Position numbers and translations under genes: made by a program. A stretch of DNA of 42,984 nucleotides from a virus: IMG/VR virus record IMGVR_UViG_3300021197_000233, positions 1 to 42,984 of that record. One strand, given 5' to 3'. Position 1 is the stretch's first letter, and each line of letters starts with the position of its first letter. The notes below the pieces were generated by a model. It was given only the letters and a program-made list of their open reading frames with translations, searched no databases and was not told the DNA's origin. Below, one piece after another: positions 1 through 42,984 of this stretch.

Positions 1-2
1 AG

Positions 3-221
3 TTAAGGTCAGCCTGTCAGCTATATGGACCTCCCGGCATGTGGGATCTGGTTGTAAAAGAGCAAGCAGCAGCTAGGCAAAGACATAAAGAAGCATTAGA
101 ATTACAAGCAAAGCAAAGAGACAGATTGTTCTGGGGCATATCACTGGTAGTCGGAGTAGTAATATTCGTAGGTGGTACAGCAGGAATGATCTGGGGTCTT
201 AACGAAGTAGTAAATGGATAA
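3..221 (+). CDS. Small membrane protein, 5' end probably outside window
   Basis: The reading frame is open to the left edge of the window. The first ATG is at 39 and has no clear Shine-Dalgarno sequence before it, so the true start is probably upstream and this is a 3' fragment. The visible part is a charged amphipathic stretch (KEQAAARQRHKEAL...) followed by one strong membrane segment (LFWGISLVVGVVIFVGGTAG) and a short tail. It sits 11 bp before a virion structural gene and could be a spanin- or holin-like or virion membrane protein. I do not recognise a family. Confidence 0.6.
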   Translation, partial: LRSACQLYGPPGMWDLVVKEQAAARQRHKEALELQAKQRDRLFWGISLVVGVVIFVGGTAGMIWGLNEVVNG

Positions 222-232
222 AGGATTTAAGA

Positions 233-3200
233 ATGGCAAGATCATATTCTTACAGTATGCGATCTACAGGCACACCGGGTCAATATAGAGCGCCCACTGC
301 ATCAGAGCAAGCGCAAGATCGTGCAAGACAAGACGCTGCTGGTGGTCCTGCTGGAGCTTCTCCTAGTGAAGATAGAAGTAGTAGTTCTTCAAGTAGAAGT
401 TTATCTCAAGCACAAGCTCAGGCAGTAGCTGCTGCTCAAGCTCAAGCTCAAGCACAAGCTCAGGCTCAGGCTCAGGCTAAAGCAGAAGCAGAACGTCAAG
501 CTGCAGCTAAAGCTGCTGCAGATGCTAAGGCACAAGCTGCTCGTGAAGCTGCTGCGGCGGCTGCAGCCGAAGCTGCACGTAAAGCAGAAGAAGCCCGTAA
601 AGCAGAAGCTGCTGCTAAAGCAAAAGCAGAACAAGAGGCAGCTATAGCTAAGGCTGTAGCAGATGCTTTAGCTAATGCTCAACGTATAGCAGAAGCAGAA
701 GCTGCAAAAGCAGCAGAAGCTGAAAGAGTTCGTTTAGAAGATGAAGCTATAGCACAAGCAGCAGCAGATAAACTGCAAGCAGAACAAGAAGCTAAAGCTC
801 AAGCTCAACAAGCAGCATTAGAGGCTGCTAAACAAAAAGAAACTGTACCTTCTTATGGCGATGGGTTTTCACAACCTACAACTACTATGCCACCTGCTAT
901 TGGTGAGCCTGTACAACCTCAATTACCAGCAACTCCTTACGAAGCTAAGACTGCTGAAGTGTATAATCCCCCTAGTTATGTTGAGGGTGAGGTTGCACCT
1001 ACAGTAGAAGGTACAGGTACAAGCAGTCAAGCACTGGTTACATCTCCAATGATGGCTCAACAAATGGCTATGCCTACATCTGGTGGTACTGCAGTTGTAA
1101 ACTATTCTAATGATCAAGGTAGTATTATCCCTGTGACAGAGGTAGATGGTAAACCAATAAGCTATGTGCCAGAGGGATATAGAAAAATGGGAATGAACCA
1201 AGGTGGTGTCGTAGGATACGCTGAAGGTGGTGATAGTGATAGTACTTTAAATGCTGAATACCAACTAGCTACAAAGTTTCTTGGTTATAAAGGACCAAAG
1301 TCTAGACCTGCACTTAATGACTTTATGAAGGCCAGCCCCGGTGCTGCTGCTCGTATGGGTAAGTACCAACAAGCTATGATGGGCATGAATCAAGGTGGTG
1401 TGGCAATAAGAGGTGGATTATCACAAGAAGAAGCAATAGCAAGGCGTAAATCGGAGGAAGAAGGTCTTAAAGCTATGGGCATTAATCTTGAAGATCTTTA
1501 TGCTATACGTGCCAAGTCCGGCTACACAAGAGCACAAACAACTCCACTTCCTACTGATGAAGAGCCTTTTAGGGAACCGACACAAGAAGAACTAAGAAAT
1601 AAGCTTATATATCCTACCCCAGAAGATGCCCCTATTCCTACCCCTACTCGTGGTCCTCAGTATTCAGTACCTGTAGCTTCTGACGAAGAGTTTACTTACG
1701 AAGGTTCTGTAACACCTGCATTTGGACAAGCTGTACAACAGACTATGCAGCCTATCCAAGCAGGTGTAGACTATATGCAACCCCTACCTACACAAGACAT
1801 TAGTACTCTTGCAGGTCAGGTTGGGGCTGCAGCACCTACAGCTACTGCTGCTACTGTACCGACAGTAGAGACTGCTAACCTACCTGCATATACACCTGCA
1901 TCAACGTACAGTGCTGCTACTGTAAGCCCTTACGTAATGCAACAAACAGCAGGGCTGCAAGCTGCTCAAGGAGCTATACCTCAAGAGCAACAAGTACAAG
2001 CTCAACAAGGTCAACTCTCTGCTGGAGCTACTCCAACTGCATCACAGTTCGACACTGACTATTTAAAACAGGCAGAAGAAAGAGCTAGAGAAGTATCTCC
2101 ACAGGAGATGACTGAGTTTGCTAAAGTAGGTATTATGCCTCAAGCTGACGATCAAAAGTTTGAAGCTCCTTATCAAGAAGCAGAGGCTGCTAAGTTTACA
2201 ACAGCAGCCCCTCAAGCTGTAGCTCAAGATGCTTACACATTAACCCCCACTCAGTCTGCCAAACAAGCTCAAACAACCGTACAAGATGCAGCTAAACTTG
2301 CTGTAATACCCAATGCTTCTGCTGCTCAATCTATGTGGCAATCTACTTTGCAAGGTGCTCAAGGTACAGTTGGCGCACAAGAGCTTGCTAATGCTAATAA
2401 TATTATTGGTGCTGAACAAGCTGTAACTTCTATTGCAGCAACTATGAGCACTTTAAATCAACAAGCTACAATGCAAGCAGCCCAAGGTAATTTTTCACAG
2501 ACAATGCTTGCTACTGCAGCACAAGGCACAGTAGATCCTGCTCAGACTGTTCAAGGTCAGATGAATCAACTGATGGAACAGTTTAAGAATGGTACTCCTG
2601 TATGGGCAGCAGGGGCTATGCGAGCAGCTAACTCTGCTATGGCTTCACGAGGACTAGCTGGTAGCTCTATGGCAGGTGCAGCTATTGTTCAGGCTACTAT
2701 GGAAGCTGCTATACCTATTGCTGCACAGGATGCACAATTCTATCAACAGGTAGGAATGCAAAACCTAAGCAACAGACAGCAAGTTTCTTTAGCTAATTCT
2801 GCAGCACAACAGAATATTACGCTGCAGAATTTAAGTAATCAGCAGCAAACTGCTTTGCAAAATTCTACTAACTCTTTTGCACTACAGTCTCAAAGTTTAA
2901 GTAATCAACAGTCTGTCGTACTTTCTAATGCTCAAATGAAAGCTGCATTGCAAAATAAAACCTTAGATATAAACACTCAAACTACTTTGACTAATGCTGC
3001 AAAGTATACTGAGATGAATAAAATAAACTTGTCTAATACTCAGCAAGCATCCTTACAGCAATCAAGTGAAAACTTGCAAGTAGAGATGTCTAATTTAAGT
3101 AATGAACAACAGACTGCTTTAAGTAACTTACAAGTACGTGCGGCAATACAAGGGCAAGAACTTAGTAATGATCAACAGGTAGCTATGCTTGAATCTACTC

Positions 3201-4357
3201 AAGCTTTTGCTGCTGCAGGTTTTGATGCTACTGCTAAACAACAAGCCTTTATGCAAGATGCTCAAGCTCAAGCTGCTCTTGAAGGTAAAGCCTTAGATGT
3301 TAGACAACAGACTCAACTGTTTAATGTTTCTAGTGTACTACAAGAACGTAACCTTGAACTTACTAACGAACAACAAACAGAAATATTTAATTCGACTAAC
3401 AACTTACAAAGAGATGTTACAGAACTATCTAACCGTCAACAGACAGCACTTGCTAATGTTCAAATAGAAGCGGCTCTCAGAGGTCAAGAGTTAAACAATA
3501 AACAACAAGCTGCTGTACTTGACGCAGAAAAGTTTGCTGAAGCTAATAGTTTAACTTACACCACTAATCAACAAACACAGCTTGCAAACTCTCAGTTAAT
3601 GCAATCTATTGGGTTAGCTAACCTTAATGCTAATCAAGCAACTACACTGCAGAATGCAGCACAGCTTGCTGGTATGGATATGCAGAACCTGAACAACAGA
3701 CAACAGGCTGCTGTACAACAAGCACAAAACTTCCTTAGCATGAACATGGCGAACTTGACTAACGAACAACAAACTGCTATATTTAAATCACAACAAAATA
3801 TACAGTCGTTGTTTACAGATCAAGCTGCTGATAATGCTTCTGCACAGTTTAATGCTGCTAATGAAAACCAGACCAGACAGTTCTTCTCTTCGTTGGCTAA
3901 CCAAACTGGTCAGTTTAATGCTGCACAAACCAATGCACTTAACCAGTTTAACATTGATGAGATCAATTCTATTCGTGAGTTTAATGCTGGCATTCAGCAA
4001 CAACGAGATCAGTTTAATGCAACTAACAGTTTGGTAGTAGCACAGGCTAATGCTCAGTGGAGACAGAACTTAGCAACAATAAATACTGCTGCACAGAATG
4101 AAAGCAATGCAACCTTTGCAGCAACTATCAATGCTATGACTGCCTCTAATATAGATGCGGTATGGCAACGTGAACGTGATCTTATGGATTATGCTTTTAC
4201 TGCAGCGGAAAGTGCAGAGGATAGAATTAATAATATTGTACTTCAAAAAATGTCAGCAGATGCAACTTTAAGTGCAGCTACATTACGTGCAGATTTAGAA
4301 GCAGATAAAAGTATAGGTGGATGGATTAGGGATTGGGTAAAAGATTACGTGACGTAA
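233..4357 (+). CDS. Large coiled-coil / QQ-repeat virion structural protein
   Basis: This 1374-aa protein is almost certainly a virion component (tail or internal). Residues about 55-200 are an Ala/Gln/Glu-rich coiled coil. Two glycine-pair motifs of the MNQGGV type follow near residues 320 and 384, with an AEGGD between them. A Gln/Ala/Thr-rich linker comes next. Residues about 840-1190 hold many copies of a roughly 23-residue unit with the core LSN-x-QQTAL. Then come four or more QFNA units and a C-terminus ending in WIRDWVKDYVT. Similar LSNxQQ repeats are, from memory, widespread in structural proteins of marine phages. The start is ATG 233 with the SD AAAGGA at 220-225. It leads a rightward virion gene cluster with the SLT protein and the 1149-aa protein. 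The exact virion position cannot be told from sequence. Confidence 0.75.
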   Translation: MARSYSYSMRSTGTPGQYRAPTASEQAQDRARQDAAGGPAGASPSEDRSSSSSSRSLSQAQAQAVAAAQAQAQAQAQAQAQAKAEAERQAAAKAAADAKAQAAREAAAAAAAEAARKAEEARKAEAAAKAKAEQEAAIAKAVADALANAQRIAEAEAAKAAEAERVRLEDEAIAQAAADKLQAEQEAKAQAQQAALEAAKQKETVPSYGDGFSQPTTTMPPAIGEPVQPQLPATPYEAKTAEVYNPPSYVEGEVAPTVEGTGTSSQALVTSPMMAQQMAMPTSGGTAVVNYSNDQGSIIPVTEVDGKPISYVPEGYRKMGMNQGGVVGYAEGGDSDSTLNAEYQLATKFLGYKGPKSRPALNDFMKASPGAAARMGKYQQAMMGMNQGGVAIRGGLSQEEAIARRKSEEEGLKAMGINLEDLYAIRAKSGYTRAQTTPLPTDEEPFREPTQEELRNKLIYPTPEDAPIPTPTRGPQYSVPVASDEEFTYEGSVTPAFGQAVQQTMQPIQAGVDYMQPLPTQDISTLAGQVGAAAPTATAATVPTVETANLPAYTPASTYSAATVSPYVMQQTAGLQAAQGAIPQEQQVQAQQGQLSAGATPTASQFDTDYLKQAEERAREVSPQEMTEFAKVGIMPQADDQKFEAPYQEAEAAKFTTAAPQAVAQDAYTLTPTQSAKQAQTTVQDAAKLAVIPNASAAQSMWQSTLQGAQGTVGAQELANANNIIGAEQAVTSIAATMSTLNQQATMQAAQGNFSQTMLATAAQGTVDPAQTVQGQMNQLMEQFKNGTPVWAAGAMRAANSAMASRGLAGSSMAGAAIVQATMEAAIPIAAQDAQFYQQVGMQNLSNRQQVSLANSAAQQNITLQNLSNQQQTALQNSTNSFALQSQSLSNQQSVVLSNAQMKAALQNKTLDINTQTTLTNAAKYTEMNKINLSNTQQASLQQSSENLQVEMSNLSNEQQTALSNLQVRAAIQGQELSNDQQVAMLESTQAFAAAGFDATAKQQAFMQDAQAQAALEGKALDVRQQTQLFNVSSVLQERNLELTNEQQTEIFNSTNNLQRDVTELSNRQQTALANVQIEAALRGQELNNKQQAAVLDAEKFAEANSLTYTTNQQTQLANSQLMQSIGLANLNANQATTLQNAAQLAGMDMQNLNNRQQAAVQQAQNFLSMNMANLTNEQQTAIFKSQQNIQSLFTDQAADNASAQFNAANENQTRQFFSSLANQTGQFNAAQTNALNQFNIDEINSIREFNAGIQQQRDQFNATNSLVVAQANAQWRQNLATINTAAQNESNATFAATINAMTASNIDAVWQRERDLMDYAFTAAESAEDRINNIVLQKMSADATLSAATLRADLEADKSIGGWIRDWVKDYVT
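409..479 (+). repeat. Degenerate hexanucleotide tandem repeat (CAAGCT/CAGGCT)
   Basis: Near-tandem copies of CAAGCT, CAGGCT and CAAGCA encode the alternating Ala-Gln run of the 1374-aa protein. Such runs expand and contract by slippage, so length variation between relatives is expected here. Confidence 0.7.
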
Positions 4358-4382
4358 TTACTTACCTTTAATGGAGAAATAG

Positions 4383-5162
4383 ATGAAACAACTTTATAAC
4401 CCTGAAGTTATAGAAAATATGAGGGCATCTCGTAGGCTTGCTGGAAAACAAAGCAGTAAGGCAACGCAACGTAGAAAAGGGTTTTTTAGCCCTGCAGAAA
4501 CTCGTGTTGCAACTAAAGAAAATATGTCTAACATATTAAATCAACGTACTGAAACACCAGATAAAATAGTAAACAACTGGTTGGAAAGTTTAGACTCCGC
4601 AAGAGAAGAAGCAATACAAAACATAGGCACAGGTAAAAAAGAACTGGGTGAACTTAAACCTAGATCAAGAGATGAGGGTGGATTAGATCCAAGCCTAGAT
4701 GAGCAAGCTCAAAAATTATTTGAGGATTCTACGTTTAAAGAAAACTTTGAATCTATTTTACAGGAATATCCAAATGTAAGTAGGTATGAGTTGCTTAGGA
4801 TTATAGATGGTGAATCTAACTTTGATCCAAAGGCTAGAAATAAAGATACAAATGCATCTGGTCTTTTTCAGTTTATACCAAAGGTTGCTGCTGAATTAGG
4901 ATTTACACCAGAAGAAATTAGAAATATGCCACCATCTTCACAGTTATTAGTATATAAAAAGTATTTAAAAAAGTGGAAGTATGATGGTACTTATAGCTTA
5001 GGATTACTTCAAGCTGCACCTGCAAAAAGAAATGCTTCTCCTAATACAATTATTTATAAAAAAGGTTCAGACGCTTGGAATAAAAATCCGGGTTGGAGAG
5101 ATAAAGAGACTGGTAATATAACTAAAGCAAGTATTGATGCGTACTACAGGAGAAATATGTAA
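4383..5162 (+). CDS. Virion-associated lytic transglycosylase (SLT domain)
   Basis: This 259-aa protein carries a lytic-transglycosylase (goose-lysozyme-like SLT) domain in its C-terminal half. The signature is ELLRIIDGESNFDPKA, with the presumed catalytic Glu at about residue 144, then ASGLFQFIP, which matches the family's GLFQ motif. The N-terminal 110 residues are charged and probably link it to the particle. It would cut peptidoglycan locally during genome entry and is distinct from the lysis enzyme at 29681. It lies among internal virion genes, overlaps the next gene by 1 nt (TAATG), and its SD is GGAG before ATG 4383. Confidence 0.85.
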   Translation: MKQLYNPEVIENMRASRRLAGKQSSKATQRRKGFFSPAETRVATKENMSNILNQRTETPDKIVNNWLESLDSAREEAIQNIGTGKKELGELKPRSRDEGGLDPSLDEQAQKLFEDSTFKENFESILQEYPNVSRYELLRIIDGESNFDPKARNKDTNASGLFQFIPKVAAELGFTPEEIRNMPPSSQLLVYKKYLKKWKYDGTYSLGLLQAAPAKRNASPNTIIYKKGSDAWNKNPGWRDKETGNITKASIDAYYRRNM

Positions 5163-5695
5163 TGTTTGAGGCAGCTATTCCCGGTCAATCTTTAACTAAA
5201 GAACCTAAGAATTTTCCTTGGGAAAGACCTTCAGAGATGGTTGATATAGATGAGGTAATTGCCTATCACTTAGATAGGTTAAGCAAGCCAGACTCTTTAG
5301 ATAACCTTTTACTTTTACTTGAATCAGGTATGCCTGTTAATATTTTAGTTGAAACAGTATTAACTACTGCTGTTATGGGTGGGTTGCATAGCATTGATGT
5401 AAGTATGATTGTCGCACCTGTCTTACATGAGTATTTTATTTCTGTTGCTGAAGATGCAGGAGTAGAATACAAAGAATACTTTACTGATGAAGAAGGTCAA
5501 AAACAAAAGGATGAAAGTAAGGTTAAACTTTTACTAAGGCAAGCAGTAGCTAACACACCTGATGAAGAAAAAGATTCTGGCTATGAGTTAGTAAAAGAAA
5601 TGTCAGAAGCTGTTGAGTCTAAAGGTACGACAGAAGAAGAAGTTGTAGATCAAAAACCAAAAGGTTTAATGAGTAGAGGAAGTTCTGATGTTTAA
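5162..5695 (+). CDS. Conserved virion-associated protein, function unknown
   Basis: This is a 177-aa acidic protein. The N-terminus (FEAAIPGQSLTKEPKNFPWE) resembles short proteins I recall from many marine phages near tail genes. A helical hydrophobic middle (LLLLLESGMPVNILVETVLTT) follows, and the C-terminal third is Glu-rich and ends near GLMSRG. No enzymatic motif is visible. It is translationally coupled to the SLT gene (1-nt overlap) and overlaps the next gene by 8 nt. The position implies a tail or internal-head role. That is inference. Confidence 0.7.
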   Translation: MFEAAIPGQSLTKEPKNFPWERPSEMVDIDEVIAYHLDRLSKPDSLDNLLLLLESGMPVNILVETVLTTAVMGGLHSIDVSMIVAPVLHEYFISVAEDAGVEYKEYFTDEEGQKQKDESKVKLLLRQAVANTPDEEKDSGYELVKEMSEAVESKGTTEEEVVDQKPKGLMSRGSSDV

Positions 5696-6647
5696 TTGGA
5701 AACAAGTTGCGGCAGGATATGCTGAAAGAGAGATGGAAGATAGAGATGCTAGAGATGCATTTGCTAAACAGATGTCTCTTAATAGCAGAAAATATCTTAT
5801 GGAAAGTGGTGCAGAAAAACTAGAAGCACTTAGAAAAAAACGTGCAGAAAAGATGTCTAAGATCCAACTAGCTGGTAACTTTGGTATTTCTAAAGAAGCT
5901 GCAATTATAATGGATGCAAGCGGAGATTTAGATGTAGCTTTAAATCACCTTAGTAAATTAAAACCGACGGAAATAAATAGAAATAATATTAAAGCTATAA
6001 GTGAAACTGTTTTATCTAAGTACCCAGAAGAAGTTAGATCTCAAATCCTAGCTAATAGTTTATTACTAGGAACAGACTTTCCTCCTGAAGATTTAGAAAT
6101 GCAACTTGCAATGGCTGCATTTGATCCAGATAAAAAAATAGAAGATATTGAAAAAATATATAGTAAAATACCTTCTGATAGTAGTAACATTAAAATACCT
6201 TCAGCTAATGTACCATTAAGAAGTGCTGTAAATATACCACCTTCAGATATGAATACTGTAAATAAATTAATTGTAAATGGGCTAGACAGGATTATAGGGA
6301 ACTTTAATTCTGATATGGATGAGTGGGTTTGGGATGATCCAGATAATGGAAGTAGGATACTAGCAGAGCTTCAAAATGTTTATAGAGAAGCTTACTCTAG
6401 TCCATATTATAGTGGAGATCCTGAATTAGCTTTATATAAAGCTATTGATAATGTTAGGGCGCAGATAACAGACCCAAGAAATCAATTGGAAGATGTCGTA
6501 GTACCCCCATTTACAGATGGCAATACAACATCTTTACCTGCTCCTGTAGTTCCTCCTCCTTTAACCCCGCCACCTGAAGATACTAATCAAGTTCCGAGAA
6601 CGAATCAAAATGAAGATGATATATTAGACAATGCACTAAACCAATAA
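5688..6647 (+). CDS. Virion cluster protein, unknown
   Basis: This 319-aa protein has a charged, helical N-terminus (FNWKQVAAGYAEREMEDRDARDAF) and a Pro-rich C-terminus (PAPVVPPPLTPPPEDT) ending in a disordered acidic tail. There is no transmembrane segment or known catalytic motif. It starts at ATG 5688, overlapping the preceding gene, and lies between the SLT protein and the large internal protein. A structural or chaperone role in ejection-protein assembly is plausible but not shown. Confidence 0.65.
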   Translation: MFNWKQVAAGYAEREMEDRDARDAFAKQMSLNSRKYLMESGAEKLEALRKKRAEKMSKIQLAGNFGISKEAAIIMDASGDLDVALNHLSKLKPTEINRNNIKAISETVLSKYPEEVRSQILANSLLLGTDFPPEDLEMQLAMAAFDPDKKIEDIEKIYSKIPSDSSNIKIPSANVPLRSAVNIPPSDMNTVNKLIVNGLDRIIGNFNSDMDEWVWDDPDNGSRILAELQNVYREAYSSPYYSGDPELALYKAIDNVRAQITDPRNQLEDVVVPPFTDGNTTSLPAPVVPPPLTPPPEDTNQVPRTNQNEDDILDNALNQ

Positions 6648-6657
6648 AGGACTTGTT

Positions 6658-9600
6658 GTGACTTCTTATTTAGAAAACATAGAAGAAAAAAACTTTATGG
6701 ATCTTGTTAAAGAAGATGATTTTAAAGTGGATCTTGTCAGATTTTTTTCTGGTGGCAGATACAATATGTCCAAAAGAGAAATGAAAGAACAAGGTTTTGA
6801 AAAGCTTGCTCAAAAGTTTGCCGAACATATGCGGTTTCAATCTGCACATGATGCAACTGCATTAAAAGATTTAAACTATGTAAGAGATAAAGGTGCAAAC
6901 ATTTTGGGTAAGCAGTCCTTTGGTAATCTTATTCAAGCTTGGGATAATGTAGAGTCCGTAGGTAAAACAGAAACTGCTGGATGGAGAGACACTGCTACTG
7001 CTGACTATGCAGAGGCAATAATTAAATCTCCATCTACTTTTTTAGGTATGGGTAGTTTTGGTTTATCTAAAGCAGCAGCTAAAGCAGCTACAAAAGGTAC
7101 TCAGATATTAGTACGTAAACAATTAAAAGATTACTTTACTAAGAATGTAATGATTAAAGGCGCTGTCACTGGTGCTGTAACAGAGGGTGCTATTGGTGCA
7201 GCTACCGCTGGTGCAGCAGGAGAGACTCGTGAAGACCTATCGGATATGGGAGCTTACACAGAAGGATACGACTACACAACAGCAGACTTAGCTAAGGATA
7301 CAACCCTCAGTGCTACTCTGGGTGCTGCAGGTGGTAGCTTAGGTGCATTACTAACAAAGAAAAAAGCAATTAATGTTGAAGAGTTAATCGGTAAGCAACA
7401 AAAAACTAATGCAGCTAATGCTAAGAAAGCTAATGCTAAGTCTAAAGAAACTTTAGAAAATGCAAGTGCTGAAAGAAGTAATTTCGCAGTAAATAGAACA
7501 TTAGATATGGAAGCTACCTTAGCTGCCAGAAGAGGTGACAGATCTAAAGGTGTATTAAAAGATGCACTAGATCCAGATAAAGTTAAGCAGGGTGAAGCAC
7601 TTAAACAATCTTTGCTTGATACTTCTGTCGAAGCTTCTCTTAGTTCTGGTTTAGATTTAACTACCCTCAGATCTATTACTGCAGCAACAATAGAGTTAGC
7701 AGATACAATTAATTTAAAACCAAATGAAAGAATTACATCTAAGATATCTTCGCTAATAGATGGTGGAGATATAGATGTAACAAAAGTTGTACCAGATTTA
7801 ATGGAAAAGTATGACTTAACTAAAGAACAGTTCTCTTTAATTTATTTAGCTGATCTTTCTGAGGCAGGTAAAAAACTTGCTGAAGCTTCTAAAGTATCTA
7901 GGGCAGTAGGTAAGACTCCAGAAGTAGCGGAATCAGAAGTTTTAGGTGCAAGTTTAAATAAACTATCTTCAAGAGGGTTGTCTACAATAGATGATTTAAA
8001 AGCTGCAGAAATAACTGCTAACGTAGTTAAAAATTCTGCTTTTAGTAGTGCTACTGGTAAGGCAATTAAAGGAGCTTACTATACCCTACAAGAGATGGAT
8101 CAAATGCGTATCGCATTTATGACATCTCAGCCAGCAACTACAGCACGTAACGTTACTTCTACTGCTTTATTAGCTGCGGTTGAAATGTCAGATGAGTTCT
8201 ACAGAGGAATGTATAGAACAATTACTCGTCAAGAGGGTGCTGGACTAGGTAATACTGTTCGTAATATGACTGCCACACTTCGTGGCATGTCTATGGATAG
8301 TGCAACTGCACAAGTGGCAAGAGAAATGCTAGAGCTAGAGATGCCTGACTCTTACGCCAGAACATTTCATGAGACTATGAGATCTGAGATGTCTGGTCAA
8401 AGTCAATCCGCTTTTGCTAAGGCAGGTAGATTTGTAAACATATTAAACACTGCTACAGATACTGTGTTTAAAGAGGCTGCATTCTTTGGAAGTTTAGACA
8501 GGCAGTTACGTACATTAAATAATAAAGAACTGGGTACAAATGTAAAAGATTTTATTATTAATAAAGGTAAACTAGATAAACTAGATAAAAACATTGTAGA
8601 TAAAGCGTTAGATGATGCTAACAGATTTACAATGCAAAGAACATACATGGGAGATGAGTCTATATTTGGAGCAGGTGCTAGAATGGCTTCAGATGTAAAT
8701 AAAAAACTTCCTTTCTTAATGTCAGGAGTTTTTGGTGTACCTTTTCCTAGATATGTAGCTAACCATATTGAAATGATTGCAGACTACACCCCATTATTAG
8801 GTGAAATTATTAACAAACTGGAAAAACCAAATATAGGTAAAGGAAAAATAAAACATATCACTGGTGATCCTTATAAATCTTTAGAGGATAGAAGGGTAAG
8901 ACAAGTAACTGGAGGCAGTCTAATACTACTTGGATATGTACTCGCTCAAAGTAAAAAAGGTGAGATAGATTACAAGTCTCTTGAAAATGAGATTAAAGGC
9001 GATGAAGATATTTCATCGTCATTAGGTTTTATAATCGCCCCAATATTTATTGGTGATCAATGGTACAGATACAATAATAACCTTGGCCTTATGGATCAAG
9101 GAGATTTTGGGCCGCTTGGTGAAGTTGGATCTGTTATGGGTGGATTAAATGACATGGGTGCAGATATATCTGGACTCAGAGAACTTTATAAATCATGGGG
9201 AGAGGATGGAGTAACAGAAGAGCTAGAAAAAATAGCTGGTAACATTGTATCTACGTTTACCTACCCGATACCTTTTCAGTTGGCTAAAGATATTAAAGGT
9301 CAAACAACTTATGAATCTGCTGGTGCTCCATACACAAGAGACTTAGCTAAGGGAACTGATGTTAGTTCTTTTGAAACACCTCAAGGAACTTTTACAAGTA
9401 GGGCAACTAGATTCTTACCAGACTATGCTGCAATGCTAGATGGTACAAAGCTTCAGTATTCGCAGGAAGGTTCTGCAAAAGGATATGACGTACCTTACTA
9501 CGGTATCTTTAATCCTAATGCTATTGGTAAAATGAATCCACTAAAGAAAACTTTTACTGGCTTGTCCTCTTCACCACCTAAAACAGAAATAGAAAAAGAA

Positions 9601-10107
9601 ATAAATAAACTAGGTTTAAAAGAGTATCAACTATATGGTAGCAGTAGAGTTGATAATCCTGTCATTGATTACTTTGTTCGTGCAAGACTGTCTCAAAATT
9701 TACACTTAAGATTTGAGAGCTACCGATCAAAACCAGTACCCACTCGTGCAAAAGCAACTCAAAAAACTTATGATAATATTACAGACATAGATGAAAAGAG
9801 GAAACAGTTTAAAGCTTTTGTTGACAACGAAATTAAAAAAGAAGTTAATCTTGCAACAGATATGTTGTCTAATATGTTAGCAAAAAATCCAGTTAAGGCT
9901 GCAGGTTATTTAAGAAATGTTTATTATCTTAAACGTGCACAATATGGAGCAGAAAAATTTAATAAAGCAGCTTCCGCTCACACCAATGGTAAGTATAGCA
10001 CATCTCAAGACTACATTGCTGACGCTGAAAGCGTTGCAAATGAATTAGAAAGACGACAGATATTAATGGTTAGAACAGAAGCTATGAATCCAAAAGGTAT
10101 TAACTAG
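6658..10107 (+). CDS. Large internal virion (ejection) protein
   Basis: This 1149-aa protein starts at GTG 6658 with the SD AAAGGA six bases earlier. Residues about 160-240 contain Ala/Gly-rich, membrane-prone stretches (AVTGAVTEGAIGAATAGAAG and SATLGAAGGSLGALL). Around residue 490 is SQPATTARN, resembling the sTxxRN motif of large polyvalent phage proteins. Near residue 755 is a hydrophobic helix (GSLILLGYVLAQ). The size, the membrane-inserting helices and the position last in the virion block fit an internal core protein ejected into the cell, as in T7 gp15/gp16. The homology is inferred from layout only. It converges on the leftward operon with an 8-bp overlap and no visible terminator between them. 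Confidence 0.7.
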   Translation: MTSYLENIEEKNFMDLVKEDDFKVDLVRFFSGGRYNMSKREMKEQGFEKLAQKFAEHMRFQSAHDATALKDLNYVRDKGANILGKQSFGNLIQAWDNVESVGKTETAGWRDTATADYAEAIIKSPSTFLGMGSFGLSKAAAKAATKGTQILVRKQLKDYFTKNVMIKGAVTGAVTEGAIGAATAGAAGETREDLSDMGAYTEGYDYTTADLAKDTTLSATLGAAGGSLGALLTKKKAINVEELIGKQQKTNAANAKKANAKSKETLENASAERSNFAVNRTLDMEATLAARRGDRSKGVLKDALDPDKVKQGEALKQSLLDTSVEASLSSGLDLTTLRSITAATIELADTINLKPNERITSKISSLIDGGDIDVTKVVPDLMEKYDLTKEQFSLIYLADLSEAGKKLAEASKVSRAVGKTPEVAESEVLGASLNKLSSRGLSTIDDLKAAEITANVVKNSAFSSATGKAIKGAYYTLQEMDQMRIAFMTSQPATTARNVTSTALLAAVEMSDEFYRGMYRTITRQEGAGLGNTVRNMTATLRGMSMDSATAQVAREMLELEMPDSYARTFHETMRSEMSGQSQSAFAKAGRFVNILNTATDTVFKEAAFFGSLDRQLRTLNNKELGTNVKDFIINKGKLDKLDKNIVDKALDDANRFTMQRTYMGDESIFGAGARMASDVNKKLPFLMSGVFGVPFPRYVANHIEMIADYTPLLGEIINKLEKPNIGKGKIKHITGDPYKSLEDRRVRQVTGGSLILLGYVLAQSKKGEIDYKSLENEIKGDEDISSSLGFIIAPIFIGDQWYRYNNNLGLMDQGDFGPLGEVGSVMGGLNDMGADISGLRELYKSWGEDGVTEELEKIAGNIVSTFTYPIPFQLAKDIKGQTTYESAGAPYTRDLAKGTDVSSFETPQGTFTSRATRFLPDYAAMLDGTKLQYSQEGSAKGYDVPYYGIFNPNAIGKMNPLKKTFTGLSSSPPKTEIEKEINKLGLKEYQLYGSSRVDNPVIDYFVRARLSQNLHLRFESYRSKPVPTRAKATQKTYDNITDIDEKRKQFKAFVDNEIKKEVNLATDMLSNMLAKNPVKAAGYLRNVYYLKRAQYGAEKFNKAASAHTNGKYSTSQDYIADAESVANELERRQILMVRTEAMNPKGIN

Positions 10108-10306
10108 TATCGTCATCTAACATGTAGTCTGCCCACTCATATGCAGCCTTCTTTATATCTACCATCTGAGATCCTCTGCTATTAACAAGCAACCCAGCTA
10201 GGGCTTGCCCAGCTAGGTAACGTCTTGCAGTCAATGGTTTAGTATCTTTGGGGGTACGTTTGCTTTGTACGTACTTCTTAGCTTCTGTTTCTAATTTTGT
10301 TTTCAT
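10100..10306 (-). CDS. Small conserved phage protein, unknown
   Basis: This 68-aa protein is basic at the N-terminus (MKTKLETEAKKYVQSKR) and acidic at the C-terminus. The central TARRYLAGQALAGLL helix resembles a short family seen in other podoviruses. It is the last gene of the leftward operon and its 3' end overlaps the convergent 1149-aa gene. No function can be assigned. Confidence 0.6.
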   Translation of the reverse strand: MKTKLETEAKKYVQSKRTPKDTKPLTARRYLAGQALAGLLVNSRGSQMVDIKKAAYEWADYMLDDDTS

Positions 10307-10448
10307 TCTCTAAAACTTTTTCTAGATTTGCAAAGTAGGCTCTGTTGAAACCAAACTCCCAATCACGATTATCTTTAGTATTAGGACGGTAGGGATTCCC
10401 TAACCGTCCTTTTTTAAATGCTTCTATACCTTTTTGAAAAGGTTTCAT
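10278..10448 (-). CDS. RMF-like small basic protein
   Basis: This is a 56-aa product, MKPFQKGIEAFKKGRLGNPY and onward. The pattern F-x2-G-x2-A-x2-G-x3-NPY ... W-x2-GF-x2-A resembles ribosome modulation factor and the related CrpP-like small proteins. RMF dimerises 70S ribosomes in starved bacteria, so a phage copy might alter host translation. The match rests on spacing of Gly, Asn-Pro-Tyr and Trp residues, not on a search. It overlaps both neighbours by short stretches, as is usual in this operon. Confidence 0.55.
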   Translation of the reverse strand: MKPFQKGIEAFKKGRLGNPYRPNTKDNRDWEFGFNRAYFANLEKVLENENKIRNRS

Positions 10449-10678
10449 TTACGAATCTCCTTCATAGCCTCTAACATTTTACGTAAGTACCACTCAGCTT
10501 TTTCCATATCCTCAACAGGATTACCTTTGTACCCATGACGGTGTTGATACTTAATTAAATTACCATGACAGTAACCCTTGAACTCTTCAGGTGTAAGTAC
10601 CTGTTTAATGTAATCAATACACTCAATGCCATCACCTAGTTTATAGTGGGCAGGATTATTTACCGCATCATAACTCAT
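10445..10678 (-). CDS. DUF3310 family protein
   Basis: This 77-aa protein shows the DUF3310 signature: NPAHYKLGDGIECIDYI, then GYCHGNLIKYQHRHGYKGN, then EDMEKAEWYL. The family is common in phages next to nucleotide-metabolism and replication genes and is sometimes called nucleotide kinase-like, but the biochemical role is not established. Start and stop overlap the neighbours (ATGA with the 148-aa gene). Confidence 0.8.
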   Translation of the reverse strand: MSYDAVNNPAHYKLGDGIECIDYIKQVLTPEEFKGYCHGNLIKYQHRHGYKGNPVEDMEKAEWYLRKMLEAMKEIRK

Positions 10679-11121
10679 CGTATTTCTACTAGCTCCGCTT
10701 CTGTATAAGGAATGTGAAAGAACAATTCTCCTTTTCGTATGTACCTACCTTTTGCTTCTCCTAAACTTTCTTGTGTTAGCTTGGTATCTTTAATACGCCA
10801 AGCCTGTTTCATGTCGCTACGAAATACATAGAAGTTAAGAACTCCATTTGTTCCTTCGTATTTATCTAGTAGTCTTTGTTTTCTTTCTGGTATTCTAATC
10901 TCAGCCCAATGCTCAGGCCAATCCTCATCCCATGCTACCTTTACTTCTGCTTCGTTAAAGTAAGTGTACCCATCTTTTTCTGACACTACATCAGCGTAAT
11001 AGTCTTCTTTATCTTGAAGAATTGTATGACCTTTAGATTCTAAGTGTTTGATCAGAGCTTCTTTAGCTTTACCATCGTAGGCTTTGTAAAGAGAACGATT
11101 AAACTTTTTTCTTACTGCCAT
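10675..11121 (-). CDS. Putative PD-(D/E)XK-type nuclease
   Basis: This 148-aa protein contains DVV(x)9NEAEVK followed by WAEIRIPERKQRLL. That spacing of Asp, Glu and Lys fits a restriction-like nuclease core (D...ExK). I recall similar proteins in marine phage replication operons. It lies beside DUF3310 and Endo VII, in keeping with DNA processing or host DNA degradation. The catalytic assignment is inference, and the protein could instead be a non-catalytic member of the fold. Confidence 0.5.
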   Translation of the reverse strand: MAVRKKFNRSLYKAYDGKAKEALIKHLESKGHTILQDKEDYYADVVSEKDGYTYFNEAEVKVAWDEDWPEHWAEIRIPERKQRLLDKYEGTNGVLNFYVFRSDMKQAWRIKDTKLTQESLGEAKGRYIRKGELFFHIPYTEAELVEIR

Positions 11122-11135
11122 TTTTAGTATCCTTA

Positions 11136-11516
11136 TTATTTACCAGTTAAGTATTTTAGTGCTCTTTGAACTCCCTCTTTATTGTCACCTAGCAATGCAA
11201 TACCAGAATTACATTTACCACAGAGCCAACCTCTGAATGAAAGTGTATCATGACAATGATCTAAGTTCAAGTCTTTATTATCAAAATCTTCTTTGCAACA
11301 CTCACAAAAACCAAGCTTCTTTGGTGCAGTATTGTGAAGATTTTTTAGTATTAAGTTCTCCTCTTTTTCACACGTCTTACAAGACTTAACCCTGTAGTTA
11401 TTTAATCTGTCTGACCTGTGCCTAAAGTTACTTAGGGGTAAATATTTTTTACAGTTTCTACATTGAACATCTCCATCTGATTTACTCTCAACTATGGGGA
11501 ATAATTCTAGTTGCAT
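11136..11516 (-). CDS. Recombination endonuclease VII
   Basis: This 126-aa protein matches the phage Endo VII family. It has a zinc-binding set of cysteines (CRNCKKYLPLSNF, CKTCEKE, CECC) and the treble-clef/HNH-like motif LDHCHDTLSFRGWLCGKCN followed by GIALLGDN. Endo VII resolves branched DNA and Holliday junctions before packaging. The T4 enzyme is 157 aa, and the short phage forms are nearer this length. The gene overlaps its upstream neighbour by 1 nt (TAATG). Confidence 0.9.
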   Translation of the reverse strand: MQLELFPIVESKSDGDVQCRNCKKYLPLSNFRHRSDRLNNYRVKSCKTCEKEENLILKNLHNTAPKKLGFCECCKEDFDNKDLNLDHCHDTLSFRGWLCGKCNSGIALLGDNKEGVQRALKYLTGK

Positions 11517-11704
11517 TACGCACCTTTAGGTAATTCAAAACAATATGTATTTGCTGTAGCATCTGGTGATGGCTTAGTGCTCACCAATCTATCTTCCATT
11601 GTTGTAGCTACTTGCATACAGGTTTTATAATCTGGAAACAGAGAGTGGAAAGCTTGTACTTTCATATCTCCTTGAAAGGTCATGATGAGCACTAGCACAT
11701 ACAT
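11516..11704 (-). CDS. Small exported or membrane-anchored protein, unknown
   Basis: This 62-aa protein has a short hydrophobic N-terminus (MYVLVLIMTF) and two cysteines (CMQVATT, YCFEL), which suggests a periplasmic disulfide-bonded peptide. It is coupled to the 30-aa membrane peptide upstream (stop and start overlap at 11704) and to Endo VII downstream. Function unknown. Confidence 0.6.
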   Translation of the reverse strand: MYVLVLIMTFQGDMKVQAFHSLFPDYKTCMQVATTMEDRLVSTKPSPDATANTYCFELPKGA

Positions 11705-11796
11705 TAGAACATACCTGAGATCATATCCACTGCTAGTGGGATAACAAGATCTGCTACTACTATTGCACCTGCAATAAATGTCATTACTTCAAACAT
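11704..11796 (-). CDS. 30-aa transmembrane micropeptide
   Basis: This short ORF encodes MFEVMTFIAGAIVVADLVIP and ten more residues, nearly all hydrophobic. A strong SD (AAAGGAG, 7 nt before the ATG at 11796) and exact stop-start overlap with the next gene argue that it is translated. It is one of several tiny single-helix proteins in this operon. Function unknown. Confidence 0.55.
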   Translation of the reverse strand: MFEVMTFIAGAIVVADLVIPLAVDMISGMF

Positions 11797-11807
11797 ATTT
11801 TTCTCCT

Positions 11808-13706
11808 TTATGTTATGTCTACTATTTCACAAACGTCACCAGAGCAAGCCATAGTTTGCATTGCTACAGTATTGTCTTCACTTTCATACGAAGCCAGCTT
11901 AGTCCAATCAATAGTCTCTGGCATACAAGATAACAAAGTTTTGTAATCATGCTTACCTATGTCTTGATAGGGTGCTTGCTGATAAGTATGTTCGTTATAA
12001 GGTAGGAAAGATACACCTGACATTTCATCAAAGTGTTTGTAAACAAACGCACCTACTTCAAACCACTCATCCTTTCGGACATTTATTGTAACGCTTGGCT
12101 TATGCTCACACCATGAACGTTGATATGCAAGCCATATCTCTAGCTGTTCTATCGCAGTCATATCTTTTGTAACTACAGATCCTTTAGGAGATTGAACAGG
12201 AAAGCTAAACACTGTGGTTTGATCTGGCTTCATAACACAAGGCTCACTAGGTATTCTCTGGTCAATCATAAATTGTGTTAGCGGATCTTTATTATCACCA
12301 CGGACAGTACGGATATAATAGGTACTGTGGCGAGCATGTATGCCACTGGCACTATCCACCAGTTGCGAGACTGTTCCCGATGGTTTGACGCATGTAATTG
12401 CAGCAGCAACAGGTATATTAAGACGGTCAGACCATTCAGCATTAGTAGATACAGCGATCCCACGAAGATGTTCAAGAGTCTTCTCCAAACCTTTATTCTT
12501 TAGAGTCATCAAGGGATTGTCCATTATCCCTGTGAGTGACACACCAAGCAGTCGCTCTTCTTCTGTATTTCTAGACCACACTTTTCGCAGATAGGGGAAC
12601 TTTGTGTATGTAGACTGTATGGTTCCCAAAATAGTTGCCATACGGACTTTTCTTTCCAAATCTTTGAGACTGTCTGTGGCACGGATAACAACTTCTGTAA
12701 GGTTACAGAACTGATTAGGACGCAAGATGATTTCACTGCATGGGTTAGTTCCAAACTCGTAGTTAGGATCACGCCTACCATTCTTTTCAGCTTGCTTCTT
12801 ACTTGCTTGACGATTGAATACACCACGTTCTCCACTCCCTGATTCTACTAATGCCATCCACTCTCTCATGAATGAAACAGCATCTGGTTTTTCTGTGTAA
12901 CTAACACTGTTATTAGCTAAGGCACGTTGTGGATCATTCTCCCACCATGCACCTGACTTAGCATGACGCATTCGATCATCTGACAAGTTAGATAAACTAA
13001 TCATAGCTGACCTACGTACACCACCTACGACAACTACCTCACCAATCTTACACATAATGTCATGACACTCAATGCTAGATAGCTTACGTCCTTGTGCATT
13101 CTTAAAGGTAGTGATAACAAAGTTGAACAACTCAACAAGAGGTGCTGGACCAGAGGCTCGACCACCAAAGGTCTTAAGCTTTGCACCTGCAGGACGTACC
13201 AAACTTACATCCCACTTAGGGATTTCACCAGCCCAGAGGAGAGCAAGAACTTGACGAAGAGCTTTAGCCCAACCTTCCTTACTGTCTTTGACGACGATAG
13301 TAGTGTCACTATTAAACAACTCCGGGATCTCAGGGAGCTTACTAATGAACTGCCTTTCAACACTGAAGCCGACACCAGTACCACACAAGAGGATAAACAT
13401 AGCCTCATCGAAGGACTTAGGGTCATCTACGGGTAGGTAGCTGCAGTTGTACATACAAGTATTGTCACGATCAGCAGCAGGACCAGCAGTCATCATGGCT
13501 CGCATAGAGGGCATGACATCTAAGTTGAGAATGGAAAACATTAAGTCATCCTTAGTTTTCTCATCGATCCTATTCCCTACTACATTGTTAATGTAGCGAT
13601 CTACTGTCTCTCCCCAAGACTCTCTTCGCCCTTCATCTTCAAGCCATCGTGCATACCGTGAAGTATGGATGAAAGATTGATAGTCTGTTGGTAGGTAGTT
13701 ATTCAT
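11808..13706 (-). CDS. nrdJ: Adenosylcobalamin-dependent ribonucleotide reductase (class II)
   Basis: This 632-aa protein reduces ribonucleotides to deoxyribonucleotides using coenzyme B12 to make the thiyl radical. Visible landmarks are a CMYNCSYLPVDDP segment near residue 85, GTGVGFSVE, NPCSEIILRPNQFCNLTE near residue 320 (the NPCSE motif carries the radical Cys and the Glu), and a C-terminal redox pair CSGDVC at 621-626. The layout matches the monomeric RTPR type of Lactobacillus, though about 100 residues shorter. No NrdA/NrdB pair is present in the window, so dNTP supply here depends on host cobalamin. It is followed directly by mazG, with thyX further along the operon. Confidence 0.93.
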   Translation of the reverse strand: MNNYLPTDYQSFIHTSRYARWLEDEGRRESWGETVDRYINNVVGNRIDEKTKDDLMFSILNLDVMPSMRAMMTAGPAADRDNTCMYNCSYLPVDDPKSFDEAMFILLCGTGVGFSVERQFISKLPEIPELFNSDTTIVVKDSKEGWAKALRQVLALLWAGEIPKWDVSLVRPAGAKLKTFGGRASGPAPLVELFNFVITTFKNAQGRKLSSIECHDIMCKIGEVVVVGGVRRSAMISLSNLSDDRMRHAKSGAWWENDPQRALANNSVSYTEKPDAVSFMREWMALVESGSGERGVFNRQASKKQAEKNGRRDPNYEFGTNPCSEIILRPNQFCNLTEVVIRATDSLKDLERKVRMATILGTIQSTYTKFPYLRKVWSRNTEEERLLGVSLTGIMDNPLMTLKNKGLEKTLEHLRGIAVSTNAEWSDRLNIPVAAAITCVKPSGTVSQLVDSASGIHARHSTYYIRTVRGDNKDPLTQFMIDQRIPSEPCVMKPDQTTVFSFPVQSPKGSVVTKDMTAIEQLEIWLAYQRSWCEHKPSVTINVRKDEWFEVGAFVYKHFDEMSGVSFLPYNEHTYQQAPYQDIGKHDYKTLLSCMPETIDWTKLASYESEDNTVAMQTMACSGDVCEIVDIT

Positions 13707-14089
13707 CTATTATCTCCGCTTCCCTTTAGTACACCACGTTGCTCTCTGTCATCTAGCTTTGCCATGTTCATCTCCATAACCTTACGTAGATTACCACCGA
13801 AGATGTTTGCCAAGGCTGTTGTGTAGAACAACACATCACCTAACTCTTTCAATATATCTTCATCACTGAATCTATTCTTGTCACGAAAGAGCTTCTTTAC
13901 TTTTTCAGATACCTCACCTGCTTCACCTGACAGACCTAGAGTATTTTCTACGAGACGATCACGCCCCTTAGTAAGTATCTTGTCCTCTACAAACTGACTA
14001 TAGAAACGGACTGGATCTTTCTCATAGTCTGGACTGTTCTGAAACATATCAAAATATCCAAACGCTTCTAGATCACTTCGATTGATCAT
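13703..14089 (-). CDS. MazG-like nucleotide pyrophosphohydrolase
   Basis: This 128-aa product has the all-alpha NTP-PPase motif GLSGEAGEVSEKVKK (ExxE) and the second acidic motif KELGDVLFY (ExxD). Phage MazG proteins hydrolyse non-canonical or excess nucleotides, or alarmones, during infection. I prefer ATG 14089, which has an AAGG eight bases upstream, over an in-frame GTG at 14098 that overlaps the same SD. It overlaps the nrdJ start by 4 nt (ATGA) and the 68-aa gene upstream. Confidence 0.85.
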   Translation of the reverse strand: MINRSDLEAFGYFDMFQNSPDYEKDPVRFYSQFVEDKILTKGRDRLVENTLGLSGEAGEVSEKVKKLFRDKNRFSDEDILKELGDVLFYTTALANIFGGNLRKVMEMNMAKLDDREQRGVLKGSGDNR

Positions 14090-14279
14090 CCTTATCACCT
14101 TCTAATGATTGACGTAGCTCATCTGTTTTCATCTGTTGAATTGCAGTTACACACTGCAGCATGTGATTCAAAAGAGTTGAAGAGTTAGACCCAAGGTTAA
14201 GAATATTAACCATCTCTTTTTGAGCGTCAGTAAAGTCTTCAATCTCATATTCTTTTTCATCTAGTGTTAATTTAGTCAT
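14073..14279 (-). CDS. Small phage protein, DUF6447-like
   Basis: This 68-aa protein has a beta-hairpin-like start (TKLTLDEKEYEIEDF) followed by a helical region (LLNHMLQCVTAIQQM). The 'L-x-LDGKEYDLEDL' opening resembles a short phage family I recall as DUF6447. The role is unknown. It overlaps mazG by 17 nt and the 54-aa gene by 8 nt. Confidence 0.6.
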   Translation of the reverse strand: MTKLTLDEKEYEIEDFTDAQKEMVNILNLGSNSSTLLNHMLQCVTAIQQMKTDELRQSLEGDKDDQSK

Positions 14280-14436
14280 CTGCTTTTACCTCACAGTTTG
14301 TTACAGTTATATCATCTAAGTCATACAGTATTCCCTGTATGAGTTCTTGGATTACGTTCAGATTAAATCTAGGATCTGACTCAAAAAAGTTTGCCGCTGG
14401 ATCTACATCAATATTTAAAGTCACCTCATATTTCAT
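14272..14436 (-). CDS. Small acidic protein, unknown
   Basis: A 54-aa ORF starting MKYEVTLNIDVDPAANFFES, with the SD AGGAG 8 nt before the ATG. It is acidic and probably a small alpha/beta fold. It overlaps the following gene by 8 nt, which supports translation. No family recognised. Confidence 0.55.
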   Translation of the reverse strand: MKYEVTLNIDVDPAANFFESDPRFNLNVIQELIQGILYDLDDITVTNCEVKADD

Positions 14437-14474
14437 GGTGGAAACTCCTAGTTATACTCAACAAACACCTCATG

Positions 14475-14714
14475 TCAATCACCATGTTCAATCTCAATAG
14501 GTTCAATGTTCTTTTGAAAGTACTTTATCATTTCGTATGCCTCGTTAAAACTATCAAAGAAATATTCTACAGATTCTATCTTGCCATCTACCTCTACCTT
14601 ACACAGATTAAAATGTACATCTTCTGCATCAGGAATGTCACAAGGGTACGGCCCAGATATTACATCCCAAATTTTTACAGTCTTATCTTGCATGTCACTG
14701 TTTGTCATTGTCAC
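14475..14714 (-). CDS. Small acidic protein, unknown
   Basis: A 79-aa acidic protein (KIWDVISGPYPCDIPDAEDV...) with an aromatic C-terminal helix (FFDSFNEAYEMIKYF). It overlaps the nuclease gene upstream by 20 nt. Either M1, M3 or M8 could be the start. No catalytic motif or family is recognised. Confidence 0.55.
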   Translation of the reverse strand: MTMTNSDMQDKTVKIWDVISGPYPCDIPDAEDVHFNLCKVEVDGKIESVEYFFDSFNEAYEMIKYFQKNIEPIEIEHGD

Positions 14715-15045
14715 CTCTGAGTAATTGTATGTAATGATCTAGCTCTGTTATAACTAACCACTTTTGTCTGTCGCTGCGATAGAAAACAACAGGTGGATTC
14801 TTTGTGTGATTGTCAGCTTGTTTCATCCAATCATACACAGTTTTTAAACCAGACTTCCTACGTTTAACTTCTATTGATATGGGTATTAACTTACGTGCTG
14901 CAGGTGATAGCTGTATATCTGCACCAGTATCGCCCATAACAGTGGACTTAACATCATCAGGCTCAAGCTCAGGGAAAGCTTCTAGTAAAGCATCCCTGAT
15001 CTCTTGCTGGCCTAACCTGCCTTTCTGTTTACCCTGCTTACTCAA
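14695..15045 (-). CDS. PD-(D/E)XK endonuclease, Holliday-junction-resolvase-like
   Basis: This 116-aa protein carries the compact nuclease core GDTGADIQLSPAARK followed by IPISIEVKRR (D...ExK), then FYRSDRQKWLVI. The size and motif spacing match small phage resolvase/VRR-like endonucleases. It sits next to the exonuclease and SSB, so recombination or resolution of replication intermediates is likely. Start and stop overlap the neighbours (ATGA). Confidence 0.7.
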   Translation of the reverse strand: MSKQGKQKGRLGQQEIRDALLEAFPELEPDDVKSTVMGDTGADIQLSPAARKLIPISIEVKRRKSGLKTVYDWMKQADNHTKNPPVVFYRSDRQKWLVITELDHYIQLLRGDNDKQ

Positions 15046-15896
15046 TCTATTAACTCAGGTACTTTAGGTTTCTTAACCACATCAATTAAATACTCCTTAC
15101 GTCCACCAGCATATTGAAACACTCTTGCTTCAGGCCAACATATCTTTCTGTACTCACAACCTGAACAAGCAAACGTAAGCTTAGTGTTTTCAGATGTATC
15201 TGACTGTGGTATAGGTGCAATACGTTCTTCTGGTAACTCACCTGACACAACTTCTTTTACTTTCTTAACCTCTTGCTCTTTATTTTTTAACTCCTCGGTG
15301 AAATCGTAAGTATCTAAACAAAGTTCAAAAGTATCTTTCTGTACGACAAGAAAGGCACCACGCTTTTTATCTGTTACAAGTGGATCATCCTTACCTGCAT
15401 AAACGTATGAACTCAACTGACTAATGTAACCGTAAGGATCATCATCACGTAGCACATGGTTCTTAAACTTCTGCATTCCATATCGTGATGCAGACTTAAC
15501 ATCTATTGTTACACCGTCAATGACTGCATCCCTGTGACCCTTGATACCATGAACAGAGAGTCTGTCTTGTTCTCCCTGTACATCGTGTCCTGCTGCCCTC
15601 GCTAAGGCAAGGATAAGAGTTTCTAAAAGATCCCCGTAAAAGAAAAGACCCAGTAGCTGGGGCTTTAATGGTGCAGCTTCCTCTGTTTTATTTATTCTAT
15701 ACCAAGTCTTTCTTTTACAGGGTGAACCCACAGAGGATAAACTTAAATATCCTCTGGGCTTCTGAGGTTCCTTAAACCTATCGTGTGCAACGTCAGCTAT
15801 ATTACGTGCTAAGTACTCTGTAATTGTTCTATCCCACCCACCCTTTCCTTCAATTACAGAGTAAATATCTTCGACTATTGTATCTATCTTAGGCAT
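15042..15896 (-). CDS. Cas4/RecB-type exonuclease with Fe-S cysteines
   Basis: This is a 284-aa PD-(D/E)XK nuclease. GHRDAVIDG-VTIDVKSAS supplies the Asp and the D-x-K catalytic residues. A cysteine near the start (SPCKRKTWYR) and a C-terminal trio (CSGCEYRKIC) form a Cas4/AddB-like iron-sulfur cluster. In podoviruses of this type the enzyme takes the place of the T7 gp6 5'-3' exonuclease, degrading host DNA or primers. It is flanked by SSB and DNA polymerase upstream. The SD is GGAG, about 9 nt before ATG 15896. Confidence 0.8.
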   Translation of the reverse strand: MPKIDTIVEDIYSVIEGKGGWDRTITEYLARNIADVAHDRFKEPQKPRGYLSLSSVGSPCKRKTWYRINKTEEAAPLKPQLLGLFFYGDLLETLILALARAAGHDVQGEQDRLSVHGIKGHRDAVIDGVTIDVKSASRYGMQKFKNHVLRDDDPYGYISQLSSYVYAGKDDPLVTDKKRGAFLVVQKDTFELCLDTYDFTEELKNKEQEVKKVKEVVSGELPEERIAPIPQSDTSENTKLTFACSGCEYRKICWPEARVFQYAGGRKEYLIDVVKKPKVPELID

Positions 15897-15906
15897 AACC
15901 TACTCC

Positions 15907-16446
15907 TTAAAACGGGATTTCTTCTGACACAAGTTCAGCTTTAGGTGCTGCTGCCGCAGCTACACTACCTGATGTTACATCCTTAGTGAAAGGATCAGGC
16001 CCAGAGTTACCACCTGCACCATCATATGATACATGTTTCATAACCTTAACACGTTCAAGCCGTGTAGTTACAGTACTATACTGTTTGTTTTTGTAGATGT
16101 CTAACTCTACTAGAACCTCTGAACCATTACCAATTGGCCCATCAGATTCAAAGCTCCACTCTGAACCATCTGGTTTGTATACTGTAGGTGCTCCACCATC
16201 CCAATCATTGGGGGTTTCAAACTTACGTGTAAACTTGAATGCACGTCCTCGTCCTTCTGGATCATCCTTACCTGATGACATACATCCAGAAGCTTTAACA
16301 CGGGCAGTGTTGTCTTCATCGAGAATCATCTCGATAGTACAACGTCCGTTAGTGTCTTGCCACTGACCCTGATACCCATCAAGGTCACGGTTTTCTTCAA
16401 ATACTTTTGCCCATTGAGCAATACCTGTTACTGTTATTTTAGCCAT
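15907..16446 (-). CDS. Single-stranded DNA-binding protein
   Basis: This 179-aa protein looks like a phage SSB of the T7 gp2.5 kind. It has a beta-rich body with aromatic and basic residues (FKFTRKFETPNDWDGG, ELDIYKNKQYSTVTTRLERVKVM), a flexible Gly/Ala linker, and an acidic tail ending EEIPF. That tail resembles the DIPF tail SSBs use to bind polymerase and nucleases. It lies between polymerase and exonuclease. A candidate promoter with an inverted repeat lies just upstream (16476-16505), so it may be expressed more than its neighbours. Confidence 0.75.
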   Translation of the reverse strand: MAKITVTGIAQWAKVFEENRDLDGYQGQWQDTNGRCTIEMILDEDNTARVKASGCMSSGKDDPEGRGRAFKFTRKFETPNDWDGGAPTVYKPDGSEWSFESDGPIGNGSEVLVELDIYKNKQYSTVTTRLERVKVMKHVSYDGAGGNSGPDPFTKDVTSGSVAAAAAPKAELVSEEIPF

Positions 16447-16475
16447 TCGCTAACTCCTTTAAAGACTAGAATTGA

Positions 16476-16505
16476 ATTGTAGCATGTGTTGAAAAGTACA
16501 TGCAA
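16476..16505 (-). promoter_or_regulatory. Candidate sigma70-like promoter for SSB gene, with inverted repeat
   Basis: On the minus strand TTGCAT (16505-16500) and TACAAT (16481-16476) are separated by 18 bp. The inverted repeat GCATGT-N10-ACATGC (16482-16503) fills the spacer and could bind a regulator. The 66-bp gap between polymerase and SSB is one of the few in this operon. Confidence 0.4.
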
Positions 16506-16512
16506 GAACTTT

Positions 16513-18342
16513 TTAATGTATTTCGGAATATTTATTTCCGAACTGCACATCAATACCTAGATCAACATTAAGTTTTAACTCCTTATTTAGTTTATTAATA
16601 GCATTAACAAGCCTACGTTGATGATGTTCTTCATGTCCTTTCTTAACAAGGTTAATTGATTCATCATGAAACTGGCCTACGATATTAGGTCTTGCTACAC
16701 GATAGTAAGCTACCCACTTATCAAAACAGTAAGCACCTGTAGATTGGTTGAGTGTAGAGAATACATCCTTCTCATATCGAAGAGTATGCCAGAACTTGCT
16801 GACAGGATTTTGTACCCACATCTGCCCATTGATAAGCTTTACTTTCTTTATGTTGTCTGCAGCAAACTCTGCGACAGACCAGTTACGTTTCCAATAGGCA
16901 TGTAAAAGTTTTCTAGCTTCTGCCTCTGTCATACCAGTCTCTCTAGATAATTTTGCAGCACCAACACCATAGGTAGCTGAGTAATTAACAACCTTATAGT
17001 TTTTTCGTAGTGACTTTAAACTAATCTGACCTGAGTTGTGCTTATCTATATCAGCCTGTGTTACTGCCCCAGCATGTTTAGCTAAGTCTAAGTGTGGATC
17101 AAACCCATCCTTTGACATCTCTTCTACATACTTAGGATCGTAAGGTTTCATATAGTGTCGTTTGGTTGTGTCTTCAAGTGATGTCATATCTGCACCACAC
17201 AATACATAACCTTCTGGTGCTACAAGACAACCACGTATTTCTTTCCCCCAAGGTTTATCTATACCCGGAAGATTTACTAAAGGCTTTTTGTGTTTGAACC
17301 TTAGTGTATTAGTAAGACCTTCAATCTCTGCCTTGACATAACCATTAACCTGACAATCAAGCATACCCTTAAAGATACCCAGTCTGTGTTGAATGACAGT
17401 AAGACCATCAAGTACACTGACTGTAGGGTTGGCATCAATCAACAACTTAACTGAGTTAGTAAGCTCACCGTTCTTTCGTACCTGTGGTATTTTACGATCC
17501 TCAACAAACTTAAACGTACAAGGTTTCCAACCTAGATCAAATAGCCATGCCTTTACCTGATCACTGGACTTAGGGTTAGGCTCTTCAACTCCTTTTACTA
17601 TTTCTATTTCGCCGATATAGTTAGAGGGATGCATATGCTCTAGAAGTAAAGCATTCCATTCAGCACCCTGCTTAGATAGTGATCCATCTTTTTTGTGCAT
17701 TACCTTTGGCTTTGACTTCTTTCTAAACAAAGTACGCATAGGCATTACTGTTTTTAATTCAGTAATCTTTTCGTCCTGTTCAGTTTTTAATTTAGCTACA
17801 CAATCTTGAGCAAGATCAAGGTCAAGCTTCCAACCACTTTCTTCTGCGGCATAAGCACATTTCATCTTGAAGGTAAGATATTGTAAGAACCTGTCAAGAT
17901 TAGGCTTATCTTTGTAAACCATCATGAATCTTTGGATAAGATTTTCCCAAAGTCTTTTAGTTATTTTAACATCTTCTTGACACCTATGTATGTACTCTTC
18001 TTGAGATAGGTTTACCCAATCATTTATCTCTGGCTTTGGTACACCAAAGTCTTCACCAAAAGAATCAAGATTATGCTTAGGTCTATCAGTATTAATTACC
18101 CATGACATAGGTAATGTATCATACAACTTAGCTTTAATTTTAATACCTAAGATCTTTTCTAATAATGGTACATCATAACGTACAATGTTATGACCTATCA
18201 AAACCTTTTGATTAAGTAGTATGTTTCTCATTGCATCATAGTCACTGGTAGAACCCATAGGGATTCCATCTGTAGTGAACGACATGCAGTGTATTTTAGT
18301 GGCATCATCCAAGAGGCCATCAGCTTCTACATCAAATATCAT
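16513..18342 (-). CDS. Family A DNA polymerase
   Basis: This is a 609-aa replicative polymerase of the PolA/T7 type. The 3'-5' exonuclease domain opens at residue 4 (DVEADGL, D-x-E motif), with IGHNIVRYDVPLL as Exo II. Polymerase motif A is GADMTSLED near residue 384, keeping the catalytic Asp and the steric-gate Glu. Motif B is RKNYKVVNYSATYG and motif C is FHDES with the Asp near 560. It is about 100 residues shorter than T7 polymerase. The start codon overlaps the primase-helicase stop (ATGA), which suggests coupled synthesis. Confidence 0.93.
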   Translation of the reverse strand: MIFDVEADGLLDDATKIHCMSFTTDGIPMGSTSDYDAMRNILLNQKVLIGHNIVRYDVPLLEKILGIKIKAKLYDTLPMSWVINTDRPKHNLDSFGEDFGVPKPEINDWVNLSQEEYIHRCQEDVKITKRLWENLIQRFMMVYKDKPNLDRFLQYLTFKMKCAYAAEESGWKLDLDLAQDCVAKLKTEQDEKITELKTVMPMRTLFRKKSKPKVMHKKDGSLSKQGAEWNALLLEHMHPSNYIGEIEIVKGVEEPNPKSSDQVKAWLFDLGWKPCTFKFVEDRKIPQVRKNGELTNSVKLLIDANPTVSVLDGLTVIQHRLGIFKGMLDCQVNGYVKAEIEGLTNTLRFKHKKPLVNLPGIDKPWGKEIRGCLVAPEGYVLCGADMTSLEDTTKRHYMKPYDPKYVEEMSKDGFDPHLDLAKHAGAVTQADIDKHNSGQISLKSLRKNYKVVNYSATYGVGAAKLSRETGMTEAEARKLLHAYWKRNWSVAEFAADNIKKVKLINGQMWVQNPVSKFWHTLRYEKDVFSTLNQSTGAYCFDKWVAYYRVARPNIVGQFHDESINLVKKGHEEHHQRRLVNAINKLNKELKLNVDLGIDVQFGNKYSEIH

Positions 18343-19940
18343 TATGCCACCTGTGATTCTTGTGTGAACAAATCCTCTCTTAGTATGGTTGTTGTTGGAT
18401 CATAGTACACTGATCCTGCCCTACCTAACTTAGCAAAAGGTCTGTTCTTATCTACGATAAAGGTTGTTGTGTTCTGTTCTACTTCGTCCTCACTTTCTGC
18501 TGTACGTTCTAGCTTAATACATATGATTGCTTCTTCCTCAAGTGATGCAGCATACTTGGTACGTCCATCATCATTGACCTGAGAGATAAAGATCACACCA
18601 ATGTTTAGCTCCTTAGCTAACTGAGCCATACGTGAGCCTAGTGTAGTAAGTGTGCTGGTAGCACCATCCACACCTGAGTTAGATAGGTAGGCCAAGCGTT
18701 GTACATGGTCAATAAATATATAGCCAGCACCATAGACTGTAACAGCTAGACGTACATAGTCGAGTAGCTTAAGTGGATCATCGTGTGACATCATCTCAAA
18801 GATGATTGTATTTTCACCCTTAGTTGCAATCTTAGCAGCCTCAATGACGTTCTGTTCTGACACGTTGTTGTTGGCAGCATCCTCTTTAGTCCTGACATTT
18901 ACACCCAGATGGTATGTAGCCATAGCACGGTATGTGGTGGACTTCATCTCTTCCATGTGTAGCATAGCTACTGATGTATCACCATTGTTGAGTAAGCCTG
19001 TCTCAAAGTATCTGATCACCTCAGTCTTACCAGTACCACGAGGGGCTTTGATGAATGTCAATCCACCCTTAACCATACCACGGATCTTTTCATCCAATCC
19101 AGTGTGACCTGTTGGTACGTACTCATATGGATTCTCATTCTTGATTGCTGCTTCTACATCAGCATCAGAACAAAAGAAGTTTTCTGGTGTGTACCGTTGT
19201 GGTGATCGTGCTGCCCACATAAGCTTCTCATGCTTACCTGTCTCAAGGAACTCGTTAGCGTCCTTGCACTCTGTCATAGGCACATAGTAAAACTTCTCAG
19301 GGAATGCTTGATACAATTTATCTGCGGCCCTACGTCCAGCATCATCAAGCTCACCTGCATACACAATCTCTTTGAATGAGGTTAGATATTTTAGATTGTG
19401 CTTAATGAACTTCTCACCAATAGATGCAGAAGGTAAAGACTTTACAGGGAATGTCTTACCGAGGATCTGATACAAGCTGGCTGCATCGAACTCACCTTCT
19501 GTAAGGTAGATTCGTTTACCTGTACCAGCATTGAACTCAGGGCCGAACAGGTGGTTCATACCTAAGCCCCGATCTTTGACCCATGACTTTGATTTGTCAT
19601 TACACATGCGATATTTAATAGTGTGTGGGTACTTGTATGCATACCGCACATCCTCACCATTCGGGCCTGTCTGTATTTGTATGCCGTAAAGTTTGCATAC
19701 ATCGGTATCAATACCTCTGATGCCATCATACTTAACACCAGTGACTTGTATGTTTTGTGGTTGGATACGTTCTTTCAAGGGGTACTCCTGTTTAACCCAG
19801 TCAAAAGTTGCTGGCATGTTTTTCATCGGATATGCCCTGCTGCATGAGTGACAGTGACCGTAGCCATCATCATTCCAATTAAATGCATCTGAAGAACTAC
19901 AGTCTTCGTAAGGGCATGGTGAATGTGGATTATCTGACAT
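18342..19940 (-). CDS. Primase-helicase (T7 gp4-like)
   Basis: This 532-aa bifunctional enzyme has an N-terminal zinc ribbon (CPYEDC ... CHSC, residues 9-33), a TOPRIM primase core (YLTEGEFDAASL, then ELDDAGRRAADK near 200) and a RecA/DnaB-type helicase. The helicase has the Walker A motif APRGTGKT near residue 300, a hydrophobic strand YIFIDHVQRL as Walker B, and ISQVNDDGRTKYA near the C-terminus. It unwinds the fork and makes primers for the adjacent polymerase. Length and domain order match T7 gp4A. It is co-oriented and overlapping with polA. Confidence 0.92.
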   Translation of the reverse strand: MSDNPHSPCPYEDCSSSDAFNWNDDGYGHCHSCSRAYPMKNMPATFDWVKQEYPLKERIQPQNIQVTGVKYDGIRGIDTDVCKLYGIQIQTGPNGEDVRYAYKYPHTIKYRMCNDKSKSWVKDRGLGMNHLFGPEFNAGTGKRIYLTEGEFDAASLYQILGKTFPVKSLPSASIGEKFIKHNLKYLTSFKEIVYAGELDDAGRRAADKLYQAFPEKFYYVPMTECKDANEFLETGKHEKLMWAARSPQRYTPENFFCSDADVEAAIKNENPYEYVPTGHTGLDEKIRGMVKGGLTFIKAPRGTGKTEVIRYFETGLLNNGDTSVAMLHMEEMKSTTYRAMATYHLGVNVRTKEDAANNNVSEQNVIEAAKIATKGENTIIFEMMSHDDPLKLLDYVRLAVTVYGAGYIFIDHVQRLAYLSNSGVDGATSTLTTLGSRMAQLAKELNIGVIFISQVNDDGRTKYAASLEEEAIICIKLERTAESEDEVEQNTTTFIVDKNRPFAKLGRAGSVYYDPTTTILREDLFTQESQVA

Positions 19941-20070
19941 TTGTTTTTCCTTTGATAAAGGTTTTTACAATTCTGAAACCGAAGTATAGCAGCCAAAGAG
20001 GAATGAATGCAATACTACCTACGACAACAGATAAGGAAATTATGTACGGTATGTACTCACTTAGTAACAA
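19930..20070 (-). CDS. 46-aa membrane protein with TTG start
   Basis: The ORF begins LLSEYIPYIISLSVVVGSIA with a TTG start at 20070, read as Met, and an AAAGGA nine bases upstream. One long hydrophobic helix (IISLSVVVGSIAFIPLWLLYF) is followed by a basic tail. It overlaps the primase-helicase start by 11 nt and the preceding gene by 14 nt. The TTG start is an inference. Function unknown. Confidence 0.45.
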   Translation of the reverse strand: MLLSEYIPYIISLSVVVGSIAFIPLWLLYFGFRIVKTFIKGKTNVR

Positions 20071-20296
20071 ACGTCCTATTCCTTTGAGTAGATCTAGTAC
20101 GTTCTTCCTTAGTCATAGGTCTTATGTATCGTTTGTAATCTACTACTACACCTGTATTCCACCTTGTTAATTCAGCCTGTGCCTCTTCTTTTGTTTCAAA
20201 GATAAGAACTTCTGAATCATAAGTCCAAGGGTTTTCTTTTCGTACTAAAGTATACTCACCTTTTTCTATTTCAATCTGAACTGCGTACATCTTCAC
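20057..20296 (-). CDS. Small phage protein, unknown
   Basis: A 79-aa protein (MKMYAVQIEIEKGEYTLVRK...) with an alpha/beta pattern and a basic C-terminus (EERTRSTQRNRTF). The segment FETKEEAQAELTRWNTGVVV suggests a ferredoxin-like or RAMP-like small fold. No named family. It overlaps the neighbouring genes on both sides. Confidence 0.6.
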   Translation of the reverse strand: MKMYAVQIEIEKGEYTLVRKENPWTYDSEVLIFETKEEAQAELTRWNTGVVVDYKRYIRPMTKEERTRSTQRNRTFVTK

Positions 20297-20471
20297 TCCT
20301 TTCTGATTCTAAACCTCGCTTTAATACGAATAAATGCCCATCAGAATCCTTGATATCTTTTTCAGATAGCATGGGCACATCGTCGTCGTCGGGGTGGCAA
20401 ACGAACACAGTCTCGCCTTTAACAAACGATGCGAGCGCAGTCGGCATGTCATATGTTGTAAATTCATTCAT
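20271..20471 (-). CDS. Small acidic protein, unknown
   Basis: A 66-aa protein with VFVCHPDDDDVPML in the middle and a charged tail. No family or catalytic motif is visible. The C-terminal 26 bases overlap the next gene, so at least the start region is constrained by two frames. Confidence 0.5.
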   Translation of the reverse strand: MNEFTTYDMPTALASFVKGETVFVCHPDDDDVPMLSEKDIKDSDGHLFVLKRGLESERSEDVRSSD

Positions 20472-20622
20472 CGTTTACTCCTATGCATGGTAATAAAATA
20501 GTTTGCTTACAATAACGTGGAAACTCATCATACGTCATAGCAATCAATATTGGTAGACCTGCTATTATAAATGCGACTATAGCAGACGCCTTGATTGCAC
20601 CGTTGATATTACCTCTCATCAT
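20464..20622 (-). CDS. Small membrane protein, unknown
   Basis: The product is 52 aa, MMRGNINGAIKASAIVAFII and onward, with one transmembrane helix (ASAIVAFIIAGLPILIAM) followed by two Cys in a likely periplasmic part. I start it at ATG 20622, which overlaps the ThyX stop (ATGA) and has GGGAG upstream, rather than at a GTG further out. Function unknown. Confidence 0.55.
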   Translation of the reverse strand: MMRGNINGAIKASAIVAFIIAGLPILIAMTYDEFPRYCKQTILLPCIGVNDE

Positions 20623-21266
20623 TCGTTCTCCCTTAATGCTTTCCACGATACGGGGAACAGCTTAGCCATCTCAGTGTCAATGTGTCCAGCCACAACCTGT
20701 GTCTCATACTGTGTGTCAGGCTTACAGCGTAGGTTGCACATGTCTGCAAATGCATCTAAGCTACCTGACCAGTACCACTCAGTGATCATACTCTGTGGCA
20801 ATACCATACGTGCTTGCTCTGGGCACACACCCCTGTCAATCAGGCTGTTGTATAGGGTTTTACTGGTTAAACTGATGTCACCTATCTTACCGACATCTAC
20901 CACGCCTTTACTACCCTGCTTCTTATCAACACTACGTCCACGCCACTCTGTGGGCTGATAGAACTCAGGCTCATGGTCAACATACCTACGGCTGATTTCA
21001 TTCCAACGTAGGAACTTATGCTTGACTAGCTGACGTGCCACAAACACAGGTGCCTTGATATGGAAGCTGGCAAAGCAATGCCCAAAGGGGCTGATGTGCT
21101 TGTGCTTGGCTAAGTAACGTATGAGCTTAGAGTCCTTGTCTTTCAACTTAGGTGGACCCCATACATCACTCGTATCCATTTCACTACGTTTACCGAAGCT
21201 TACTCGTGCTGCATTAGCTACAGATAAGTCAGTACCCATGTGATCTATGTAAAATGTTTGTATCAT
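20619..21266 (-). CDS. thyX: FAD-dependent thymidylate synthase ThyX
   Basis: This 215-aa enzyme makes dTMP from dUMP using FAD, NAD(P)H and methylene-THF. The ThyX signature appears as KHKFLRWNEISRRY, where the usual RHR...S becomes KHK...R, a phage-type variant. EFYQPTEWR and the substrate-binding MVLPQSMITEWYWSGSL are well conserved. Together with nrdJ and mazG it gives the phage its own dNTP supply. It overlaps the downstream small membrane gene by 4 nt. Confidence 0.93.
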   Translation of the reverse strand: MIQTFYIDHMGTDLSVANAARVSFGKRSEMDTSDVWGPPKLKDKDSKLIRYLAKHKHISPFGHCFASFHIKAPVFVARQLVKHKFLRWNEISRRYVDHEPEFYQPTEWRGRSVDKKQGSKGVVDVGKIGDISLTSKTLYNSLIDRGVCPEQARMVLPQSMITEWYWSGSLDAFADMCNLRCKPDTQYETQVVAGHIDTEMAKLFPVSWKALRENE

Positions 21267-21485
21267 TTAATTCCTACCTTCTATATCAGGATTTTCAGGG
21301 TCAACATATTCATACTTACCTACATCACCACCTAATAAACTTACAGCATCTATCAAACTATTATGTACATCATAGTATAAACAACCATGTGTTGATGATA
21401 CAGCATTACTACTGAGAACATCGTTACTACCATCAAGTAAATACTTTAATGTTCTTATTACGGTTTCTGGGTTATGTTCTCTCAT
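21267..21485 (-). CDS. Small protein upstream of thyX, unknown
   Basis: A 72-aa acidic protein (MREHNPETVIRTLKYLLDGS...) with a helical middle (NSLIDAVSLLGGDV). It directly abuts thyX, and its ATG overlaps the stop of a 28-aa membrane peptide (ATGA). No recognised family. Confidence 0.6.
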   Translation of the reverse strand: MREHNPETVIRTLKYLLDGSNDVLSSNAVSSTHGCLYYDVHNSLIDAVSLLGGDVGKYEYVDPENPDIEGRN

Positions 21486-21568
21486 TTGTTTACCTCACTT
21501 ATTATGATCCATATAATACCACAGATTAGAAATAATAAGATACAAAGTGCTGTCAAAGCTTCACTCAT
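21482..21568 (-). CDS. 28-aa transmembrane micropeptide
   Basis: The product MSEALTALCILLFLICGIIW plus eight residues is one transmembrane helix. The SD GGAG lies 7 nt before the ATG. The start overlaps the upstream 41-aa gene and the stop overlaps the next start, so both ends fit a translated cistron. Confidence 0.5.
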   Translation of the reverse strand: MSEALTALCILLFLICGIIWIIISEVNK

Positions 21569-21686
21569 TATTTTCTCCTTTATGCTTTTGTTTTCGTTTA
21601 GGTACAGGTTTTTTCTTATCAGGTATTACCTGCTGTTTATATTTAGGTTGTCTAAGATCTTTAGCCATTGGGTTAGGTTTTTTCAT
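21561..21686 (-). CDS. Short basic phage peptide (MAKDLRQPKY type)
   Basis: This is a 41-aa very basic peptide. The internal MAKDLRQPKYKQQV resembles short peptides I recall from many alphaproteobacterial phages (MAKDLRxPKYRxRVV). I start it at ATG 21686, preceded by AAAGGG and overlapping the integrase end. ATG 21668 is the alternative and lacks an SD. Function unknown; nucleic-acid binding is possible. Confidence 0.55.
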   Translation of the reverse strand: MKKPNPMAKDLRQPKYKQQVIPDKKKPVPKRKQKHKGENNE

Positions 21687-22770
21687 TGCCCTTTCTCCTA
21701 TCTAATGCTGACTTAGCTGCGGCATAAGTATGCTTATGATATGGATTTAGTGACGAGATATTCTGATGTCCTGTCACTGACATAATAGCTAGATGATCTA
21801 CCTCTGAGTCAATCATTTCTACGATAGCACTCTTTCTTAAATCTCCGACAAGTAAATTAGATGGTAGGTCTGCAGCTTCTTTTATCTGATTTGCTAACGA
21901 TGATACCTGACCTACGTTTAGCGGCCTGTAAGCACCGTCTGATGGCCTCTGATGTGGCACTACATAGTCTTGGAAGTCCCAATCTTTTTTCTGTTGGGTG
22001 AGCATGTCCATGATCTCATCAGAGATTGGTAGCTCAACTGTTGCACCACGTTTAGTTTGTTTTATCTTTACCCTTTTCTCTTTAAAATTAATTGAAGACC
22101 ACTTTAATAATCTTATATCAGTGGGTCTTTGTGCCCACTCATAGCACATCAATACAATCAACCCTACATTACGCCAATCAAAGTCAGTGAATGCAACATC
22201 AAGAAATTGTTCTACTTGTTCTTGTGTCCATGTTGTATCCCTTGTTTCGTGTTTTCTTTTACGAACTTTAGACATGGGGTTATACTTAATTAAATCAATA
22301 GAGATACAAAAATTTATTAGTAATGAAAAGATTCTTGCACACTGATTCCCTTTTGACACACTCACATCTTCACACCATTCTTCATAGGCTTCAGTGCAAT
22401 GCATTGCAGTAAGATCTTTGATCTTAACCTGACCTAACTTCCTGCTGCCAACACTTGTGTTAGCTATAGCATTCATTGTGTGATCATATGTTTTCTGTGA
22501 GTTATATGCCAACTGTTTAAAGTGTGTGGTTGTAACATAGTATTTATAAATGTGTAGTATTGTAGAGTTAGCTCCAATATTTCCTGCGACAATATCTCCA
22601 CGTTTAAATGCTTCTACTTTTTCTACTAGCCTTGGTATTTCATACCTTGCCGCACGTCCATCTTTAAATGTTTGTCTTCGTACAACACCAGCATCAATAG
22701 CATCTTGTGGTGGTGTAAATCTCCATACAGTACCTGCCTTTAAGTTTCCTTTCTTTGTATATTTATACAT
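21673..22770 (-). CDS. Tyrosine recombinase / integrase
   Basis: This is a 365-aa site-specific recombinase. An N-terminal arm/SAM-like core-binding region (residues about 60-180) precedes the catalytic domain: the first Arg in YEWAQRPTDIRLLKW, a beta-hairpin Lys near KQTKRGATVEL, GDLRKSAI where most members have HxLR (the His is replaced by Gly), TGHQN, and the nucleophile Tyr in NPYHKHTYAAA. It implies integration into a host chromosome or dimer resolution. It sits inside the leftward early operon, with a 10-bp inverted repeat just upstream. No tRNA-like attP core is evident nearby. Confidence 0.88.
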   Translation of the reverse strand: MYKYTKKGNLKAGTVWRFTPPQDAIDAGVVRRQTFKDGRAARYEIPRLVEKVEAFKRGDIVAGNIGANSTILHIYKYYVTTTHFKQLAYNSQKTYDHTMNAIANTSVGSRKLGQVKIKDLTAMHCTEAYEEWCEDVSVSKGNQCARIFSLLINFCISIDLIKYNPMSKVRKRKHETRDTTWTQEQVEQFLDVAFTDFDWRNVGLIVLMCYEWAQRPTDIRLLKWSSINFKEKRVKIKQTKRGATVELPISDEIMDMLTQQKKDWDFQDYVVPHQRPSDGAYRPLNVGQVSSLANQIKEAADLPSNLLVGDLRKSAIVEMIDSEVDHLAIMSVTGHQNISSLNPYHKHTYAAAKSALDRRKGNEKT

Positions 22771-22815
22771 AGTAATATATAATCCTTATAGTAATACTAA
22801 AAAGTAAGAGTATCA

Positions 22816-22846
22816 TAGTAGGGTACTACATAGCAATACCCTACTA
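22816..22846. repeat. 10-bp perfect inverted repeat upstream of integrase
   Basis: TAGTAGGGTA (22816-22825) and TACCCTACTA (22837-22846) flank an 11-bp centre. The repeat lies in the 80-bp gap between the integrase start and the preceding 66-aa gene. It could terminate or process the leftward transcript, or bind integrase or a directionality factor. No U-run follows the stem, so a simple intrinsic terminator is unlikely. Confidence 0.6.
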
Positions 22847-22850
22847 CAGT

Positions 22851-23051
22851 TTATAATCTGTAACCGTCATCTTTCCATGACATAACTTCTGTAATCTTTT
22901 CCATATCGCATAGGCTTTTAATACATTCGTATATGGTTACAGTACAGTCTGCAAAAGACAGACTGTTAGCAACGTCTACACTATCCGAAAGTAGATCTTG
23001 ATAGGTAGACGCAACCTTTTCATCCTTATGGATAACTTCTACATAATACAT
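22851..23051 (-). CDS. Small protein, unknown
   Basis: A 66-aa protein (MYYVEVIHKDEKVASTYQDL...) with three cysteines. It sits immediately upstream of the integrase, where a directionality factor would be plausible, but no helix-turn-helix is obvious. Downstream of its stop lies the 10-bp inverted repeat. Confidence 0.5.
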   Translation of the reverse strand: MYYVEVIHKDEKVASTYQDLLSDSVDVANSLSFADCTVTIYECIKSLCDMEKITEVMSWKDDGYRL

Positions 23052-23055
23052 AACA

Positions 23056-23316
23056 CTAACGCTTACCCCCTTCTATCACAATTAGTTGTGGGTTTCTTGG
23101 TTTAGATGTCAAAACATTTCGCAACTCTTCATACCTTTCTAAGTTGTAGTCTCGCATTTTTATCACAGGCTCAGTGTCCATGATGTCAAAGACAGCATTG
23201 GGAAATGCTTCTTCTAGTTTCTCACAGATGAGACTAGCACTCTCGATGGTCGAGCACCTCATTACGAGGCACTCTTCCAACTCATCAACATACATCTCTA
23301 CTACATAATAATCCAT
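23056..23316 (-). CDS. Small acidic protein, unknown
   Basis: An 86-aa acidic protein (MDYYVVEMYVDELEECLVMR...). An alpha/beta pattern with STIESASLICEKLEEAF suggests a small globular fold. It is separated from its neighbours by only a few bases. No known family. Confidence 0.5.
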   Translation of the reverse strand: MDYYVVEMYVDELEECLVMRCSTIESASLICEKLEEAFPNAVFDIMDTEPVIKMRDYNLERYEELRNVLTSKPRNPQLIVIEGGKR

Positions 23317-23319
23317 GTA

Positions 23320-23538
23320 CTATCCTGCAAAGTGATACAGCTTACGTCCATAAGCATGTTGAATGTACAAGCTACGTTTACCAAAGTGATAGGCATTCAT
23401 AGTACTAAGTGGTTCATACTTTAACCAGCCACGAGAGCTACGGCTACGCTTACGGTACAATCCTTTCTTACCTAACAGGTTGAAACGAAACCCTTTTGTT
23501 CCGTCATTGAGTGGTTTAGTTGCTACTAGTACAAACAT
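23320..23538 (-). CDS. Small basic protein, unknown
   Basis: A 72-aa basic protein starting MFVLVATKPLNDGTKGFRFN. It is rich in Arg, Lys and Tyr (YRKRSRSSRGWLKYEPL, HAYGRKLYHFAG). I use ATG 23538, with AAGGAG six bases upstream, rather than a longer frame that would overlap the previous gene. Nucleic-acid binding is possible from charge alone. Confidence 0.55.
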   Translation of the reverse strand: MFVLVATKPLNDGTKGFRFNLLGKKGLYRKRSRSSRGWLKYEPLSTMNAYHFGKRSLYIQHAYGRKLYHFAG

Positions 23539-23563
23539 GTTTAACTCCTTTGTGTTTGTATTA

Positions 23564-23833
23564 TTAAGACCCATGATAGGGATGAATGCAAAGGTGAGGA
23601 AATGCCATCCTCATTTTACTTTCTGCACTAGATATAGCTCTAGCATCTTCTATAGTAATGTCAAGCATCTCTCGCAGATTATCTTCTGCTTCTTGAATTG
23701 CTTTGTATGCAAACTCAATTGCATCTACTTGTTCTTCTTGAAGAGGTAACGTGCTTTCTAGCAGTTCTACCCTACGTGCTTCTCGTTTGTCTGCCCACTC
23801 TTGGTGGTTTTTTGCGATTTCTTCTGGAGTCAT
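23564..23833 (-). CDS. Small helical protein, unknown
   Basis: This 89-aa protein is almost wholly helical and charged (TPEEIAKNHQEWADKREARR, then EEQVDAIEFAYKAIQEAEDN), suggesting a coiled-coil dimer. The SD AAGGAA lies 5 nt before the ATG, and one copy of the repeated palindrome lies 15 bp upstream. Function unknown. Confidence 0.55.
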   Translation of the reverse strand: MTPEEIAKNHQEWADKREARRVELLESTLPLQEEQVDAIEFAYKAIQEAEDNLREMLDITIEDARAISSAESKMRMAFPHLCIHPYHGS

Positions 23834-23847
23834 TTTAGTTCCTTTCC

Positions 23848-23868
23848 ATTCTCGGAATTTCCGTGATT
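23848..23868. promoter_or_regulatory. Repeated 21-bp palindrome, copy 1
   Basis: The core CGGAATTTCCG has flanks ATTCT and TGATT. It lies between the stop of the DUF932 gene (overlapping its last base pair) and the start of the 89-aa gene. The flanking arms extend the symmetry, as expected for a dimeric repressor or activator site. Confidence 0.75.
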
Positions 23869-24706
23869 AAGCTGCGAGTAAAAAACGATTGTCACTAACC
23901 CACTTGGATACCTCCTGTTCTCTACCCCACATTGAGGTAGCTTGTGTGTCATTACCTGTCTTACGTAGATTAAATCCATTACGATCATCTGCATAAGTAG
24001 CATAGTTAGTAAAGGCAGAGTACAAGGCCCACTTGTTTTCACCCCTCATGCATGTCTCTGTACGGTACAGTTCATACATCTTCTTTGCCTTACGTTCTGA
24101 TGGTATCATTGCCTCTAGCAATGCTTCTACATCTACATGTTTAAGACTAGTCTGTGCCCATGTTTTCATCTTGATAGCTTGCTCATAGAAGTCTGACCGT
24201 AGGTTAGACAGTTCATTTATGAATGAGCTAAGTGAGAAGTTAGAGGTGTTCTTTCTCCGAACCTTGTCATGCTCACCACTGATGCACCCATTGGTGCAGA
24301 AGCTATCAATAGCACCAAAGAATACTTGGTTGCTACATGACCCATCAATGCCATGCAATGATATGATACGGTTCTTTACCTCAGTCTGATGTCGATCAGT
24401 TTCTATAACTGATTTCATACTAGGTAATGTGATGTCAAGCATAGCCCAAGCACCACCACGGGCAGTCCTGAAGTTAAAGTCTGCACCATGTAAGTCACCC
24501 TCTTCTAGCTCCTGAGTGGCAGTGTCTACAACATTACGAAAGAAGTCACCATGATTTGCACAAGTAAAGTCCTTGCCCACAATACCAAGGTATTCACCTG
24601 TATTAGTATTGATTACATACTTCTTGTCTTTGAATTTAGTTTCCTCAAACTCTACTTCAAAGTCCAAGTGCTCTGGTACGAATGATGTTGTTGTATCAAA
24701 TGGCAT
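23867..24706 (-). CDS. DUF932 family phage/plasmid-like protein
   Basis: This 279-aa protein has the DUF932 look: an N-terminal beta domain (KYVINTNTGEYLGIVGKDFTC), a central CSNQVFFGAIDSFCTNGCISG and a C-terminal region with YTLYRTE/ALYSAFTNYATY-like segments ahead of a helical tail. DUF932 proteins occur in phages and plasmids and their role is not known. I start it at ATG 24706, with AAGGAG upstream, and not at the longer frame's Met at 24775, which lies inside the preceding gene. It ends on palindrome copy 1. Confidence 0.75.
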   Translation of the reverse strand: MPFDTTTSFVPEHLDFEVEFEETKFKDKKYVINTNTGEYLGIVGKDFTCANHGDFFRNVVDTATQELEEGDLHGADFNFRTARGGAWAMLDITLPSMKSVIETDRHQTEVKNRIISLHGIDGSCSNQVFFGAIDSFCTNGCISGEHDKVRRKNTSNFSLSSFINELSNLRSDFYEQAIKMKTWAQTSLKHVDVEALLEAMIPSERKAKKMYELYRTETCMRGENKWALYSAFTNYATYADDRNGFNLRKTGNDTQATSMWGREQEVSKWVSDNRFLLAA

Positions 24707-24717
24707 TTTGTTTCTCC

Positions 24718-25416
24718 TTAATGCTCTGATAGATGCACAATCTGTGTGCGGTTGATAGTCTTTTGTGCAAAGCAACCTGCCTTGCAGTCCTTGCAGTGAC
24801 CCTTGAGATCCTTGTGAGTCTTAGGGCATAGGAACATTCTTGTTCCATAGACAGGATCAGATGTCAAGTCATCATCACCATAGAACATAATATTCCAATC
24901 ATCATCAATCAACATCTTCCATTCAGCTTTGCTGTTGGATGGGTCAAGAGATGCATTAATAGCACAGTTAGGTAGAGGCATAAGCTCTTTCTCAATCAGA
25001 GCTTTGAGGCGTGGATTACGCCATGCTCTGGTGGGAATCCACCATGTAGTATCCGGGTTAAGTAGGCACATAGTCTTGACACGGTACACATCAATCACAT
25101 CTTTGAATGCTTCACCTCGTGTCATGTGACGAACACGACTAGTATCGTACCGTTTACGACTAAAGAATTTAGTAAAGTCAGAGTTAGACTTGTTCAGTTT
25201 CTGCCAGATAGTCTCGCATCTGTCATCACGTTTAGCCATGTTAGGGTACATCTTGTATAACTTAACGTTATAACAAGTGTCATCACAGTAATCTGTACGG
25301 TGGTCACAAGAACCAGTGTGGTTCTCAGTATCATTTATCGGTCTGTCTGTTGCGGCCATGCCTATGTCTTTGCATTCTCTGAATAGATCATTTAGTTCTT
25401 GTGTGGATAAAGTCAT
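24718..25416 (-). CDS. Cysteine-rich phage protein (Gp88/radical-SAM-like region)
   Basis: This 232-aa protein has two Cys clusters: CDHRTDYCDDTCYN near residue 37 and CPKTHKDLKGHCKDCKAGC near the C-terminus. Between them are MTRGEAFKDVIDVY and TWWIPTRAWRNPRLKALIEKE. The arrangement resembles phage Gp88-like proteins that may bind an Fe-S cluster, but this is from memory and uncertain. Its start codon overlaps palindrome copy 2, whose single unusual base creates the GGAG used as SD. Confidence 0.55.
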   Translation of the reverse strand: MTLSTQELNDLFRECKDIGMAATDRPINDTENHTGSCDHRTDYCDDTCYNVKLYKMYPNMAKRDDRCETIWQKLNKSNSDFTKFFSRKRYDTSRVRHMTRGEAFKDVIDVYRVKTMCLLNPDTTWWIPTRAWRNPRLKALIEKELMPLPNCAINASLDPSNSKAEWKMLIDDDWNIMFYGDDDLTSDPVYGTRMFLCPKTHKDLKGHCKDCKAGCFAQKTINRTQIVHLSEH

Positions 25417-25435
25417 TCTCGGAATCTCCGTGATT
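25415..25435. promoter_or_regulatory. Repeated 21-bp palindrome, copy 2 (overlaps a start codon)
   Basis: The core is CGGAATCTCCG. The T-to-C change relative to the other copies breaks the symmetry but gives GGAG on the minus strand, 9 nt before the ATG at 25416. Any protein bound here would block initiation of the downstream gene directly. Confidence 0.7.
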
Positions 25436-25446
25436 GGATGTTTCGT

Positions 25447-25839
25447 TTAAGTTCTGAATACCTTTATGACAGGTTTATTTTGTTTGTCAATATACAAATA
25501 AGCAACCTCGGCATGGTAGATCGGCTCATCGTGCTCATCTACAAATGTATTCGCATGATATGGGTTATACCGTACACGTTCAAGCCTAGCTACATCATGA
25601 GGTAGGGCATAGTCTGGATCTTGAAACCATAGGTCAGCATCCACCTCAACCTCTTGAGGTCTAACGAATGCATGTACATTCTTAACCTGCTCATCCTGAG
25701 TCTTCGCCCACCCTGCAGGTTGCACTGCAAAGATAGGCTTGTGTGCTATAATACTATTAGTATGCCATTGAACCTTACCGTTTCTTTTCCTTACAGAAAA
25801 GACATGCTTGTGTAGGTTATAATATATCTCGGTCTTCAT
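25447..25839 (-). CDS. Conserved phage protein, unknown
   Basis: A 130-aa protein starting MKTEIYYNLHKHVFSVRKRN. FAVQPAGWAKTQDEQVKNVHAFVR is a segment I recall from other phage early regions. It is beta-rich with a Tyr/His-rich C-terminal half. I choose ATG 25839 because GGAG lies five bases upstream. A longer frame would read through the palindrome (as ITEIPRM). Function unknown. Confidence 0.6.
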   Translation of the reverse strand: MKTEIYYNLHKHVFSVRKRNGKVQWHTNSIIAHKPIFAVQPAGWAKTQDEQVKNVHAFVRPQEVEVDADLWFQDPDYALPHDVARLERVRYNPYHANTFVDEHDEPIYHAEVAYLYIDKQNKPVIKVFRT

Positions 25840-25849
25840 TTGATTCTCC

Positions 25850-25870
25850 ATTCTCGGAATTTCCGTGATT
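25850..25870. promoter_or_regulatory. Repeated 21-bp palindrome, copy 3
   Basis: Identical to copy 1, with core CGGAATTTCCG. It spans the gap between two early genes, overlaps the upstream stop codon and ends 11 bp before the next start, with the SD squeezed between. Confidence 0.75.
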
Positions 25871-26267
25871 ACAATTTGATGCCTAAAACTAGCTCTCGTG
25901 ATAGCTCGTGCCATCCAGTAGGCATACATAGGTACGCCTTGTTCTGCTGCAAGTGTACAATTATATTACCTACAGATAGGCTAGTGTCACCCTTAGCAAG
26001 GGTAGTAACCTTAGCTTTACCATATCCATTTCCTGCTTCAAAGACAGCCTCTAATGGGTCAACAGATTCAGATAGCACACCTAGATGCAGGAACTTGGTT
26101 GGGTAATACATGTTATGAAACAAAGCATCATTGACACTCTGTTCTGCAGACTTCTCATTGAGAAGCCTCAGATCAAAAGCAATCCTTGCTATCTCTGACT
26201 GAGGGTTCTCATTGATTATGTCATAGACTTCTGGTCTGAACTGATAGACGAGGTATGATCTGGACAT
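25869..26267 (-). CDS. Early-region protein, unknown
   Basis: A 132-aa protein (MSRSYLVYQFRPEVYDIINE...) with a helical first half and a beta-rich second half (AKVTTLAKGDTSLSVGNIIV). A good SD (AAGGAG) precedes the ATG. It is the only gene in this stretch with a 141-bp gap upstream. No family recognised. Confidence 0.55.
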   Translation of the reverse strand: MSRSYLVYQFRPEVYDIINENPQSEIARIAFDLRLLNEKSAEQSVNDALFHNMYYPTKFLHLGVLSESVDPLEAVFEAGNGYGKAKVTTLAKGDTSLSVGNIIVHLQQNKAYLCMPTGWHELSRELVLGIKL

Positions 26268-26408
26268 TGGCTTAACTCCTTGTTGCCATGAATTTCCTTA
26301 GTTCTGTCACATGATGAAACAGATGTCAAGGCTTTTATTTTGAATAGCATTTGTCGATGCCATATAGACCGCCAATATTTGTCGGCACGTAGTGATTGCC
26401 TGTCACGT
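26268..26408. other. 141-bp non-coding gap in the early operon
   Basis: A minus-strand TTGACA (26329-26324) lies 57 bp before the downstream start, but no good -10 follows at 16-18 bp (ACAGAA at best). A five-codon reading frame with its own AAGGA precedes the gene. The sequence could hold an internal promoter or a leader. The support is weak. Confidence 0.3.
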
Positions 26409-26648
26409 TTACTCCTCATCCTCATCTCCACACATGTCATTCCATTCTTCAGGGCTGATACCTGTCTTAATAAACTCACGTTGCTCGGCATCTAAGTCAG
26501 GCATTACATTCTGAATCAGTTCACCTGATTGTAGCCAGTATTCTATCTTACCTTGAGTCGTAGGTAAAACCATAGAGTTTACCTTACCTGAAAGCATAGA
26601 CTTCTTGTGAACAAATACTTTGTTCTCTGCAATGTGTTCTATCCGCAT
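26409..26648 (-). CDS. Small acidic conserved phage protein
   Basis: This 79-aa protein has LSGKVNSMVLPTTQGKIEYW, then GELIQNVMPDLDAEQREFIKTGISPEEW, and an acidic tail (CGDEDEE). The 'IQ...P.L..EQREFi.tGi.peEW' pattern recurs in phage early genes of unknown function. SD AAGGAG, 6 nt before ATG 26648. Palindrome copy 4 is 16 bp upstream. Confidence 0.65.
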   Translation of the reverse strand: MRIEHIAENKVFVHKKSMLSGKVNSMVLPTTQGKIEYWLQSGELIQNVMPDLDAEQREFIKTGISPEEWNDMCGDEDEE

Positions 26649-26794
26649 GTCATTCTCCTTTTCATTCTCGGATTTTCCGTGATTAGTTTTGCATTACTAG
26701 GGAAACGTTTAAGTATCTTCGATACTTGCCGCATGTCACGACAAGTAAGATAAGAAAACATAAACCCTTCATCATCATAAAAACATACCCGCAT
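26639..26794 (-). CDS. 51-aa early peptide, unknown
   Basis: The ORF begins MRVCFYDDEGFMFSYLTCRD and is followed by a basic helix (RQVSKILKRFP). The start lies two bases after the stop of the membrane peptide upstream, with GGGGG as a possible SD. Its last third reads through palindrome copy 4 (LITENPR). It overlaps the next gene by 10 nt. It may be a genuine small protein or an accidental frame. Confidence 0.4.
   Translation of the reverse strand: MRVCFYDDEGFMFSYLTCRDMRQVSKILKRFPSNAKLITENPRMKRRMTCG
26664..26684. promoter_or_regulatory. Repeated 21-bp palindrome, copy 4
   Basis: The core is CGGATTTTCCG, one base off consensus, with the same flanks as copy 1. It lies 16 bp upstream of the 79-aa gene and inside the 3' end of the short 51-aa frame. 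Confidence 0.7.
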
Positions 26795-26796
26795 GA

Positions 26797-26952
26797 TCAC
26801 CCCCGATCAAAAGCTAAAACAGAAAGTAATATTACTACAGGTAGTAATGATAATAATATTATAGGATTAATAGTAGTATAAGCTACTATTAATAATATAC
26901 TTGTAGTAGATATAAGTATTAATAACCAAGCAAAGAATATTACTAATTGCAT
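26797..26952 (-). CDS. 51-aa membrane protein
   Basis: The ORF begins MQLVIFFAWLLILISTTSIL and contains two hydrophobic helices separated by a short YTTINP turn, then a charged end (FDRG). The SD AAGGAG lies about 9 nt before ATG 26952. The coding sequence includes an 8-bp and an 11-bp inverted repeat of the hairpin array. A membrane-targeting early peptide such as an inner-membrane or superinfection-exclusion factor is conceivable, but nothing identifies it. Confidence 0.5.
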   Translation of the reverse strand: MQLVIFFAWLLILISTTSILLIVAYTTINPIILLSLLPVVILLSVLAFDRG

Positions 26953-26987
26953 GACGTGATCTCCTTCTGCCGCATGCTTACAAAAGT

Positions 26988-27008
26988 ATTCTCGGAATTT
27001 CCGTGAAT
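26988..27008. promoter_or_regulatory. Repeated 21-bp palindrome, copy 5 (most symmetric)
   Basis: The core is CGGAATTTCCG. Here the symmetry extends outwards, with GTATTC on the left (26986-26991) and GAATAC on the right (27005-27010), giving a 25-bp near-perfect palindrome with two mismatched positions plus the centre. It is 36 bp upstream of the membrane peptide gene. Confidence 0.75.
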
Positions 27009-27035
27009 ACCACTATACTTCAAAGAAGTATAAGC

Positions 27036-27062
27036 AAAAAAAAAGCTCCCCGAAGGGAGCTT
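27036..27062 (-). terminator. Intrinsic terminator with UUCG loop
   Basis: On the minus strand the stem AAGCTCCC / GGGAGCTT (8 bp) closes a UUCG tetraloop and runs directly into nine T residues (27044-27036). It follows the 54-aa gene stop by 3 bp. This is the clearest Rho-independent terminator in the window. It should cut transcription from the outermost early genes before the membrane peptide. Confidence 0.9.
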
Positions 27063-27065
27063 CCT

Positions 27066-27230
27066 TTAAATATATCCGACTGCTATTAAGCAGTCTATAA
27101 AACCTTTTAGTCTAGATGGGTCATCGACTTTCAGTCGATTATTCATTTTATCGTTTAATGGTTTACCATTAACAGAAAAAATAACTGAATTGTCTTCGAC
27201 AAGTTCACATTCTACACCACGATATTTCAT
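27066..27230 (-). CDS. 54-aa early protein, unknown
   Basis: The ORF begins MKYRGVECELVEDNSVIFSV and ends in a hydrophobic helix (FIDCLIAVGYI). It is bracketed by palindrome copy 6 and the terminator at 27036, so it is a self-contained transcription unit. The SD GGAG sits in and beside the loop of an 8-bp hairpin (27233-27251). Three further hairpins lie inside the coding sequence. No family recognised. Confidence 0.6.
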   Translation of the reverse strand: MKYRGVECELVEDNSVIFSVNGKPLNDKMNNRLKVDDPSRLKGFIDCLIAVGYI

Positions 27231-27232
27231 AT

Positions 27233-27251
27233 TTTAAATCTCCGATTTAAA
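27233..27251 (-). promoter_or_regulatory. Hairpin around ribosome-binding site
   Basis: TTTAAATC-GGA-GATTTAAA on the minus strand places the SD GGAG partly in the loop and partly in the stem, just before ATG 27230. It could tune or gate translation of the 54-aa protein. Confidence 0.5.
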
Positions 27252-27254
27252 GTT

Positions 27255-27275
27255 ATTCACGGAATTTCCGAGATT
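27255..27275. promoter_or_regulatory. Repeated 21-bp palindrome, copy 6 (inverted orientation)
   Basis: The core is CGGAATTTCCG. The flanks are swapped relative to copies 1-5 (ATTCA on the left, AGATT on the right), so the site is used in either orientation. That supports a symmetric protein-binding site over a directional promoter. Confidence 0.75.
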
Positions 27276-27278
27276 GAA

Positions 27279-27298
27279 TAGCCCCCCGAAGGGGGCTA
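27279..27298 (-). terminator. GC-rich UUCG-loop hairpin after the 213-aa gene
   Basis: TAGCCCCC / GGGGGCTA (8 bp) closes a UUCG loop in the minus-strand transcript, six bases past the stop codon of the 213-aa gene. There is no T-run, so it may slow polymerase or protect the 3' end more than terminate. Confidence 0.55.
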
Positions 27299-27304
27299 AA
27301 TGAT

Positions 27305-27946
27305 TTACTTTTTGTTGGTAAGAGCCATTAGCTCTTTAATGACATCCGACATTTTGAAGCCATTTGCTTCAATACAGTCCATTATTTGGACTGCAAATTC
27401 TTCTTCGTTCTTAGGAACGACTGTTTCGAAAACGGTATTCTTTAGAACCGTTTCTGCTTTGCTAGGCTCTTTAGAGCCTTTTGGTTTACCTTTGCTGGTA
27501 TTACCAGCAGAACCTTGTTTCTTTTCAACCTGCTCTTCAGCAGGTTTTTTCTTTTCTGCGATTTTCTTCTGAATAGAAGAAAGACCCAGTGGATCGCCAT
27601 TCTTCTTGAAAAGCTCTCCGCTTTTCATCATCTCTTGAACCAGCTTCCATTCGGAAGCTATCAGCATCATGTTATACCGATCTGAAAAGTGGATCTTTGC
27701 AAGATCCGTTTGTTTGATCCATTCACCGAATTTCTGCTTGGAATCTCCAAGCATAGACTTCATGGCAAGCAAGTAATTGCCGTTCTCTCTATAGAGAGGA
27801 ATGACGGCATCGGCAAAGTCTTTAGCTAAAGACTTAATGGTGTCGTTGTTAGCAACGACATGATCGATACTGTCCTTGACAGTATATGTTTTCTTGCCGA
27901 TCCGAACTTTGCCGTCCAAGTTTACTTGTGCTACAGAATTTGTCAT
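27305..27946 (-). CDS. First leftward early gene, DUF3102-like, hairpin-laced
   Basis: This 213-aa protein has a helical N-terminal half in which KFGEWIKQTDLAKIHFSDRYNMMLIASEW resembles the KFG-W...S-R-A--Y---A helix-turn-helix-like motif of DUF3102/ParB-associated proteins. A Lys/Glu-rich disordered linker (about residues 120-165) and a short C-terminal helical part (MDCIEANGFKMSDVIKELM) follow. It is the first gene leftward from the control region, so an early regulator or host-takeover protein is plausible. The coding DNA contains about 16 perfect inverted repeats, an extraordinary density. The SD AAGGAG lies in another small hairpin (27952-27966). Confidence 0.6.
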   Translation of the reverse strand: MTNSVAQVNLDGKVRIGKKTYTVKDSIDHVVANNDTIKSLAKDFADAVIPLYRENGNYLLAMKSMLGDSKQKFGEWIKQTDLAKIHFSDRYNMMLIASEWKLVQEMMKSGELFKKNGDPLGLSSIQKKIAEKKKPAEEQVEKKQGSAGNTSKGKPKGSKEPSKAETVLKNTVFETVVPKNEEEFAVQIMDCIEANGFKMSDVIKELMALTNKK

Positions 27947-27951
27947 TTGGT

Positions 27952-27966
27952 ATTCTCCTTGAGAAT
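27952..27966 (-). promoter_or_regulatory. Hairpin overlapping SD of the 213-aa gene
   Basis: On the minus strand ATTCTC-AAG-GAGAAT contains the whole SD AAGGAG, in loop and 3' arm, six bases before the ATG. Folding would limit ribosome access. Confidence 0.55.
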
Positions 27967-28000
27967 TGAGGGTTATGCCGAACCAAATCGATTCGACCCC

Positions 28001-28032
28001 TTTATAAGGACAGATCCCAAACCGATTGTCAA
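28001..28032 (-). promoter_or_regulatory. Weak candidate leftward early promoter
   Basis: A minus-strand TTGACA (28032-28027) is followed by TATAAA (28006-28001) at 20-bp spacing, or TTATAA at 19 bp, which is longer than optimal. It is the only consensus -35 found upstream of the 213-aa gene. Palindrome copy 7 lies about 30 bp further upstream and could bind an activator that compensates for the spacing. Confidence 0.35.
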
Positions 28033-28062
28033 GCCCTAATTAAACCCCTTTAGGGTTTACCC

Positions 28063-28083
28063 ATTCTCGGAATTTCCGAGATT
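28063..28083. promoter_or_regulatory. Repeated 21-bp palindrome, copy 7
   Basis: The core CGGAATTTCCG is flanked by ATTCT and AGATT, so CTCGG is mirrored exactly by CCGAG. It is the outermost copy, 117 bp before the first leftward gene, and the hairpins at 28041 and 28088 lie directly beside it. Confidence 0.75.
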
Positions 28084-28103
28084 GAACTTCCCCTTTAGGG
28101 GAA

Positions 28104-28690
28104 ACTTTTTGATCTTTTGGTGAGCATTATGCGCAAGGAAAAGCTATGCAGGTGATCCCGATCCCAAGCATGATCCCAGATGATTGAACCATATTATGGT
28201 TTGACCATGATCTTGGTCTAAAGACCAAAGCCCTGTAATTCCCAAGAGATTACCTTGTAATCTGATAAAGGGAATCCCTTATTGTTTGTAAAAACAATAC
28301 ATTTCAATGACTTGTCATTGATTCTTGCTGAATCCTACGGATTTATAGGCGTGATCAAGCCCCATCTAGGCTACGGGGGGCATGGGCCATAGGGGGGTAC
28401 GCTGATACTATATACCCATAATGACAGAGGGGGGTATTTTCAGTTGGAAACCACAATAATACCAGCCCATATATAGTATTCCCTAGTAAAAACAAGGGGT
28501 TAAGCCTAATATTGCTACGAAAGGCAAAGGTTATTGTAGAATACTTGGGGGATTACGTGAGGTATGTTGCAATGTTTGTAACAATTTGTGAACATCTGGA
28601 CTTATACTTTATGGTAACTGGACTTATATAGAAATTTAATGGTGGTAAAGAAAAATTAAATTAATTTAAATATTATTTCTTACTTTTAGT
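28104..28690. other. Non-coding divergent control region
   Basis: No convincing gene is present. The left part (to 28343) continues the hairpin array and has three GATCCC copies close together (28154-28176). The middle has three GGGGGG tracts on the plus strand (28375, 28392, 28429) around a GGG, and the inverted repeat ATACTATAT / ATATAGTAT (28405 and 28471). The right part is very AT-rich. This divergent, structured stretch between leftward and rightward operons is the natural place for regulation and possibly a replication origin, but no origin motif is recognised. Confidence 0.5.
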
Positions 28691-28691
28691 G

Positions 28692-28719
28692 TTGACAAAT
28701 AATTAGAGTGCGGTATAAT
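28692..28719 (+). promoter_or_regulatory. Strong rightward sigma70 promoter
   Basis: A perfect TTGACA (28692-28697) and a perfect TATAAT (28714-28719) are separated by 16 bp. It would start transcription near 28726 and drive the lysis, packaging and head genes. The inverted repeat TTAAAGTA / TACTTTAA (28723-28751) covers the expected start site and could be an operator or leader hairpin. Confidence 0.85.
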
Positions 28720-28887
28720 TACTTAAAGTATTACTTAGAGTAGTACTTTAAATATTAAATACTAATTATAATTATAGTAAGTAATTAATATTTAAGGAAA
28801 TCCTTTAAGGATGGTGTGATTTTTTTACTGTCGTAGGTAAAAAGTGTTGACTTCCCTTTTTAAAATCGTATAACTAAGGACAATCAA
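28720..28887 (+). other. AT-rich leader before the rightward operon
   Basis: The leader holds the inverted repeat at 28723-28751 and a pair of short AAGGA / TCCTT stems around 28794-28812, followed by seven T residues at 28820-28826. Together these could act as a weak attenuator. There is no open frame longer than a few codons. Confidence 0.4.
28847..28874 (+). promoter_or_regulatory. Second rightward promoter candidate
   Basis: TTGACT (28847-28852), a 16-bp spacer and TATAAC (28869-28874) repeat the spacing of the promoters at 28692 and 42725. Transcription would begin near 28881, just past the SD AAGGA (28876-28880), so transcripts from here would lack the SD of the first gene. Confidence 0.5.
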
Positions 28888-29133
28888 TTGCCAAAAATGT
28901 ATTCTTCAGATAATGTGCTAGAGGAATTTTACAAAGCCCTAGCCGACGAGGACGAAGGTAGACTCCGAAGAGTCCACATCCCACGTTCAGATGTTTTTTA
29001 CGTGAGGGAAAAAATATTTCAAGACACTGGCACTAAGTATTCTCTAGACAGAGTGGAAAGAGCTATGTACCTAGAAGGATTTCTTAGTGCCAGTGATGTT
29101 TTTCAACCTAGAAAAAAGAGGGAATGGGAATGA
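28888..29133 (+). CDS. First rightward gene, unknown conserved phage protein
   Basis: This 81-aa product starts MPKMYSSDNVLEEFYKALAD and includes HIPRSDVFYVREKIFQDTG and VERAMYLEGFL. I recall similar small proteins ahead of lysis or terminase genes in related phages. The start is TTG 28888 with AAGGA eight bases before. The ATG at 28897 is too far from that SD. A DNA-binding role is possible from the helical, basic middle, but no family is certain. Confidence 0.65.
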   Translation: MPKMYSSDNVLEEFYKALADEDEGRLRRVHIPRSDVFYVREKIFQDTGTKYSLDRVERAMYLEGFLSASDVFQPRKKREWE

Positions 29134-29330
29134 CAGTAGCAATGGAACGTATTTTAGCTTGGAAGATCATGCCAAGACTAATGATGTTAGTTATGACTGC
29201 TATGTATATTCGCTGTATTGAGTGGGCATTATCACAACCAGACTTATCTACCCAACAATCAGCATTAATATCTGTAGTTACTGGTGCTATGACTGGAGCT
29301 TTTGCAGTTTGGTTGAGTAACGAAAAATGA
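29130..29330 (+). CDS. Holin-like membrane protein
   Basis: This 66-aa protein has two hydrophobic helices (IMPRLMMLVMTAMYIRCIEW and SALISVVTGAMTGAFAVWL) and a short charged tail, typical of a class II holin. It stands two genes ahead of the endolysin. I use ATG 29130, which overlaps the preceding stop (ATGA) and has AGAGGG at good distance, over ATG 29124. Confidence 0.7.
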   Translation: MTVAMERILAWKIMPRLMMLVMTAMYIRCIEWALSQPDLSTQQSALISVVTGAMTGAFAVWLSNEK

Positions 29331-29677
29331 TTGGTCAGATCTTAGGAGCAGTTGGAGGATTAGCTACCACTTACCTAGATGGTAAGGTAGCAGTACAGAA
29401 AGCTAACGCAGAAATTAAAGTTAAGCAAGCTACTGGTGAGATTGACTGGGATTTAGCAGCTATCAACGCTACTCAAAACTCTTGGAAAGACGAATGGATC
29501 ACTTTACTCTTTTCAATTCCACTGATTCTAGCATTTTGTGGTGACTGGGGTAATAATATTGTTCAAGCTGGCTTTGCTGCACTAGAAACTATGCCAACAT
29601 GGTATCAGTATTCTCTTGGAGGTATCGTAAGTGCATCTATAGGAATCAGATCAGTATCTAAATTTTTTGGGAAGTAA
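29327..29677 (+). CDS. Holin (3TM type) or lysis membrane protein
   Basis: This 116-aa protein has an amphipathic N-terminal region (QKANAEIKVKQATGEIDWDL), then two strong membrane helices (WITLLFSIPLILAFCGDWG and YSLGGIVSASIGIRSVSKF). The N-terminal segment IGQILGAVGGLATTYL may be a third. The pattern and the position directly before the endolysin match the phage three-TM holin family. Its ATGA overlaps the upstream gene, so the two membrane proteins may act as holin and antiholin or pinholin. That division is inference. Confidence 0.75.
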   Translation: MIGQILGAVGGLATTYLDGKVAVQKANAEIKVKQATGEIDWDLAAINATQNSWKDEWITLLFSIPLILAFCGDWGNNIVQAGFAALETMPTWYQYSLGGIVSASIGIRSVSKFFGK

Positions 29678-29680
29678 CAA

Positions 29681-30190
29681 ATGAAAAAGAACTTTGACAA
29701 ATGTTTATCAATGCTATTACATCATGAAGGTGGATTTGTAAATCACCCTAAAGATCCCGGTGGTATGACTAACCTTGGTGTAACTAAGGCGGTATATGAT
29801 AAGTGGATTGGTCGTGAGTCTACTGAACAAGAGATGCGTGACTTAACATTTATAGATGTAGCACCTATCTACAAGAAGAATTATTGGGATAAGGTAAAAG
29901 GTGATGATCTTCCTAGCGGTGTTGACTGGTGTGCCTTTGACTGGGCCGTTAATAGTGGCTCTGGTCGTCCAGCTAAAGCTATTCAACGTGCTGTGGGAGC
30001 AACAGCAGATGGGGCTATTGGCCCTATGACTCTGCAAGCTGTCATGAACAAAGAACCTCAGATGATTATCGAGAGTGTCTTCAGCCAACGTCAGAAGTTC
30101 TATGAGTCTCTACGTACCTTTGAAACCTTTGGTCGTGGTTGGACTCGTCGTAATAAAGAAACCCTAGACCAAGCATTGAGTATGATCTAA
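29681..30190 (+). CDS. Endolysin, glycoside hydrolase family 108
   Basis: This 169-aa muramidase opens with MLLHHEGGFVNHPKDPGGMTN, the GH108 signature in which the Glu of EGG is catalytic, followed by LGVTKAVYDKW, FDWAVNSGSGRPAKAIQ and a C-terminal peptidoglycan-binding-like part (GATADGAIGPMTLQAV). The length matches the family. It has no signal peptide, so release depends on the holins upstream. It is the main lysis enzyme, distinct from the virion SLT protein at 4383. Confidence 0.92.
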   Translation: MKKNFDKCLSMLLHHEGGFVNHPKDPGGMTNLGVTKAVYDKWIGRESTEQEMRDLTFIDVAPIYKKNYWDKVKGDDLPSGVDWCAFDWAVNSGSGRPAKAIQRAVGATADGAIGPMTLQAVMNKEPQMIIESVFSQRQKFYESLRTFETFGRGWTRRNKETLDQALSMI

Positions 30191-30507
30191 TGGCTATACC
30201 TGAGCGAGTCAAGAACAAGATGAAAGCTGTAGGGCTTAAGGGAGTGAACAAACCCCAACGCCTTAACGATAGCAGTGGTAAGTCTCACCACGTTATGGCT
30301 AGTGAAGGTGGTAAGTACAAGTATATTAAGTTTGGTCAGGCGGGTGTTAAGACTAACCAGACTGCAGGACAACGAGAAGCTTTTAAGTCTCGTCATGCCA
30401 AGAACATTAAAAAGGGTAAGATGTCTGCAGCTTACTGGGCAGATAAAGTTAAGTGGAGTAGTAGTAAAACTAAGTCTCCCTCTAAGAAATGGGTTAAGGG
30501 TTCCTAA
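30190..30507 (+). CDS. Basic phage protein, DUF6321-like
   Basis: This 105-aa Lys/Arg/Ser-rich protein contains GKSHHVMASEGGKYKYIKFG, QAGVKTNQTAGQREAFKSRH and HAKNIKKGKMSAAYWADKVKW. I recall this arrangement (FGQQGV...FKARHAKNI...AYWADKVKW) as the DUF6321 family of marine phages and alphaproteobacteria. The role is unknown; binding of nucleic acid or calcium has not been shown. It starts on the endolysin stop (TAATG). Confidence 0.7.
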   Translation: MAIPERVKNKMKAVGLKGVNKPQRLNDSSGKSHHVMASEGGKYKYIKFGQAGVKTNQTAGQREAFKSRHAKNIKKGKMSAAYWADKVKWSSSKTKSPSKKWVKGS

Positions 30508-30758
30508 TGACTCTCATCTCTCACTTCCCTTTACCTAGCTTTCCTTTTCAAACTCATGATAATATTATCTTTGAGAAAGCAGACAAAGATAGATCAAGTA
30601 GAAATAATGAAGAGTATAAGATAGAGCAGCCTAACAAAATTACTCCTGATACACCAGTAGAAGATCTTAAGTTGGTTAATCAGATGTATGCTTATAATCC
30701 TAATCCAAACAAGTTACGAACTCCTGATGGACAGATCGTAGACTTTATCATAGCTTAA
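30507..30758 (+). CDS. Small protein, unknown
   Basis: An 83-aa protein with a hydrophobic, Pro/Phe-rich start (SHFPLPSFPFQTH) and a central EEYKIEQPNKITPDTPVEDLK. Helical YAYNPNPNKLRTPDGQIVDF ends it. It is coupled to the upstream gene (TAATG). No family known. Confidence 0.55.
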   Translation: MTLISHFPLPSFPFQTHDNIIFEKADKDRSSRNNEEYKIEQPNKITPDTPVEDLKLVNQMYAYNPNPNKLRTPDGQIVDFIIA

Positions 30759-30768
30759 AGGGAAGAAC

Positions 30769-30942
30769 ATGAAAAAGAAAATGAATCCGGGAATGGCAGC
30801 ATTAAAAAAGAAAGCACCAAAGGTAGCAGCTAAGATGGGCTACATGTATGGTGGTATGACTAAGAAAAAATCTGGTTACAATAAAGGTGGTATGGCAAAT
30901 TGCGGTGCATCTATGAAACCTAACAGCAAAGCAAGGAGCTAA
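30769..30942 (+). CDS. 57-aa Met/Gly/Lys-rich peptide
   Basis: A short, very basic peptide, MKKKMNPGMAALKKKAPKVA and onward, with YMYGGMTKKKSGYNKGGMAN near the end. The GGM/GGMA motifs resemble the glycine-pair motifs in the two giant virion proteins of this genome. The SD GGAAG precedes the ATG. It may be a virion-bound or nucleic-acid-binding peptide. Function unknown. Confidence 0.6.
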   Translation: MKKKMNPGMAALKKKAPKVAAKMGYMYGGMTKKKSGYNKGGMANCGASMKPNSKARS

Positions 30943-30944
30943 CA

Positions 30945-31826
30945 ATGGCACTACCTTTAATTTTTGTAGTAGTTGGTGGGCAAGCATTTCGTATTGCCGC
31001 TACAACTGCAGGTAAAAAAATAGTACAGCAACTTTTAAAAAGAGGCGGTAAAAAAGTTACAGAGCAAGCAGCTAAAAAAGTAACTAAAAGTCCTGTAACA
31101 GTTACAGTACAAAATATAGCAAAGGTATTAAAAGATACTAGGGTTAAGCCCAGTAATACACCTAAGTCAAGTCCAATAACTAAACCTAAACAAAGTTCTG
31201 CAGTACCTAAAAAACCAAGCTCTGCGCCTAGTGTATCTAAACCAAATGTTCCATCTGCTGTTAGTAAGCCAAATGTAACTACAAGTATAGCTAAACCTAA
31301 GTCAAGTTCAACAAAAGATTCTTCTCCGTTTAGACCAAGAATGAATACTCAAATGAAAAGGCAGAGTAGTGCAATTTCAGGTGGATTGAGAACTTCTACA
31401 CTTACTCCCGGTCCAGATATAGATAAAACATCACCTAAACCACTTGTAAAAACTAGGGCAAAACCTAAGAAAACAGAAGATACAAAAAAGACAACACCTG
31501 CAAAAGATCCTAGTAAAACACCTACTCGTACTCTTCCTTCAAAAACAAGAGCAAAACCTAAGAAAACAGAAGATACAAAAAAGACAACACCTGCAAAAGA
31601 TCCTAGTAAGACACCTACTCGTAGGGATGACTATAAAAGAAATGAGCCAACTAAGGTAAGACCTAAGAAACGTCCAGCAACAGGTCCAGCAACTAATGAA
31701 TCTTTTAGTAAAGCTTTTGCTAGAAATAGGGCAAATAAAAACTATACTTTTACTTGGAAGGGTAAAGAATATACCACTCGATATAAAGAAGAAAGTGTAG
31801 CTGAACACAAGAAAAAATTTAAGTGA
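30945..31826 (+). CDS. Lys/Pro/Ser/Thr-rich disordered protein
   Basis: This 293-aa protein has a hydrophobic N-terminal segment (LPLIFVVVGGQAFRIAATTAG) followed by about 220 residues of Lys, Ser, Thr and Pro and a short ordered C-terminus (YTFTWKGKEYTTRYKEES). A 31-residue unit containing RAKPKKTEDTKKTTPAKDPS is duplicated. The composition is like a membrane-anchored histone-like linker. It could bind DNA or peptidoglycan. No family recognised. Confidence 0.55.
   Translation: MALPLIFVVVGGQAFRIAATTAGKKIVQQLLKRGGKKVTEQAAKKVTKSPVTVTVQNIAKVLKDTRVKPSNTPKSSPITKPKQSSAVPKKPSSAPSVSKPNVPSAVSKPNVTTSIAKPKSSSTKDSSPFRPRMNTQMKRQSSAISGGLRTSTLTPGPDIDKTSPKPLVKTRAKPKKTEDTKKTTPAKDPSKTPTRTLPSKTRAKPKKTEDTKKTTPAKDPSKTPTRRDDYKRNEPTKVRPKKRPATGPATNESFSKAFARNRANKNYTFTWKGKEYTTRYKEESVAEHKKKFK
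31458..31623 (+). repeat. 73-bp direct duplication inside the Lys/Pro-rich gene
   Basis: Positions 31458-31530 and 31551-31623 match at 72 of 73 positions, at a 93-bp period (31 codons). The near-identity suggests a recent in-frame duplication in a protein region that tolerates length changes. Confidence 0.85.
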
Positions 31827-31887
31827 TAAATAATTGCATAGCGGCATTGCAATCTTATCTGTAGTATGATAGGATAAAATATGTAAA

Positions 31888-31917
31888 ACTACTCCTGCAC
31901 AAGATAAAAGGAGTAGT
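31888..31917 (+). promoter_or_regulatory. RBS-sequestering hairpin before DUF1127 gene
   Basis: ACTACTCC (31888-31895) and GGAGTAGT (31910-31917) form an 8-bp stem with a 14-nt loop. The 3' arm contains the GGAG Shine-Dalgarno of the next gene (ATG 31921). It therefore looks like a translational switch or thermosensor-like element, in a 94-bp gap. Confidence 0.55.
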
Positions 31918-31920
31918 GCT

Positions 31921-32061
31921 ATGTTTAGAAAAGTATTAAAAGCGATTCAAGAGAATCAACAACGAAGAGCAGACTATTGGATACTCATGAATCTGAGTGA
32001 CAAAGAACTGCATGATATGGGGATCAGTAGGGGTGAAATCAGGCAAAAAGTCTACGGTTAA
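31921..32061 (+). CDS. DUF1127 small RNA-binding-type protein
   Basis: This 46-aa peptide has the DUF1127 signature YWILMNLSDKELHDMGISRG. In Alphaproteobacteria such proteins are abundant stress-linked peptides, and in Rhodobacter one affects RNA turnover. A phage copy suggests interference with host RNA control and supports an alphaproteobacterial host. Its SD lies in the hairpin 31888-31917. It overlaps the next gene by 29 nt. Confidence 0.85.
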   Translation: MFRKVLKAIQENQQRRADYWILMNLSDKELHDMGISRGEIRQKVYG

Positions 32062-32215
32062 TGCAGCGGGTAATTATACTAAGCCTAGTATGCGTAAGCG
32101 CCTTGTTGCTTCCGTCAAAGCTGGCGGGAAGGGTGGAGCACCCGGACAATGGTCCGCCCGGAAAGCCCAAATGGTTGCAAAGCAATATAAGGCAAAAGGT
32201 GGAGGATATAAGTAG
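32033..32215 (+). CDS. DUF5872-like, N-terminal half (GQWSARKAQ type)
   Basis: This 60-aa basic protein contains SKGG-type GGKGGAPGQWSARKAQMVAK followed by QYKAKGGGYK. In some bacteria the same motif is fused to the RYLPEKA domain now encoded at 32354-32614. Here they are separate cistrons. I choose GTG 32033 as start because the conserved part begins there; it overlaps the DUF1127 gene. Function unknown. Confidence 0.6.
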   Translation: MKSGKKSTVNAAGNYTKPSMRKRLVASVKAGGKGGAPGQWSARKAQMVAKQYKAKGGGYK

Positions 32216-32367
32216 TGAAAGTAGATGCACCTAAAGGTTATCATTGGATGAAGCAAAAAGATGGTGGCTTAAAACTAATGAAACACAAAGATAAGTTTGT
32301 ACCTCATAAGGGTGCATCTCTTACTGCTAACTTCCCTGTACAAAAGAAACACGATGCCAAAAAGTAA
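32215..32367 (+). CDS. Small phage protein (KGYHWMK type)
   Basis: A 50-aa basic peptide, MKVDAPKGYHWMKQKDGGLK and onward, with KFVPHKGASLTANFPVQKKH at the end. I recall similar peptides in marine phages between the two DUF5872-like pieces or next to terminase genes. GTG start with GGAGG upstream. It overlaps both neighbours. Function unknown. Confidence 0.65.
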   Translation: MKVDAPKGYHWMKQKDGGLKLMKHKDKFVPHKGASLTANFPVQKKHDAKK

Positions 32368-32614
32368 AAGTCAAAAGAGCCTAACTGCTTGGACTAAGCA
32401 GAAGTGGAGAACCAAAAGTGGTAAGCCATCAACGCAAGGTCCAAAGGCGACAGGCGAGAGGTATCTACCTGAGAAGGCTATTAAGTCTCTTAGTTCTTCT
32501 GAGTATGCCGCTACATCACGAGCAAAACGAAAAGGCACTAAGGCGGGTAAGCAGTTTGTGGCTCAACCTAAAAAAGTTAGAGCCAAAGTAAAACCGCATA
32601 GGAAAATTACATGA
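32354..32614 (+). CDS. DUF5872-like, C-terminal half
   Basis: This 86-aa very basic protein has SLTAWTKQKWRTKSGKPS, RYLPEKAIKSLSSSEYAATS and GTKAGKQFVAQPKKVRAK. These resemble the second half of the DUF5872 domain. Start is ATG 32354, overlapping the previous gene; the longer upstream frame reads the other gene's codons. The Lys/Arg content suggests binding to nucleic acid. No function is established. Confidence 0.65.
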   Translation: MPKSKSQKSLTAWTKQKWRTKSGKPSTQGPKATGERYLPEKAIKSLSSSEYAATSRAKRKGTKAGKQFVAQPKKVRAKVKPHRKIT

Positions 32615-32976
32615 GTCGTAACCTCACAGAAAAACAGCAAAAGTTTCTTGATGTTTTATTTGAAGAAGCTCAAGGCAACTTATCTCAAGCTAGAAAAATG
32701 GCCGGGTATGCTGAGACTGTCGCAACTTCTGCTATTGTAAATTCTTTACAGGATGAAATTGCAGAACGTACAAAAAAGTTTATTTCTTCCACTGCAGTTA
32801 AAGCTGCTTACTCCATGAAACAAATTATGGATAGTCCTACCGATTTAGGTAATAAAGAAAAAATGGCAGCAGCAAAAGATGTATTAGATCGTAGTGGATT
32901 TAAAGCATCAGATAAAGTAGAAGTAACAGCATCTAATCCATTATTTATTTTACCACCTAAAAATGAAGAAGATTAA
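32611..32976 (+). CDS. Terminase small subunit
   Basis: A 121-aa protein with the TerS N-terminal helix-turn-helix pattern: LTEKQQKFLDVLFEEAQGNL, then SQARKMAGYAE and SAIVNSLQDEI. The C-terminal half is helical and would oligomerise and recognise pac DNA. It is adjacent to the large subunit, separated by one gene. Start overlaps the upstream stop (ATGA). Confidence 0.85.
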   Translation: MSRNLTEKQQKFLDVLFEEAQGNLSQARKMAGYAETVATSAIVNSLQDEIAERTKKFISSTAVKAAYSMKQIMDSPTDLGNKEKMAAAKDVLDRSGFKASDKVEVTASNPLFILPPKNEED

Positions 32977-33379
32977 TAAAACTTGGCAACTACCTGCACC
33001 AGAAAAAAGTGAAACTTTTGAATGGAAAAAAGTAGTTAGGGTAGGAAGACATGTACCGTTTGGGTATAGACAAGACCCAGATGACTGTGATATACTCATA
33101 CCTATAGAACAAGAACTAGAATTGCTAGAGGAAGCTAAAAAGTATTTGAGGCAATATAGTTATAGAGATGTAGCAGCTTGGTTAAGTGAACAGTCTGATA
33201 GGTATATCTCTCATGTAGGTTTAATGAAGAGAGTTAAAATTGAACAAAAGCGTAAGAGAGAAGCTGCAAACCAACGCCAACTCGCTGCAAAGTACAAAGC
33301 GGCGCTCGAAAAAGCGGAAAAGCTTGAAGCTCAAAGACTCGGTGGAAAAGATCTCAGAGGATCAGTCTCTAGTTTATGA
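32963..33379 (+). CDS. HTH-containing protein between terminase genes
   Basis: A 138-aa protein in which DVAAWLSEQSDRYISHVGLMKRVK reads like a helix-turn-helix (resolvase-type recognition helix), followed by a long charged helix (EQKRKREAANQRQLAAKYKA). It overlaps both terminase genes. Such proteins commonly stand here in marine phages and may help DNA recognition for packaging. That role is inference. Confidence 0.6.
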   Translation: MKKINKTWQLPAPEKSETFEWKKVVRVGRHVPFGYRQDPDDCDILIPIEQELELLEEAKKYLRQYSYRDVAAWLSEQSDRYISHVGLMKRVKIEQKRKREAANQRQLAAKYKAALEKAEKLEAQRLGGKDLRGSVSSL

Positions 33380-34787
33380 GGAAGATTTAAATAATAATGA
33401 TATTATTTTTGAGCCTAACCCCGGACCACAAACAGAATTTTTAGCTTCTACTGAACAAGAAGTATTATATGGTGGATCAGCAGGTGGTGGCAAGAGTTAC
33501 AGTTTAGTTGCTGATCCTGTACGGTACTTAACTAATCCTAATGCTAGGATGTTAATAGTACGTAGAAGCACTGAAGAATTACGAGAACTTATTTCTGTAT
33601 CTAAACAGCTATACCCTAAAGCTGTACCCGGAATTAAATTTATGGAACGAGATAAGACTTGGGTAGCTCCTAGTGGCGCAACTCTCTGGATGTCTTATCT
33701 AGACCGTGACGATGATGTTATGAGATACCAAGGTCAAGCCTTTAACTGGATTGGCTTTGACGAACTTACACAGTGGCCTACTCCATACCCTTGGAACTAC
33801 ATGCGGTCACGACTTAGAACAACTAGAGCTAGTGGCTTACCTCTGTATATGAGAGCTACTAGTAACCCCGGAGGTCCGGGTCATCAGTGGGTAAAGAAAA
33901 CTTTTATTGACCCTAATACTCCTAATGAAGCTTTTTGGGCTACGGATGCAGACAGTGGTGAAACTATATGCTGGCCGAAAGGCCATAGTCGAGAAGGTAA
34001 GCCATTATTTAAACGTAGGTTTATACCTGCTACCTTATTCGATAATCCTTACTTAGCAGAAGATGGTATGTATGAAGCTAACCTTCTGTCGTTACCTGAG
34101 CATCAGCGTAGGCAGTTACTAGAAGGTGACTGGGATATTAATGAAGGGGCTGCATTCCCAGAGTTTAACCGTAGGGAACATGTAGTAGAACCCTATGATA
34201 TACCTAATAGCTGGGTAAAGTTTAGAGCTTGTGACTATGGATATGGTTCTCATACAGGAGTTGTTTGGTTTACTGTAACTCCCTCTGAGCAACTAGTTGT
34301 ATATAGAGAAATGTATGTATCTAAAGTTACTGCTACAGATTTAGCAGATATGATATTAGAAGCTGAAGATGGTGAGAAAATACGCTATGGTGTTTTGGAT
34401 TCTAGTTTATGGCATAATCGTGGTGATACTGGGCCATCACTGGCTGAACAGATGATTATAAAGGGTTGTCGGTGGAGGCCATCTGACAGATCTAGAGGAT
34501 CTCGTGTAGCAGGTAAGAATGAAATACATAGACGTTTACAAACAGATGAGTTTACTGAGGAACCTAGACTGGTATTTTTTAACAACTGTACTAATACCAT
34601 ATCTCAGCTACCTGCATTACCTCTTGATAAAAATAACCCAGAAGATGTAGATACAAATGCAGAAGACCACTTGTATGATGCACTTAGATATGGTGTTATG
34701 ACTAGACCACGCAGTAATTTATTTGACTTTGATTCAAATAACCACCGTACAGGATTCCAAGTTTCAGACGCAACATTTGGGTATTAA
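33342..34787 (+). CDS. Terminase large subunit
   Basis: A 481-aa packaging motor. Walker A is GGSAGGGKS near residue 44, Walker B is WIGFDELTQ near 136, and the arginine-rich STxxRE/coupling region lies around RATSNPGGPGHQWVK. The RNase-H-like nuclease follows: first Asp in RACDYGYGS near residue 295, LDSS near 355 and a final Asp pair in AEDHLYDALRYG near 440. The frame extends upstream to a TTG at 33240. I prefer GTG 33342 because the upstream residues read like the other gene's codons. The true start is uncertain. Confidence 0.93.
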   Translation: MEKISEDQSLVYEEDLNNNDIIFEPNPGPQTEFLASTEQEVLYGGSAGGGKSYSLVADPVRYLTNPNARMLIVRRSTEELRELISVSKQLYPKAVPGIKFMERDKTWVAPSGATLWMSYLDRDDDVMRYQGQAFNWIGFDELTQWPTPYPWNYMRSRLRTTRASGLPLYMRATSNPGGPGHQWVKKTFIDPNTPNEAFWATDADSGETICWPKGHSREGKPLFKRRFIPATLFDNPYLAEDGMYEANLLSLPEHQRRQLLEGDWDINEGAAFPEFNRREHVVEPYDIPNSWVKFRACDYGYGSHTGVVWFTVTPSEQLVVYREMYVSKVTATDLADMILEAEDGEKIRYGVLDSSLWHNRGDTGPSLAEQMIIKGCRWRPSDRSRGSRVAGKNEIHRRLQTDEFTEEPRLVFFNNCTNTISQLPALPLDKNNPEDVDTNAEDHLYDALRYGVMTRPRSNLFDFDSNNHRTGFQVSDATFGY

Positions 34788-34796
34788 GGATAAAAG

Positions 34797-36887
34797 ATGG
34801 AAGAAGATTTTGAAGATATGATGATGGATATGGAGGAAGCTTCCTCTATTGAAGATGTCAAAGAAGAAGATTACTCTGATCCTGCAGCAGGACAAATTGT
34901 AAGTTTTGTAAAAGAAAAATTTTCTAAGGCTGAAACTGCACGAGAACTTGATGAACAACGTTGGATTCAAGCTTACCGTAATTATCGTGGTATCTATGGC
35001 CCTGATGTTCAATTTACTTCCACAGAAAAATCTCAAGTCTTTGTTAAAGTAACTAAAACTAAAGTACTAGCTGCCTATGGTCAGATCGCTGAAGTACTCT
35101 TTGGCGGTAATAAATTTCCTATTACTATTGATCCTACTGTTTTACCAGATGGTGTAGAAGATACAGTAAACTTTGAAACTAATCCAGATCAACGTAAAGC
35201 AGAAGAAGGAATGCCTGACCTACTGCCCGGTGAAACTTACCCAGAGTTTAGAGAACGTCTTTCTGGTATGAAGACTAATCTTGACCCTGTTATGGACATA
35301 CTTAAATCTGGTCCTTCTAAAACTCCAACTTCCCCACAGTTTCATCCTGCTGAAGCTGCTGCAAAGAAAATGGAAAAACAAATTCATGATCAGCTAGAAG
35401 AGTCTCACGCTAAGAAACATCTTCGTGCTGCAGCTTTTGAAACAGCATTATTTGGTACTGGTATTATGAAAGGTCCATTTGCTGTAGATAAAGAATATGC
35501 TAACTGGGATGATGAAGGCAACTACTCTCCCACATTTAAAACTATCCCACAGACTACTTCTGTTTCTATCTGGAATTTTTATCCTGATCCAGATGCTGCT
35601 ACAATGGAAGAAGCAGAGTATATTGTAGAACGTCACAAGATGTCACGTTCACAGTTACGTGGATTAAAAAACAGACCTTACTTCCGTGAAAATGCAATTG
35701 ATAACTCTTTGCGTCTTGGTGAATCCTACAACAAAGAATGGTGGGAACATGCTATGGAAGATAACTCTGAGCAGGATCAAGCGCAACGGTTTGAAGTTCT
35801 AGAGTTCTGGGGTTTTGTAGATACAGAAATCTTAGAAAATCAAGATGTAGATATTCCAAAAGATTTAAAAGATGCAGAACAACTAAGTGTAAATGTTTGG
35901 GTTTGTAATGGTCAAGTTTTACGTTTAGTAATGAATCCGTTTACCCCTGCTTATATTCCTTACTTTGCTGCACCTTATGAGATGAACCCATATAGCATCT
36001 TTGGTGTAGGCATTGCAGAAAACATGGATGATACTCAAACCTTAATGAATGGGTTTATGCGTATGGCAGTGGACAATGCTGCACTGTCAGGCAACTTACT
36101 AATTGAGATTGATGAAACTAATTTAGTACCGGGGCAAGACTTGTCTGTGTACCCCGGAAAAGTGTTCCGTAGACAAGGCGGTGCACCCGGACAAGCCATT
36201 TTTGGTACTAAGTTTCCTAACGTATCTAACGAAAACATGCAGATGTTTGATAAAGCAAGGGTATTATCTGATGAGTCAACTGGATTCCCATCTTTCGCAC
36301 ATGGTCAAACAGGGGTTACAGGCGTTGGTCGTACTGCTTCTGGTATTTCTATGCTTATGTCTGCTGCCAACGGCTCTATCCGTAACGTAGTTAAGAATAT
36401 AGATGACTATTTATTAGCACCACTAGGCAAAGCATTCTTTAACTTTAATATGCAGTTTAACTTTGATTCAGATATTAAAGGTGATCTTGAAGTAAAAGCT
36501 CGTGGTACTGAAAGCTTAATGGCTAATGAAGTACGTAGCCAACGCTTGATGCAGTTCTTGCAAGTTGTACAGAATCCTGCACTAGCACCATTTGCACGTA
36601 TGGATTATATTGTACGTGAGATTGCTAAGTCTATGGATCTTGATCCTGACAAGGTAGGTAATAACATGCAGCAAGCAGCAGTACAAGCTGAGATACTAAA
36701 AGAGTTCCAAGCAGCTAACCCACCCCCAGCACCAGAACCGGGAGTGCCACCACAAGGTGGGCCACAGGGAGCACCTGCGGGTGTTCAGGTTCGGGATACT
36801 CAAGGTAGTGGGGGTGGTACTATAGGTACTGGTACAGCGCCTCAGCCGGGAGAACAGGGCTTCTCAGGTAATCAACAGGTACAATGA
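34797..36887 (+). CDS. Portal protein
   Basis: This 696-aa protein directly follows terminase. SRSQLRGLKNRPYF, an NFYPDPDA strand, NPYSIFGVGIAENMDDTQTLMNG and TGVGRTASGISMLMSAANGSI match podovirus P22-type portals. The C-terminus is a Pro/Gly-rich disordered tail after residue 640. It forms the dodecameric DNA entry ring and meets the terminase. The length is close to the P22 portal. SD AAGGA before ATG 34797. Confidence 0.9.
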   Translation: MEEDFEDMMMDMEEASSIEDVKEEDYSDPAAGQIVSFVKEKFSKAETARELDEQRWIQAYRNYRGIYGPDVQFTSTEKSQVFVKVTKTKVLAAYGQIAEVLFGGNKFPITIDPTVLPDGVEDTVNFETNPDQRKAEEGMPDLLPGETYPEFRERLSGMKTNLDPVMDILKSGPSKTPTSPQFHPAEAAAKKMEKQIHDQLEESHAKKHLRAAAFETALFGTGIMKGPFAVDKEYANWDDEGNYSPTFKTIPQTTSVSIWNFYPDPDAATMEEAEYIVERHKMSRSQLRGLKNRPYFRENAIDNSLRLGESYNKEWWEHAMEDNSEQDQAQRFEVLEFWGFVDTEILENQDVDIPKDLKDAEQLSVNVWVCNGQVLRLVMNPFTPAYIPYFAAPYEMNPYSIFGVGIAENMDDTQTLMNGFMRMAVDNAALSGNLLIEIDETNLVPGQDLSVYPGKVFRRQGGAPGQAIFGTKFPNVSNENMQMFDKARVLSDESTGFPSFAHGQTGVTGVGRTASGISMLMSAANGSIRNVVKNIDDYLLAPLGKAFFNFNMQFNFDSDIKGDLEVKARGTESLMANEVRSQRLMQFLQVVQNPALAPFARMDYIVREIAKSMDLDPDKVGNNMQQAAVQAEILKEFQAANPPPAPEPGVPPQGGPQGAPAGVQVRDTQGSGGGTIGTGTAPQPGEQGFSGNQQVQ

Positions 36888-37096
36888 AACTAGTTGTGAA
36901 TAATACACTAAAGCCTTTTGTAAATAACCCAGAGTTATACACTCCGTTTATCGAAGAGATTGCTGAACGGATCGCCTTTACACATGTAACACTAGAACAG
37001 TCTAGGGAGATTGATGAGATCTATAGACTACAAGGTGAGATACGTGCACTAAGATCACTACTACGTTTGAGGGACAAAATTAATGGCAGCTCCTAA
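36884..37096 (+). CDS. Small protein downstream of portal, unknown
   Basis: A 70-aa protein with a helical acidic-basic pattern (YTPFIEEIAERIAFTHVTLE, then QGEIRALRSLLRLRDK). ATGA overlap with the portal. It is probably a head-assembly accessory. No family recognised. Confidence 0.6.
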   Translation: MKLVVNNTLKPFVNNPELYTPFIEEIAERIAFTHVTLEQSREIDEIYRLQGEIRALRSLLRLRDKINGSS

Positions 37097-40000
37097 AACA
37101 TCTATTAATCCTAAAGCTAGACCTAGTTTAGATGAGCAAACTAAGTCTATCATTCCTAACATACGACCTAAGAAAAAACCCTCACAAGAAGAGATTCAAA
37201 ATTCTGCTTTAGCAAGACAAGAAGAAGAAGCTTTGCAAAGAATGCGGAGTGAAGAGTTTGGAGATCTTGAGTTTAGGTATACTCTGGACAAACAACTACG
37301 AAAAAATCCTCTTGCTAGGCTTGGTTACGAAAATAAACACGGAGATAAAGTAGCTGATCTTAATGATGTTACTGCCTACTTAACTTATGTATTTGACAAT
37401 CCAGAATTAAAAACACAAGCTATGGTTACGGCTGGTACTTCAAATGAAAATGAAGCTTACTACCGCATGGAAAAATATTATTTAGATAACCCAGAAATTT
37501 TTGATAACGCTTTTTACTTTCCTTCTGATATGACAAAACAGTCTTTAGAAAAAAAATCTTTAGAATATGCTTTTCCTCAAGAAAGAGTAAAAGAACTTTT
37601 TCCTGATGACATTTTAACGGATGTAGATGATGCCAGCCCTAGAATTTGGGCTCATGAAATGACTCATAGGGGTTTTGATAGACTTGTAGAGTATAAAAAT
37701 CAAATAGGTAAGGAAGCTTTTAAAGAAAAATACGGAGAAAAAGCCTTAAAAACTCTTGAGGGAATACATAGGGATACTGGTAAAAATGAATTTTTTACTG
37801 AATACCTAGATGATCTTGATGAGTCTTTTAATTATCCTAATAAAGATAAACTAACAACTTTTACTAAGGGTAGATCAAAATTTTTAGATGTAAATACTGA
37901 ATCTAATATAGATAGATTTCAAAAAGATTTTATTATGTCTGGGTATAATACTAATAAACGGCCAAATAAAAATAGTTATGGGGGTCTTGGAAATTTACTG
38001 GTTGCAGCTCAAGATGTATTAAAAGCTCAAGGGGAACCTCCAAAAGCTGAACCCATAGGTTTTTTAAAGAAGTTACGTAACAGATTAGGTCTTAGTGAGG
38101 GTGGTGATGTCTCAGCTCAAATGGATTCTATGCTACCTAAAAAGGGTATGAGCTACGGTGAATTAATCGTAGATAACATACTTGGTTTAGATAATGATTA
38201 TGAATCTTTTGGTGAAAAGCTAGGTAAAGCTGTTAATGAGGATGAGCTAGGCTTTCTTAAAAATGCTGCTGTAGGTGTATATGAGGGAGCTAAAGAGTTT
38301 ATAACTAACCCTGTAGAAACTACAAAAAAAGTTGTAACTAATATTAAAGACAGTGTGCAAAGGCTTAGCACTGAAGATTTAGATACTAGACTTAAAAATA
38401 TGTACGGTGTAGACTACACACAAGCTACAGACGAACAAGTTAATGCAGCTAGAGAAGCAGTTATTGGTGATGCACTTACTGCTATGGAATTAATTCCTGC
38501 AGCTAAAGTAACAGTTAGTGCGGCTAAGGCCGGTAGTGCTGCTATACCTAGTGGAGTTAAAGCTGATGTAGTTGGTCAGACTAAAGCATTACTTAGTGGA
38601 GACACAGAGTTTTTAAAAGGTACACCAACAGAACGTTCTGGTACTGTAGGTGTTGGTGCGGAAGTAGTTGGTCAAGATGATGTAAGCCTTGATGATATTA
38701 CTGATTACATGGATTTAGAAGTAGAACCTACTAATTTAACTGCATCTAAAAAACAAACAAACCCTTTAGTTAAAGAAATAAATTATGATAATCCAGATGG
38801 TACTACGGCAGATTTATACGATTTTCGTAGTTCTGTTTTAGGTTCTTTAGATAATCTTGCCATTAGTAAAGATGGTATGTCTGGTTTTCAAATTAAAAAG
38901 TTTTTAGAAAAAAGAGCACCGAAAATAAATAAAACAGAATTATATTGGTCAGGTCTTTTAGAAAATTTAGAGGATAACAAAAAATATTCTAAACAACAAT
39001 TAAAAAATCTTGCAGATAAAAATGTACCTAAAGTAGATATACAAGTTCTTGATGGAAGTCAAGTACGATATCGTGGACAGCAAAGAGTAGCTTTAAATGT
39101 TAATAACAATGTTATGCAGCCTTTAGATGGTTACAAAGAAATAATTATTGTAAATAAAAACACTAAAGGAACTGAATACAGTGCAGGTCATTATGACATT
39201 ATGTTTCAACCTGACGGTAATGTTTTAGCTCATGTAAGAGGTAGCTTTGTAGAAAATAATGAACCAGACTTTCCAATAAAAGAAAAGTTTTTTCTTGTTG
39301 AAGAATTGCAAAGTGATGCTGTACAACAACATACGGTAGCAGATAAAGCAATCACTAAAAGAATTAAAGAAGAAAAAGCATCTAAACCAACTTTAGGTGA
39401 TATAGGTCTTCACTATCAAACAGAATTTAATGATATGATTTTTCCTTATCATGCGGGAGGTCTTGAGTTTACAGATAAATTTGTAAAAGATATAGATAGT
39501 TACAATTACAATTTCAGATCTATAGGAGATCAAGACACTGCAGAGCAAGCAATACAGTTGGGTTTAACTAATATCATAGATGATATGACAAAGTTAAAAA
39601 GTGGTTTTGTAGAACTAATAGATCAAGGTTACGATGGTAATAGGAGTAAAGATGCAATTGCAGTTGTATTAAGTCAAAAGTACGGTTTAAAAGAAAATTC
39701 TATTAAAAGAAGAAGTATAGAAGAACTAGATGAAGTTGACAACATTTTTGCAAATGTTTTAGGTGATTATGTTTTTGGAAAAACTGCTGTAAGAAAATTT
39801 AATAAAGAAAATGATAATGAATTTAAAAAAGATTTAATAAACATCTTTAAAGGTATAAATATTAATACTGGTATAGAAAAAGATTTAGTTCCAGCTAAAC
39901 TATCTGATACAATTAGAATGTCTTTACTTGCTGTAATTAAAGAATCTAAAAGTGAAGGGGTAAATAAAATATATATCCCTACCCCTAAAGTTATATCTAA

Positions 40001-41738
40001 AGCTCATGATTTAAGTTTAGAGGCTGCTAAGAATACCTATAGTGATGGGGTTAGAAAAGTTTTAAGAACACTCAATAGTGAAACAAACGGTAAAATAAAA
40101 TTTAAAAATAAAAACCCAGAGGATATATCTTATTATGAAGATAAAGATTCAGTAGGAATAGAAATAGATATTACAAATTTTGATTTACCAGATAACCCAC
40201 AGTTTAGATTTGCCGAAGGGGGCGTAGTAAAAGACATGGATAACCAAATGAAAATGGCCTTTATGAACGAGGGTGGATTAAAAGACGATGGTATGAAACG
40301 AGATCCAGTATCAGGTAATGAAGTACCTAATGGTTCTATGGCCTCAGAAGTAAGAGATGATATACCTGCTCAACTATCCGAAGGTGAGTATGTAGTACCT
40401 GCTGATGTCGTAAGATACCTTGGTGTAAAACACTTTGAAGACCTACGAAATAAAGCAAAAAGCGGCTTGCAAAACATGGAAGCTAATGGTAGAATCGGTG
40501 GTGAACCTGTTCCTGTTGGTGGACCTAAAGCTGCCCCTATACCTTACATGGCAGAGGGTGGTGATCTTACCCCAGATGAAATGAACGAAATCAAAATGCT
40601 CATGAACCAAGGTGGTATGGTTATGGGTGCAGTAGATGGTACTGATGTATCTCCTTATTCTAATATTTCTCCCTATAGTTCCTCTCCTCCTAAATTTACT
40701 GGTGGTTTTAGTTGGGAGCAAAATGTTGGGGATGTGACTACCACAGATCCTGAATTACCAGTAGAACCTAAAACTTTATATGGACCTAACGGTGAAGTAG
40801 TAACTTTAACCTTACCAAAGGATCAACAAAGATACAACCAACTAATAGCTCAAGGTTACACTGAAACACAACCAGTTACTCCGACTGTTCGTTCTGGTGG
40901 TGATGGTAGTTCTACTCCACCCCCTCCTGCAGTAGGAACACAAACAGAAGGTGCTTTTGGTTTTGGAACATTTGGTCAAGGTGTAGACTGGACAGATACA
41001 GAGCAAGCAATGAAGTTTATTGATGGTGAATATACTCCAATAGACCCTAAAACAAGAAAAGCTATTGTTGGTGCAGGTATGATTATAGGTGGACCTTTCG
41101 CACTTTTAACTGGTGCTATTACAACCTATGATGCCCTAGAAGATCTTTCTAAGTTAAGAGCTACTGCTATTACTGCAAGAGCTTATGGCAATACTGCGGC
41201 TGCAGAGTATGCCGAAAGCAAAATAGCTGAGTATGAAGCTCAAGCACCTGACCTTGTTTCAGGAAGTTTTGGAGATTGGTTAGCACCCGGTACTGCACGG
41301 GCCGCTGGTGGATTTAAAGGTAAGGGGTATAATATTTCTGGTAACATGGAAGATTGGGATGATCCAGATCAACAAAAAGAAATACAAAGACTTAGAGATA
41401 ACGCTAAGAAAAAGAAACCTGTTACACCAGCAGCAGGTAAAACTAAAAAAACTACTACTCCTTCTTCTTATGACACAACCACAAAAGAACAAATACAACA
41501 AAGGCAAAGTGATCGTAGTGAAAGAAGTTCTCAAATAACTGCAGGTCAAAAAATTGCAAGTCAAGACATGTCAGGTAAATCGAATCAATATAAAACAGAA
41601 GCAGTTAAACAAGCAACAAAAGGTACAACTAAGGAAGAAAGAAAAGGTGGTGCAGAGTTAGATGCATCAATGGGTATTTCAGGCTTAAGTAAAGGCGGCT
41701 TGATGAAAAAGAAACCCAAAAAGAAAAAAAATAAATAG
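37083..41738 (+). CDS. 1551-aa polyvalent virion protein with HExxH motif
   Basis: This giant protein has several parts. Near residue 190 lies IWAHEMTHRGFDRL, a zincin-type HExxH, with a possible third ligand Glu about 45 residues later (NEFFTEY). Residues about 640-760 resemble large polyvalent phage proteins (YSAGHYDIMF, NVLAHVRGSF, FLVEELQSD). Around 1050-1190 are AEGGV, MNEGG, AEGGD and MNQGGM motifs plus DIPAQLSEGEYVVPADVVRY, a segment common in marine phage virion proteins. Near 1330 is a membrane helix (VGAGMIIGGPFALLTGAI). The C-terminus is Lys-rich. It is likely ejected or capsid-internal. Protease activity is inferred only from the motif. Confidence 0.7.
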   Translation: MAAPKTSINPKARPSLDEQTKSIIPNIRPKKKPSQEEIQNSALARQEEEALQRMRSEEFGDLEFRYTLDKQLRKNPLARLGYENKHGDKVADLNDVTAYLTYVFDNPELKTQAMVTAGTSNENEAYYRMEKYYLDNPEIFDNAFYFPSDMTKQSLEKKSLEYAFPQERVKELFPDDILTDVDDASPRIWAHEMTHRGFDRLVEYKNQIGKEAFKEKYGEKALKTLEGIHRDTGKNEFFTEYLDDLDESFNYPNKDKLTTFTKGRSKFLDVNTESNIDRFQKDFIMSGYNTNKRPNKNSYGGLGNLLVAAQDVLKAQGEPPKAEPIGFLKKLRNRLGLSEGGDVSAQMDSMLPKKGMSYGELIVDNILGLDNDYESFGEKLGKAVNEDELGFLKNAAVGVYEGAKEFITNPVETTKKVVTNIKDSVQRLSTEDLDTRLKNMYGVDYTQATDEQVNAAREAVIGDALTAMELIPAAKVTVSAAKAGSAAIPSGVKADVVGQTKALLSGDTEFLKGTPTERSGTVGVGAEVVGQDDVSLDDITDYMDLEVEPTNLTASKKQTNPLVKEINYDNPDGTTADLYDFRSSVLGSLDNLAISKDGMSGFQIKKFLEKRAPKINKTELYWSGLLENLEDNKKYSKQQLKNLADKNVPKVDIQVLDGSQVRYRGQQRVALNVNNNVMQPLDGYKEIIIVNKNTKGTEYSAGHYDIMFQPDGNVLAHVRGSFVENNEPDFPIKEKFFLVEELQSDAVQQHTVADKAITKRIKEEKASKPTLGDIGLHYQTEFNDMIFPYHAGGLEFTDKFVKDIDSYNYNFRSIGDQDTAEQAIQLGLTNIIDDMTKLKSGFVELIDQGYDGNRSKDAIAVVLSQKYGLKENSIKRRSIEELDEVDNIFANVLGDYVFGKTAVRKFNKENDNEFKKDLINIFKGININTGIEKDLVPAKLSDTIRMSLLAVIKESKSEGVNKIYIPTPKVISKAHDLSLEAAKNTYSDGVRKVLRTLNSETNGKIKFKNKNPEDISYYEDKDSVGIEIDITNFDLPDNPQFRFAEGGVVKDMDNQMKMAFMNEGGLKDDGMKRDPVSGNEVPNGSMASEVRDDIPAQLSEGEYVVPADVVRYLGVKHFEDLRNKAKSGLQNMEANGRIGGEPVPVGGPKAAPIPYMAEGGDLTPDEMNEIKMLMNQGGMVMGAVDGTDVSPYSNISPYSSSPPKFTGGFSWEQNVGDVTTTDPELPVEPKTLYGPNGEVVTLTLPKDQQRYNQLIAQGYTETQPVTPTVRSGGDGSSTPPPPAVGTQTEGAFGFGTFGQGVDWTDTEQAMKFIDGEYTPIDPKTRKAIVGAGMIIGGPFALLTGAITTYDALEDLSKLRATAITARAYGNTAAAEYAESKIAEYEAQAPDLVSGSFGDWLAPGTARAAGGFKGKGYNISGNMEDWDDPDQQKEIQRLRDNAKKKKPVTPAAGKTKKTTTPSSYDTTTKEQIQQRQSDRSERSSQITAGQKIASQDMSGKSNQYKTEAVKQATKGTTKEERKGGAELDASMGISGLSKGGLMKKKPKKKKNK

Positions 41739-41765
41739 TATAGATTATTTAGTTACCCTATACTA
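41736..41765 (+). repeat. 8-bp inverted repeat after the polyvalent gene
   Basis: TAGTATAG / CTATACTA (41736-41743 and 41758-41765) with a 14-nt loop starts on the stop codon. No U-run follows, so it may process or stabilise mRNA between the polyvalent and scaffold genes. Confidence 0.5.
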
Positions 41766-41817
41766 GGAACGATAAGGCTACTCGGCTACGGCTGACCCCA
41801 ACATAAGGAGAAATAAT

Positions 41818-42720
41818 ATGCCTGAACTAGCAGAAGTTGAAACCCCAAAGACTGCAGGATTCGTTGATCGTGGATATAATAACGCAAAGCGTAAGCAACG
41901 AATGGAAGAAGAAGCTAAGGAGATTGAAAAACTTGAAGCTGAAGCAAGGGGAGAATCCCCAGTAGATGAAGCAGAAGAACCTCAAGAAGCTACCCAAGAA
42001 GCAGAGGCCAATACAGAGGCTAAAGAAGAAACGTTATCTGCAGAAGAAAAGTCTTTTAAAAAACGCTATGGTGATTTAAGACGCCACATGCAGCAGAAGG
42101 AAAAGGAGTGGGATGAAAAGCTAGAGAATCTACAAAAAGCTTCTACTAAAGCTGGTATTATTCCACCTAAGTCCGATGAAGATATTGAAGAGTGGGCTAA
42201 AGAATATCCTGATGTAGCTGGTATTGTAGAAACAATTGCAGCTAAGAAAGCACAGGAGATGTTTGAAAAAGCAGACACTCGACTTAAACAACTTGACGAA
42301 GCCCAAGCAGAAGCTGATCGAGTTAAATCAGAAAATGAAATTCGTAAGTCACATGCAGACTTTGATGACCTACGTGAGGCAGATGAGTTTCATGACTGGG
42401 CAGATGCACAACCTAAGTGGGTTAAAGATGCCTTGTATGAAAACGCAGATGATCCAGCTTCAGTAGTACGTGTTATTGATCTTTATAAATCAGATAAAGG
42501 TCTTACTAAGGAAGCTAAGAAAGCAAATAAAAAAGCAGCAGCTTCACCAGTTACTCGACGTGGTAAAACTAATGTAGATGTAGCTGATGCTAATGAAATG
42601 ATTCGTGAGTCAGATGTAGCTAAAATGTCTGACAAAGAATTTGAAGAACGTTCAGATGAAATTAACAAAGCAATGCGCAATGGTAAATTTGTCTATGACG
42701 TGTCTGGTAATGCCAGATAA
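41818..42720 (+). CDS. Scaffolding / capsid assembly protein
   Basis: A 300-aa protein that is Glu/Lys/Ala-rich and mostly helical, with long charged coiled-coil regions (EEEAKEIEKLEAEARGE, KKRYGDLRRHMQQKEKEWDE) and a short ordered C-terminus (MRNGKFVYDVSGNAR). The composition and the position directly before the capsid gene are typical of podovirus scaffolds. SD AAGGAG before ATG 41818. Confidence 0.82.
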   Translation: MPELAEVETPKTAGFVDRGYNNAKRKQRMEEEAKEIEKLEAEARGESPVDEAEEPQEATQEAEANTEAKEETLSAEEKSFKKRYGDLRRHMQQKEKEWDEKLENLQKASTKAGIIPPKSDEDIEEWAKEYPDVAGIVETIAAKKAQEMFEKADTRLKQLDEAQAEADRVKSENEIRKSHADFDDLREADEFHDWADAQPKWVKDALYENADDPASVVRVIDLYKSDKGLTKEAKKANKKAAASPVTRRGKTNVDVADANEMIRESDVAKMSDKEFEERSDEINKAMRNGKFVYDVSGNAR

Positions 42721-42724
42721 ACTG

Positions 42725-42752
42725 TTGACAAATAAAAAAGCAACAGTATAAC
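42725..42752 (+). promoter_or_regulatory. Sigma70 promoter for the capsid gene
   Basis: TTGACA (42725-42730), 16 bp, TATAAC (42747-42752), five bases after the scaffold stop. The spacing is the same as in the two promoters at 28.7-28.9 kb. It should boost capsid expression over that of the preceding genes. Confidence 0.8.
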
Positions 42753-42761
42753 TAGGGACAT

Positions 42762-42796
42762 AGAACAAAAGCCTCTGTATGACTACCTTTTGTTCT
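42762..42796 (+). promoter_or_regulatory. 5' leader hairpin of the capsid mRNA
   Basis: AGAACAAAAG (42762-42771) and CTTTTGTTCT (42787-42796) form a 10-bp perfect stem with a 15-nt loop, starting about three bases after the expected transcription start. A terminal 5' stem of this kind commonly protects abundant mRNA. Confidence 0.65.
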
Positions 42797-42960
42797 AACC
42801 CAATTTCCAATAAAGTCTAAACGTATGAGAACTACCTGTTCAAGTATAGGCCCGTACATCTAACGGTTGGCCGACTGTTAGCTTCACGCACCCTAGAAAA
42901 TGTAACAGCCTCTTATTGGTATTAGCTTTTAGATAAGCCAACTATCAGGAGGATTTATTA
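42797..42960 (+). other. Capsid leader, second inverted repeat
   Basis: This non-coding leader contains an imperfect 22-bp palindrome at 42860-42881 (CTAAC ... GTTAG with GGCC at its centre). It ends with the strong SD AGGAGG, 7 nt before the ATG at 42961. No ORF is seen. Together with the first hairpin the leader is about 200 nt and unusually structured. Confidence 0.6.
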
Positions 42961-42984
42961 TGGCTTTTACATCAGCAGGAGGAC
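42961..42984 (+). CDS. Major capsid protein, 5' fragment only
   Basis: Only eight codons (MAFTSAGG) are inside the window. The assignment rests on position: strong promoter, long leader and perfect SD, directly after the scaffold gene. The protein itself cannot be examined. Confidence 0.65.

Follow-up and report, generated by a model that had tools for sequence, protein, structure and literature searches.

Introduction

Conserved structure that overlaps coding sequence is known from the genome-scale ordered RNA structure of RNA viruses and from structured mRNAs, in which synonymous sites are constrained by pairing and compensatory changes occur. Small hairpins with loops of ~3 nt are also found in the early DNA of phage N4, where they are extruded by supercoiling and serve as promoters of the virion RNA polymerase; these hairpins are few and sequence-specific. 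In integrase-bearing phages, the phage P4 leader RNA (CI-RNA immunity) and the lambdoid nut/put antitermination RNAs are structured RNAs that open an early operon, each as one or a few specific elements. Additionally, rickettsial palindromic elements place palindromic sequence within protein genes as inserted copies of a single repeat.

Here we describe an array of ~35 small perfect hairpins that covers the opening gene of the early operon of a marine phage and its surroundings. Like the structures of RNA viruses and mRNAs, the array shows pairing-constrained synonymous sites and compensatory changes, but it lies in a double-stranded DNA phage, occupies one locus only, also fills the noncoding flanks, and has uniformly tiny hairpins whose stems pair strictly by Watson-Crick rules and whose loops never exceed 5 nt. 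This contrast rests on general background and not on a comparison against those genomes. The array shares small stems, ~3-nt loops and a place in phage early DNA with the N4 promoters, yet its hairpins have no common sequence or flank motif, and the N4-type criterion of a common hairpin sequence with a downstream start motif is not met. Unlike the P4 and nut/put RNAs, the array passes through a protein gene, and unlike the rickettsial elements, its hairpins all differ from one another and keep register with homologous codons. A search confined to open-licence literature found nothing relevant on such arrays or on this gene family. We conclude that the array is a coding sequence overlapped by conserved structure, the function of which is unproven.

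Results

A gene at the strand switch of an HMO-2011-type phage is filled with hairpins

The window, which is the whole stretch analysed, is a 43-kb virus record that belongs with the HMO-2011-type marine phages: its terminase, portal and replication genes resemble those of this group, and its terminase shares 87% identity with that of Roseobacter phage CRP-13 and 68% with that of Puniceispirillum phage HMO-2011. The window also encodes an SU10-type portal, a DNA polymerase A, a DnaB-like helicase with a Toprim domain, a B12-dependent ribonucleotide reductase, a Cas4-type exonuclease and an integrase. The hairpin locus sits at the strand switch, which is the start of the leftward (early) gene block. 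A perfect-consensus rightward promoter, TTGACA-N16-TATAAT, lies at 28692-28719 within a 78% AT stretch and probably serves the rightward block.

The gene at 27305-27946 (minus strand) encodes a 213-aa protein of no known family and contains 16 perfect hairpins that do not overlap; they recur every 37-40 nt or so, and their stems make up 37% of the gene bases. The hairpins span 27320-27885 on the minus strand, at 27320-27336, 27354-27372, 27375-27393, 27405-27420, 27464-27479, 27493-27509, 27527-27546, 27563-27582, 27607-27627, 27642-27659, 27691-27707, 27735-27753, 27785-27798, 27816-27835, 27841-27860 and 27867-27885. All four stems that the original prediction had quoted are present exactly where it placed them, namely TGCTTGGA/TCCAAGCA at 27735-27753, TGTCGTTG/CAACGACA at 27841-27860, AACCTGCT/AGCAGGTT at 27527-27546 and TGAAAAGC/GCTTTTCA at 27607-27627. 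Synonymous codon shuffles, which keep the same protein and the same codon usage, yield only 1.3 ± 1.1 hairpins against the 16 observed (z 13.6); under a stricter hairpin definition, 14 are observed versus 0.66 ± 0.80 (z 16.7), a number that none of 200 shuffles reaches. None of the other 33 window ORFs tested by synonymous shuffle exceeds a z of 3.0. Minimum free energy z-scores are -10.7 for the sense and -11.2 for the antisense strand, each versus 20 dinucleotide shuffles. The stems use all three codon registers (45, 31 and 41), which implies that the amino-acid sequence may have been shaped too, besides the synonymous sites.

The array extends into the noncoding flanks and a second small ORF

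The original prediction had confined the hairpins to the gene, and this boundary proved too narrow: the array spans ~26.7 to 28.35 kb and comprises a leader of ~400 nt, the gene, a 54-aa ORF, an intrinsic terminator and some 300 nt beyond. Stems of at least 7 bp number 6, 22 and 10 per kb across 26001-29000, as compared with ~1 per kb elsewhere in the window, and noncoding DNA on both flanks of the gene is also hairpin-filled. The median gap between hairpins is ~16 nt.

On the leader side (minus strand throughout), the hairpin ATTCTC-aag-GAGAAT at 27952-27966 holds the Shine-Dalgarno (SD) sequence of the gene, and in relatives GGA forms the loop of a stem directly before the ATG, as in TTAATTC-gga-GAATTAA. 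A putative proximal promoter, TTGACA and TTATAA separated by 19 nt, is recognised at 28002-28032 from an alignment and by consensus reading only; its TTGAC is invariant among relatives and falls in a 74-nt hairpin-free gap. Directly upstream of it, the leader hairpins TAAACCC-taaag-GGGTTTA, TCTCGGAA-a-TTCCGAGA and TTCCCCT-aa-AGGGGAA (28041-28103) show compensatory changes in relatives. A conserved hairpin-free box, CTTTTCCTTGCGCATAATGC, follows at 28124-28143; its degenerate pattern matched 38 viral-contig stretches, and in those with this gene family the box lies ~110-225 nt before the gene start. The array ends upstream near the leader hairpins at 28187-28321, which are AACCATA-a-TATGGTT, TTGGTCT-tt-AGACCAA, AGATTAC-aag-GTAATCT, TATTGTTT-ttac-AAACAATA and TCAATGAC-aa-GTCATTGA. 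Upstream of the array, at window position 28400-28440, the minus-strand block CTGTCATTATGGGTATATA is conserved in relatives.

On the distal side, a UUCG-capped hairpin, TAGCCCCC-ttcg-GGGGGCTA (27279-27298, minus strand), stands immediately 3' of the stop codon of the gene. The 54-aa ORF (27066-27230, minus strand) contains hairpins at 27078-27095, 27123-27139 and 27155-27172, and directly before its ATG the hairpin TTTAAATC-gga-GATTTAAA (27233-27251, minus strand) again presents the SD motif GGA in its loop. The leftward unit ends in an intrinsic terminator at 27038-27067 (minus strand), a GCTCCC-ttcg-GGGAGC stem followed by a T run, and past it the array continues with minus-strand hairpins at 26711-26727, 26831-26848, 26866-26893 and 27014-27032 (26711-27032). 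The small-ORF region at 27106-27214 is strongly divergent among relatives that are otherwise 94-95% identical (L002 and L003; relatives are given L numbers here), as if this segment had been exchanged.

The hairpins follow narrow construction rules

The stems consist of 6-9 pairs, all strictly Watson-Crick. Relative to shuffles, loops of 0-5 nt occur roughly 15- to 80-fold more often, whereas those of 6 nt or more show no enrichment. Up to 8 bp, a stem gains one further pair far more often than expected at random, but beyond that length no more often. The closing pairs, read 5' to 3', are strongly biased, with C-G outnumbering G-C by 113 to 11 and T-A outnumbering A-T by 72 to 29, as opposed to 10 to 8 and 19 to 21, respectively, in chance hairpins elsewhere in the window. 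Stem length falls as GC content rises (rho -0.35), AT-rich stems being longer, and the spread of folding energy is narrower than in random draws, with RNA or DNA parameters alike. The hairpin flanks carry no sequence motif, the information content being at most 0.07 bit per position. Rfam covariance models gave chance-level matches only in 26400-29000 and zero matches in L079, L086, L087, L043 and L066.

The array recurs in lineages whose proteins are barely related

The original prediction had labelled the encoded protein DUF3102-like, and this label found no support: no DUF3102 match appeared even at a maximum E of 5, with the reservation that HMMER filters could mask very weak matches. Neither Pfam, even with a permissive limit, nor PHROG returned a significant family for the 213-aa protein. 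A structure model is usable for parts (mean pLDDT 70, pTM 0.58) and predicts helical domains and a lysine-rich, low-confidence linker; a fold search against the PDB and viral models gave no significant match, and no significant match to a nucleic-acid-binding family or fold was obtained.

Homologs were gathered from IMG/VR through the protein, through a neighbouring gene and through the conserved 20-nt leader box. The gene keeps 14-17 hairpins at 99%, 65-68% and 40-45% protein identity. Other relatives vary in number, with 18 hairpins in the gene of L043, 7-8 in the L040 group and 4-6 in the L059 group, and L051 is weak (3 hairpins, z 2.9). On the other hand, the GC-richer relatives L042 and L047 keep the same gene without a significant hairpin excess in the synonymous shuffle, so the array is a trait of lineages and not a requirement of the protein.

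In HMO-2011 itself, gp74 at the equivalent place contains 8 hairpins (z 10.4), and its surroundings are the densest hairpin part of that genome. HMO-2011 gp74 was not recovered by tblastn with four members of the window gene's family, but profile comparison (hhalign) joins both protein groups with a probability of 96.9%, an E of 1.8e-10 and 16% identity. A hairpin excess is also found in gp01 of CRP-1 (z 8.5) and gp01 of CRP-345 (z 5.1), while no comparable cluster was seen in CRP-13, CRP-6, CRP-603, CRP-212 and HTVC033P, only parts of each of which were examined. No prophage copies were found in bacterial genomes with the query used. HMO-2011 and CRP-1 carry a long imperfect leader hairpin directly before the gene (L079, ~4600-4670; end of L086), and a conserved block common to both, TTTCGnnATCGnAGATnnCTGCAA...GAAACGGCAnGnGCAGAGG, lies upstream of it; no Rfam match was obtained here.

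The ability to fold is under selection

In most close pairs of relatives, third positions are several-fold less diverged in stems than outside. Specifically, the diverged third positions are 2/83 in stems versus 18/130 outside between the window and L003 (p 0.007), 4/81 versus 24/123 between L004 and L011 (p 0.003), and 19/80 versus 55/124 between L008 and L013 (p 0.003). The contrast is borderline for the window with L002 and for L011 with L014 (p ~0.05), and in one of the six pairs tested, L004-L008, third positions do not differ in and out of stems. When noncoding and coding alignments are taken together, three of the six close pairs reach significance and the other three do not.

Over longer distances, 78 distinct internal double changes are found in intact stems and 46 in stems with one mismatch, which are the compensatory changes expected of a functional RNA with conserved structure. 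Single mismatches at internal positions of stems that are intact or nearly so are few, with 4 G-U, 6 A-C and 15 others. The 13 sequences behind these counts are related, and the changes do not represent independent events on a tree. The third-position constraint and the two-sided stem changes together imply selection on the ability to fold. It is very likely, then, that purifying and compensatory selection maintains this ability, rather than the sequence, both within the gene and outside it. The original prediction, that RNA or DNA is selected as well as the protein, is thus supported, as neither outcome named as refuting it came true: the stem excess is large at fixed protein and codon usage, and stems are kept in related genes across the identity range given above.

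An RNA hairpin array is the leading but unproven explanation

The reading that we place ahead of the others is that the array works at the RNA level, as hairpins that shield or insulate the early leftward transcript, although without transcript data the mechanism is unproven and this reading falls a little short of being probable. The folding molecule is inferred to be the leftward transcript. Each hairpin, with its 6-9 pairs and tight loop, would snap shut on leaving RNA polymerase, and the short median gap would leave nascent and finished RNA nearly free of long single-stranded stretches, the conserved box and the proximal promoter being the exceptions. The array may thus shield the first early mRNA from whatever needs access to open RNA: Rho, which could load on the long untranslated leader, R-loops or antisense partners, and single-strand endonucleases. 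Hairpin loops would display the ribosome-binding GGA motifs. RNA is favoured by loops that are A-rich on the transcript strand: coding loops contain 185 A against a phase-matched expectation of 136 (T, 98 versus 92), leader loops of related sequences have an A:T ratio of 100:48 versus 931:947 in linkers (p 2.5e-5), and HMO-2011 alone has 15 A in loops versus 7 expected and 1 T versus 6. The SD motifs in loops and the UUCG caps are likewise in the leftward RNA sense.

Several observations speak against RNA. Unlike in typical conserved RNA helices, G-U is not better tolerated than A-C: the preference expected for leftward RNA is absent among distinct events, both internal (4 versus 6) and at stem ends (13 versus 12), and counted by cells the figures are 15 versus 24, so that this strand test leans slightly away from leftward RNA and conflicts with the loop composition. 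RNA would tolerate loops of 6-8 nt, yet these are unused. The putative proximal promoter has hairpins upstream of it, at -113 to -375, with no upstream leftward promoter identified, the array goes on past the terminator, and the hairpin-free L042 and L047 lineages retain the same gene. The lack of G-U tolerance and the hairpins upstream of the putative promoter leave a DNA-level role at a replication origin open.

In that alternative, which is possible and which we rank below the RNA reading, folding takes place in DNA, either single-stranded or supercoiled, at a replication origin at the strand switch beside the AT-rich stretch, where the hairpins would guide primase or helicase loading or exclude SSB or RecA. 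It is supported by the strict Watson-Crick pairing without G-U preference, by a closing-pair rule and a folding energy that are equal for both strands, by the disregard of the hairpins for gene and putative promoter limits, by a cumulative GC skew minimum at 26-29 kb and by the AT-rich neighbour (78% AT at 28600-28850). No origin has been mapped, GC skew tracks gene direction too and is therefore weak evidence, and the one-strand A enrichment of loops, the SD motifs in loops and the UUCG caps argue against it. A further reading, in which a hairpin-recognising protein, perhaps the gene product itself, binds the array and so autoregulates or coats its own mRNA or DNA, appears unlikely. The array does accompany the protein family across lineages joined only by profile comparison, and the predicted helical domains and lysine-rich linker would suit such a role, but the flanks have no motif, no nucleic-acid-binding match was significant and family members without hairpins exist.

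Still harder to sustain is a mutational origin, in which polymerase template switching at quasi-palindromes repeatedly makes perfect short inverted repeats. Perfect Watson-Crick stems and few single-mismatch intermediates fit this process, yet energy normalised by stem length, biased closing pairs, sharply limited loops and preserved coding do not, and template switching as sole cause is disfavoured by third positions that are more conserved in stems than in linkers in most close pairs. That the array is merely a by-product of codon usage, repeated amino acids or low sequence complexity can be practically dismissed: no point in its favour was found, neither synonymous nor dinucleotide shuffles reproduce the array, and the noncoding flanks show it too.

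With the RNA reading still in the lead, a bolder interpretation leaves the molecule unspecified. It holds that the locus is an undescribed nucleic-acid device, in which sequence-independent tight Watson-Crick hairpins, superimposed on an early gene and the DNA beside it, are kept by shape alone across phages whose protein is barely recognisable, as one unit that may be RNA armour, an origin scaffold or a protein coat; we consider this joint claim slightly less likely than not. At either level, the array is a clear case in which a gene of a double-stranded DNA phage conveys a second message through folding, and its rules are simple and measurable. If the RNA reading is true, it represents a new way of protecting or regulating an early transcript; if the DNA reading is true, it points to the replication origin of the group. 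Because the array is present in the cultured phages HMO-2011, CRP-1 and CRP-345 of an abundant marine group, its function is directly testable by synonymous recoding.

An operator-like palindrome is repeated around the leftward genes

An operator-like palindrome of the CATTCTCGGAATTTCCGTGATTA type occurs in seven copies, mostly between leftward genes, at 23847, 25414, 25849, 26663, 26987, 27254 and 28062. The copy at 27254-27278 reads TTCACGGAATTTCCGAGATTGAA. Relatives have their own repeated versions in similar places (TGTCGGACnGTCCGACA, TGACGGACnGTCCGTCA and TCATGGAnnnTCCATGA), with AGTCCGACAGCGGACT in HMO-2011 and TGTCCAACGTTGGACA in CRP-1, a pattern that suggests coevolution of a regulator and its sites.
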